DNA from: Flavobacteriales bacterium | Lineage (GTDB): Bacteria; Bacteroidota; Bacteroidia; Flavobacteriales_D; Sanyastnellaceae | DNA: 41,481 nucleotides | Assembly (NCBI GenBank): GCA_015665315.1 | Contig: JADFAK010000007.1 | Location: 1-41,481 of the forward strand | Reading direction: 5' to 3' | Part shown: positions 1-41,481 of the stretch, in pieces | Layout of the letters: each line of letters opens with the position of its first letter | Position numbering within the stretch: the first letter of the stretch is position 1 | The notes under the pieces: model-generated | Seen by the model: only the letters and a program-made list of their open reading frames with translations | Told to the model about the DNA's origin: nothing | Databases searched by the model: none | Translations under genes and position numbers: made by a program

Positions 1-998
1 GTATACGCCTATCGGCAAATGATGCGTTGAAGTCCATCGGATTGCAACCCGTCCAACTGCGATCAAAGGAAGGCCTCGCTCTTCTCAACGGAACGCAATT
101 TATGTCGGCCTACGCAAGTCACCTCCTCCTCGAATGCGAGCGTTTGGTTCACTTGGCCGATATGATCGGAGCCCTTTCGCTAGAAGCGTACGACGGTAGG
201 CCTGAGCCTTTTGGTCCGCAAGTACACGCCATCCGAAACCACCAGGGACAAATCACGGTCTCCGCACATTTCAGGAAGCTGTTCGAAGGTTCTGAAATCA
301 TCCAGCAGCATAAGGAACACGTTCAAGACCCCTATTGCTTCCGCTGTATCCCACAGGTTCATGGCGCCACACGAGATGCACTAGACTATATAATAGGTGT
401 TGTTGAGCGTGAAATCAATGCGGTAACCGACAATCCTACGATTTTCCCTGATGATGACTTGATTGTCTCCGCTGGTAATTTCCACGGTCAGCCTCTTGCC
501 TTGGCCTTGGACCACCTCGCTGTTATTATGGCCGAGCTTGGCAGCATTTCGGAGCGACGTACCTACAAACTTATTTCAGGTAATCGCGGACTACCCGCCT
601 TCTTGGTAAAAAACCCTGGACTTAACTCGGGGTTCATGATTCCACAGTATACCGCAGCTAGCATTGTGAGCCAGAACAAAGGCCTCTGCTTCCCCGCAAG
701 TGTCGACACCATCGACTCGTCAAACGGACAAGAGGATCACGTAAGCATGGGAGCCAATGCCGCTACCAAAGCATTTCGCGTCGTAGAGAATGTAAAAACG
801 ATATTGGGAATTGAGCTCATGAACGCTTGCCAAGGCTTTGAATTCCGTCGACCAAAAAGGTCCTCGGCTAGTCTGGAAAAATTCTATGGTGAATACCGAA
901 AGGTTGTTCCAACTATGAATGTCGATGCCTATATCAAACCCATGATGGACGCCAGCCGAAAGTTTATCAATTCAGTTGATTTGGGTGGCTACAAGTGA
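1..998 (+). CDS. hutH: Histidine ammonia-lyase, C-terminal part (5' end outside window)
   Basis: Histidine ammonia-lyase deaminates L-histidine to urocanate, the first step of histidine degradation, in the cytoplasm. The frame is open to the left edge: the codons before the TTG at 27 read IRLSANDA and lead into KEGLALLNGTQ, a conserved HutH segment, so the TTG is internal. About 330 of the roughly 500 residues usual for the family are present. Visible motifs are NPTIF, GNFHGQPLA, SGFMIPQYTAA and the family signature QEDHVSMG. The Ala-Ser-Gly that forms the MIO cofactor must lie upstream of the window. A tyrosine or phenylalanine ammonia-lyase is possible in principle, but the QEDHVS and GFMIPQ context favours HutH. 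It converges on the TPR gene at 1112-1597. Confidence 0.92.
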   Translation, partial: IRLSANDALKSIGLQPVQLRSKEGLALLNGTQFMSAYASHLLLECERLVHLADMIGALSLEAYDGRPEPFGPQVHAIRNHQGQITVSAHFRKLFEGSEIIQQHKEHVQDPYCFRCIPQVHGATRDALDYIIGVVEREINAVTDNPTIFPDDDLIVSAGNFHGQPLALALDHLAVIMAELGSISERRTYKLISGNRGLPAFLVKNPGLNSGFMIPQYTAASIVSQNKGLCFPASVDTIDSSNGQEDHVSMGANAATKAFRVVENVKTILGIELMNACQGFEFRRPKRSSASLEKFYGEYRKVVPTMNVDAYIKPMMDASRKFINSVDLGGYK

Positions 999-1000
999 TT

Positions 1001-1017
1001 CATTTGCGCTTGTCGCT
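1001..1017 (+). repeat. 17-base motif shared with 35298-35314
   Basis: The sequence catttgcgcttgtcgct begins two bases after the hutH stop and is found unchanged at 35298-35314. A looser copy with A and T substitutions lies at 9796-9812, just upstream of the gene at 9825. All copies contain TTTGC, as do the -7 promoter boxes in this window, so these may be promoter-like. No plus-strand gene follows this copy. Confidence 0.5.
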
Positions 1018-1060
1018 GATAAAAAAACATGAAGTAAGCCACCGCGTTTTATGCCAAGAG

Positions 1061-1085
1061 AAAAGCCCCGATCACTCGAGGCCTT
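1061..1085 (-). terminator. Intrinsic terminator of the TPR gene
   Basis: Read on the minus strand, a stem of about 11 base pairs (two G-U wobbles) closes a gtga loop and is followed by cttttctctt. It starts 27 bases past the stop codon of the minus-strand TPR gene. The U tract is interrupted, so efficiency is uncertain. Confidence 0.55.
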
Positions 1086-1111
1086 TCACAGATAGTCAGG
1101 GTTTGAGCGAA

Positions 1112-1597
1112 CTAGTCGCTCAGCTTCTTTGATAACATCAGCAAGTCGTATTCCTCCATTGAAATATGTAGGTCGTTGAGCAAACCGTTGTTTTTATCCA
1201 ATACGTGATTGATATCTTCAAGCGCACCTTGATGATCGCCAGTACGCAATTTTATAGTGCCTGTGAAATTCAAAATGTCGCACTTATTCCACGGCTCAGA
1301 TTGAAGGACATTCGAAAAGTCGTCCATTGCTTCAGTCAACTTCCCGGAATGAAATAAGGCAATGCCGCGGTAATAAAGGAATCCCTTTTCATCTGGATTC
1401 ATAGCGATGGCCAAGTTGTAATATTCAATAGCCTCGTCATAACGCCTGGCGCTAGCATATAATTTACCTAGTTTGATATAACTATAGCACGAAGCCTCTT
1501 CGGGGTCAGTTTTCGCGAGCTGCTCTTCTATTTCCCCAACGTCGAAAAAGATTTCAAAATCGTCCTCTTCGTGATTGTCATGGTTGTAAGTTTCCAT
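1112..1597 (-). CDS. TPR repeat protein, 161 aa
   Basis: A small cytoplasmic-looking protein with no signal peptide. Residues 1-35 are very acidic (NHDNHEEDDFEIFFD). From about residue 38 there are three tetratricopeptide repeats, recognisable from patterns such as YIKLGKLYASARRYDEAIEYY and FLYYRGIALFHSGKLTEAMD. TPRs are protein-protein interaction scaffolds, and the specific partner cannot be read from the sequence. The ATG at 1597 is the only reasonable start. The gene is monocistronic, convergent with hutH, and followed by a hairpin terminator. Confidence 0.8.
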   Translation of the reverse strand: METYNHDNHEEDDFEIFFDVGEIEEQLAKTDPEEASCYSYIKLGKLYASARRYDEAIEYYNLAIAMNPDEKGFLYYRGIALFHSGKLTEAMDDFSNVLQSEPWNKCDILNFTGTIKLRTGDHQGALEDINHVLDKNNGLLNDLHISMEEYDLLMLSKKLSD

Positions 1598-1829
1598 AAT
1601 TGTAAATTGTTTCTGGGGCTAATGTACTTGCAAGCTATTCCTACCTTTGTCAGCCCATGCCCTTTCCTTCATGTCAGATTTTAACCACGAGTAACATCAG
1701 TTTCGGCGACTCTTGATCAGGATCAGATTCATTTCACTCAATAACAGGCTTGCAGACTGCATTTTCAACTTTCAAGGCATACACCTCTGAAGGAATTTGT
1801 ACCTTTAAAACCCAATTAACCGAATCATT

Positions 1830-4394
1830 ATGAAAGTCCACATTGTTGTTTTACTAACTCTTCTCTTAACTCCATTCTTCGCATTATCGCAAGGATTCAC
1901 GAATGCGACCAATGATATAGGAGTCGATGTTTTCAACAGTTCACCCACGCTGGGGTTTGGCGTAAGTTTTTTTGATTTCGACCACGACGGGTGGGACGAC
2001 CTCTCTTTTTGCCAGGAGAATGATTCCTTGGTGTTCTATAAAAATGTGGAGGGCACATTCGTGCAAATGCCATCTCTTGCCTTCGCATCAGCCGACTCCA
2101 AGCACATCACTTGGGCCGACTACGATAACGATGGCGACTCGGATTTGTTGGTAACGCAGTATATTGGATTTACCCGACTTTATCGCAACGACGGAGATTG
2201 GAATTTTACCGATGTGAGCCTCGACGCAGGTATTCCACAGCAGTTCAATGCCAAAACTTTCGGGGTAAGCTGGGCCGACTACGATCACGATGGTTGGTTG
2301 GATGTGTATATCTGCAACTACAACTGGAACGACGGGACCAACAATTGGTGTCTGCACAACAACGGCGACGGAACGTTTACTGAAGTGGCTGCTGCATTGG
2401 GAATTGACAACGGTTCAAAGCCTTCTTATCAATCGACGTGGCTGGACTTTAACAATGATTCTTGGCCTGATTTATACGTAATCAACGACTTTTTGCCAAA
2501 AAATGCCTTGTACGAAAACAATGGCGACGGAACGTTCACCGATGTCTCTGTTGACTCAGGAACCGATCTGAACATCGAGGCAATGAGCAATGCGCCAAAC
2601 GACTATGACAATGATGGTGACTTGGACATTTATATCACGAACAATACGGCAGGAAATTACCTCCTAAAAAACCAAGGAAATGGCATGTTTACCAACGAGG
2701 CTGTAGCCTTGGGCATAACCATCAACGACCTGTGCTGGGGAAGTCTGTGGATAGATTACGACAACGATGGTTGGGATGATTTATACGTAGCAACTTCCTT
2801 CGGATCCGACAACTACTTGAATCATTTCTTCACAAATGATGAAGGGGTCTTTACCTCCAACGATGCCCTTGTAAGTGCCGCCGATCAGGCGATTAGCTTC
2901 TCCAACGCCAAGGGAGACTTCAACAACGACGGATTTTACGACATCGTTCAAACAAATTCCTCTAGTCAGCACTCCTTCGTCTATGAAAATCAGACTAGCG
3001 GCAACAATTACGTCAAAGTAAACTTAGAAGGCACTACGTCGAACAAAGATGCCGTAGGTACTTGGCTGGATACTTATATCGGTGGTCAAAAATTTGTGGA
3101 GTACACCCATCTCGGACAAAACTTCCTAGGTCAAAACTCTCAACATTTGATCTTACCACTCGGACAAGCCGGCCAAGTCGACTCCCTGTTTATCAAGTGG
3201 CCAAATGGATTGATCGAAACCTACTACGATATTTCGGCTGGAAATACCTACGACTATGTAGAAGGATCTACTGTTGTTATCGCCACCTTGATCGATGGCC
3301 CAAGTGCTATTTGTTCGAACGAAACCACCAGCTTGTCGGTTGACGGACAATTCGTCACTGTCGAGTGGAGTTCTGGTGATTTTGGCAACACCTTGATCGT
3401 CGATGAACCAGGTACTTATTACGCTACAGTTACAGATTCGAACGGTTATGCTTTCATAACTGAGAGCGTCGAAATTGAAGTATTGCAGGCCGCAGCGCCT
3501 ACCATAGAGGTAGTGGAGAATAACTGCTTTGGCGAAATGAACGCTTCGATAAATTTGACTACCACTGACATTGACATCGTCGAGATCTTGTGGGAAAGTG
3601 GGCAAGACTCTACTTTTATTGACGAGCTTGCAAGCGGGTGGTATACCTACTCTTTCGTTGATGAGAACTCATGCACACTTTCTGATTCTATCGAAATCAT
3701 TGACCCCTTGGTTATCGAATTTTCTTGGACAACGGTAGCTCCAACGTGCAACGGATACACCGATGGATCAATCGAGCTTACAGCCCAAGGCGGCACAGGA
3801 GAATTGGACTATGATCTCAACGGAATCACTTGGAATGAGGTGGGCGCAGGAATCTACCCAGGAAGCATTACCGACGAGAATGGTTGCGAAGTTTCACTTG
3901 AAATCGAAGTCAGCGAACCCGACGAACTCACATCTTCAAGTACGGTAGAAGGATCGCTGGACGAAGATGGATCTATCGTGTTGCAAATCGACGGAGGTAC
4001 CGAGCCGTATTCAATTCTGTGGAATACTGGCGATACCGACCTAGAAACCCTCACCGATCTACCGGCGGGGACCTATTCGGCATGGATAATCGATGCGCAT
4101 GGCTGCACCCTTTTCACTGAAATAGTCGTCCCACAAATTGTCGCGATTGAGGAAGAGGCGTTTACCGATTTCGTTCTTTATCCCAATCCGGCCAGCAGTC
4201 AGTTTACTATTGAATTTTCTAGTCTGCAATCAGGTCTTTTAAAATTGATTGATGCACAAGGCAAATGCGTAAAAACACACGCTACCTCTGGCACTTCGAT
4301 CATAAGCATTGACGGTATGGCAGCCGGTTTGTATACAGTTACTTGGACAAGTTACCAGGGAGCATGGTTTGCAAAACAACTGTTGATCAAATAA
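1830..4394 (+). CDS. Secreted FG-GAP / ASPIC-UnbV protein with SprB-like repeats and T9SS sorting domain, 854 aa
   Basis: A large secreted or cell-surface protein. Residues 1-20 form a signal peptide ending FALSQ. From about residue 49 to 375 there are seven calcium-loop repeats of the type DxDxDGxxDLyv (for example DFDHDGWDDL, DYDNDGDSDL, DYDHDGWLDV), typical of FG-GAP/VCBS beta-propellers. An ASPIC-UnbV domain follows at about 390-475 (SNKDAVGTW, then LFIKWPNG). Residues 485-775 hold Ig-like/SprB-like repeats (CFGEMNASI, CNGYTDGSIELTAQGG). Residues 780-854 are a T9SS type A sorting domain (FVLYPNPAS, ending KQLLIK). Export would be by Sec and then the type IX system. The ligand or role is unknown. 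It is paralogous to the gene at 7067 with the same domain order. The penicillin-acylase gene follows after 22 bases. Confidence 0.9.
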   Translation: MKVHIVVLLTLLLTPFFALSQGFTNATNDIGVDVFNSSPTLGFGVSFFDFDHDGWDDLSFCQENDSLVFYKNVEGTFVQMPSLAFASADSKHITWADYDNDGDSDLLVTQYIGFTRLYRNDGDWNFTDVSLDAGIPQQFNAKTFGVSWADYDHDGWLDVYICNYNWNDGTNNWCLHNNGDGTFTEVAAALGIDNGSKPSYQSTWLDFNNDSWPDLYVINDFLPKNALYENNGDGTFTDVSVDSGTDLNIEAMSNAPNDYDNDGDLDIYITNNTAGNYLLKNQGNGMFTNEAVALGITINDLCWGSLWIDYDNDGWDDLYVATSFGSDNYLNHFFTNDEGVFTSNDALVSAADQAISFSNAKGDFNNDGFYDIVQTNSSSQHSFVYENQTSGNNYVKVNLEGTTSNKDAVGTWLDTYIGGQKFVEYTHLGQNFLGQNSQHLILPLGQAGQVDSLFIKWPNGLIETYYDISAGNTYDYVEGSTVVIATLIDGPSAICSNETTSLSVDGQFVTVEWSSGDFGNTLIVDEPGTYYATVTDSNGYAFITESVEIEVLQAAAPTIEVVENNCFGEMNASINLTTTDIDIVEILWESGQDSTFIDELASGWYTYSFVDENSCTLSDSIEIIDPLVIEFSWTTVAPTCNGYTDGSIELTAQGGTGELDYDLNGITWNEVGAGIYPGSITDENGCEVSLEIEVSEPDELTSSSTVEGSLDEDGSIVLQIDGGTEPYSILWNTGDTDLETLTDLPAGTYSAWIIDAHGCTLFTEIVVPQIVAIEEEAFTDFVLYPNPASSQFTIEFSSLQSGLLKLIDAQGKCVKTHATSGTSIISIDGMAAGLYTVTWTSYQGAWFAKQLLIK

Positions 4395-4416
4395 GTCTGC
4401 CTTCAATAAAAAGAAC

Positions 4417-6813
4417 ATGAAGAAGTGGTTCATCCTTCTTGTCACATTATTCGTTCTGCTTGCTTTGGGTGGGTATCTCTATTACGGATCACTGTCACCG
4501 AAATACAAAGGTGACTTAGCCCTTGAAGGACTTTCGGAAGAAGTAATAGTCCACTTCGATGATTATGGTATCCCACACATCCAAGCATCGAACAAGGCCG
4601 ACCTATACTTGAGTTTGGGGCATACGATTGCGAGCGAACGACTCTTTCAAATGGAAATGATGAGGCGAGTTGGTCACGGAGAATTGTCTGAAATCCTAGG
4701 AAGTGATTTTATCAGCACCGACGCCCTATTCCGATCACTTTTTCCTGACTCCTATTTTAAAGCGCAATGCGAGAGCCTTGAACATGAAGAAAACGCTGAG
4801 ATGCTCAGTGAAATTGAAGCCTACCTAACTGGAGTAAATCAATTCATCGAAAACGGCTCCACTCCGCTAGAGTTCACCTTACTTGGAATCGAGAAGAGAC
4901 CTTTTGAAAAGTCCGATTTATTTGCCATTGCCGGCTACATGGCCTACAGTTTTGGTCTCGGTCAGCGTACCGACCCACTAGTCACCTACATCCAAGAAGA
5001 ATTGGGAAGTGAATATTTACTGGGGCTTGCTCTGTTCCATGAAACTGGAGCCGATTACATTCCTGGCTTTGGGGAGAGTCAGCTCTCATCGGAAATGAGC
5101 AAACAATTATTCGGCATGTCCAATCAACATTTCCCCGTTCCGCTTTGGGAAGGCAGCAACAGCTGGGTTGTTTCGGGCGAGCTTACTGAAAGTGGAAAAC
5201 CGGTTTTCTGCAACGACACGCATATTGCTTACAGCATCCCTCAAGTATGGTACGAAGCGCATTTGACCAGTCCAGGTTTTAATTTTTACGGCTACTTCCT
5301 AGGAGGAATTCCATACGCATTGGTAGGTCACAATGACGCCATGGCGTGGGGACTTACAATGCTTGAACAGGACGACATGGACTTTTACCATGAAGAGGTT
5401 AATTTCAAGAAAGGAACTTATGTTGTAGACGGGACCGAAAAGAAACTTGAGCGCCAAGAATTTCTCCTTCCCGTGAAAGACTGCGGAGATACCGTTATCT
5501 CTGCCAGTTACACCAAGCATGGACCATTGGTAAGTGCGTTTTACGACCAGATTGATAGCGATCTAAACGTGAGTTTGTGGTGGGATTATATTCGAACTGA
5601 GAACAGACTATTACAAGCTTTCCGCCAATTGAACAATTGTCAAAACCTTGAAGAAGCTGAATTCGCCTGTTCACAAATCCACGGTCCTGGTCTGAATGTT
5701 ACCTACGCCGACACAGCCAACAACATAGCGTGGTGGGCTTGTGCTAAAATTCAGCACCGACCAAGCCATGTGAACAGTAAGTGTTTTATTGATGGAAGCA
5801 AGTCTGAAAACGATCCCTTTGGCTACTATGATTTTAGCCTAAACCCTCGGATAGTGAACCCATCGTCGAACTGGGTTAGTACAGCAAACAATGAGCCTCC
5901 GCCCATCGACAGTGTTTACATACCTGGCTATTATAAGCCAAACCATCGAGCAGACCGTATCGAGCACTGGCTCAACAGTCCCATCAATTGGTCTGTTGAA
6001 ACCATGAAACAGGTGATGATAGATGTGCAGTCGGACATAGATGGCGACTTGGCCAAAGAGTTAAAATCAATTTTGGAGAAACAGGAACTATCGGCTGAAC
6101 TGGCTCCCTATCTCACGCTTTTGGATTGGAACGGTCGGCACGAAACAGAAGATCCATCTCCAGTCTTATATTACAGATTCCTCTACAATGTCTTGGAAAG
6201 CGCAATGTTGGACGAATTGGGAAAAGAAAGGTTTGATAATTTCCTGACCACGCATTGGTTTAGGCGCAGCTATCCTGTTTTATTGCGAGATCCATCATCG
6301 GTATGGTGGGACAACTCGGCAACATCAATCACAGAAAGCCGTGATCAATTATTGCTTGAAGCATTTAAAACCTCGATCAACGAATTGCTGGTAGAAAATG
6401 GCTCCATGGAAACATGGGAATGGGGTAAAAACCATTCGCTTACACTTGAACATCCGTTTGCCAAAGAATCTGACCTTTTGGCCTCACTATTGAATATTGG
6501 TCCGCATCCAATCCGAGGAGGCTATGAAACCATCAATCAGGCTTCATTTAAATTGGAGAAGACCACGAACTACAAAGTACTAGTGGGTTCGCAGATGCGA
6601 ATAATCCTAGATATGGGTTATATGAAAGATGGGATCTCTATTGCTCCCTCCGGTCAATCTGGACACCGTTCAAGCAAGCACTACAAAGATCAAAGTGAAC
6701 TCTATCGACAGGGACAATTCAGACCACAATTGTGGGATCAAAAGCAAGTAAGTCAATTGAAAAACAAACTAAGCCTCAGACCGCAAAATTCTGATAGTCA
6801 GGAGGTAAAATAG
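4417..6813 (+). CDS. Penicillin acylase family (Ntn-hydrolase) protein, 798 aa
   Basis: A member of the penicillin amidase/acyl-homoserine-lactone acylase family, which cleaves amide bonds in acylated small molecules. Residues 5-23 form one hydrophobic segment without an obvious cleavage site, so it is probably an anchored periplasmic enzyme. The early motif VHFDDYGIPHI is the family's N-terminal signature. The autoproteolysis and nucleophile site is Gly246-Ser247-Asn248 (EGSNSW), which would give an alpha chain of about 220 residues and a beta chain of about 550. The later STANNEP carries a candidate oxyanion Asn. The length fits the family. It lies 22 bases after one FG-GAP protein gene and about 250 bases before its paralog. 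The substrate cannot be inferred: N-acyl amino acids, acyl-homoserine lactones or peptides are all possible. Confidence 0.9.
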   Translation: MKKWFILLVTLFVLLALGGYLYYGSLSPKYKGDLALEGLSEEVIVHFDDYGIPHIQASNKADLYLSLGHTIASERLFQMEMMRRVGHGELSEILGSDFISTDALFRSLFPDSYFKAQCESLEHEENAEMLSEIEAYLTGVNQFIENGSTPLEFTLLGIEKRPFEKSDLFAIAGYMAYSFGLGQRTDPLVTYIQEELGSEYLLGLALFHETGADYIPGFGESQLSSEMSKQLFGMSNQHFPVPLWEGSNSWVVSGELTESGKPVFCNDTHIAYSIPQVWYEAHLTSPGFNFYGYFLGGIPYALVGHNDAMAWGLTMLEQDDMDFYHEEVNFKKGTYVVDGTEKKLERQEFLLPVKDCGDTVISASYTKHGPLVSAFYDQIDSDLNVSLWWDYIRTENRLLQAFRQLNNCQNLEEAEFACSQIHGPGLNVTYADTANNIAWWACAKIQHRPSHVNSKCFIDGSKSENDPFGYYDFSLNPRIVNPSSNWVSTANNEPPPIDSVYIPGYYKPNHRADRIEHWLNSPINWSVETMKQVMIDVQSDIDGDLAKELKSILEKQELSAELAPYLTLLDWNGRHETEDPSPVLYYRFLYNVLESAMLDELGKERFDNFLTTHWFRRSYPVLLRDPSSVWWDNSATSITESRDQLLLEAFKTSINELLVENGSMETWEWGKNHSLTLEHPFAKESDLLASLLNIGPHPIRGGYETINQASFKLEKTTNYKVLVGSQMRIILDMGYMKDGISIAPSGQSGHRSSKHYKDQSELYRQGQFRPQLWDQKQVSQLKNKLSLRPQNSDSQEVK

Positions 6814-6960
6814 TCTTCCAAATGATATTGAGTCAGTTTTATGCGCTTAGCAGAAAAATAATTCAAAAATTTATCTGTAAAACAGACAACCCTTCAAGTA
6901 GGTTTCCGTCTTATAATTGGTAATCCTTAACCAAAACTAACTTATTGTTCTTTGAAGCAT

Positions 6961-6992
6961 GGGCATAATCTGCATAACTACAGATTATGCCC
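6961..6992. repeat. Perfect 12-bp inverted repeat, 8-base loop
   Basis: gggcataatctg at 6961-6972 is mirrored exactly by cagattatgccc at 6981-6992. It lies between the acylase gene and the promoter of the next gene. There is no T run on either side, so it is not a standard terminator. It could be an operator or an RNA stem. Confidence 0.7.
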
Positions 6993-7024
6993 TACTTCAG
7001 TTCAACTAGGATCGTTTTAGAACA

Positions 7025-7032
7025 TATATTTG
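7025..7032 (+). promoter_or_regulatory. Bacteroidota -7 box TATATTTG
   Basis: An exact match to TAnnTTTG, 34 bases before the ATG at 7067 and followed by C, as in other promoters here. I see no clear -33 TTG. It supports separate transcription of the second FG-GAP gene from the acylase. Confidence 0.6.
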
Positions 7033-7066
7033 CACTCGTACTTTGGCCGGACTTAAACTGCGTTTC

Positions 7067-9652
7067 ATGAGAACAATCTTAACATCCATTATTTTGCTTT
7101 GTTGCACCATGTGGGCTACAGGACAAGGATTTCAAAACGTCACAAGTTCTCAAAACATCGACGTGTACATTGAAGGAAGTGTCTTTGGCAGTGGCTTGAG
7201 CTTTGCCGACTTCAACAATGATGGTTGGGATGATTTGACATTCGCCAACAACGATTTAGATCCTTCCTTTTATATTAACAACGAAGGGATCTATTCGCCC
7301 ATCGATTTAGGAATCGAAAACACGTATGAGGGAGACATAAAGGCTATACTCTGGGTTGACTACGATAACGATGGAGATAAAGACCTCTTTGTTTCAACAA
7401 GCTTCCATCCACTTCAACTGTACAACAATGACGGGTTCATGAATTTCACCGATGTAGCGGCCGAGGCCGGACTATTGGCAGAAAACACGCGAAATTTTGG
7501 AGCTAGTTGGGGAGATTACAACAAGGATGGTTGGCTCGATCTTTATGTATGTAAGTACCACAATCCCGATTTGAATAGTGGCTATGCTTACGAGAATCAC
7601 CTGTACAGAAGCAATCAAGACGGAACGTTTACTGAAGTTGCAAACTATGCGGGTGTAGGCAACGGAGTTTCGGCATCCTTCCAATCGATATTCTTTGATT
7701 ATGACAAAGATGGTTGGGACGACATCTATGTTATCAACGACCGCTATGTATATTCCAACGCTCTTTTTCACAATAACGGCGATGGCACTTTTGAAGATGT
7801 TTCGGTGCCTTCTGGTACTGGAATTAACATGGATCCCATGTGTATTGCTCTAGGTGACTACGACAATGATGAGGATCTAGATATTTACATGTCAAACACG
7901 GTAGAAGGCAATGAACTTTTACAAAATCAAGGCGATGGCACCTTTTTAGGGATAGGAGTCGAGGCCGGTGTGGCCGTCTATGAAATTTGTTGGGGGTCAA
8001 TTTGGATTGACTACGACAACAATATGCTTCAAGATTTGTATGTAGGCACGATCGATAACGTGGGAACCATTGAGCTGTACAATAGGTTTTACGAGAATAC
8101 TGGCGACGGATTTGTGGAAGCAACCGATGAGGTTTCACTGTCAAACGATTTTTATGCGACCCACGCTATTACTATGGGAGACATTAACAATGATGGATTT
8201 CCCGATTTTGTCCAGAGCAATTGCGCACCCTCTTATTGCCAGCTTTACCAAAATAGCGGTGGCACCAATAACTGGCTTAAAGTTTCAGTAGAAGGAGTCA
8301 TAAGTAACCGTGATGGTATTGGATGTTGGATCCAAACGTATACTGGGGATGTCGTTCAAACTAGAACTGTTAACTGCGGTGAGGAATACATGGGACAAGA
8401 CTCTCCACGAGAAATGTTTGGCCTTGGTGAGATCGAAACAGTCGATTCCTTAATAATCAGGTGGCCCAGCGGAATCACCGATATCTATCGTGACCTAGCT
8501 AGCAATCAAACCCTGCATGTTATTGAAGGAGGCTCTGTTATTGTTCCAATCCATCACGAAGATGAACTAGCTATATGCGGACAAGATTCGGTATTGCTAA
8601 CAGTTGAACAAAGCGCAGTCTCATACAATTGGTCAAATGGCGAAGACACACAATCTATTTACGTTTCAACATCTGGTGAGTATTATTGTGACATTACTTC
8701 CGATCTAGGTCTGGTCTACCCTAGCGACACATTAACAGTGACTGCTTCTCCCGAATTAATATTAGATCTTTTTACCCAAAATGTGCCATGCTACGGGGAT
8801 TCTACTGGAATTGGTCTGGTTACTGTTGCAAGCCAAGCTCAACTCACTTCCATTGACTGGGTTGATGACCTTACAGGGTTTTCGCAAACCAGCCTTCCGG
8901 CCGGCACCTATTGGTTCACCGCAGGTGATGCGAATAACTGTTTCCAAACAGATTCTATTACAATTACACAACCTGATTCTCTAGCAATCACAGCTCAGAC
9001 AACGGACGTGTTATGTTTCGGAGAAGCCACAGGTGAGGTAAGTCTCTCATGGACGGGAGGCACGGGCATATTAAATTGCTTCACCGACGATCTAAATGAA
9101 GATGAATTGTTTGCCGGAATTTATTCATGGGAATGCACCGATCAGAATAACTGCGAAGCCCACGTTGATTTTGAGATTATTCAACCTGATGAGTTGAATG
9201 TCGAGCTGACTGCAAATGATATCAGCGGTGGAAATTCGGGTGGAGCCCAAATTGACATTTCCGGTGGCACGCCAGAATACACAATCGAATGGAGTACAGG
9301 TGAAGACGGCCTTGAAATTGACATTGAGGAAATTGGTGATTTTTGGGTGAGTGTCACCGACCAGAACGGGTGTGATACCACGCTTACTTTCATGATTACC
9401 GGCGTGCAAGAATGGATTGACGCAGATTTCTCTGTTTTCCCTAATCCTTTCAGTAATCAAATCACCTTGAACAACGAATCTACAGAGTTCTTTACAATTC
9501 AATTGTACTCACCTCTTGGCGAGCTGGTATTGGAAGAAGAGATTTCTCCAGGTAAAGAAATCCTAGAATTGGCGAATACAACCGCTGGGATATACATTCT
9601 GAGAGTCAATGGAGAAAACAAAAGTGCGGTTTTTCGACTAACCCGTCAATAA
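7067..9652 (+). CDS. Second secreted FG-GAP / ASPIC-UnbV protein with T9SS sorting domain, 861 aa
   Basis: A paralog of the 1830-4394 product with the same architecture. The frame opens at a TTG at 7043, but the ATG at 7067 gives a clean signal peptide (MRTILTSIILL..., ending ATGQ) and is chosen. About residues 45-390 hold seven FG-GAP/VCBS calcium loops. The fifth (DYDNDEDLD) and sixth (DYDNNMLQD) are degenerate, unlike those of the paralog. The ASPIC-UnbV domain follows (SNRDGIGCW, LIIRWPSG). SprB-like repeats come next (CYGDSTGIG, CFGEATGEVSLSW), then a T9SS domain from about residue 789 (FSVFPNPFS). It is predicted to be secreted or surface-attached through T9SS. Its function is unknown, and shared context suggests a role related to the first paralog. 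Confidence 0.9.
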   Translation: MRTILTSIILLCCTMWATGQGFQNVTSSQNIDVYIEGSVFGSGLSFADFNNDGWDDLTFANNDLDPSFYINNEGIYSPIDLGIENTYEGDIKAILWVDYDNDGDKDLFVSTSFHPLQLYNNDGFMNFTDVAAEAGLLAENTRNFGASWGDYNKDGWLDLYVCKYHNPDLNSGYAYENHLYRSNQDGTFTEVANYAGVGNGVSASFQSIFFDYDKDGWDDIYVINDRYVYSNALFHNNGDGTFEDVSVPSGTGINMDPMCIALGDYDNDEDLDIYMSNTVEGNELLQNQGDGTFLGIGVEAGVAVYEICWGSIWIDYDNNMLQDLYVGTIDNVGTIELYNRFYENTGDGFVEATDEVSLSNDFYATHAITMGDINNDGFPDFVQSNCAPSYCQLYQNSGGTNNWLKVSVEGVISNRDGIGCWIQTYTGDVVQTRTVNCGEEYMGQDSPREMFGLGEIETVDSLIIRWPSGITDIYRDLASNQTLHVIEGGSVIVPIHHEDELAICGQDSVLLTVEQSAVSYNWSNGEDTQSIYVSTSGEYYCDITSDLGLVYPSDTLTVTASPELILDLFTQNVPCYGDSTGIGLVTVASQAQLTSIDWVDDLTGFSQTSLPAGTYWFTAGDANNCFQTDSITITQPDSLAITAQTTDVLCFGEATGEVSLSWTGGTGILNCFTDDLNEDELFAGIYSWECTDQNNCEAHVDFEIIQPDELNVELTANDISGGNSGGAQIDISGGTPEYTIEWSTGEDGLEIDIEEIGDFWVSVTDQNGCDTTLTFMITGVQEWIDADFSVFPNPFSNQITLNNESTEFFTIQLYSPLGELVLEEEISPGKEILELANTTAGIYILRVNGENKSAVFRLTRQ

Positions 9653-9824
9653 CCAGTACGACGCTCTTGAACAATCAAGTTGGCACCTAAAGAATGCCTT
9701 TGAAAGACCAATCATGCAGAACAACACTAGCAAGTTGGCAATCTCGCACGCAAAAGCAATAGAAACGTGACATCTTCAGCGGTAGATTGGAACGACATTT
9801 GCACTTGTTGCTGAAAATAAAAAT

Positions 9825-10349
9825 ATGAGACTTTCAATTCTTCTTTTTTCGATCACCCTACTCTCTCTTAACACGCTATCATCACAAATCACAGTCGATC
9901 ATTATGAAAGACAGCCCAAAGTCAACATCGATGAACTGGACCAATTTGCGCCTGTAACAGCGAAAAGTTCTTGTGGAGAAGTTCAAGTTGAAGTGAGCGA
10001 ACAAATGTTTTCAGGTGGGTGTTTGGGCAACTTAGTGAGAACTTACGTCTTCACCGACACGTGCGGCAACAAGGAACGCGCCGAACAGTACATAGTGCTT
10101 CAAGACAAGGTTGCTCCCACATTTCTCAATGCACCTAAAGATGTTTTAGCATACGCAAATGCTATTCCTGAGCTAGAGGAGATCAAAGCCGTAGACAATA
10201 GCGATGGTGAAATCAAGATTGATTTTACTGAGAAGATTGGTGAAGGCCAAATAGTTCGAAACTGGGTGGCAACTGACCAATGTGGCAATCAACATTCCCA
10301 TACTCAACTCATAACTATTCAGGACACTCAGGCCTCAACAGCTAACTAG
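9825..10349 (+). CDS. Small secreted protein with HYR-like repeats, 174 aa
   Basis: Residues 1-21 look like a signal peptide (MRLSILLFSITLLSLNTLSS). The mature part holds two tandem units with the pattern V-x-x-T-D-x-CGN followed by a closing ITIQD or IVLQD: one ends FTDTCGNKERAEQYIVLQD, and the second runs from KVAPTF to VATDQCGN. This resembles the HYR-type beta-sandwich modules common in long Bacteroidota surface proteins. Paired cysteines in each unit suggest disulphides. There is no T9SS sorting domain and no lipobox, so the protein may be periplasmic. I do not recognise a specific function. A looser copy of the 17-base motif lies at 9796-9812 in the likely promoter. Confidence 0.75.
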   Translation: MRLSILLFSITLLSLNTLSSQITVDHYERQPKVNIDELDQFAPVTAKSSCGEVQVEVSEQMFSGGCLGNLVRTYVFTDTCGNKERAEQYIVLQDKVAPTFLNAPKDVLAYANAIPELEEIKAVDNSDGEIKIDFTEKIGEGQIVRNWVATDQCGNQHSHTQLITIQDTQASTAN

Positions 10350-10484
10350 TCTTTTTGATATTCATTTGCCTTGTGCTAAATAGTTGAGTCAATAAATATT
10401 TTCCCTGGCTGATTCCTTTTCAGACAAATTTCATTCACAATATCGTTAACATAATCGCGTTGAAAATTCAACTCAACGCCAACC

Positions 10485-10512
10485 TTGACGGCAGCTTTAG
10501 TCTCTAACTTTA
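10485..10512 (+). promoter_or_regulatory. Promoter of the TPR/barrel unit
   Basis: TTG at 10485-10487 and TAACTTTA at 10505-10512 are separated by 17 bases, close to the Bacteroidota -33/-7 arrangement (last base A rather than G). This makes the TTG at 10485 a -33 element and not the start codon of the downstream frame. Confidence 0.5.
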
Positions 10513-10538
10513 ATTCTTTTACAAAAGGAACTCAAAGT

Positions 10539-13500
10539 ATGACGAGATTAATTTTGAAACCTGTGCTGATTGTTGTTATTGCCTTGTGTTCCCAAGTCTT
10601 AGGAGCGCAAAAAACAGCAACCTTCTATCATGACAATCGGTTCTATCATGACGCCGTTGACTTGTTTGAGAAGGAAAAATACGCCGCAGCGCACGAAAAA
10701 TTCCATGATTTCATTGCTCTTTCTGATGATCCGAGAGAGGAACAGCGCATTGCAGCAGAATTTTATGCTAGCATTTGTTCACTCTATCTATTTCATAAGG
10801 ATGCCGAGTATGTGCTGGAGCAATTCGTCCTCGATCACCCTGATTCTCCCTGGGTTCACAAAGTATATTATGAGCTTGCGACCTACAACTACAAGCGTAA
10901 GAGTTATAAAAAAGCGCTCGAATGGTTTGAGTTTGTTGATCCTTCAGATCTTTCGGAACAGGATTCTGCTGAGTTTTACTTCAAGCGCGGACATTGCTAT
11001 TTTGAGCGAAACAACTATGACGAAGCGCGACAAGATTTAAAGAAAGTCAAAGACCTTGACACCAGATACAAGAGCACAGCAACTTACTACTACTCGCACA
11101 TAGCTTATGAAGAAGGTAGTAATCAAACGGCTTTGGAAGGATTCCTTCAATTGGAAAACGATGAGAATTTCAAACCCTTGGTTCCCTACTACATTACACA
11201 GATTTATTACAAGCAAGGTCGATATGACGAGGTACTATCCTACTCGACAACTTTCCTTGATTCTACCCAAGAGTCTGATATCAAACGTCTGCCAGAAATT
11301 GCCCAAATTGTTGGAGATGCTTATTTCAGACAAGATCAATTCGAATCGGCCATTCCCTACCTTGAGTTATTCCATGAGAACACCTCAAAAAAGGACATAG
11401 ACCCAGAGGATTTTTACCAACTAGGATTTTGCTATTACAGCGTTGGCGATTACACATCGGCATTGGACATTTTTAGCAAATGTGCGGATGCCGACAATGA
11501 ACTGGCCCAAAGTGCTTCATATTATATGGGCGACTGTCACCTTAAGTTGGACCAGAAACCCTATGCGAGGAATGCATTTGAAATTGCATCTGGTATGGAC
11601 TACAATTTGGCCATGAAGGAAGATGCCTTGTTTAATTATGCGAAACTATCATTTGAGCTTTCATACAATCCCTTTCACGAGGCCATTCAAGCCTTTGAAA
11701 CATATTTGGAAAAGTATCCAGACTCGCCACGAAGAGACGAAGCTTATGAGTTTTTGTTGAACGTATACATGAAGTCAAGGAATTATGAAGCTGCACTGCG
11801 ATCGCTAGATAAGATCACAAATAAAGATTTGCGCACACAAGAAGCATATCAAGTCGTGGCCTACAACCGAGCAGTTGAGCTCTATCAGGCCGAGGACTAT
11901 GCTAATGCCGCAAAATTCTTTGATAAAGTAAGCACCTACCCCGTCAACCAATCACTCATTGCTGAATCGAAGTATTGGAAAGCAGAAAATGCTTTTAATT
12001 CGGGTGACTATCAACAAGCCTTCAATCTGTATCAGGAGTTCATTTTACAACCTGGCTCATACAATTCTGATTGGTTTGAAGAAGCCAACTACGGGGCTGG
12101 ATATGCGCAATTCAAGCAGAAAAAGTACTTAAACTCGACAACTGCTTTTCGTAAGTATGTTGACAATTATAGAGGAGATGATCCGAAAAAGCTGTGCGAT
12201 GCATACCTGAGACTGGGGGATTGCTATTATGTTTTGAAGGACTACCCTACAGCGATCAGTAACTATGATAAGGCCATAGACCTCAATCAGACCAACAAAG
12301 ATTATGGCATGTTTCAGAAGAGTATTTGTTATGGTTGGGAAGAAAAGCAGGACAAGAAGATATGGGTCTTGCGTCAATTGATAGAGGACCAGCCAAATTC
12401 TCACTACGTAGCTGAGGCCAAATTTGAGCTTGCAAATGCATATTTGACTACAAACCAGCTATCTGAAGCTGAGGCAAACTACAATGATATTCTTTCCAAT
12501 CATTCCAACTCACCATTTCGAAAAAGGAGTTTGGTTGATCTAATCTTGGTAGCGAAGAAACGCAATGATTCAAACGCAGCAATTACGAGATGGAACAAGC
12601 TCCTGAGCGACTACCCTGGAGACCCAATCTGCCTGGAGGCCTATCCAATTATTGCGGATATTTTGATTGAAAATGGCATAACTCCACCCGAGAATGTGGT
12701 GAGTAAAAACGAATTTGAGGAAAGTGTATTCCTAAAAGCTGTTCAACCTGCGTACCAAGGTGATTGTACGAAGGCGGTTCCAGCTTTGGAGAATTATTTA
12801 ACCACCTATCAGCCTGCGGCAAATGGTATTGAGGCTAACTATCACTTGGGAAGCTGTTATTTCGAGTCAGGCAAATTGGATCTGGCTTTGAACTCGTTCA
12901 ACTTCGTGATTGCTCAACCTTTGAGTGATTTTACGGAAGAGAGCTTAGTAACAGCGGCAACCATAAATTACAATCGCAAGGATTATTCAACTGCTAAAGG
13001 ACATTATACGACACTTGAACAAGTGGCTCGCTTGAAGAACAATGTTTTGGAAGCGCAGATTGGCCTAATGAGATGCTCCTACTTCTTGGGGGAGATGAAC
13101 TACGCCCTCGAATATGCTGAAAAAGTAATTGTCAATGGAAACACACCCGAGGCAATTAAACATACAGCATATCTGTGGAGGGGCAAAATCAGAATGGAAG
13201 CCGGACAATACGATGATGCTTATTATGACTTTGCCGAAGCACTAAAAGGTGGAGGTGAAAAGGCGGCCGAAGCGAAATACAACATGGCCTTGATTGCCTA
13301 CAAGAAAGAAGCGTACAAACCTGCCGAAAAAGAGATTTTTCAGCTCATAGAACATTATTCAGGATACAATCAATGGAAGTACCACGGATTCTTACTCCTG
13401 GCTGATGTATACGTTGGGTTGGAAGACTATTTCCAGGCCAAAGCAACTTTGAATACTGTGCTTGAGAAAGTGAGCGAACCATGGGTAATTGATGCCGCCC

Positions 13501-13679
13501 GGGCAAAACTAGCGGCCATAGAAAAGCAAGAACTATCTCAGGGGTCAAATTTATTGATTGAAGATGAGGTAGAGATTGACTTAACTGAAGGGACACGCAG
13601 CAAGCGGGAAAGAGAAGAAGAGGTGGAACAAGAGATTCCATCGACCGAACAACAACCAACTGAAGAAAAGGAGCAATAG
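10539..13679 (+). CDS. Large periplasmic TPR repeat protein, 1046 aa
   Basis: Start ATG at 10539: the frame extends to a TTG at 10485, but that lies in the promoter, and the ATG gives a signal peptide ending VLGAQ. Nearly the whole protein is tetratricopeptide repeats, more than 20 by eye (for example AEFYFKRGHCYFERNNYDEA, DFYQLGFCYYSVGDYTSALD, NYHLGSCYFESGKLDLALNS). The last 45 residues are charged and low complexity (KREREEEVEQE). There is no lipobox cysteine. It is probably a long periplasmic solenoid acting as a scaffold. Its stop is two bases from the start of the outer-membrane beta-barrel gene, so the two are almost certainly co-expressed and may form a complex. It should not be confused with the lipoprotein SprE/PorW, which is also TPR-rich. 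Confidence 0.88.
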   Translation: MTRLILKPVLIVVIALCSQVLGAQKTATFYHDNRFYHDAVDLFEKEKYAAAHEKFHDFIALSDDPREEQRIAAEFYASICSLYLFHKDAEYVLEQFVLDHPDSPWVHKVYYELATYNYKRKSYKKALEWFEFVDPSDLSEQDSAEFYFKRGHCYFERNNYDEARQDLKKVKDLDTRYKSTATYYYSHIAYEEGSNQTALEGFLQLENDENFKPLVPYYITQIYYKQGRYDEVLSYSTTFLDSTQESDIKRLPEIAQIVGDAYFRQDQFESAIPYLELFHENTSKKDIDPEDFYQLGFCYYSVGDYTSALDIFSKCADADNELAQSASYYMGDCHLKLDQKPYARNAFEIASGMDYNLAMKEDALFNYAKLSFELSYNPFHEAIQAFETYLEKYPDSPRRDEAYEFLLNVYMKSRNYEAALRSLDKITNKDLRTQEAYQVVAYNRAVELYQAEDYANAAKFFDKVSTYPVNQSLIAESKYWKAENAFNSGDYQQAFNLYQEFILQPGSYNSDWFEEANYGAGYAQFKQKKYLNSTTAFRKYVDNYRGDDPKKLCDAYLRLGDCYYVLKDYPTAISNYDKAIDLNQTNKDYGMFQKSICYGWEEKQDKKIWVLRQLIEDQPNSHYVAEAKFELANAYLTTNQLSEAEANYNDILSNHSNSPFRKRSLVDLILVAKKRNDSNAAITRWNKLLSDYPGDPICLEAYPIIADILIENGITPPENVVSKNEFEESVFLKAVQPAYQGDCTKAVPALENYLTTYQPAANGIEANYHLGSCYFESGKLDLALNSFNFVIAQPLSDFTEESLVTAATINYNRKDYSTAKGHYTTLEQVARLKNNVLEAQIGLMRCSYFLGEMNYALEYAEKVIVNGNTPEAIKHTAYLWRGKIRMEAGQYDDAYYDFAEALKGGGEKAAEAKYNMALIAYKKEAYKPAEKEIFQLIEHYSGYNQWKYHGFLLLADVYVGLEDYFQAKATLNTVLEKVSEPWVIDAARAKLAAIEKQELSQGSNLLIEDEVEIDLTEGTRSKREREEEVEQEIPSTEQQPTEEKEQ

Positions 13680-13681
13680 AT

Positions 13682-15403
13682 ATGAAACGATCAACGACAG
13701 CAATATTGACAGTGCTAGCATCGATTGCTTGTTCTTATACTTATGGACAGACTTCGGATGGTGACACTTTGCATACTACGCAGACGTACTATGGAAACGA
13801 AGAGCATATACTCCGTGATGCAAATAAAGTGGGCAGCTGGCCTCAGCAGAAGACCGACGTAGTGGACATTCCTCCTATTTCATACAAGCTGATACCGAAC
13901 AAACTCAACGTTGAGATTTCTCCAAAAACAATCAAGGCAGCTTCGATTAAGATCGAAGAGCCTCTGAAGAAATTATACCGGGGATATGCTAGAGCAGGGT
14001 TTGGTTTATTCACCACTCCACTGGCCGAGTTATATTTTATGGATGGTCGGAACAGGAATGGGGCATTCAGTGTGCACGGTAAGCACTTGTCTAGTTTAGG
14101 AGGTGTTTCCTCAAATGACTCAATTCCCGATTCATTTTCTTCCAACGAAATTCATCTTTGGGGGAAGCGTTTCTTGAAGAAGCATGCTATTGAGGGGCGA
14201 TTAGATTGGGACCGGCAAGTGATGCATTACTACGGTTATGATGCTGAGCTCTTGAATGATACAAATTACAATGTGGTCAACTTGCCCGACTCTAAGCAGC
14301 TGTTTAACAACGTAGGTGCCCTGGTAAATTTGACAAGCTTTCACCGAGACTCGACAAAGGTGAATTATTTCGGCGAGTTGGCATTTTACAACTATAGAGA
14401 TCGTTACGAGGGTCAGGAGAACAATCTGAATTTATTCGCGCATGCGCGCAAATTTGTAAATACTGAGTTGTATAGTGTAGACTTTGATTTCAATTACAAT
14501 CAGTTTCAATACTTTGAGCGACTGGATTCAACTTCATCAACTGCCGACAACGCCATTATAGCACTTACACCGAGAGTGAAGACAATTCGCGATCGACTCA
14601 AGGTTGAAATTGGAGCCGGAATAGTCGCCGATTTGCGCGGACAACCAGCATTCCATTTCTACCCAAAAATTCAAGCCAGTTATAGTCTGTTTGACGATTT
14701 ATTCATTCCCTATGTTGGATTGGACGGAAATTTAGAGCGGTCAACGTACAAAACAGTGACAACTGTCAATCCATTCATTGTAACAGATCCAGTTTTAAAG
14801 TCTGTCTCTGAAAAATTCCGGTTGTACGGAGGAATTCGAGGTACAATCACAAAGAACGCGAGCTTCAACCTTAAAGCAGCCTACAGCGATTTTGATAACT
14901 TTATGTACTTCGTCAACGACTCACTCTATTCGCCAGGAAGTCAGTTTGCCTTGATCTACGATGATCTCAATATTCTCAATCTGACTGGAGAGGTAACGGT
15001 AAATCAAACAGACAAATTGAAATTACTAGTCCGCGGAGATTATTTTATCTATTCAACTGGATCGGAAGAACACGCATGGAACCAGCCTACTACTAAGTTC
15101 ACCTTTTCCGGAATTTACAACCTTCAAGACAAGTTTACGATCACCGCAGAAGTATACACGGAAGGCAAACGAAAATTCAAGTCTCTCGCACCAGTCCGCG
15201 ATCAAGAACCCGAAAAAGATGGAAGCTATATAGTTGACTTGAAAGGCTATGCCGACGTGAATTTGGGGGTTGAGTACAGATACACCAAAAGGCTGTCGGC
15301 CTTCGTGAAGTTTAACAACATGTTTGCCTCAAAATACTATCGCTGGTCTGGATACAACGTCCAACGATTTAATGCGATGATGGGAGCAACCTATTCATTC
15401 TAG
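13682..15403 (+). CDS. Outer-membrane beta-barrel protein, TonB-dependent-receptor-like, 573 aa
   Basis: The signal peptide ends YTYGQ at about residue 22. From about residue 95 (LYRGYARAGFGLFTTPLAEL) onward the protein shows alternating amphipathic strands rich in aromatics, and it ends in ATYSF, the terminal Phe typical of outer-membrane barrels. I see no plug domain or TonB box, so a classical receptor is unlikely even though homologs are often labelled TonB-dependent receptors. It starts two bases after the 1046-residue TPR gene, which suggests the TPR protein is its periplasmic partner. A strong terminator follows, making a two-gene unit. Transport substrate or assembly role is unknown. 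Confidence 0.82.
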   Translation: MKRSTTAILTVLASIACSYTYGQTSDGDTLHTTQTYYGNEEHILRDANKVGSWPQQKTDVVDIPPISYKLIPNKLNVEISPKTIKAASIKIEEPLKKLYRGYARAGFGLFTTPLAELYFMDGRNRNGAFSVHGKHLSSLGGVSSNDSIPDSFSSNEIHLWGKRFLKKHAIEGRLDWDRQVMHYYGYDAELLNDTNYNVVNLPDSKQLFNNVGALVNLTSFHRDSTKVNYFGELAFYNYRDRYEGQENNLNLFAHARKFVNTELYSVDFDFNYNQFQYFERLDSTSSTADNAIIALTPRVKTIRDRLKVEIGAGIVADLRGQPAFHFYPKIQASYSLFDDLFIPYVGLDGNLERSTYKTVTTVNPFIVTDPVLKSVSEKFRLYGGIRGTITKNASFNLKAAYSDFDNFMYFVNDSLYSPGSQFALIYDDLNILNLTGEVTVNQTDKLKLLVRGDYFIYSTGSEEHAWNQPTTKFTFSGIYNLQDKFTITAEVYTEGKRKFKSLAPVRDQEPEKDGSYIVDLKGYADVNLGVEYRYTKRLSAFVKFNNMFASKYYRWSGYNVQRFNAMMGATYSF

Positions 15404-15458
15404 AAAATTAAATTTAGTTATCGCCAATGGTGATAAAGTAGTCAAGTTGATCACAATC

Positions 15459-15494
15459 GCCCTCTAATTTCGCCAATTAGAGGGCACTTTTTTT
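15459..15494 (+). terminator. Strong intrinsic terminator after the TPR/barrel unit
   Basis: A perfect 11-bp stem (gccctctaatt with aattagagggc) with loop tcgcc, followed by ac and a run of seven T. It ends the two-gene unit and separates it from gyrB. Confidence 0.93.
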
Positions 15495-15634
15495 GATTCT
15501 CAATTTAGAAAACTCGGTCTGCGTCAAGCCAAGTTCCCCGCAGGTGAAATTTGGGATGTTGAAAACAACAAAAACATGTGGAAAAATGCCATGTATTTCA
15601 AGGCTTTTAGCCCCATTATCATGCTCCAGTTTGG

Positions 15635-15642
15635 TATATTTG
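15635..15642 (+). promoter_or_regulatory. gyrB promoter, -7 box TATATTTG
   Basis: An exact TAnnTTTG match 94 bases before the gyrB ATG. Transcription would begin near 15650 and give a leader of about 90 bases. No convincing -33 TTG is visible. Confidence 0.6.
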
Positions 15643-15667
15643 TGGAACAGAGGATTAAGACTTGCAG

Positions 15668-15690
15668 TTCCGCGATGAGCGGAATTTTTT
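15668..15690 (+). promoter_or_regulatory. Terminator-like hairpin in the gyrB leader
   Basis: A stem of ttccgc with gcggaa closes the five-base loop gatga and is followed directly by six T. It lies between the promoter box and the gyrB start, where an intrinsic terminator would act as an attenuator. The six-pair stem is short, so the effect may be partial. Confidence 0.5.
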
Positions 15691-15712
15691 ATGTGGTCAT
15701 CTCTACTCTTAA

Positions 15713-17692
<1,980 letters not shown>

Positions 17693-17713
17693 GTTTTCAT
17701 CCTACACGAAATG

Positions 17714-17752
17714 AAAAAGGGTCAGCTTCGAAATTCGAAGTTGACCCTTTTT
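17714..17752. terminator. Bidirectional terminator between gyrB and the methyltransferase gene
   Basis: A 17-bp stem with one G-T wobble (aaaaagggtcagcttcg with cgaagttgacccttttt) and loop aaatt, with A run on the left and T run on the right. It serves convergent transcripts from both sides. Confidence 0.93.
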
Positions 17753-17775
17753 GTTGAAGTGAATTCAAGTATCTA

Positions 17776-18534
17776 TCAGACGTACTCTCGTCCCTCAACG
17801 TCCAGTAATTTGGTAGTCTTTTTAATGGTACGTAGGGAGAGAAAAACAACCAAGGCCCCCAAGGTAGACCATAACCAGAATGGTTGAATAATGACATCCA
17901 TATCTGTCGAACCATATATGAGGTAGTTCTTTAATATGTCCAATAAAGCAAACGACAAGAAAGTGGCAAAAAAACCGCTGTACTCTCTTTTCAATACGTT
18001 TCTGAAAGAGAAGTTAGTCCCACCACTCTTCCACCTCAAAATCTTTGGCCAAAATGCGGGGGTCAGTTTAGACCACTCTAAATATTTATGCCCGAATTTG
18101 TTCCGTAAAAAATATTCTTCAGCGAACATGATTCTCTCATAGTAGAGCCAAAATAACAGAGAGCATACAATGGTAAACCAGAAGTTCCCGACATACATAA
18201 TAATTCCGAGCCACATAAAGTAGTTTCCTAGGTATAAAGGATGCCTACACACCGAATATATTCCGGTTGTGTTCAAAACTTCAGCTACCTGTCCTTCTTT
18301 GGTATTTCTACCTGACGTGCCTCGGGGCGTATAACCTATTGTGATCGACCGAATCACAAGTCCGAGCAAACTAATAGCAAGGCAGATGGCTATCCATGTT
18401 GTATCGGTATGATCAATGTAGTCCAAACCGTTAAAAATTACGATTCCAGCGAGCACATATAATACTAAGGGCATGAATGATCTCCATCTAAAGAGCCAGT
18501 TGCCAGATTTGTCAAATTCTTCTATTAATGCCAT
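17776..18534 (-). CDS. Isoprenylcysteine methyltransferase-family membrane protein, possibly lipid A 1-phosphate methyltransferase (LmtA-like), 252 aa
   Basis: An integral membrane protein with about five or six hydrophobic segments (about residues 20-37, 47-65, 103-135, 185-205, 220-238). The motif TTGIYSVCRHPLYLGN at residues 89-104, with His98, is the SAM-binding signature of the ICMT/phospholipid methyltransferase superfamily. Preceded by GRNTKEGQVAEVLN, it resembles the Leptospira LmtA type, which methylates the lipid A 1-phosphate. That substrate is an inference, and other small-molecule or lipid methylation is possible. The promoter box TACATTTG ends only four bases before the ATG, which suggests a leaderless mRNA. 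It diverges from the histidine kinase gene. Confidence 0.8.
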   Translation of the reverse strand: MALIEEFDKSGNWLFRWRSFMPLVLYVLAGIVIFNGLDYIDHTDTTWIAICLAISLLGLVIRSITIGYTPRGTSGRNTKEGQVAEVLNTTGIYSVCRHPLYLGNYFMWLGIIMYVGNFWFTIVCSLLFWLYYERIMFAEEYFLRNKFGHKYLEWSKLTPAFWPKILRWKSGGTNFSFRNVLKREYSGFFATFLSFALLDILKNYLIYGSTDMDVIIQPFWLWSTLGALVVFLSLRTIKKTTKLLDVEGREYV

Positions 18535-18538
18535 TCGG

Positions 18539-18546
18539 CAAATGTA
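18539..18546 (-). promoter_or_regulatory. Promoter box TACATTTG abutting the methyltransferase start
   Basis: Read on the minus strand this is an exact TAnnTTTG match. Only four bases separate it from the ATG at 18534, so transcription should start at or next to the start codon. Confidence 0.6.
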
Positions 18547-18600
18547 AGTTTTGTGCAGAATAAAAAGCTTGGCATTTTATTGAATTTGACAAAATTCCGT

Positions 18601-18630
18601 GTTCAAAACTGCATTTATGTTCAAAACAGC
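18601..18630. repeat. Tandem 12-base half-sites in the divergent intergenic region
   Basis: gttcaaaactgc (18601-18612) and gttcaaaacagc (18619-18630) repeat with an 18-base period, one mismatch apart. They lie between the methyltransferase and histidine kinase genes. A regulator bound to one face of the helix would suit this layout, but none is known. Confidence 0.45.
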
Positions 18631-18719
18631 TTCATCCACAAAGAATATTACGCACTTACAAAGTCAATTGTCAATATTTCAAATAAGCTTTTTAGATTAG
18701 GACTTCGATCTCGATCGTT

Positions 18720-20582
18720 ATGAAGAAAAAAATGGAAAAAGCACTTGTAACATTGCTTCTATTAGCAATTACCAATGTGGCACTGAGTAATTCGTTTACA
18801 ACCGAAATTCTACCCGCCACAACAGAACTAAAAACTGCGCTCACAATCGCGGCTGACCATCAAATTGCATATGATGATCCAGTCGACATGACCGAGCCCA
18901 ACCAGAATCATTGGGTCAGACTCACTTTTGAGCATCCTATGGCTGAAAACCAAGTGATCTGGCTAGACCAGCCTTGGTTAGATCATGGATGGGTCTATTC
19001 GTACAATGAATTGGACGTTTTAATCGATTCTAGCTACTGTGGATATGATATACCGATCAAAGACCGATTATTAGAGAACCAACATCTCATTTTGGAACTA
19101 GCGGAGGGCACAAAAAAAGTGCTCGTCAGAATGCGTTCATGTGAATCCATATTCGTGAATATCCGGATCAAGACACTGAGTCAGGCGGTACGATCGCAGT
19201 CTAGGTTGGATATTGGATTCGGAATATATTCTGGATTGGTATTTCTGTCCATAATATATGGACTTATTATGTTCTTCATATTTAGAAACAGGCCTTGGTT
19301 GTTCTATTCAGCATACATATTCGCTGTCTTTTTTGGTCAACTAATTTCATTTGGATTTGACCAGATTTCTATATTCAAAGGCTCAATAAATGCCATAGAG
19401 CCTGCAGCCCTTATAGTACCGTTTATAGTCTTTACTACTCGCAAATTGCTAATTGTGCTATTTGATCTTGAGCTTAAGGAACGAAGAATTCGATTAATTC
19501 TAAACGCCATAGCTCTTGTTGCATTGGCGTCATTGATTTTCCGTTTGTTTAATATTTACGAATTAGCCCTCGTGCTATCCAACGTTTCCGCTTTCATGAT
19601 GAGCTTAATGATATTCTATTTAGCCGTAACTAGAGGAAAGCAAAAAACCAATTATGAAAGACAAATCATCTATGCGATGATGGTCTTTTCAGTTGGCGCT
19701 ATTATTTTTAATCTAAAAAATCTGACGCTATTACCAACGATGTTCATTACTGAATACGCAATGATAATAGGTTCTTGCCTCGATATATTGCTTTTAGCTC
19801 GAGCCTTGTATAAAAAGGTAGAATGGGCTGAGGAACAACGTAAAATTGAATACGTGGATAGAATCAAGCTTAAAACCAAAACTCAAAAAAGCTCAGAAAG
19901 AATTGTTGAATTGGAGACTTCTTTACGCTCCTATATGTACAAAGCCATTATGAATGCTCTAAATCCACATTTCCTGTTTAATGCCCTAAATTCCGTTTTC
20001 CGATGTGTCCAACTCGAAGATTCAAAAAGTGCTCAAGAATATTTAGCTCGATTGTGCAAAATCATGAGAATCGTCTTGCAGAATTCCGAATTTGAAACCG
20101 TTCCAATCGAACATGAATTAGATTTTCTGAACGAGTACATGTGTCTGGAAAAAATCAGAAGAAAAGAAATGCTTCAATATGAATTCATCGTTGATCCTCA
20201 AATCAATCAGAAAACTACCTTTATCCCGACCGGTATCATACAACCCTTGCTCGAAAACGCCATGATTCATGGAATAAATGAAGATCTGGGCATGTCAGGT
20301 AAAGTAACCTTGATGATCAACCGTGTAGGAGATGATCTCTTGATTAAAATAAAGGACAATGGTATGGGATATCATCATTCGAAAAAAATGAAGGCAGACA
20401 AAGTCAGTACCCATAAGTCTTTTGCACTCAAATTAATTCGTAAAAGGCTTGAACTCGACTATGACGAAACGCAATACTATATCGATATTGCTTCACAAAA
20501 GAACTTGGGTACAACTGTAACACTCAAAATACCTTTTCCAAAATCTGGGAACTATAACCAATTCATGGCCGATTACTTTTAA
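18720..20582 (+). CDS. Sensor histidine kinase, 7TMR-DISM with LytS-type kinase domain, 620 aa
   Basis: A membrane sensor kinase. A signal peptide (to about residue 23) is followed by an extracytoplasmic 7TMR-DISM extracellular domain (about 40-155), seven transmembrane helices (about 165-375, beginning GIYSGLVFLSIIYGLIMFF), a short coiled coil and a His_kinase domain. The phospho-acceptor motif NALNPHFLFNALNS has His417. The ATPase part shows IQPLLENAMIHGI and IKDNGMGYH. This type usually signals to a LytTR response regulator, but no regulator gene is adjacent, so it is an orphan here. The signal is unknown. No clear TAnnTTTG box precedes the ATG. Confidence 0.9.
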   Translation: MKKKMEKALVTLLLLAITNVALSNSFTTEILPATTELKTALTIAADHQIAYDDPVDMTEPNQNHWVRLTFEHPMAENQVIWLDQPWLDHGWVYSYNELDVLIDSSYCGYDIPIKDRLLENQHLILELAEGTKKVLVRMRSCESIFVNIRIKTLSQAVRSQSRLDIGFGIYSGLVFLSIIYGLIMFFIFRNRPWLFYSAYIFAVFFGQLISFGFDQISIFKGSINAIEPAALIVPFIVFTTRKLLIVLFDLELKERRIRLILNAIALVALASLIFRLFNIYELALVLSNVSAFMMSLMIFYLAVTRGKQKTNYERQIIYAMMVFSVGAIIFNLKNLTLLPTMFITEYAMIIGSCLDILLLARALYKKVEWAEEQRKIEYVDRIKLKTKTQKSSERIVELETSLRSYMYKAIMNALNPHFLFNALNSVFRCVQLEDSKSAQEYLARLCKIMRIVLQNSEFETVPIEHELDFLNEYMCLEKIRRKEMLQYEFIVDPQINQKTTFIPTGIIQPLLENAMIHGINEDLGMSGKVTLMINRVGDDLLIKIKDNGMGYHHSKKMKADKVSTHKSFALKLIRKRLELDYDETQYYIDIASQKNLGTTVTLKIPFPKSGNYNQFMADYF

Positions 20583-20941
20583 CAATTTGGAATGTAAATT
20601 TATGAAGTAGATAAAAAATTTGTGTCGGTCAAATCGTCTAAATCCAAAAAGAGCATTCCTCCTAGCCAGTATTGAAATAATTCATTGGTCTCTGAATATT
20701 TCAACTGTCTGTGAAGCATATGAAATATGATCAGCTCGAACGGTTAAATTATCAGTTTTGATTGGTTTATTGGGCACAAGATACTCGCACAACGTTTGTC
20801 CTCAAATATTCCATCAATCACAAAATCAAAGTCCAACTATCCTTAATTTAAACCATTGCGCAATTTTGTGATCGGTAATTCTTTGAAATTCATAAAATTG
20901 TATCACATTGATCACTTGACGAGAATTTCAAAATACATATC
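20583..20941. other. 359-base intergenic region
   Basis: AT-rich, with no coding frame I can support. At 20672-20704 it holds an imperfect inverted repeat (ttgaaataattca with tgaatatttcaa, one bulged base, 8-base loop) about 90 bases past the kinase stop and without a T run. The promoter of the metalloprotease must lie in the right part, but I cannot assign a clean -7 box. Confidence 0.6.
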
Positions 20942-23506
20942 ATGACTAAAAAGCAAGTAAGTTTGTTTGTCGCACTCATTTTATCGAGTGTTTTATTAAC
21001 TCCCAATCAAGCTCTGGCCCAGAGAAAAGGTAAAAAAGACAAGGGCAAAACCGAAGAAAAAAAAGAAACTGATTTTTTGAAAACGGTCAAGTCATGCGCA
21101 AAACATGATGGGCTTTTTGTCTTGTTTCAAGATACCTTGAATGGAAAAGTCTACCTTGAGATCAATGAAGATCAATTGGGTAAAGAATACATCTACTTTA
21201 GCCATGTTGAAGATGGTGTTCTAGATGCAGGTTTCTTTCGGGGTGCTTTTCGATCATCTAAAATCATCTCCTTTAGAAAAATATTCGATCATATTGAAGT
21301 TATTCAGCATAATACGGACTTCTATTTCGACGAGGGAAATGCCCTGAGTAAGTCGGCAAGTGCCAATATCAACAACCCGGTTCTAATCAGCCAGAAAATC
21401 GAATCTCAAAGCGAAGATGGCACTCGTTTTCTGATAGATGGGAACTCGCTATTTCTCAGCGAGCAATTTCAAATGGTGAAACCACCTTCCGATCCAAAAA
21501 ACCCATCGCTTCTGGGCAATCTAAGCAAGGAAAAATCTAAAGTCCGTAAAATCAATAACTACCCAGAAAATTCTGAAATACGCGTTGAATATGTGTATGA
21601 AAATAAGAATCCGAAACGTGGAGGATCTTCCGCAGTTACTGATGTCAGAAATATATCGGTAGTCTATCAGCATAGTTTGCTTGCCATTCCTGAAAACAAT
21701 TATTCACCTAGGCGAGACGACTCTAGACTTGGCTTTTTCATGACCAAAGTAAACGATATGACCTCATTTTCAGCCACTCCTTACAAAGATGTAATTCACA
21801 GGTGGAACCTTGAGAAAGCCGATCCAAATGCCCCAATTTCGGATCCAGTAAAACCAATTACCTATTGGATTGAAAACACTACTCCAGTGGAATTTAGATC
21901 AATAATCAAGGAAGGGGTTGAGCGATGGAATTTGGCATTCGAAAAAGCGGGATTCTCTAATGCTATCGTTGTGAACATACAACCTGATGACGCTGAATGG
22001 GATGCTGGAGACATACGATATAATGTCATCCGATGGACCTCTTCCCCGCGTCCTCCTTTTGGTGGATATGGCCCAAGCTTTGTGAATCCGAGAACTGGGG
22101 AAATATTAGGAGCCGACATAATGCTTGAATTCGTGAGTATTACAAACCGCCTTTTTAGAACTGATGTGTTTGAGCTAGCAGGAACTCAGAGCGATGAAGA
22201 CTATTCAACTGATGCCCGACTAGACTTGCATACTTGTACTGCAAGTCAACATTTACACCACAATATGGTGTTCGGTTTGCAAGCGATGAAAACTATGAAT
22301 TTTGACAAGGCTGCTGAAGAGGAATTTGTCAAACAAACCCTGTATCGCCTAGTTCTACACGAAGTTGGTCACACTTTAGGTCTGAGTCACAACATGCGCG
22401 GGTCAACGATGCTTTCTCCCGAGGAGATAAAGAATAAAGAATTGGTAGATGAAATCGGGCTTTGCAATTCCGTAATGGAATACCCTTCGATTAATTACGC
22501 TAGAAACAAAGAAGAACAAACTCTGTACTATGACGTGAAACCAGGTTTGTATGACCATTGGATTATTGAATACGGTTATTCCCCACATGCAAAGGATGCT
22601 GTTCAAGAAGAAACTCGATTGAACGACATCCTTTCTCGATCGACTGACCCAAGGCTTGCCTTTGGCAATGATGCAGATGACATGCGATCATCGGGCAAGG
22701 GAATCAATCCAGACGTAAATATCTACGACCTTTCAAATGATCCAGTAGCGTACGCCATAGAACGCTGTGAATTGGTAAATGATATCCTTCCAAAAATTAA
22801 AGACTCATTCATCACTGAAGGCCAATCTTATCACGAACTAAGAAATGCCTTCTTCATTCTTACGGGTGAATATGGCACTCAAATTCGGATTATGACAAGG
22901 CAAATCGGCGGAGTTAAGTTTGACCGTTCGTACGTAGATCAAAACAGTGACAAACTTCCGCTTGCTCCTGTAAGTGAGGCCGACCAAAGAAAGGCCATGG
23001 AGGCGCTTGAGAAATATGCATTTTCCAAAGACGCCTTCAATGCGCCAGAAGGGCTTTATAACTACTTGTACGGACAACGTAGAGGTTTCGATCATTTCAG
23101 CCGCAGTGAAGACCCTAAACTACATGATCGTGTTTTGAGAATGCAAAGCGAATGCCTGAATCACCTCCTACATGAAAACGTTCTCAAACGCATGACAGAT
23201 AGTGAGCTATATGGAAATAACTACACGTTGGCGGAGTATATGGGTGATTTAACGGATGCTATTTTCAAAGCCGACTTAAATAGTTCTGTGAATACATATC
23301 GACAAAACCTCCAAATAGACTACGTCCAAAGGCTAGTAAAGGTGGGTGATGAAAAATCCAAATATGACAGAATCTCTAAAAGCATGGCTCTGTATGAGTT
23401 AAATAGACTGGAAAAATTGATGAAAACATACAGTGGGAAAGACATAACTACCAAAGCACACCGACTGCATATTCTTAAACTAATCAACCAGTCCAAAGAA
23501 CAATAG
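20942..23506 (+). CDS. Secreted zinc-dependent metalloprotease (DUF5117/DUF4953 type), 854 aa
   Basis: The signal peptide ends ALAQ at about residue 27 and is followed by a Lys/Glu-rich linker. The region around residues 50-190 matches the DUF5118/DUF5117 entry of this Bacteroidota family (DGLFVLFQDTLNGKVYLEI). The catalytic zinc motif HEVGHTLGLSH has His473, Glu474, His477 and His483, with a likely Met-turn at NSVMEYPS. This is the extended metzincin pattern. The rest forms the C-terminal DUF4953-like part. There is no T9SS sorting domain and no lipobox, so it is probably periplasmic or released. Its natural substrate is unknown. It is transcribed alone, with the lipoprotein gene 98 bases downstream. 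Confidence 0.92.
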   Translation: MTKKQVSLFVALILSSVLLTPNQALAQRKGKKDKGKTEEKKETDFLKTVKSCAKHDGLFVLFQDTLNGKVYLEINEDQLGKEYIYFSHVEDGVLDAGFFRGAFRSSKIISFRKIFDHIEVIQHNTDFYFDEGNALSKSASANINNPVLISQKIESQSEDGTRFLIDGNSLFLSEQFQMVKPPSDPKNPSLLGNLSKEKSKVRKINNYPENSEIRVEYVYENKNPKRGGSSAVTDVRNISVVYQHSLLAIPENNYSPRRDDSRLGFFMTKVNDMTSFSATPYKDVIHRWNLEKADPNAPISDPVKPITYWIENTTPVEFRSIIKEGVERWNLAFEKAGFSNAIVVNIQPDDAEWDAGDIRYNVIRWTSSPRPPFGGYGPSFVNPRTGEILGADIMLEFVSITNRLFRTDVFELAGTQSDEDYSTDARLDLHTCTASQHLHHNMVFGLQAMKTMNFDKAAEEEFVKQTLYRLVLHEVGHTLGLSHNMRGSTMLSPEEIKNKELVDEIGLCNSVMEYPSINYARNKEEQTLYYDVKPGLYDHWIIEYGYSPHAKDAVQEETRLNDILSRSTDPRLAFGNDADDMRSSGKGINPDVNIYDLSNDPVAYAIERCELVNDILPKIKDSFITEGQSYHELRNAFFILTGEYGTQIRIMTRQIGGVKFDRSYVDQNSDKLPLAPVSEADQRKAMEALEKYAFSKDAFNAPEGLYNYLYGQRRGFDHFSRSEDPKLHDRVLRMQSECLNHLLHENVLKRMTDSELYGNNYTLAEYMGDLTDAIFKADLNSSVNTYRQNLQIDYVQRLVKVGDEKSKYDRISKSMALYELNRLEKLMKTYSGKDITTKAHRLHILKLINQSKEQ

Positions 23507-23577
23507 GTATTTTGTAACGCTCCGAAAGACTTGATTACAGACTTATCATCAATAAATTTATTCTTGATGAAAAGTAT

Positions 23578-23585
23578 TAGATTTG
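23578..23585 (+). promoter_or_regulatory. -7 box TAGATTTG
   Basis: An exact TAnnTTTG match 19 bases before the lipoprotein ATG at 23605. It suggests transcription independent of the metalloprotease. No -33 TTG lies at the usual distance. Confidence 0.5.
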
Positions 23586-23604
23586 AGTTCACAATAATTC
23601 GAAG

Positions 23605-24249
23605 ATGAAGAAAGTACTATTTGTATTATGTGCGGCCGGACTTATGGCATGCAACGAACCAAAACCAGAAGTAGACAGCAAGCCGCAAACAGAAGTAAAG
23701 GAGGCTGGCACTGAAAAGATAGCAGCGCAGAAGGTAATCAACAATGCGCAAGGTGGATTTGACACTAGCGACGCAGAGAAAATTCCAATCACTACTATGT
23801 CTGCCACAGAACTATCTGACCTTATACAGATCAACATCAGGCCGAATCTCGGTATTGCCTATGATGGATATTACTCGTTGTTAAAAAAAGACGGTCAGAC
23901 CATGCTCCATGGTCCATTCCTTGCAAAGTCTGAGTCACCTGAAGTTAAAGATGGAGTCCCTGGACGAGCTGTTTTCTACAAAGGCACCTTCTTTGAAGGA
24001 GTGCCGCATGATTTTTGGTCTGAAAGGGTCAATATTGTAAGTGGAGAAAAGCAGGAGAACTACACTATGACGATGAACTTTGATGGAGGAATTTGTGAAA
24101 AGCTTGTGTTCGATGGCTCAATCAACCAAGAAATGAAGCCGAAAAAAATGGAGTTTGTCGGCGATAAAACTTGTGATTTTACCACAGTTCGAAAGAAAAT
24201 TGAAGTAGAATTTTTGGTTGAACAGAAAGCGGCTATTCGAAAGAAATAA
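23605..24249 (+). CDS. Predicted lipoprotein of unknown function, 214 aa
   Basis: The N-terminus MKKVLFVLCAAGLMACNEP has a lipobox LMAC with lipidated Cys16, so the protein should sit in the outer or inner membrane facing the periplasm or surface. Residues 20-60 are a low-complexity linker (Lys, Glu, Thr, Pro). The folded part, about residues 85-190, contains short G-x-Y/F strands (AYDGYYSLL, MTMNFDGGICEKLVFDGS) that look like a small beta-sheet, loosely like MORN-type repeats. I do not recognise the family. It follows the metalloprotease gene but has its own promoter box and a strong terminator. Confidence 0.75.
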   Translation: MKKVLFVLCAAGLMACNEPKPEVDSKPQTEVKEAGTEKIAAQKVINNAQGGFDTSDAEKIPITTMSATELSDLIQINIRPNLGIAYDGYYSLLKKDGQTMLHGPFLAKSESPEVKDGVPGRAVFYKGTFFEGVPHDFWSERVNIVSGEKQENYTMTMNFDGGICEKLVFDGSINQEMKPKKMEFVGDKTCDFTTVRKKIEVEFLVEQKAAIRKK

Positions 24250-24272
24250 ATCTTGCGAAAAAATCTATATCT

Positions 24273-24302
24273 CTGCCTGGCCATAGCCGGGCAGTTTTTT
24301 TT
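24273..24302 (+). terminator. Intrinsic terminator after the lipoprotein gene
   Basis: A 9-bp stem with one wobble (ctgcctggc with gccgggcag), loop cata, and a run of eight T. Clear and well placed, 23 bases past the stop. Confidence 0.93.
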
Positions 24303-24382
24303 ATTCTGATTACTTGCCCATTCCCTTTTCGAGAAAATCAACTTGAATTAGTCTTGTACAAAGTAACAAAGAGCCTTCGCCT

Positions 24383-25777
24383 ATGACACAAGAAAATATT
24401 CGCACTCTTTTTACTCAGCAACAGTCCAATTTTCTTTCGATTGGAAAGACTAATGCTAAAGAAAGATCATCCAAATTGAAAGGGCTTGAAGACTCGATTC
24501 TCAGGCATCGAACTCAAATTGTAGAAGCCATATATTTGGACTTTCGCAAACCCGAGACTGAGGTTGAGCTATCAGAAATATTCGTCGTTCTTAAAGAAAT
24601 ACGACATGCTCGAAAAAACCTACACAATTGGATTTTAGATACTAAAGTTCGAAGCCACTTGGGCCTTTTCGGAACAAGATCTTGGATAAGGAACGAATCC
24701 AAAGGAGTCGCTTTGGTGATATCACCTTGGAATTTCCCATTTAATTTAAGCATGTGTGCGGTTGTATCGGCAGTTGCTGCGGGATGCTGTGTTGTTCTAA
24801 AACCCAGTGAATTCACACCTAATATTAACAAGGTCATAAAGTCCATATTAACGGAGGTTTTCGAACCTAATCATGTATGTGTAGTAGAAGGAGATGCCTC
24901 GGTATCGACTGAATTGCTGAAGCTCCCATTCAATCATATCCACTTTACAGGAAGTCCTAAAATTGGTAAAATAGTAATGAGAGCGGCCGCAGAACACCTG
25001 TGCTCCGTAACACTCGAACTGGGAGGAAAATGTCCAGTCATAATTGACAAACATGTAAATATCAATCAAGCAGCTATGCGCATTGCGTGGGCTAAATGTT
25101 TGAATGCTGGACAGGTTTGCCTGGCGCCCGACTACCTCGTGGTACATATTGACGTCAGAGACAAACTAGTTGAAGCTATTGAAGGCTACTTCAAACAAAT
25201 GTTCAATAATAAATTCACCGAGAATACTGACTATTGCGGAATAATAAACTCTTCAGCAGCAGACAGGATAACAGATCTGGCCAAGTCGGCAAATGCTCAG
25301 GTTAACAGAAGTAAAGATCCAAATACAGGAATTGATATTATTCAGCCGCTCATTATTAAAGAAGTTGATCTTAATGGCAGAATAATGGAGGAGGAAATAT
25401 TTGGTCCATTGCTCCCTGTATGTACCTTCAATAATGAAAGCGAATTACTCTCTATACTGCAAGTAAATTCCAGACCACTAGCTTCCTATATATTCTCAAA
25501 TAACAAGACATTTACCGATTTTGTAATTCAAAACACAAGATCGGGAGCTACGTGTATTAATGAATTAACCATCCACTTTAACAATCCTAATCTACCCTTT
25601 GGAGGAATCAATGGGAGCGGAATTGGAAAAAGTCATGGCCTACATGGGTTTCTAGAGTTCACGAATCAAAGAGCCATATTGAAGCAAACTTTTTCGTGGA
25701 ACAGTGCTCATCTCATTGCCCCCCCCTACTCCAAAATCAAAAGATTCATTGCCAATTTTGTTGTGAAGTACTTCTAA
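24383..25777 (+). CDS. Aldehyde dehydrogenase, ALDH3-like, 464 aa
   Basis: An NAD(P)+-dependent oxidation of aldehydes to acids, in the cytoplasm or at the membrane. The length of 464 residues and the early LDFRKPETEVELSEI pattern fit the class 3 (fatty or aromatic aldehyde) branch. Motifs: SPWNFPF at about 114-120, KPSEFTP at 140-145, FTGSPKIGK at 188-196, general base Glu212 in LELGGKCP, nucleophile Cys246 in NAGQVCLAPDY, EEIFGPLLP and PFGGINGSGIGKSHG. A degenerate -7 box TAGTCTTG lies at 24349-24356. The start of the ATE-like gene follows about 90 bases downstream on the same strand, so the two may be co-transcribed. The substrate is unknown. Confidence 0.93.
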   Translation: MTQENIRTLFTQQQSNFLSIGKTNAKERSSKLKGLEDSILRHRTQIVEAIYLDFRKPETEVELSEIFVVLKEIRHARKNLHNWILDTKVRSHLGLFGTRSWIRNESKGVALVISPWNFPFNLSMCAVVSAVAAGCCVVLKPSEFTPNINKVIKSILTEVFEPNHVCVVEGDASVSTELLKLPFNHIHFTGSPKIGKIVMRAAAEHLCSVTLELGGKCPVIIDKHVNINQAAMRIAWAKCLNAGQVCLAPDYLVVHIDVRDKLVEAIEGYFKQMFNNKFTENTDYCGIINSSAADRITDLAKSANAQVNRSKDPNTGIDIIQPLIIKEVDLNGRIMEEEIFGPLLPVCTFNNESELLSILQVNSRPLASYIFSNNKTFTDFVIQNTRSGATCINELTIHFNNPNLPFGGINGSGIGKSHGLHGFLEFTNQRAILKQTFSWNSAHLIAPPYSKIKRFIANFVVKYF

Positions 25778-25869
25778 TTCAGCTTCATCTACAAAGTTTT
25801 TCATGCTGTACGAAAGGAGTTTGGTATATTGCAATCAAATACCTGCATTGCTACTTTAACCATTTTACC

Positions 25870-26982
25870 TTGGTACAAACATACTTTCCACAACGACTGT
25901 TGCCTGCGCGATACGATCGCTACCTTGCCTCTGGCTGGTTTCGTGGTTCTGTTATGTTATATAAAATGGACATGCTCTGTATAGATTCGAGCATCTATTC
26001 CGTTGTAAATATTCGTCTATCCCTGAATGGTTTTAAGTTTAAAAACAGACATGCGAAACTCATTCGTCGCAACGATAGAAAATTTAGCACACGAATTGGA
26101 AAAGTCGCACTAAATGCGCGAAAAGAGGAACTCTATCAATCGCATAAAAGTAGATTCAAAGGATTTATTCACTCAACCCTAAGCGAATATTTGGAGGCAG
26201 GTCGTGGTTTTACGGTCTTCAATACGCGGGAAGTATGCATCTATTCAGGGAAGGAACTTGTTGCTGTGAGTTACATCGATATAGGTGAAAAATCTGTAGC
26301 CAGTTTGCTTTGCTTATTTGACCGAGACTTTGCAAGTGCTAGCCTTGGAATTTACACCATGCTTAAGGAAATTGAGTACTGCCAAACCATGGGATTCAAG
26401 TTGTACTACCCAGGGTATATCCTAGACAATCAAGAGTCCTTCAATTACAAGTTATCACTGGGGTCAGTAGAATACTACAATGCCAATAAAAGATGGACTA
26501 GGCTTAACGATAGTTCAAATATACCGTCCCCAGCTTCAGTGTACAAAGAGGCCATGAATGAAGTAGGCTTTGCATTAAAGAATAAAGGAATCGAATACAG
26601 ACAATGGATTTACCCTTATTTCTCGATGGGTTATATGGGATTCTGGAATGTGGATTTTCTGAAGTACCCTCTTGTATTCGAAATATCGTTCGGCTTTGAC
26701 GGAAGTCCGCAATTGCTGCTATCCTTCGATGTAGAGCTGAATCAATATGTACTACTCACAACTCAAGTAGCTCATTCGCACGGACATCTCATCACCATGG
26801 AAATATCCAGTGAATTCCGGACCGAACATAACTACCTCCTACATTTGCTCAAAACAAATCAGGTATTCTGCAAGACCAAGAGCATCAAACAAATGGTACA
26901 TGTCATTCAAAGTATCGTGAACAGAGCGCCGGATTTTCAAGGCAGACAATCCCAATATTTAATAGAGTCGATTGAAGCCTAA
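25870..26982 (+). CDS. ATE/Bpt-like aminoacyl-tRNA-protein transferase, about 370 aa
   Basis: Related to arginyl- and leucyl-tRNA-protein transferases, which add an amino acid to protein N-termini in the N-degron pathway. Family features: PARYDRYLASGWFRGS near the start, RRNDRKF, and the GNAT-like core with GIYTMLKEIEYCQTMGFKLYYPGYI. The cysteines usual in the N-terminal domain (CxxC and a CC or CxxC pair) are reduced to one Cys in MLCIDSSIY, and the C-terminus extends about 120 residues beyond the core. The frame is open back to 25696, inside the ALDH gene. The conserved N-terminus fits the TTG at 25870. The ATG at 25954 would cut into the conserved part. It ends 8 bases from the convergent xth gene. 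Confidence 0.7.
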   Translation: MVQTYFPQRLLPARYDRYLASGWFRGSVMLYKMDMLCIDSSIYSVVNIRLSLNGFKFKNRHAKLIRRNDRKFSTRIGKVALNARKEELYQSHKSRFKGFIHSTLSEYLEAGRGFTVFNTREVCIYSGKELVAVSYIDIGEKSVASLLCLFDRDFASASLGIYTMLKEIEYCQTMGFKLYYPGYILDNQESFNYKLSLGSVEYYNANKRWTRLNDSSNIPSPASVYKEAMNEVGFALKNKGIEYRQWIYPYFSMGYMGFWNVDFLKYPLVFEISFGFDGSPQLLLSFDVELNQYVLLTTQVAHSHGHLITMEISSEFRTEHNYLLHLLKTNQVFCKTKSIKQMVHVIQSIVNRAPDFQGRQSQYLIESIEA

Positions 26983-26990
26983 GTATCTTG

Positions 26991-27755
26991 CTATAAATCT
27001 AACTCCAATCCGACAGGACAATGGTCAGAGCCTTCTACCTCATTGAGAATGAATGAATCTTTTACGCTGGCCATCATTCTTTCCGATGTTAGGCAATAAT
27101 CTATTCTCCAGCCTATATTCTTTTCTTTGGCTCCACCTCGTAAACTCCACCACGAATATTGCACCTCTTCGGGATATAGGTGCCGAAATGAATCCACAAA
27201 ACCACTACTTATCAAGGAAGACATCCCATCAATTTCTTTTTGAGTATAGCCTGAAGTTTTATTGTAATTAGGTTTTGGCCTTGCGAGATCAATAGCTTGA
27301 TGAGCGACATTGAGGTCGCCCACAATAATGGTGGGTTTTGTCTTGTCTAGCTCAACCAAATACTTCTGAAAATCAGCATCCCAACGTTCCCGATAATCCA
27401 ATCTCTTCATTCCACTTCCAGAATTCGGTACGTAGACATCAACTAAAAAGAAAGCATCAAACTCAACAGTTAGAACTCTACCTTCTTGATCATGTTCTTC
27501 AATTCCAATATCGGATTTGATCGATATTGGTTCGGTTTTGGACAGGATCGCCGTCCCACTATAACCTTTGCGCACCGCCGAATTCGAATATATATGCCAG
27601 CCACTTATTTCAGAGAGGGCTTCCTGAACCTGGTCGTCCTGAGCTTTGGTTTCCTGTAAACAAATCACGTCAGGATCCATTTCTTTGAGGCGGTCGGCAA
27701 ATCCCTTTTTCACACCTGCTCTTATACCGTTAACATTCCAAGAGATTATCTTCAT
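26991..27755 (-). CDS. xth: Exodeoxyribonuclease III, 254 aa
   Basis: An AP endonuclease and 3'-5' exonuclease of base excision repair. The ATG at 27755 (MKIISWNVNGIRAG) is chosen. The longer frame to 27803 adds 16 residues without homology. Motifs: WNVNGIRAG (Asn), CLQETKAQ (catalytic Glu), PNSGSGMKRLDYR, GDLNVAHQAIDLARP (Asp/Asn), GWRIDYCLTS and the closing GSDHCPVGLELDL with the Asp-His pair. The length matches the family. It faces the ATE-like gene end to end, with no visible hairpin between them, and the GT2 gene lies upstream on the same strand 82 bases away. Confidence 0.95.
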   Translation of the reverse strand: MKIISWNVNGIRAGVKKGFADRLKEMDPDVICLQETKAQDDQVQEALSEISGWHIYSNSAVRKGYSGTAILSKTEPISIKSDIGIEEHDQEGRVLTVEFDAFFLVDVYVPNSGSGMKRLDYRERWDADFQKYLVELDKTKPTIIVGDLNVAHQAIDLARPKPNYNKTSGYTQKEIDGMSSLISSGFVDSFRHLYPEEVQYSWWSLRGGAKEKNIGWRIDYCLTSERMMASVKDSFILNEVEGSDHCPVGLELDL

Positions 27756-27837
27756 CGCTCTATTTTTGAATTGGTAAATTAAGACAATACCTCCTGTGAA
27801 CACAAAATAAATGGTGACTAGTTATGGAACTGGCAGA

Positions 27838-29082
27838 CTATTGTCCACCGTATTCGAGTTTTCGAAAAGCATCAACCAATTTCTCACCGTTCATTTCCTT
27901 TGAGGCTATGATCTCGCGTCTTTGCAGAACAGTACTGGCGGCCAAAATGACGGGTATATTGGGATGGAAATGATCTCGTGAGTAGTGAAGATATTTCATT
28001 AACCGAAAAGCATTAAACCACCTAAAGAATCGTTTGGCATACGATTCTGGAGATGAGCTATTGGCAGCTATTTCTGCTCGAACTTCGGTCCATTTCACAC
28101 TTTCTAAATACGAGCTTATTGACTCCGGTAGACTGGCTGTTCTCATTTGCTCGCAGAGCTCCAATTCTAAAAAAACCTTCAAGTCATCAAAAGATGCTGG
28201 ATTATAGGTTGTAAGTTCTGCACCGTTGGCATCAAGGAACTCTTGAACAGCTTTACCTGTTCCAAACGGGACCCGATCTGAAGGTCGAGGAGAAGGAATT
28301 ACCCTGGTATTCGTCAACTCCGTGAAATTTCCTCGGGCAATAATCTTGTGTAAAAAATAAAAATCCTCGCCTGCCTTCCTCCTATTCATACCACCTTCTA
28401 ATTGGTAGTCGGCCCAACGCACAGCCATGGAACTTCCGACGGTTTGAAATGCATAAGGAAGTTCCAACCATTTTTGTTGCATGGTGTAATACCGCAAGTG
28501 CAATTCATATTGGGCAATTCCGTCGTACAAAGAGGAATCGTATTCAGAACCGCTCAAAGGATGCTCATAACGAATCGAACAACCCGGCGTCTTGCTATTT
28601 TGCGTAAAATGTGTCCTTATAGCGAGCAAATAATTACTATCGCACGCACTGTCGGCATCAAAGCAAACTATGACTCCATTCGTTTCTTGCGCACTTTCAA
28701 AACGCCAAGACGCCTCATCCATGGCAATTTTTCTGGCCAAACCAACTCCTGCATGCTTCTTTGGAAGATCTGTTTCATGGAGGACATGGAGAGTTAACCA
28801 GGATGGCAAGTGTTCCTTTAAGCTCCGTGCCGACTTAACTGAAAACTCATTCTGTTGTTTTATTTCTTCGGGCACATCGGCGTGAGCATTCACTACGACA
28901 ATTATTTCAACCAAACATCCTGGATCATCATTTGCCGATAGGCTAAGTAATGAAGCTTTTAAGTCGGGTTCATTGAAACATGGAATGGTCACTATTATCT
29001 CCGTTCCCGCATGCATAGGTTCTTGAATGCGGGGTGTACCATTGCCGTATTTCGACAAATAGCGACTTGTTTCAATCGTCAT
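27838..29082 (-). CDS. Family 2 glycosyltransferase, 414 aa
   Basis: A GT-A fold transferase of the GT2 family, which adds sugars to surface glycans or lipids. The N-terminal motif EIIVTIPCFNEPDLKASL starts the nucleotide-sugar fold near residue 28. FDADSACDSNYL is the DxD region and GEDFYFLHKI carries the later catalytic acid. No clear transmembrane helix is seen, so it is probably cytosolic or peripheral. It starts seven bases after the pdxH stop and is probably in one operon with it. The acceptor is unknown. This is a cooperating function only in a broad sense with the WbpM-like dehydratase at 33404. Confidence 0.85.
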   Translation of the reverse strand: MTIETSRYLSKYGNGTPRIQEPMHAGTEIIVTIPCFNEPDLKASLLSLSANDDPGCLVEIIVVVNAHADVPEEIKQQNEFSVKSARSLKEHLPSWLTLHVLHETDLPKKHAGVGLARKIAMDEASWRFESAQETNGVIVCFDADSACDSNYLLAIRTHFTQNSKTPGCSIRYEHPLSGSEYDSSLYDGIAQYELHLRYYTMQQKWLELPYAFQTVGSSMAVRWADYQLEGGMNRRKAGEDFYFLHKIIARGNFTELTNTRVIPSPRPSDRVPFGTGKAVQEFLDANGAELTTYNPASFDDLKVFLELELCEQMRTASLPESISSYLESVKWTEVRAEIAANSSSPESYAKRFFRWFNAFRLMKYLHYSRDHFHPNIPVILAASTVLQRREIIASKEMNGEKLVDAFRKLEYGGQ

Positions 29083-29088
29083 ACCTTC

Positions 29089-29739
29089 TCAGGGAGCTAA
29101 TCTTTCCATGAACCACTCAAAATCTGCCGACAATCGATAAACTATTCGATCGTGTAGTCTGTAAGGACGTCCTTGCCAAAATTCAAATCGATGTGGTGAA
29201 ATTTTGTAACCTCCCCAACCTTCTGGACGTGGCACATCTTGATCGGCAAATTGTTCTTGGTATTTGGCCAAATTTTCCTCTAAGGCCGCCCTGTCTTGGA
29301 TAACCGCACTTTGGACGGATGCCCATGCGGCTAGCTGACTCTCCCGAGGTCGCGACGCGAAATATTCGTCTGAATCCTCTGTACTCACTTTTTCGGCAAT
29401 TCCCGAAATACGTATTTGACGCTCCATTGAAGACCAATAAAAATTGGCACATACCTTGTTCGATAGAGCTAACTCCTTGCCTTTGGCCGAACCGTAATTT
29501 GTGAAAAAAGTCAATCCCAAATCCTTGGCATCGCGAAGTAAGACCACTCTCGCTTGTGGAAAGCCGTCGGCATCCAAGGTCGCTAGGTTAAACGCATTGT
29601 AATCAACCACACCGTCCTTCTGGGCCTCCTTCAACCAAGCATTGAACTGAACCCATGGATTGGCGTCGGCTTGGTCTTCTACAAATATCTTTCGACTGTA
29701 GTCCCTTCTATCGTTTTTTAAATTGTCTGTATTGCTCAT
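29089..29739 (-). CDS. pdxH: Pyridoxamine 5'-phosphate oxidase, 216 aa
   Basis: An FMN enzyme that oxidises pyridoxine or pyridoxamine 5'-phosphate to pyridoxal 5'-phosphate. Visible landmarks: DRRDYSRKIF near the start, PQARVVLLRDAKDLGLTFFTNYGSAKG (FMN-binding), RQIRISGIAEKV, the family block FASRPRESQLAAWAS and the C-terminal WGGYKISPHRFEFWQGRPYRLHDRI ending WFMERLAP. The length matches the family. It is first in a probable operon with the glycosyltransferase, whose start is seven bases beyond its stop. A box TAAACTTG (one mismatch) precedes it on the minus strand at 29773-29780. Confidence 0.96.
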   Translation of the reverse strand: MSNTDNLKNDRRDYSRKIFVEDQADANPWVQFNAWLKEAQKDGVVDYNAFNLATLDADGFPQARVVLLRDAKDLGLTFFTNYGSAKGKELALSNKVCANFYWSSMERQIRISGIAEKVSTEDSDEYFASRPRESQLAAWASVQSAVIQDRAALEENLAKYQEQFADQDVPRPEGWGGYKISPHRFEFWQGRPYRLHDRIVYRLSADFEWFMERLAP

Positions 29740-30090
29740 CTCGTGTCGTTGAAAAGTCCAGTTTGACTAATGCAAGTTTATAACTTATGGTCGGATCAAA
29801 GAATGATATTCGCCATTCAATTTAACGGAAAAAATCAAAATGCATCTTAGAGGTACGGATATCATAGGGTTTTGCACTTGAGAGCACGTTAAGTTCAAGT
29901 CAAGTATAAGACACTTAAATATTTCTGGATAAAAAAGTGTATACTTGCAGAGTCTATTCTGACAATTCATAATTTTCCATTTCTTTCTTGCCCTTTCGTG
30001 GACATTTCGAAGAAAAGAACATTCCCAAAATCTGATTACAATTGAAACCAAACCTTTTACAAGGAGAATCAGGACAAACAAATTCCATTT
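29740..30090. other. Divergent pdxH/rho intergenic region with promoter boxes
   Basis: 351 bases separate the divergent pdxH and rho genes. On the minus strand 29773-29780 reads TAAACTTG, preceded by TTTG 16 bases upstream, a plausible pdxH promoter. On the plus strand 29940-29947 reads TATACTTG, a one-mismatch -7 box that would give rho a leader of about 135 bases. No terminator hairpin is seen. A 144-codon minus frame here is a shadow of rho and its leader. Confidence 0.5.
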
Positions 30091-31869
30091 ATGTACGATA
30101 TTATTGAACTGAACGGCATGAAGGTTTCGGACCTTAGAGATGTAGCCAAAAAACTGGACATCAAGAAGGCCGAGAAACTCAAGAAACAAGATTTGATTTA
30201 CCAAATCTTGGATGAGCAAGCCATCAAACCGATTGCAAAACCGGAATCAAAGCCAGCCGCTCAGAAACCAGCTCCACGTCCGGCAAGGGCCGACAAAAAA
30301 GACGCTAGCGATGAGCCTGCCAAGGACAAAAAGCCAGAAGCAAAAGGAGACTCACCTGCCAAGAGCAGACCAGCTCCAAGAAAACGACCTAGGCCAGAAA
30401 CAACTTCCGATGACACAAAAAAGGAAGAAGTAAAAGCTGAAGACGGAGAGAAAGAAAGTCCTCGTCCTCCGCGCAGCGATAGCGACCGTCGGAATGATCG
30501 ACGAGATCGAGATCGCAAAAGAGAAGGTGACCGGAAAGACGGTGATCGAAAAGACAAAGATCGCAAGGACAACGAACGTAAAGACAACGATCGTAACAAG
30601 GACAACGATAGAAAAGACAATGATCGCGGAAGAGATCGTGGAAGAGATCGAAATGATCGAAACGAACGTCGATCGAATCAAAATCGCGGCAATGGCAACG
30701 GTAACAGCAATGACCGTCACCGCCGAGGTGCTCCAGATGAGCATGGATACAATTTTGACGGACTGATCAACTCTGAAGGGGTACTTGAAATTATGCAAGA
30801 CGGTTATGGTTTCTTGCGTTCTTCAGACTTTAACTACATCAACTCACCAGATGATGTATACGTTTCTCAATCGCAAATCAAACTTTTTGGATTGCAGACG
30901 GGAGATACCGTTATGGGATCTGTTCGTCCGCCAAAAGAAGGTGAGAAATACTTCCCTTTGATTAAAGTGGATATGATTAACGGCCGTGATCCAGCATTTG
31001 TGCGTGACCGTGTGCCTTTTCAATATTTAACGCCCCTTTTTCCTGATGAGCGTTTCAGATTGGCGGATAACAATCCAAACCTTTCGATGCGTATCATGGA
31101 CTTGTTTTCACCAATAGGCAAAGGACAACGTGGAATGCTTGTTTCGCAACCAAAGACGGGTAAAACGACCTTGCTTAAGGATGTAGCCAATGCCATTGCA
31201 AGCAATCACCCTGAGGTTTATTTGATTATTCTACTTATCGACGAACGTCCTGAGGAGGTAACTGATATGCGACGAAGTGTAAGAGCTGAAGTTGTTTCAT
31301 CAACATTCGACGAGCCAGCAGAACGCCACGTGAAAATCGCCAATATCGTTTTGGAAAAAGCGAAGCGCTTGGTTGAGTGTGGTCATGATGTGTGCATACT
31401 CCTTGACTCAATCACTCGATTGGCAAGAGCATACAATACAGTATCTCCAGCTTCAGGCAAAGTCTTAACGGGTGGTGTCGATGCGAATGCATTGCACAAA
31501 CCAAAACGTTTCTTTGGAGCGGCAAGAAATATCGAGAACGGTGGTTCACTCACCATCATTTCTACTGCACTTACCGAAACTGGTTCGAAAATGGACGAGG
31601 TGATTTTCGAGGAATTCAAAGGAACTGGAAACATGGAGCTTCAGTTGGATAGAAAAATATCTAACAGAAGAATTTATCCAGCAATTGATATTCTTTCGTC
31701 GGGAACAAGAAGAGAGGATCTTCTGATGGAAAAAGATGTGCTTCAACGCATCTGGATCTTGAGAAAACACCTTGCCGATATGAACCCAATCGAAGCAATG
31801 GAGTTTGTGAAAGACCGAATTCAAAATACAAAAGATAACAATGAGTTCCTTGTGTCTATGAACAGCTAA
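30091..31869 (+). CDS. rho: Transcription termination factor Rho with long charged insertion, 592 aa
   Basis: The hexameric RNA helicase that ends transcription. Residues 1-47 are the Rho N-terminal domain ([15 protein letters not shown]). Residues about 48-215 are a low-complexity, highly charged stretch made of Asp/Arg/Lys/Asn tetrads such as DRKD and ERKD, not present in the 419-residue E. coli protein. Residues about 220-295 are the RNA-binding domain ([17 protein letters not shown]). The ATPase domain has [13 protein letters not shown] (Walker A Lys358) and [16 protein letters not shown], then the [22 protein letters not shown] loop region. The insertion type is known from Bacteroidota Rho. 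It has its own promoter region and terminator. Genes downstream read in the same direction. Confidence 0.97.
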
Positions 31870-31892
31870 GACATTTGACTCAAATAGATTTA

Positions 31893-31938
31893 TTCCGATT
31901 CTTCCGATTAAACCGCGAAGAATCGGAATTTTCTTTTT
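31893..31938 (+). terminator. Intrinsic terminator after rho
   Basis: A perfect 11-bp stem (ttccgattctt with aagaatcggaa) with a 14-base loop, followed by ttttctttttt. It separates rho from the DUF4199 promoter. Confidence 0.9.
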
Positions 31939-31956
31939 TACCCCTCCTAACTAAAG

Positions 31957-31964
31957 TACATTTG
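31957..31964 (+). promoter_or_regulatory. -7 box TACATTTG
   Basis: An exact TAnnTTTG match followed by C, 17 bases before the DUF4199 ATG at 31982. It implies a leader of only about 10 bases and probably drives porT as well. Confidence 0.6.
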
Positions 31965-31981
31965 CGTCATAATCGTTGTTT

Positions 31982-32536
31982 ATGAAAAAAGCTAGATCCA
32001 TAGCTCTTACGCTTGCACTGATTTGGATACTGGTCAAACTGGTATTCTTCTTTCTGGGCCGCTCGTCCTTCGGATATGAAGTGGGCGTCTTAGTGAACAT
32101 GTTGTTCATTCTAATTACCATTGCTGCAACACTGTGGTTCAAGTACAAAGAGGTGACGCTGGCCGATTCTACATTTTTGGACGACCTCAAAGATGGTATG
32201 AAACATGCCGGCATGTACATCATCATTGTTCTGGCCTTTACCTTCCTCTTCCTCAAAGTAATCGAACCCGATTTCCTCGAGAGCAAAGTTCGAGAAGGTG
32301 TTCAAGCCATGACTGAACATCTAGAGATTCCCGGGAATTTTGAAAAAATAAAAGCCGAAAGTCCGGCTCCGGACACAGTAACCAAGGAATATATTATTGA
32401 ACGTACAGAAGAGACTCGCCGACAACTTCTCAGTGTGGGAGTTACCATGTCACTGTCACTTTTTGCGCTATTTGCCGTATCCATGTTGTACGCAGTGCTC
32501 ACAACTTTACTTTTTCGAAAGGTTTTGTTGAAATGA
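31982..32536 (+). CDS. DUF4199-type membrane protein, 184 aa
   Basis: A small integral membrane protein with four hydrophobic segments (about residues 6-26, 36-54, 73-92 and 150-172) and a polar, periplasmic or cytosolic loop between the third and fourth. The pattern KYKEVTLADSTFLDDLKDGMKHAG matches the DUF4199 family found throughout Bacteroidota. Its function is unknown. The ATG at 31982 is used: the frame opens at a TTG at 31976, next to the promoter. Its stop overlaps the porT start by four bases (ATGA), so translation of the two is probably coupled. Confidence 0.75.
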   Translation: MKKARSIALTLALIWILVKLVFFFLGRSSFGYEVGVLVNMLFILITIAATLWFKYKEVTLADSTFLDDLKDGMKHAGMYIIIVLAFTFLFLKVIEPDFLESKVREGVQAMTEHLEIPGNFEKIKAESPAPDTVTKEYIIERTEETRRQLLSVGVTMSLSLFALFAVSMLYAVLTTLLFRKVLLK

Positions 32537-33336
32537 TTCGCGCTGCAATAATTGAAAACAAAGGACGTTTGCTAATTTTGAACCCATCGTCAAAACATAC
32601 TATTTTGAAATTGTCTCGGTACGTATTTCTTTTCCTCTGTCTCCTGCTCGCTGGCCAAGTTTCGGCTCAGCGCAACAAGTCTGGAGTTCGGAGCATGAAG
32701 AATTTGCCGACTTTCGACGATAAGAAATTCCATTTTGGCTTCTTGCTGAGTTTGAATTCTTCAGATTTCACCATCAGCTACAAGCCCCAGTTCGACTTTG
32801 CCGATTCGCTACAGTCCATCGAAAATGATCCACAGTCTGGATTCAACTTGGCCCTTTTGGCCTCCTTGGACATGCATAAAAACATTCGCCTACGCTTTAT
32901 TCCAGGACTTTCGTTCCAAGATCGCGGACTGAATTACTACTTTCTCGATGAAGAGGGAAAGACTGAAACGGTCTTTCGAAGGACCGAATCGGTTTACCTT
33001 GACCTTCCTTTGATGCTGAAATTGAGGACCAACAGACTTAGAAATTTCGCGGCTTATGCGTTGGTTGGAGGTAAGTATAGCATAGACATGCAAAGTCAGA
33101 AAGACGTCGACAACCAGGCCGAAGTCGACAAAATCTTACGTCTGAAAAAAACCGACTATTCCCTTGATGTAGGCGCAGGAGTAGATTTTTTCCTCCCCTA
33201 CTTCAAATTTGGGCTAGAGCTGAAAACGGCTATTGGCTTTCCGAATGTCCTAATTCAGGAGGATACACCATTTTCTACGCCTATTGAATCCCTCCGAACA
33301 CGTACGGTTATTTTCTCGCTCACTTTTGAAGGTTAG
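32533..33336 (+). CDS. porT: PorT-family outer-membrane beta-barrel protein, type IX secretion, 267 aa
   Basis: PorT (SprT) is an outer-membrane protein needed for type IX secretion and, in gliding flavobacteria, for motility. The mature part begins RSMKNLPTFDDKKFHFGF, the conserved PorT entry, and continues with barrel strands (FNLALLASLDMHKNIRLRFIP, KTDYSLDVGAGVDFF) ending FSLTFEG. The ATG at 32533 overlaps DUF4199. A TTG at 32605 would start at the signal peptide itself (LKLSRYVFLFLCLLLAGQVSAQ) and remains an alternative. It would serve secretion of the two FG-GAP proteins at 1830 and 7067. A generic outer-membrane beta-barrel is the fallback call. Confidence 0.78.
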   Translation: MIRAAIIENKGRLLILNPSSKHTILKLSRYVFLFLCLLLAGQVSAQRNKSGVRSMKNLPTFDDKKFHFGFLLSLNSSDFTISYKPQFDFADSLQSIENDPQSGFNLALLASLDMHKNIRLRFIPGLSFQDRGLNYYFLDEEGKTETVFRRTESVYLDLPLMLKLRTNRLRNFAAYALVGGKYSIDMQSQKDVDNQAEVDKILRLKKTDYSLDVGAGVDFFLPYFKFGLELKTAIGFPNVLIQEDTPFSTPIESLRTRTVIFSLTFEG

Positions 33337-33388
33337 CGCTTCGCGCAAATGAGAAAGGCCCGTCGTTCAATTCAGTCTGAATAACGTT

Positions 33389-33396
33389 TATATTTG
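33389..33396 (+). promoter_or_regulatory. Promoter box TATATTTG adjoining the dehydratase start
   Basis: An exact TAnnTTTG match that ends seven bases before the ATG at 33404. The start of transcription should fall at or within a few bases of the start codon. Confidence 0.62.
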
Positions 33397-33403
33397 GAGC
33401 CGA

Positions 33404-35278
33404 ATGTCATTTCTATTTTCTGGTAAACATACACCTCGCTGGGTCATCTTTCTGATAGATGTTACCGTGTGCGTCTTCGCTTTTGTCCTAGCCTATCTCA
33501 TTCGCTTTGAGTTCAAGCCCCCCGAAGATGAAATCGACTTGGCCATTTCCTTTATTGGAATTTTCCTCGCCGTGCGCGCTGGATCCTTTATCCTTGGAAA
33601 AACGTATGCGGGTATCATCAGGTATACGAGCACACAAGACTCCGTTCGAATTTTTACCGTAATTTCAGGTGGCACGATGTTATTTATTGCCATGAACCTG
33701 CTTAGGAATCGAGTTTTCGACCTCCCCTACTTTGTTCCTAACTCGATTCTTCTTATTGAATACTTGGCCTCGCTTTTTGCACTTATCGTGAGTCGAATCG
33801 CTGTAAAAGTACTTTACCTCGAACTAAAAACTCCGAGCAAGGCTAAAATGCGGGTTGTGATATTCGGCGCTGGTGAGAGCGGACGAATAACCAAACGAGC
33901 CTTTGACCAAGAAAACACCAGTGGAATTGAAGTGGTGGCATTTTTGGATGATGACAAAACCAAATCTGGAAAGAAACTTGAAGGAGTGAGCATTTATCAC
34001 TGGAGGAAAGCGGAAGAACTATTTGCCTCCGGTAAAGTAGACCAGATCATCATTAGCGTCCAAAACATCGAGAATTCACGGAAATCTGATATCATTGATG
34101 AGGCCCTGAAACACAATATTCAGGTGATGAATGTTCCGCCAGTACAGCAGTGGATCAACGGACAGCTTTCAGTCAAACAAATGCGCCAGATTCGCATTGA
34201 TGACTTGTTGGGTCGTGAGAGCATCCAACTGGATAGTGAAAATGTACGCCAGCAAATCAAAGGAAAGCGCGTGTTAATTACTGGGGCAGCAGGATCTATA
34301 GGCAGTGAGTTGGTACGACAAGTACTGGCTTACGAACCTTCCAAAGTATTTATATGCGACCAAGCTGAAACTCCACTTTTTGAGTTGGACGCCGAGCTAG
34401 TTAAAGAAGGACAAAAAGAACTCTACGAAGTAATAGTAGCCGATGTCCGCAATCGAGAGCGCATTCATCGTGTGTTTGAGCATTGCACTCCGGATATTGT
34501 GTACCACGCAGCGGCGTACAAGCATGTACCCTTGATGGAAGAGAATCCAAGCGAAGCCGTGCTTACGAATGTTCAGGGGACAGTGAATATGGTCGACAAA
34601 TCCCTGGAATTCAACGTGGAGAGATTTGTTTTTGTCTCAACCGACAAGGCTGTGAATCCGACCAATGTTATGGGAGCGACCAAACGCGTGGCTGAGCGAT
34701 ATATTAAACTGCGTACCTCCAAGGACAAGACGACTTTCATAACTACCCGTTTTGGCAACGTTTTGGGCTCGAATGGATCGGTCATTCCCCTATTTAGGAA
34801 ACAAATTGCCGAAGGAGGACCTGTTACAGTGACACATCAGGAAGTCACGCGATATTTTATGACTATTCCCGAGGCCGTGCAACTCGTTTTAGAAGCAGGA
34901 GCCATGGGAGAAGGAGGCGAAATATTTGTTTTCGACATGGGACAACGTGTCCGCATCATTGATTTGGCCAAGAACATGATCAAGTTGAGTGGCCTAGAAT
35001 TGGGAAAAGATATTGAGATAGAAACGGTAGGGTTGCGACCTGGTGAGAAGCTGCATGAAGAGCTTTTAAGTAACAAAGAGAACACCTTACCCACGCATCA
35101 CCCGAAAATCTTGCGGGCCAACCACACCGAACTTGATGATGGAGAATTGGAACAGCAGATAGCTGAGCTCGTGCACTCCTTTGCCCAACAAAACAACGAT
35201 CATTTGGTCAAGCTCATCAAACAATTGGTTCCTGAATTCCGCAGTCAGAACTCGACCTTTGAAAGGCTTGACTCTTAG
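33404..35278 (+). CDS. Membrane nucleotide-sugar 4,6-dehydratase, WbpM/CapD/FlaA1 family, 624 aa
   Basis: A polysaccharide biosynthesis enzyme that acts on a UDP-HexNAc at the inner face of the cytoplasmic membrane. About residues 13-135 hold four transmembrane helices. Residues 148-265 form a first Rossmann domain (VVIFGAGESGRITKRAF). From about 290 a second, short-chain dehydrogenase-like domain begins (VLITGAAGSIGSELVRQ). The catalytic block is STDKAVNPTNVMGATK, where the usual SYK triad is replaced by the Met-type seen in this family, followed by TTRFGNVLGSNGSV. GLRPGEKLHEELL lies near the end. It is monocistronic with a very short or absent leader. It supplies a precursor for O-antigen, capsule or glycosylation, and the exact sugar is not readable. 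Confidence 0.93.
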   Translation: MSFLFSGKHTPRWVIFLIDVTVCVFAFVLAYLIRFEFKPPEDEIDLAISFIGIFLAVRAGSFILGKTYAGIIRYTSTQDSVRIFTVISGGTMLFIAMNLLRNRVFDLPYFVPNSILLIEYLASLFALIVSRIAVKVLYLELKTPSKAKMRVVIFGAGESGRITKRAFDQENTSGIEVVAFLDDDKTKSGKKLEGVSIYHWRKAEELFASGKVDQIIISVQNIENSRKSDIIDEALKHNIQVMNVPPVQQWINGQLSVKQMRQIRIDDLLGRESIQLDSENVRQQIKGKRVLITGAAGSIGSELVRQVLAYEPSKVFICDQAETPLFELDAELVKEGQKELYEVIVADVRNRERIHRVFEHCTPDIVYHAAAYKHVPLMEENPSEAVLTNVQGTVNMVDKSLEFNVERFVFVSTDKAVNPTNVMGATKRVAERYIKLRTSKDKTTFITTRFGNVLGSNGSVIPLFRKQIAEGGPVTVTHQEVTRYFMTIPEAVQLVLEAGAMGEGGEIFVFDMGQRVRIIDLAKNMIKLSGLELGKDIEIETVGLRPGEKLHEELLSNKENTLPTHHPKILRANHTELDDGELEQQIAELVHSFAQQNNDHLVKLIKQLVPEFRSQNSTFERLDS

Positions 35279-35297
35279 TAATAGGACCTTTGTGAAC

Positions 35298-35314
35298 CAT
35301 TTGCGCTTGTCGCT
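35298..35314 (+). repeat. 17-base motif identical to 1001-1017
   Basis: An exact copy of catttgcgcttgtcgct, 20 bases past the dehydratase stop and 114 bases before the next gene. It may be a second, weaker promoter or the start of a small RNA. Confidence 0.5.
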
Positions 35315-35405
35315 AATATTGAGCTAAGAGAGGACGCGGAACCATGATTTAACTCAAAATTTCGAAAACTCTTTCACTTGATCGCAGGGAGTGTGTGTAA
35401 ACTCG

Positions 35406-35413
35406 TATTTTTG
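35406..35413 (+). promoter_or_regulatory. -7 box TATTTTTG
   Basis: An exact TAnnTTTG match 15 bases before the ATG at 35429, suggesting a leader of roughly eight to ten bases for the small-protein/YigZ pair. Confidence 0.5.
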
Positions 35414-35428
35414 ACTAAATTTTGAATT

Positions 35429-35830
35429 ATGACCGTAGATCAACACATTGAATTGGCACAATTGCAACAGGAGCTAAGCACTTATATTGGGCTTGGGGAT
35501 AACTCCTTGGTTTTCAATTTCGATGAACACAACGGCAAGTTTAAGCTGCACCTAATTACAGTGAATCCTCGCCACAACCAGTCTTTTCTATACAATACGA
35601 CTGAAGGGCTTTCAAAAGTTGACGCCTTACGGCAAATGCTGATTTACGTGCAAAATCAGAAAGACAAGGAGAATTCATATACCATTCAGTGGTCCTTGCA
35701 AGGTGAGAACAATCTACACACGAGTTATTTCAGCGCGAAGAATATTCTCGGTGCACTGGACAAGTTGTACTACGACCGCGATCCGAATGTCATTACTGTT
35801 TTCAACGTAGCTCTCAATCCAACCGCGTAA
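35429..35830 (+). CDS. Hypothetical protein, 133 aa
   Basis: A soluble, slightly acidic protein without signal peptide or transmembrane segment. Residues 25-60 (SLVFNFDEHNGKFKLHLITVN) look like two beta strands. Residues 74-85 (SKVDALRQMLIYV) form a helix, followed by more strand and helix (YTIQWSLQGEN, AKNILGALDKLYY), so a small alpha/beta fold is likely. I do not recognise the family. Its coding character is sound (a good promoter box and a protein-like composition). The end is two bases from the possible ATT start of the IMPACT-family gene, so the two are probably translated in tandem. Confidence 0.72.
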   Translation: MTVDQHIELAQLQQELSTYIGLGDNSLVFNFDEHNGKFKLHLITVNPRHNQSFLYNTTEGLSKVDALRQMLIYVQNQKDKENSYTIQWSLQGENNLHTSYFSAKNILGALDKLYYDRDPNVITVFNVALNPTA

Positions 35831-35862
35831 ATATTTCACTTCGGGCGGACACATATAGAACT

Positions 35863-36450
35863 TTGAAAGCTCCTTCCGAGGACATGTACAAAGTAAAAGG
35901 GAGCAAGCATTTTGGCTATGCATTTCCTGTGTGGAGTGAGGAGGAGATCAAGGCTGTTTTGGAGCAGTTGCGAGCCGATCATCATGCCGCACGTCATCAC
36001 TGTTATGCCTTTCGCTTGGGTTTGGATAAGGCGCACTATCGTGCAAATGATGATGGTGAACCGAGTAATTCGGCAGGTAAGCCCATCTTAGGGCAAATTG
36101 AATCCTTTGACCTAACCAATATTCTCATTGTAGTCATCCGTTATTTCGGAGGGACCAAATTGGGTGTTGGAGGATTGATCGACGCGTATCGTACGGCGGC
36201 AAGGATGGCCATTGAAAAGGGTACCATCGTTGAGCTCCAGGTAACTAATTTGTATCAAATCAACTTCCCCTACAGTTTGATGAGCGACGTGATGGGCTTC
36301 CTGAAGAAATGGGATCTCCCGCAATTCGAACAAGACTTTGACATGGCTTGTAGTCTCCAAACTGAAGTTCGCCTCGACGACGCTCAAATGCTTGAAGAAT
36401 TCTTCGAAGAACTTGAGGGAGCCGAGGCCAAACTGGTTGGTACAAAGTAG
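35863..36450 (+). CDS. IMPACT/YigZ family protein, 195 aa (true start probably upstream)
   Basis: The YigZ/IMPACT family has an N-terminal domain tied to translation control. Core motifs: DHHAARHHCYAFRLG, RANDDGEPSNSAGKPILGQI, IVVIRYFGGTKLGVGGLIDAYRTAA. The coordinate given is the first conventional start (TTG). The frame is open further upstream and there encodes RADTYRTL, which corresponds to the conserved DTYKTI start of Bacteroidota homologs. The only plausible initiator before it is ATT at 35833, two bases after the stop of the upstream gene. Real translation therefore probably begins at 35833 and adds ten residues. It is in tandem with the 133-residue unknown. Confidence 0.88.
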   Translation: MKAPSEDMYKVKGSKHFGYAFPVWSEEEIKAVLEQLRADHHAARHHCYAFRLGLDKAHYRANDDGEPSNSAGKPILGQIESFDLTNILIVVIRYFGGTKLGVGGLIDAYRTAARMAIEKGTIVELQVTNLYQINFPYSLMSDVMGFLKKWDLPQFEQDFDMACSLQTEVRLDDAQMLEEFFEELEGAEAKLVGTK

Positions 36451-36540
36451 CGCGACAACGCTCAATTTAAGCGATTTTCACTGTTTGCAACCTTGTTGAA
36501 AATAATCCGACAAAGCGCACAGGTCGGCGCTTTCCGATGC

Positions 36541-36548
36541 TAACTTTG
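36541..36548 (+). promoter_or_regulatory. -7 box TAACTTTG
   Basis: An exact TAnnTTTG match ending 10 bases before the ATG at 36559, giving a leader of only a few bases. Confidence 0.55.
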
Positions 36549-36558
36549 AAGTATACCT

Positions 36559-37866
36559 ATGCTTCAACGAATTCTTACATTCGGATGTTTGTTTTTGGGC
36601 GTTCTACTCGCTCAAGGACAACAAGTTACTGTCATAAATAATTATGGTGACACGACTGGTATGGGCCCAAATCAGGCCTTTCAATTACGAGAAACGCAGA
36701 AGCACACGGTCGTTATCAACTACTACGAAGTTGCGGACACAGCCCAAATTGATCGATTGACCATGCTCATCAATGGAGCGCTAGGTTTCTACATTGATCA
36801 ATCCTACGAAGTCAAAAACGACAAAGTCGCCTTTCGCAAAAGCCGTAAGACGATGGTGAAAGAAATGAACCAAATAGTTGTCGACGCCGTCAAATTCTAC
36901 CGCTACCGAGAAATTGTCAATTTTAGTGGATTCTCCGATCAAGTAGCAAAAAAGATAGATGCGCTTGCCGAAACGAAATTGTCCAGTTCCTCATTGGACG
37001 GGAAGCCGAATATCAATCTGCAAAAAGAAGAAATCGCCCGACTAAAAATTGAGGATTTAAAATCACTGGCATTCTTGGAAGTGGGATCATTTTCTGGTGA
37101 CAATTTGATGGTCATCAGCAATACCTCCGTTGAAACAATTGATCAGGCCACCCAAGAGGCATTGCTGCTTGAGCTTAGCGAATTTAAAACACACGACGAG
37201 TTGAACACCATGCAATTTGACCTGAGCAATGCTAGCATCACCCTGCTTGCTTCTGAAGATGAGTTCTTGCTTCCCGATTATCAGAGTCAAACTGAACCGC
37301 AGGATGATTTTGCCAAGCAAGTCCTAGCGATGTTGGAGGAAAACAAGCAAGAAATGCGCATCATGCGTAGTGAGATAGACCAAATTCGCCGGGAGCAAGA
37401 ACGAGAACGGCAGCAGCAAGAAACCAACTCCAACGTTCAGAAGCAGATAGATGAACTTCGTGAGATGATAGTGACCTTGGTTCAAGGTGAAATTGCCGGT
37501 TTAGGAGAAGGGAAAACCAAGGTGCCTGCTCGTCCGCGAATTGCCAATTTACCGTCGGACGTCACGCTTACATTTGCCAGCGGCTCAACCTCTATCAATG
37601 GTGCTGGACAGCTGATTGTGAGTGAAATAATTGATCTCCTGGCACATTATCCGGAGATGAAAGTGATGATCACGGGGTATGCCGACTTGCAAGGAGATCC
37701 GGCGAAAAATCTGATCATTTCTCAGAACCGAGCCAAGCAAGTGCGCAAACTCATTGCCCAACGAGGTATTTCGAACGACCGTCTGATTATGAATTATTTT
37801 GGCGACAGTCAAGCCTCGAGCATTTCTCAATCGGAACGAAAAGTTGTAATCGAGTTTTTGTATTAA
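36559..37866 (+). CDS. OmpA-family envelope protein, 435 aa
   Basis: The signal peptide is MLQRILTFGCLFLGVLLAQGQ. The N-terminal two thirds has no match I recognise. It contains a charged predicted helix or coiled coil at about residues 255-315 (EENKQEMRIMRSEIDQIRRE). The C-terminal 100 residues are an OmpA-like peptidoglycan-binding domain (VTLTFASGSTSINGAGQLIV, MITGYADLQGDPAKNLIISQ, NRAKQVRKLIAQRGI). There, the usual Asp of the TDN/D motif is represented by YADLQGD. It probably ties the outer membrane or an envelope complex to the cell wall. The promoter box is close to the ATG. Its partner is unknown. Confidence 0.83.
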   Translation: MLQRILTFGCLFLGVLLAQGQQVTVINNYGDTTGMGPNQAFQLRETQKHTVVINYYEVADTAQIDRLTMLINGALGFYIDQSYEVKNDKVAFRKSRKTMVKEMNQIVVDAVKFYRYREIVNFSGFSDQVAKKIDALAETKLSSSSLDGKPNINLQKEEIARLKIEDLKSLAFLEVGSFSGDNLMVISNTSVETIDQATQEALLLELSEFKTHDELNTMQFDLSNASITLLASEDEFLLPDYQSQTEPQDDFAKQVLAMLEENKQEMRIMRSEIDQIRREQERERQQQETNSNVQKQIDELREMIVTLVQGEIAGLGEGKTKVPARPRIANLPSDVTLTFASGSTSINGAGQLIVSEIIDLLAHYPEMKVMITGYADLQGDPAKNLIISQNRAKQVRKLIAQRGISNDRLIMNYFGDSQASSISQSERKVVIEFLY

Positions 37867-37923
37867 TCCATCAACTTTTGGTTCGGTCGTGTCTTTGTCC
37901 GTTCAAATTGCGATTTTTGCCGC

Positions 37924-38541
37924 ATGAAGATTATTTGCATTGGACGAAATTATGCGGATCACGCGAAAGAGTTAGGGAACTCGGCGCCTGCCGAACCCAT
38001 ATTCTTTTTAAAGCCCGACTCAGCGATTCTAGCCCATCGACATCCCTTGTTCATTCCTGAGTGGACCAAGGACATTCATTATGAAGTTGAATTGGTCGTT
38101 CGTATCAATCGGTTGGGAAAGTATATCGAGGAATCTTTTGCTCACAAGTATTACGACGAAATTGGAATTGGCATCGACTTCACCGCTAGGGATATTCAGC
38201 AAGAATGCAAGACAAAGGGATTGCCATGGGAAAAGGCCAAAGCATTTGACGGAAGTGCCGCGCTGAGTAGGGCCTTCTTGCCATTGACCGAACTAGGTGG
38301 AGAGGTTCAAGATATACGCTTTACGCTTGAGAAAAATGGTGAGGAAATGCAAACTGGTTGGTCGGGCGACATGATTTTCACTGTAAATCAAATCATTGCC
38401 TACGTGTCACAATTTATGACGCTTCGCATGGGAGACTTGATTTACACGGGAACACCTGCAGGTGTGGGGCCTGTAAAGCCCGAAGATGTATTGGTGTGCA
38501 AATTGGCCGACAAGGAATTACTCAAAGTAAAAATCAAGTAG
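37924..38541 (+). CDS. Fumarylacetoacetate hydrolase family protein, 205 aa
   Basis: A metal-dependent C-C bond hydrolase or tautomerase/decarboxylase of the FAH fold. Motifs: GRNYADHAKELG at the start, FLKPDSAI, HYEVELVVRI (metal Glu residues), GIGIDFTARDIQ and MRMGDLIYTGTPAGVGPV near the end. At 205 residues it is the short, single-domain form (as in acylpyruvases). Its stop is only three bases from the 3' end of the convergent DAHP synthase gene. The physiological substrate (acylpyruvate or oxaloacetate tautomer, for example) cannot be decided here. Confidence 0.92.
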   Translation: MKIICIGRNYADHAKELGNSAPAEPIFFLKPDSAILAHRHPLFIPEWTKDIHYEVELVVRINRLGKYIEESFAHKYYDEIGIGIDFTARDIQQECKTKGLPWEKAKAFDGSAALSRAFLPLTELGGEVQDIRFTLEKNGEEMQTGWSGDMIFTVNQIIAYVSQFMTLRMGDLIYTGTPAGVGPVKPEDVLVCKLADKELLKVKIK

Positions 38542-38544
38542 ATT

Positions 38545-39639
38545 CTACCAGAAGACACCTTTGGATTGTGCTTCTTTCCTTTCCTTGTTCACGACCTCCG
38601 TCTGCCTACGGATAGATTCCTCGTGCAGATTCTCCAAGAAATTCTTGATAAATGAAGTCGACACGTTGGCTGGTTTTAGCGCTTTGTCGTATAAATCAAT
38701 AACCTCTTTCCAACGCTCCAACTGCAGGATGGTGAGTCCGTGCTCCTTTTTATAATCGCCTATGGCATCGGTTAATTCCATGCGGGCCGATAAGAATCGA
38801 GCGATTTCTTCGTCCAATGTATCTACCTCAGCTCGTAGTTTTCCGAGTTTGCTGATCACCGCGGGATCGAGAATATCTTCGCGCCTCCAGATGAGATTGT
38901 TAAGCAGCAGCTTCAATTCACTGGGGATGATTTGTTGCTTGGCATCACTCAGGGCTTCGGCAGGACATGGGTGCGATTCGAGCATTAAGCCGTCCATTCC
39001 CAGGTCGATCGCCTTCTGAGCAATTTCACCTAGGCCTTCTCTTTTCCCATTGATATGGCTTGGGTCACAGAGCATGGGTATCTCGGGGAAGTGCGTGCGC
39101 ATGGCAATAGGAATTTCCCACATGGGTTTATTCCGATAATTCGATTTCCCATAAAATGAAAAGCCACGGTGCAATACGGCAAGCTGACCTATCCCTGCGT
39201 GTTTCAATCGTTCAACAGCTCCAATCCACAGTTGCAGATCGGGGTTTAGGGGATTCTTTATGACGACTGGAATATCTACACCTTTTAGTGAGTCGGCGAT
39301 TTCTTGAACAGAAAAGGGGTTCACTGTAGTGCGAGCGCCAATCCAAAGAATATCTATTCCTGCTTTCAAGGACGCCTCCACATGTTCTGAATTCGCCACT
39401 TCTGTTGCTACGGGTAGCTTGGCCAATTGACCAGCTTGTTTGAGCCATGGCAAGGCTACCGAGCCCATCCCTTCAAAGGAATCAGGACGTGTACGGGGTT
39501 TCCAGATACCGGCTCGAATCACATCGATCTTGGAAGAATCAATGGACTTGGCAAAAGAAGCCAATTGACTTTCAGATTCGGCACTACATGGACCGGCGAT
39601 GACAAATGGTCGATCGGTCCTTTTAAAATCAACTTTCAT
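38545..39639 (-). CDS. Bifunctional DAHP synthase/chorismate mutase, 364 aa
   Basis: The first step of the shikimate pathway joined to the first step of phenylalanine/tyrosine synthesis. Residues 1-260 are a class Iβ (KDO8P-like) DAHP synthase: AGPCSAESE, IRAGIWKPRTRPDSFEGMG, CDPSHINGKRE, DGLMLESHP. Residues about 275-355 are an AroQ-type chorismate mutase helix bundle (KLRAEVDTLDEEIARFLSARM). The ATG at 39639 is chosen over a TTG at 39648. The promoter box is immediately upstream. It is typical of Bacteroidota, where the mutase is C-terminal and may allow prephenate feedback control. It ends three bases from the convergent FAH gene. Confidence 0.93.
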   Translation of the reverse strand: MKVDFKRTDRPFVIAGPCSAESESQLASFAKSIDSSKIDVIRAGIWKPRTRPDSFEGMGSVALPWLKQAGQLAKLPVATEVANSEHVEASLKAGIDILWIGARTTVNPFSVQEIADSLKGVDIPVVIKNPLNPDLQLWIGAVERLKHAGIGQLAVLHRGFSFYGKSNYRNKPMWEIPIAMRTHFPEIPMLCDPSHINGKREGLGEIAQKAIDLGMDGLMLESHPCPAEALSDAKQQIIPSELKLLLNNLIWRREDILDPAVISKLGKLRAEVDTLDEEIARFLSARMELTDAIGDYKKEHGLTILQLERWKEVIDLYDKALKPANVSTSFIKNFLENLHEESIRRQTEVVNKERKEAQSKGVFW

Positions 39640-39645
39640 GCAAAA

Positions 39646-39653
39646 CAAAGGTA
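39646..39653 (-). promoter_or_regulatory. Promoter box TACCTTTG adjoining the DAHP synthase start
   Basis: On the minus strand this is an exact TAnnTTTG match ending six bases before the ATG at 39639. It implies a leaderless or nearly leaderless mRNA. Confidence 0.6.
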
Positions 39654-39731
39654 AGAAGAACTCCTTTACAGAAACCCCAACAACTTTGTGGATGAAGGTA
39701 TTAGAAACACTGTTTTTAATATTATTGGCTT

Positions 39732-40448
39732 ATGAAAAATATTTGGATCCTGGGATTGATGGCAATGGCTAGTTGCTCTCCCCCACTTTATTTACCCAAT
39801 ACGGTGCAAGCTCCAACCCTATTAGAACAAGGAGAAGTAGAAGTAGGCACCTATTGGGGTAGTGATAACCTCAACGTACAAGTTGCGGGCGCGGTAACCG
39901 ATAAAATAGGCATATTGGCCTCCGGCGCGTCGGACTTCAATTCAATGTCCGATAGTACCTACCATCATTTTGGCGAGGTTGGAATTGGGTATACGCACCA
40001 TTGGGCCGACTTAGAAAACAGGTCGAAAGTGGCCCCCTTGATCATGGGATTTGCCGGCTATGGGGCAGGTGTTGTTCGAGGTGAAAACGACTCTGGGGTA
40101 TCTGATGACAACACCTTCACCAGTTACGGATGGGGAATGTATGACCGCGTGTTTTTCCAACTGGGCGGTGGGTTCACCCAAAAGAATGTCGAATTGCTCT
40201 TCAACCTACGCACGACCTATGTCACCTTCCATAAGCTGGAGACCAATTTCGCCAATCTACGAGGTACAAGCAGAGAAAACGTATTTCTAGAGCCTACATT
40301 GACCTTGAAAGCTGGAGGAGAACGATTGAAATTTTTCGGTCAATTGGGATGGGCTTATTCGTCCAAGGAAATGAGTGAAGTTGCATTCAGACAAGAGCCG
40401 CTGATGCTTTCTCTTGGAATCAACTATCAGCTCAATTTTAAAAAGTAA
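39732..40448 (+). CDS. Predicted outer-membrane beta-barrel lipoprotein, 238 aa
   Basis: The N-terminus MKNIWILGLMAMASCSPP has a lipobox (MASC) with Cys15. The rest has regular amphipathic strands (EVGTYWGSDNLNVQVAGAV, GEVGIGYTHHWADL, LMLSLGINYQLNFKK) typical of a small barrel of eight or so strands, with an aromatic penultimate region. I do not recognise a function. Such proteins are common, poorly studied outer-membrane components in Bacteroidota. A strong bidirectional terminator follows. Confidence 0.72.
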   Translation: MKNIWILGLMAMASCSPPLYLPNTVQAPTLLEQGEVEVGTYWGSDNLNVQVAGAVTDKIGILASGASDFNSMSDSTYHHFGEVGIGYTHHWADLENRSKVAPLIMGFAGYGAGVVRGENDSGVSDDNTFTSYGWGMYDRVFFQLGGGFTQKNVELLFNLRTTYVTFHKLETNFANLRGTSRENVFLEPTLTLKAGGERLKFFGQLGWAYSSKEMSEVAFRQEPLMLSLGINYQLNFKK

Positions 40449-40462
40449 GATTTTCGTCAATT

Positions 40463-40504
40463 AAAAAGAGCGACATCCCATAAGTGGGTTGTCGCTCTTT
40501 TTTT
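40463..40504. terminator. Bidirectional terminator between the lipoprotein gene and the tRNA cluster
   Basis: A stem of about 17 pairs with one T-T mismatch (aaaaagagcgacatccca paired with tgggttgtcgctctttttt) around a taag loop, with A and T runs on either side. It ends transcripts arriving from both directions. Confidence 0.93.
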
Positions 40505-40505
40505 G

Positions 40506-40589
40506 TGCCCGGAGCGGGACTCGAACCCGCACATCCATACGAATACATGGCCCTCAACCATGCCTGTCTACCAATTTCAGCACCCGGGC
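40506..40589 (-). tRNA. tRNA-Leu (anticodon GAG)
   Basis: The minus-strand sequence starts GCCCGGGTGC and ends TCCGGGC plus discriminator A. It folds as a class II tRNA with a long variable arm. The anticodon stem CATGG/CCATG frames the loop TTGAGGG, so the anticodon is GAG. The T arm carries GGTTCGAGTCCC. No CCA is encoded: the next bases are CAAAA. A possible -7 box GACATTTG lies about 20 bases upstream. Confidence 0.93.
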
Positions 40590-40649
40590 GAAGGGTGTTT
40601 CAATGAACAAATGTCCATTTTATTCTTCCAATTCTGGCAAAAAAACGCC

Positions 40650-40700
40650 AAAAAAAAGAAAAGGTGCGCTGGCAAGTTATTACTCACTCACACACCTTTT
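40650..40700 (-). terminator. Terminator between the two tRNAs
   Basis: On the minus strand, starting directly after the tRNA-Lys CCA, AAAAGGTGTG pairs with CGCACCTTTT (one wobble, 22-base loop) and is followed by C and eight T. It suggests the two tRNAs are separately ended, or attenuated. Confidence 0.65.
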
Positions 40701-40776
40701 TGGTGATCCCGCTGGGATTCGAACCCAGGACCCATACATTAAAAGTGTATTGCTCTACCAGCTGAGCTACAGGACC
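40701..40776 (-). tRNA. tRNA-Lys (anticodon TTT)
   Basis: The minus-strand sequence starts GGTCCTGTAGCTCAGCTGG and ends CGGGATC plus discriminator A and an encoded CCA. The anticodon stem ATACA/TGTAT frames the loop CTTTTAA, so the anticodon is TTT. The D arm (GCTCAGCTGGTAGAGC) and T arm (GGTTCGAATCC) are canonical. It has its own promoter upstream at 40799-40830. Confidence 0.96.
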
Positions 40777-41102
40777 AGTACTGCTTCAAAAGCGGGTGCA
40801 AATATAAAGTGATTTCGATTAAATTCGCAAGCATATTCCAATTTTGTCCCAATCATCTTCATTACCCCTTGATTTACAGGTGTTTTCGATTGAAAGAATG
40901 ACAAGTTTGAACAATAAAACATAGCTAGGATCTACTGAGCCTTGAAAAAGGTGTCGGTATAAAAGTCTATTTAGAAACAATCCAATCGCCAATAATGCAG
41001 CAAAGGAGGGAATAAATCGTTTTCTTTGTAATAAATGCTCGTCAGAGCAACTTTTCAGATGACAATTGCATCTAATTGTTAGAAACCAAAATAGCAAGAA
41101 AA
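40777..41102. other. Intergenic region upstream of the tRNA genes
   Basis: 326 bases with the tRNA-Lys promoter near the left end. A 92-codon minus frame (40819-41097) starts with TTG, has an irregular composition and overlaps the promoter, so I do not accept it as a gene. Otherwise I see no feature. Confidence 0.6.
40799..40830 (-). promoter_or_regulatory. tRNA-Lys promoter: TTG -33 and TATATTTG -7
   Basis: On the minus strand TTG (40830-40828) and TATATTTG (40806-40799) are 21 bases apart, a full match to the Bacteroidota consensus. Transcription would start near 40792, about 16 bases before the tRNA. Confidence 0.75.
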
Positions 41103-41481
41103 ATGAGAAAACTTATTCTCTTGATTATCATGGCACTGCCTATCTGCGCAGTTGCCCAAAACACCGAACCGAACGACTTGGTAACTAGTGCGTTTACGTC
41201 ACAAGAAATCGCCAACATGAGCGATCAACAAGTAGAGCTTCTAAATTTTCAAGCAACCTCTGGATTTATAGTTTCGGAAGGAAAAACTGGAATTGAAAAC
41301 TGTATTTCAGCTGGAGAGCTGCTGCACAAAGAAAGTGGAACACCTATTTCTGTTGACGACCTGGAAGATCTCAATATCCACTTATTTGATTTTGAACAAC
41401 TAGAAAGCACACATACCAACTACTGTTTTGAAGATGGTACTGTAATAATGATCTATTCAAGTGAGCGTCTGGAAACGTTAT
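41103..41481 (+). CDS. Predicted secreted protein, truncated at the right edge (126 codons visible)
   Basis: Begins MRKLILLIIMALPICAVAQ, a signal peptide ending AVAQ. The visible 126 residues then read NTEPNDLVTSAFTSQEIANM and continue as an acidic, soluble domain with two cysteines (ENCISAG and NYCFEDG) to the window edge, with no stop codon. I do not recognise the family. Nothing can be said about the C-terminus, including whether a T9SS sorting domain follows. Confidence 0.7.
   Translation, partial: MRKLILLIIMALPICAVAQNTEPNDLVTSAFTSQEIANMSDQQVELLNFQATSGFIVSEGKTGIENCISAGELLHKESGTPISVDDLEDLNIHLFDFEQLESTHTNYCFEDGTVIMIYSSERLETL

Follow-up and report, generated by a model that had tools for sequence, protein, structure and literature searches.

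A penicillin amidase-family gene embedded in an array of FG-GAP/ASPIC genes is a recurrent arrangement in one bacterial family

We report a gene cluster in which an acylase gene of the penicillin amidase family (ACY) is embedded in an array of genes for CRTAC1-like FG-GAP/ASPIC proteins (FG genes), present in the window analysed here (the whole stretch of 41,481 nucleotides, contig C33 of a 4.6-Mb genome in 219 contigs) as the sandwich FG1-ACY-FG2 (Table 1). The cluster is real and recurrent in one lineage, and its members belong to known protein families; what the tie between them does is, for now, a proposal only. The reading we favor, to which we give a probability of about one half, is that of a lineage-conserved cluster where FG1 and ACY would be co-transcribed, FG2 would be transcribed separately, and the tie would consist in shared expression. 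The three genes are as the initial annotation had described them, including the short gap between the first two. The small HYR_4C protein gene that follows is also found beside the array and a large TPR gene in relative G001, is absent at the other seven linked loci searched, and is listed as context without being claimed as part of the cluster. Elsewhere in the window (20942-23506) lies a gene for a DUF4953/DUF5117 met-zincin-like protein of 854 aa.

Table 1. Features of the FG1-ACY-FG2 region (positions refer to the window).
Feature	Position	Strand	Description
FG1	1830-4394	+	854 aa; seven-loop FG-GAP propeller and ASPIC/UnbV, SprB-like repeats, type A T9SS sorting domain
FG1-ACY gap	4395-4416	+	22 nt from FG1 stop to ACY start
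ACY	4417-6813	+	798 aa; penicillin amidase-family (MEROPS S45) Ntn amidohydrolase
Inverted repeat	6961-6992	+	perfect, 12 bp per arm with an 8-nt loop; lies between ACY and FG2 and resembles a terminator or operator
TATATTTG	7025-7032	+	Bacteroidota -7-type promoter-like word shortly before the FG2 ATG
FG2	7067-9652 (from ATG)	+	FG-GAP/ASPIC/SprB/T9SS protein; pairs with the G001 gene at L047:9527-12112; ORF as listed 7043-9652, with TTG start
HYR_4C small protein	9825-10349	+	context

A match to ACY was detected in 42 of 60 relatives (E <= 0.001) and in 76 of the 114 genomes of the window's family (E <= 1e-60), and the flanks of ACY were examined in 65 of these 76, the window genome included, the other 11 not having been fetched. 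When adjoining FG genes were counted at >60 bits, FG adjoined ACY in nine of the 65 genomes (the window genome, G001, G002, G006, G012, G016, G031, G033 and G081), which span five genera (g1, g2, g6, g12 and g16). An FG gene lies directly upstream, on the same strand, in eight of the 65, at gaps of 5-22 nt (window genome 22, G001 5, G002 8, G006 9, G012 21, G016 9, G031 21 and G033 9), and directly downstream in seven, that is, in all linked genomes except G016 and G033; among these downstream genes the G002 piece ends at a contig end and the G001 copy is an interrupted gene. The FG-ACY-FG order, whose restriction to a single genome the initial annotation had named as the outcome that would speak against it, is present in six of the 65 genomes and in four genera. 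No adjoining FG gene was seen in the remaining 56, although less than 1.5 kb of sequence was available upstream in 17 and downstream in 10 of them, so that such a gene could be missed there. In G030 an FG1-group gene lies ~9 kb upstream of ACY on the same strand with other genes between, and in G005 and G082 a short ORF near ACY matches FG1 at 50 bits and was not counted. In a wider set formed by the best 80 of at least 522 ACY loci from an alignment scan (8 of the 80 with <1.5 kb upstream), FG was adjacent at three (L100, L105 and L160) and not at the other 77; because a 2-kb piece of each of the three is identical to G033, G031 and G002, respectively, these are no new cases of linkage. At L170 a weak FG match lies eight genes off on the opposite strand, and a single-protein scan of genome contigs confirmed no named relatives.

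The FG genes are numerous in these genomes. UnbV_ASPIC is present in 52 of 60 relatives and has 15 matches in the window genome, FG1 and FG2 among them, which makes these two part of a large family, and six genes of the ~860-aa type are found there when FG1 and FG2 are included (>400 bits with either); ACY is the only Penicil_amidase match in that genome. The abundance of FG genes alone, however, fails to explain their linkage to ACY, as G037 has 14 UnbV_ASPIC matches and yet an ACY without FG neighbours. The FG-ACY order is a recurrent one, conserved in one family and built from known protein families. Several other neighbours of acylase genes were recorded as well. At L051 (10374-11276, in G033) and L052 (6590-7489, in G016) a ~300-aa protein, whose G033 copy has a SprB repeat according to Pfam, replaces the downstream FG after ACY; at L080 (2797-3921, in G008) a beta-lactamase-family gene (PF00144, DUF3471), cut by the contig end, immediately precedes the acylase in the same orientation; and at L059 (6476-8149) and L061 (10382-12055), both in family f2, a 557-aa protein follows the acylase with overlapping ends, its L059 copy matching the BD-FAE esterase plus a T9SS tail, a different pairing of an acylase with a secreted protein. 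The commonest neighbour groups of ACY among 104 deduplicated loci (27, 25, 23 and 23 loci), identified by Pfam from one member each, at L119, as DsbD-like, TilS-like, chorismate-binding and Mg-chelatase (ComM-like), were considered as conserved functional partners and were read instead as housekeeping context.

In an FG tree of 29 rows, the FG1 group comprises the eight upstream genes, a window genome copy on contig C28 and the G030 gene, with moderate support (89/95). The FGx group (100/99) contains the first downstream genes of G006, G012, G031 and G081, the second of G012, the interrupted copy of G001 and a window genome copy on C59; an FG2-like group (97/93) is formed by genes of G006, G012, G031 and G081; and the FGy group (81/95) by genes of G006 and G031 and a window genome copy on C50. 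A branch separates window FG2 and the FG2-like genes of those four genomes from the rest, with support of just 54/54. Both kinds depart from the pattern at loop 5 of the propeller and, for the most part, at loop 6, which is normal in the G006 member; these departures were set aside as proof of FG2 membership in that group because they occur in others, for example both of them in the FGy gene of G006. The order FG1-ACY-FGx-FG2-like-FGy is found in full in G006, which has one further FG gene beyond the array, and in G031, and we read it as the ancestral one. The sandwich of the window looks like a shortened form of this longer array, relatives of the two missing kinds, FGx and FGy, being located elsewhere in the window genome. 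Array members are at times lost or broken: G081 has no upstream FG, FG1 of G002 carries one in-frame stop, and FGx of G001 (L047 5885-9511) is interrupted by a 311-aa ORF, possibly an IS1595-type transposase. FG partners are therefore not strictly required.

The FG-linked ACYs occupy one side of a branch in an ACY tree that left out partial or divergent sequences (8 of 31 rows, SH-aLRT 96), and do so again when G081 and nine more chosen rows are included (9 of 41, SH-aLRT 93). Because they group together, the nine cases are not independent events, and we infer from this tree that the linkage arose once. The genes that surround the cluster served as the control. In the window it is flanked by hutH and by small TPR, HYR and large TPR genes, and the last three are also beside it in G001, where 82 nt separate the hutH match from its contig end and the contig that carries the cluster begins with the small TPR gene; since both sit at contig ends, hutH may be next to the cluster there too, and an earlier reading that placed it away from the cluster was dropped. 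None of the four was found in the fetched flanks of the seven linked genomes outside the genus (~6-9 kb per side, partly taken up by the array, and just 0.5 kb downstream in G002). Orthologs of large TPR and hutH are nonetheless present in all eight linked relatives: they lie 0.93 Mb and 0.27 Mb, respectively, from ACY in G012, 0.76 Mb and 0.71 Mb in G081, and on contigs other than that of ACY in the other five linked genomes outside the genus. The FG-ACY block thus appears to have outlasted its surroundings. In G033 (C2 48364-63584) and G016 (C123 5085-20643), a single contig carries the orthologs of hutH and large TPR at a distance of ~11-12 kb, in a relative orientation unlike that of the window, with ACY on another contig; in the window's genus, the cluster may have been inserted between these two genes.

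It is quite possible, if not our first choice, that an FG array simply grew around a pre-existing ACY, with the short gaps and the retention of the order reflecting a compact array moving as a block, and no function in common. ACY is widespread without FG (in Allomuricauda, at L119, it sits between DsbD/TilS-like and Mg-chelatase genes), G081 keeps ACY with no FG upstream of it, and FG members are broken or elsewhere in several genomes. Such a history would less readily account for an FG1-ACY spacing that stays so narrow in eight genomes even though the other ACYs are just ~40-53% identical to that of the window, nor for the absence of the other window neighbours from the fetched flanks outside the genus. 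The loci without an adjacent FG, in both the family genomes and the best 80 of the wider set, in turn count against the reading based on shared expression.

The same spacing bears on transcription. With the two genes on the same strand and so close together in all eight genomes, FG1 and ACY are probably one operon. The initial annotation had treated all three genes as one unit, a view that fits poorly with the strong hairpin between ACY and FG2, genes separated by 229 nt from the ACY stop to the FG2 ORF and by 253 nt to its ATG. The stretch that includes the inverted repeat (6940-7010) folds at -26.8 kcal/mol (z -6.6, with 0 of 200 shuffles as low), and no T run follows the repeat. Together with TATATTTG, a promoter-like word of the Bacteroidota -7 type, the hairpin makes it probable that FG2 has its own transcription start in the window. 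The TANNTTTG motif, which occurs at <=70 nt upstream of 5 of 15 hand-picked starts, was rejected as proof of promoters, as it is not enriched in the window (29 occurrences versus a mean of 33.4 on shuffling) and only its position is suggestive. In the six other genomes concerned, the gap from ACY to the downstream FG is shorter than that of the window (38-122 nt), and transcription of that gene may therefore differ there.

Both FG proteins score above the Pfam curated cut-offs for FG-GAP_3, FG-GAP, UnbV_ASPIC, SprB and Por_Secre_tail. The domain order reported as identical in the two holds in this respect but not in the number of SprB stretches over threshold, two in FG1 and one in FG2. The two are ~35% identical (35-36%), and seven FG-GAP loops can be aligned in each. 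Measured against the pattern D.[DN].[DN]G..D, loops 5 and 6 of FG2 depart from the calcium loop, a difference between the paralogs that the initial annotation had noted, but FG1 departs likewise at loop 4, and the G001 counterpart of FG2 shares the latter's two departures. For propellers of this type, PMC3123361 describes a calcium blade with the pattern Dx[DN]xDG and names cartilage acidic protein. At the C-terminus, the type A T9SS sorting domain (TIGR04183/PF18962) scores 33.2 bits in FG1 and 41.6 bits in FG2 (cut-off 23), so that by sequence they are like the ordinary type A cargo of Bacteroidota, with no difference seen, and a profile search found a SprA_N match in the window genome. On contig C92 of G000, a gene for an FG-GAP/ASPIC protein of 1119 aa (L086 3461-6820) lies a few kb from the SprA_N match, which is on that contig too. 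An FG-GAP propeller followed by UnbV_ASPIC, our definition of a CRTAC1-like protein, is found in both FG1 and FG2. In a model of FG1 built with 7 aligned sequences (mean pLDDT 78.7, pTM 0.60), residues 22-480 superpose on murine CRTAC1 (PDB 9etn; Z 44.1, rmsd 2.3, 448 aligned, the next-best match reaching Z 32.4). The predicted FG1 core folds like CRTAC1 across the propeller and ASPIC region, at 19% identity, and FG1 differs by its added SprB-like repeats and T9SS tail.

ACY matches Penicil_amidase (PF01804) over nearly the whole profile (601.9 bits, cut-off 21.3, E 3e-180, profile 2-674 of 675); the scores of ACY and of the FG domains pass curated cut-offs and are far beyond chance. Residues G246, S247, H269, N491 and R511 are invariant in all 50 aligned ACY rows (49 of 77 full-length loci plus the window) and in a separate 31-row alignment, and by this alignment the catalytic residues are kept, with Ser247 as the predicted nucleophile. 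Roles in this family are described for beta-S1, beta-Q23, where His is possible, and beta-R263 in the available part of PMC11241749. With S247 taken as beta-1, H269 comes to lie at beta-23, and R511 would be the counterpart of beta-R263. N491 presumably matches the family's catalytic Asn. The ACY model (mean pLDDT 88.9) begins with a helix at residues 2-25 that contains no Cys, and its low-confidence stretch at residues 218-237 fits the spacer of the predicted alpha/beta autoproteolytic cleavage, and no more than that. No T9SS sorting domain was found in ACY (at E <= 0.001, Pfam gave only Penicil_amidase and NCBIfam only a weak PvdQ match). Taken together, these features, read from sequence and model only, make a periplasmic anchor likelier than the cell surface, and ACY is probably held by its N-terminal helix in the membrane, facing the periplasm. 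Its closest fold is that of D-succinylase from Cupriavidus (PDB 7eby/7ea4, MEROPS S45; Foldseek 7e-51; 7ea4_A Z 40.3, rmsd 2.9, 703 aligned), also the best-scoring PDB sequence, followed by cephalosporin acylases and MacQ. The GSN nucleophile site and the beta-23 His of D-succinylase align with ACY; the likeness, at ~22% identity, is one of fold and sequence, and the match starts at ACY residue 31, which leaves the N-terminal helix uncovered. PvdQ and other AHL acylases and MacQ have the same fold, PvdQ and MacQ matching by sequence as well, and ACY was rejected as a PvdQ equivalog (NF051460; 57.9 bits, cut-off 950). According to PMC5474475, the known role of PvdQ is periplasmic, and the substrate that such acylases act on in nature may be something other than AHLs. 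By analogy with D-succinylase, our best guess for the substrate of ACY is an N-acyl amino acid.

If the favored reading is correct, the FG proteins would be exported by the T9SS and displayed on the cell surface, where they would serve as binding propellers stabilised by calcium, ACY would cleave itself in the periplasm to give an alpha and a beta chain and would hydrolyse small N-acyl amides with Ser247, and the two would most likely be tied by expression in one setting, with no physical complex. A more ambitious version of this idea, which we regard as improbable, is a module spanning two compartments, in which surface propellers of varied loops would capture acylated molecules or acyl-bearing polymers, the co-expressed periplasmic ACY would deacylate them, and members gained, lost and swapped would set the range of ligands. 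Somewhat more doubtful still is the cassette originally proposed, in which acylated molecules would be bound outside the cell by the FG proteins and cut at its surface by ACY: the recurrence of the linkage and the match of the FG1 core to CRTAC1, an extracellular protein, are in its favor, but an acylase with a predicted N-terminal helix and no sorting domain, and with most of its examined relatives lacking an adjacent FG, is hard to place in it. It is very improbable that the sandwich arose when a single FG gene was recently duplicated in tandem around ACY in the window genome (the initial annotation had suggested divergence after duplication), given that FG1 and FG2 pair with different G001 genes (100/99 and 100/100, respectively), that the nearest paralog of FG1 in its own genome is on another contig, that the genes upstream of ACY in other genera group with FG1 and not FG2, and that forcing FG1, this paralog, FG2 and the two G001 partners into one clade costs 21.6 log-likelihood units, even if the AU test does not reject that clade (p 0.084). 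A common origin of FG1 and FG2 at the level of the genus is, by these trees, disfavoured and not rejected, and the two are probably old paralogs. Two very similar tandem FG-GAP/ASPIC genes with short tree branches on contig C25 of G000 (L089 5052-10723) do represent a recent duplication, unlike FG1 and FG2.

Full-text searches of open papers returned no description of the combination of FG-GAP/ASPIC and acylase genes, and the literature searched gave no ligand for FG-GAP/ASPIC proteins of this kind. FG-GAP proteins and a penicillin amidase are named as separate items in the available part of a study on Nostoc meeting rice (PMC9620832), and in the part available of PMC4324048 no mention of an acylase was found. 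The recurrent two-gene unit of FG1 and ACY offers a concrete pair to be tested together, and the FG1, FGx, FG2-like and FGy groups provide the gene sets for such testing. Even if the tie between these genes is merely historical, the cluster still shows how FG arrays grow, lose and scatter their members.
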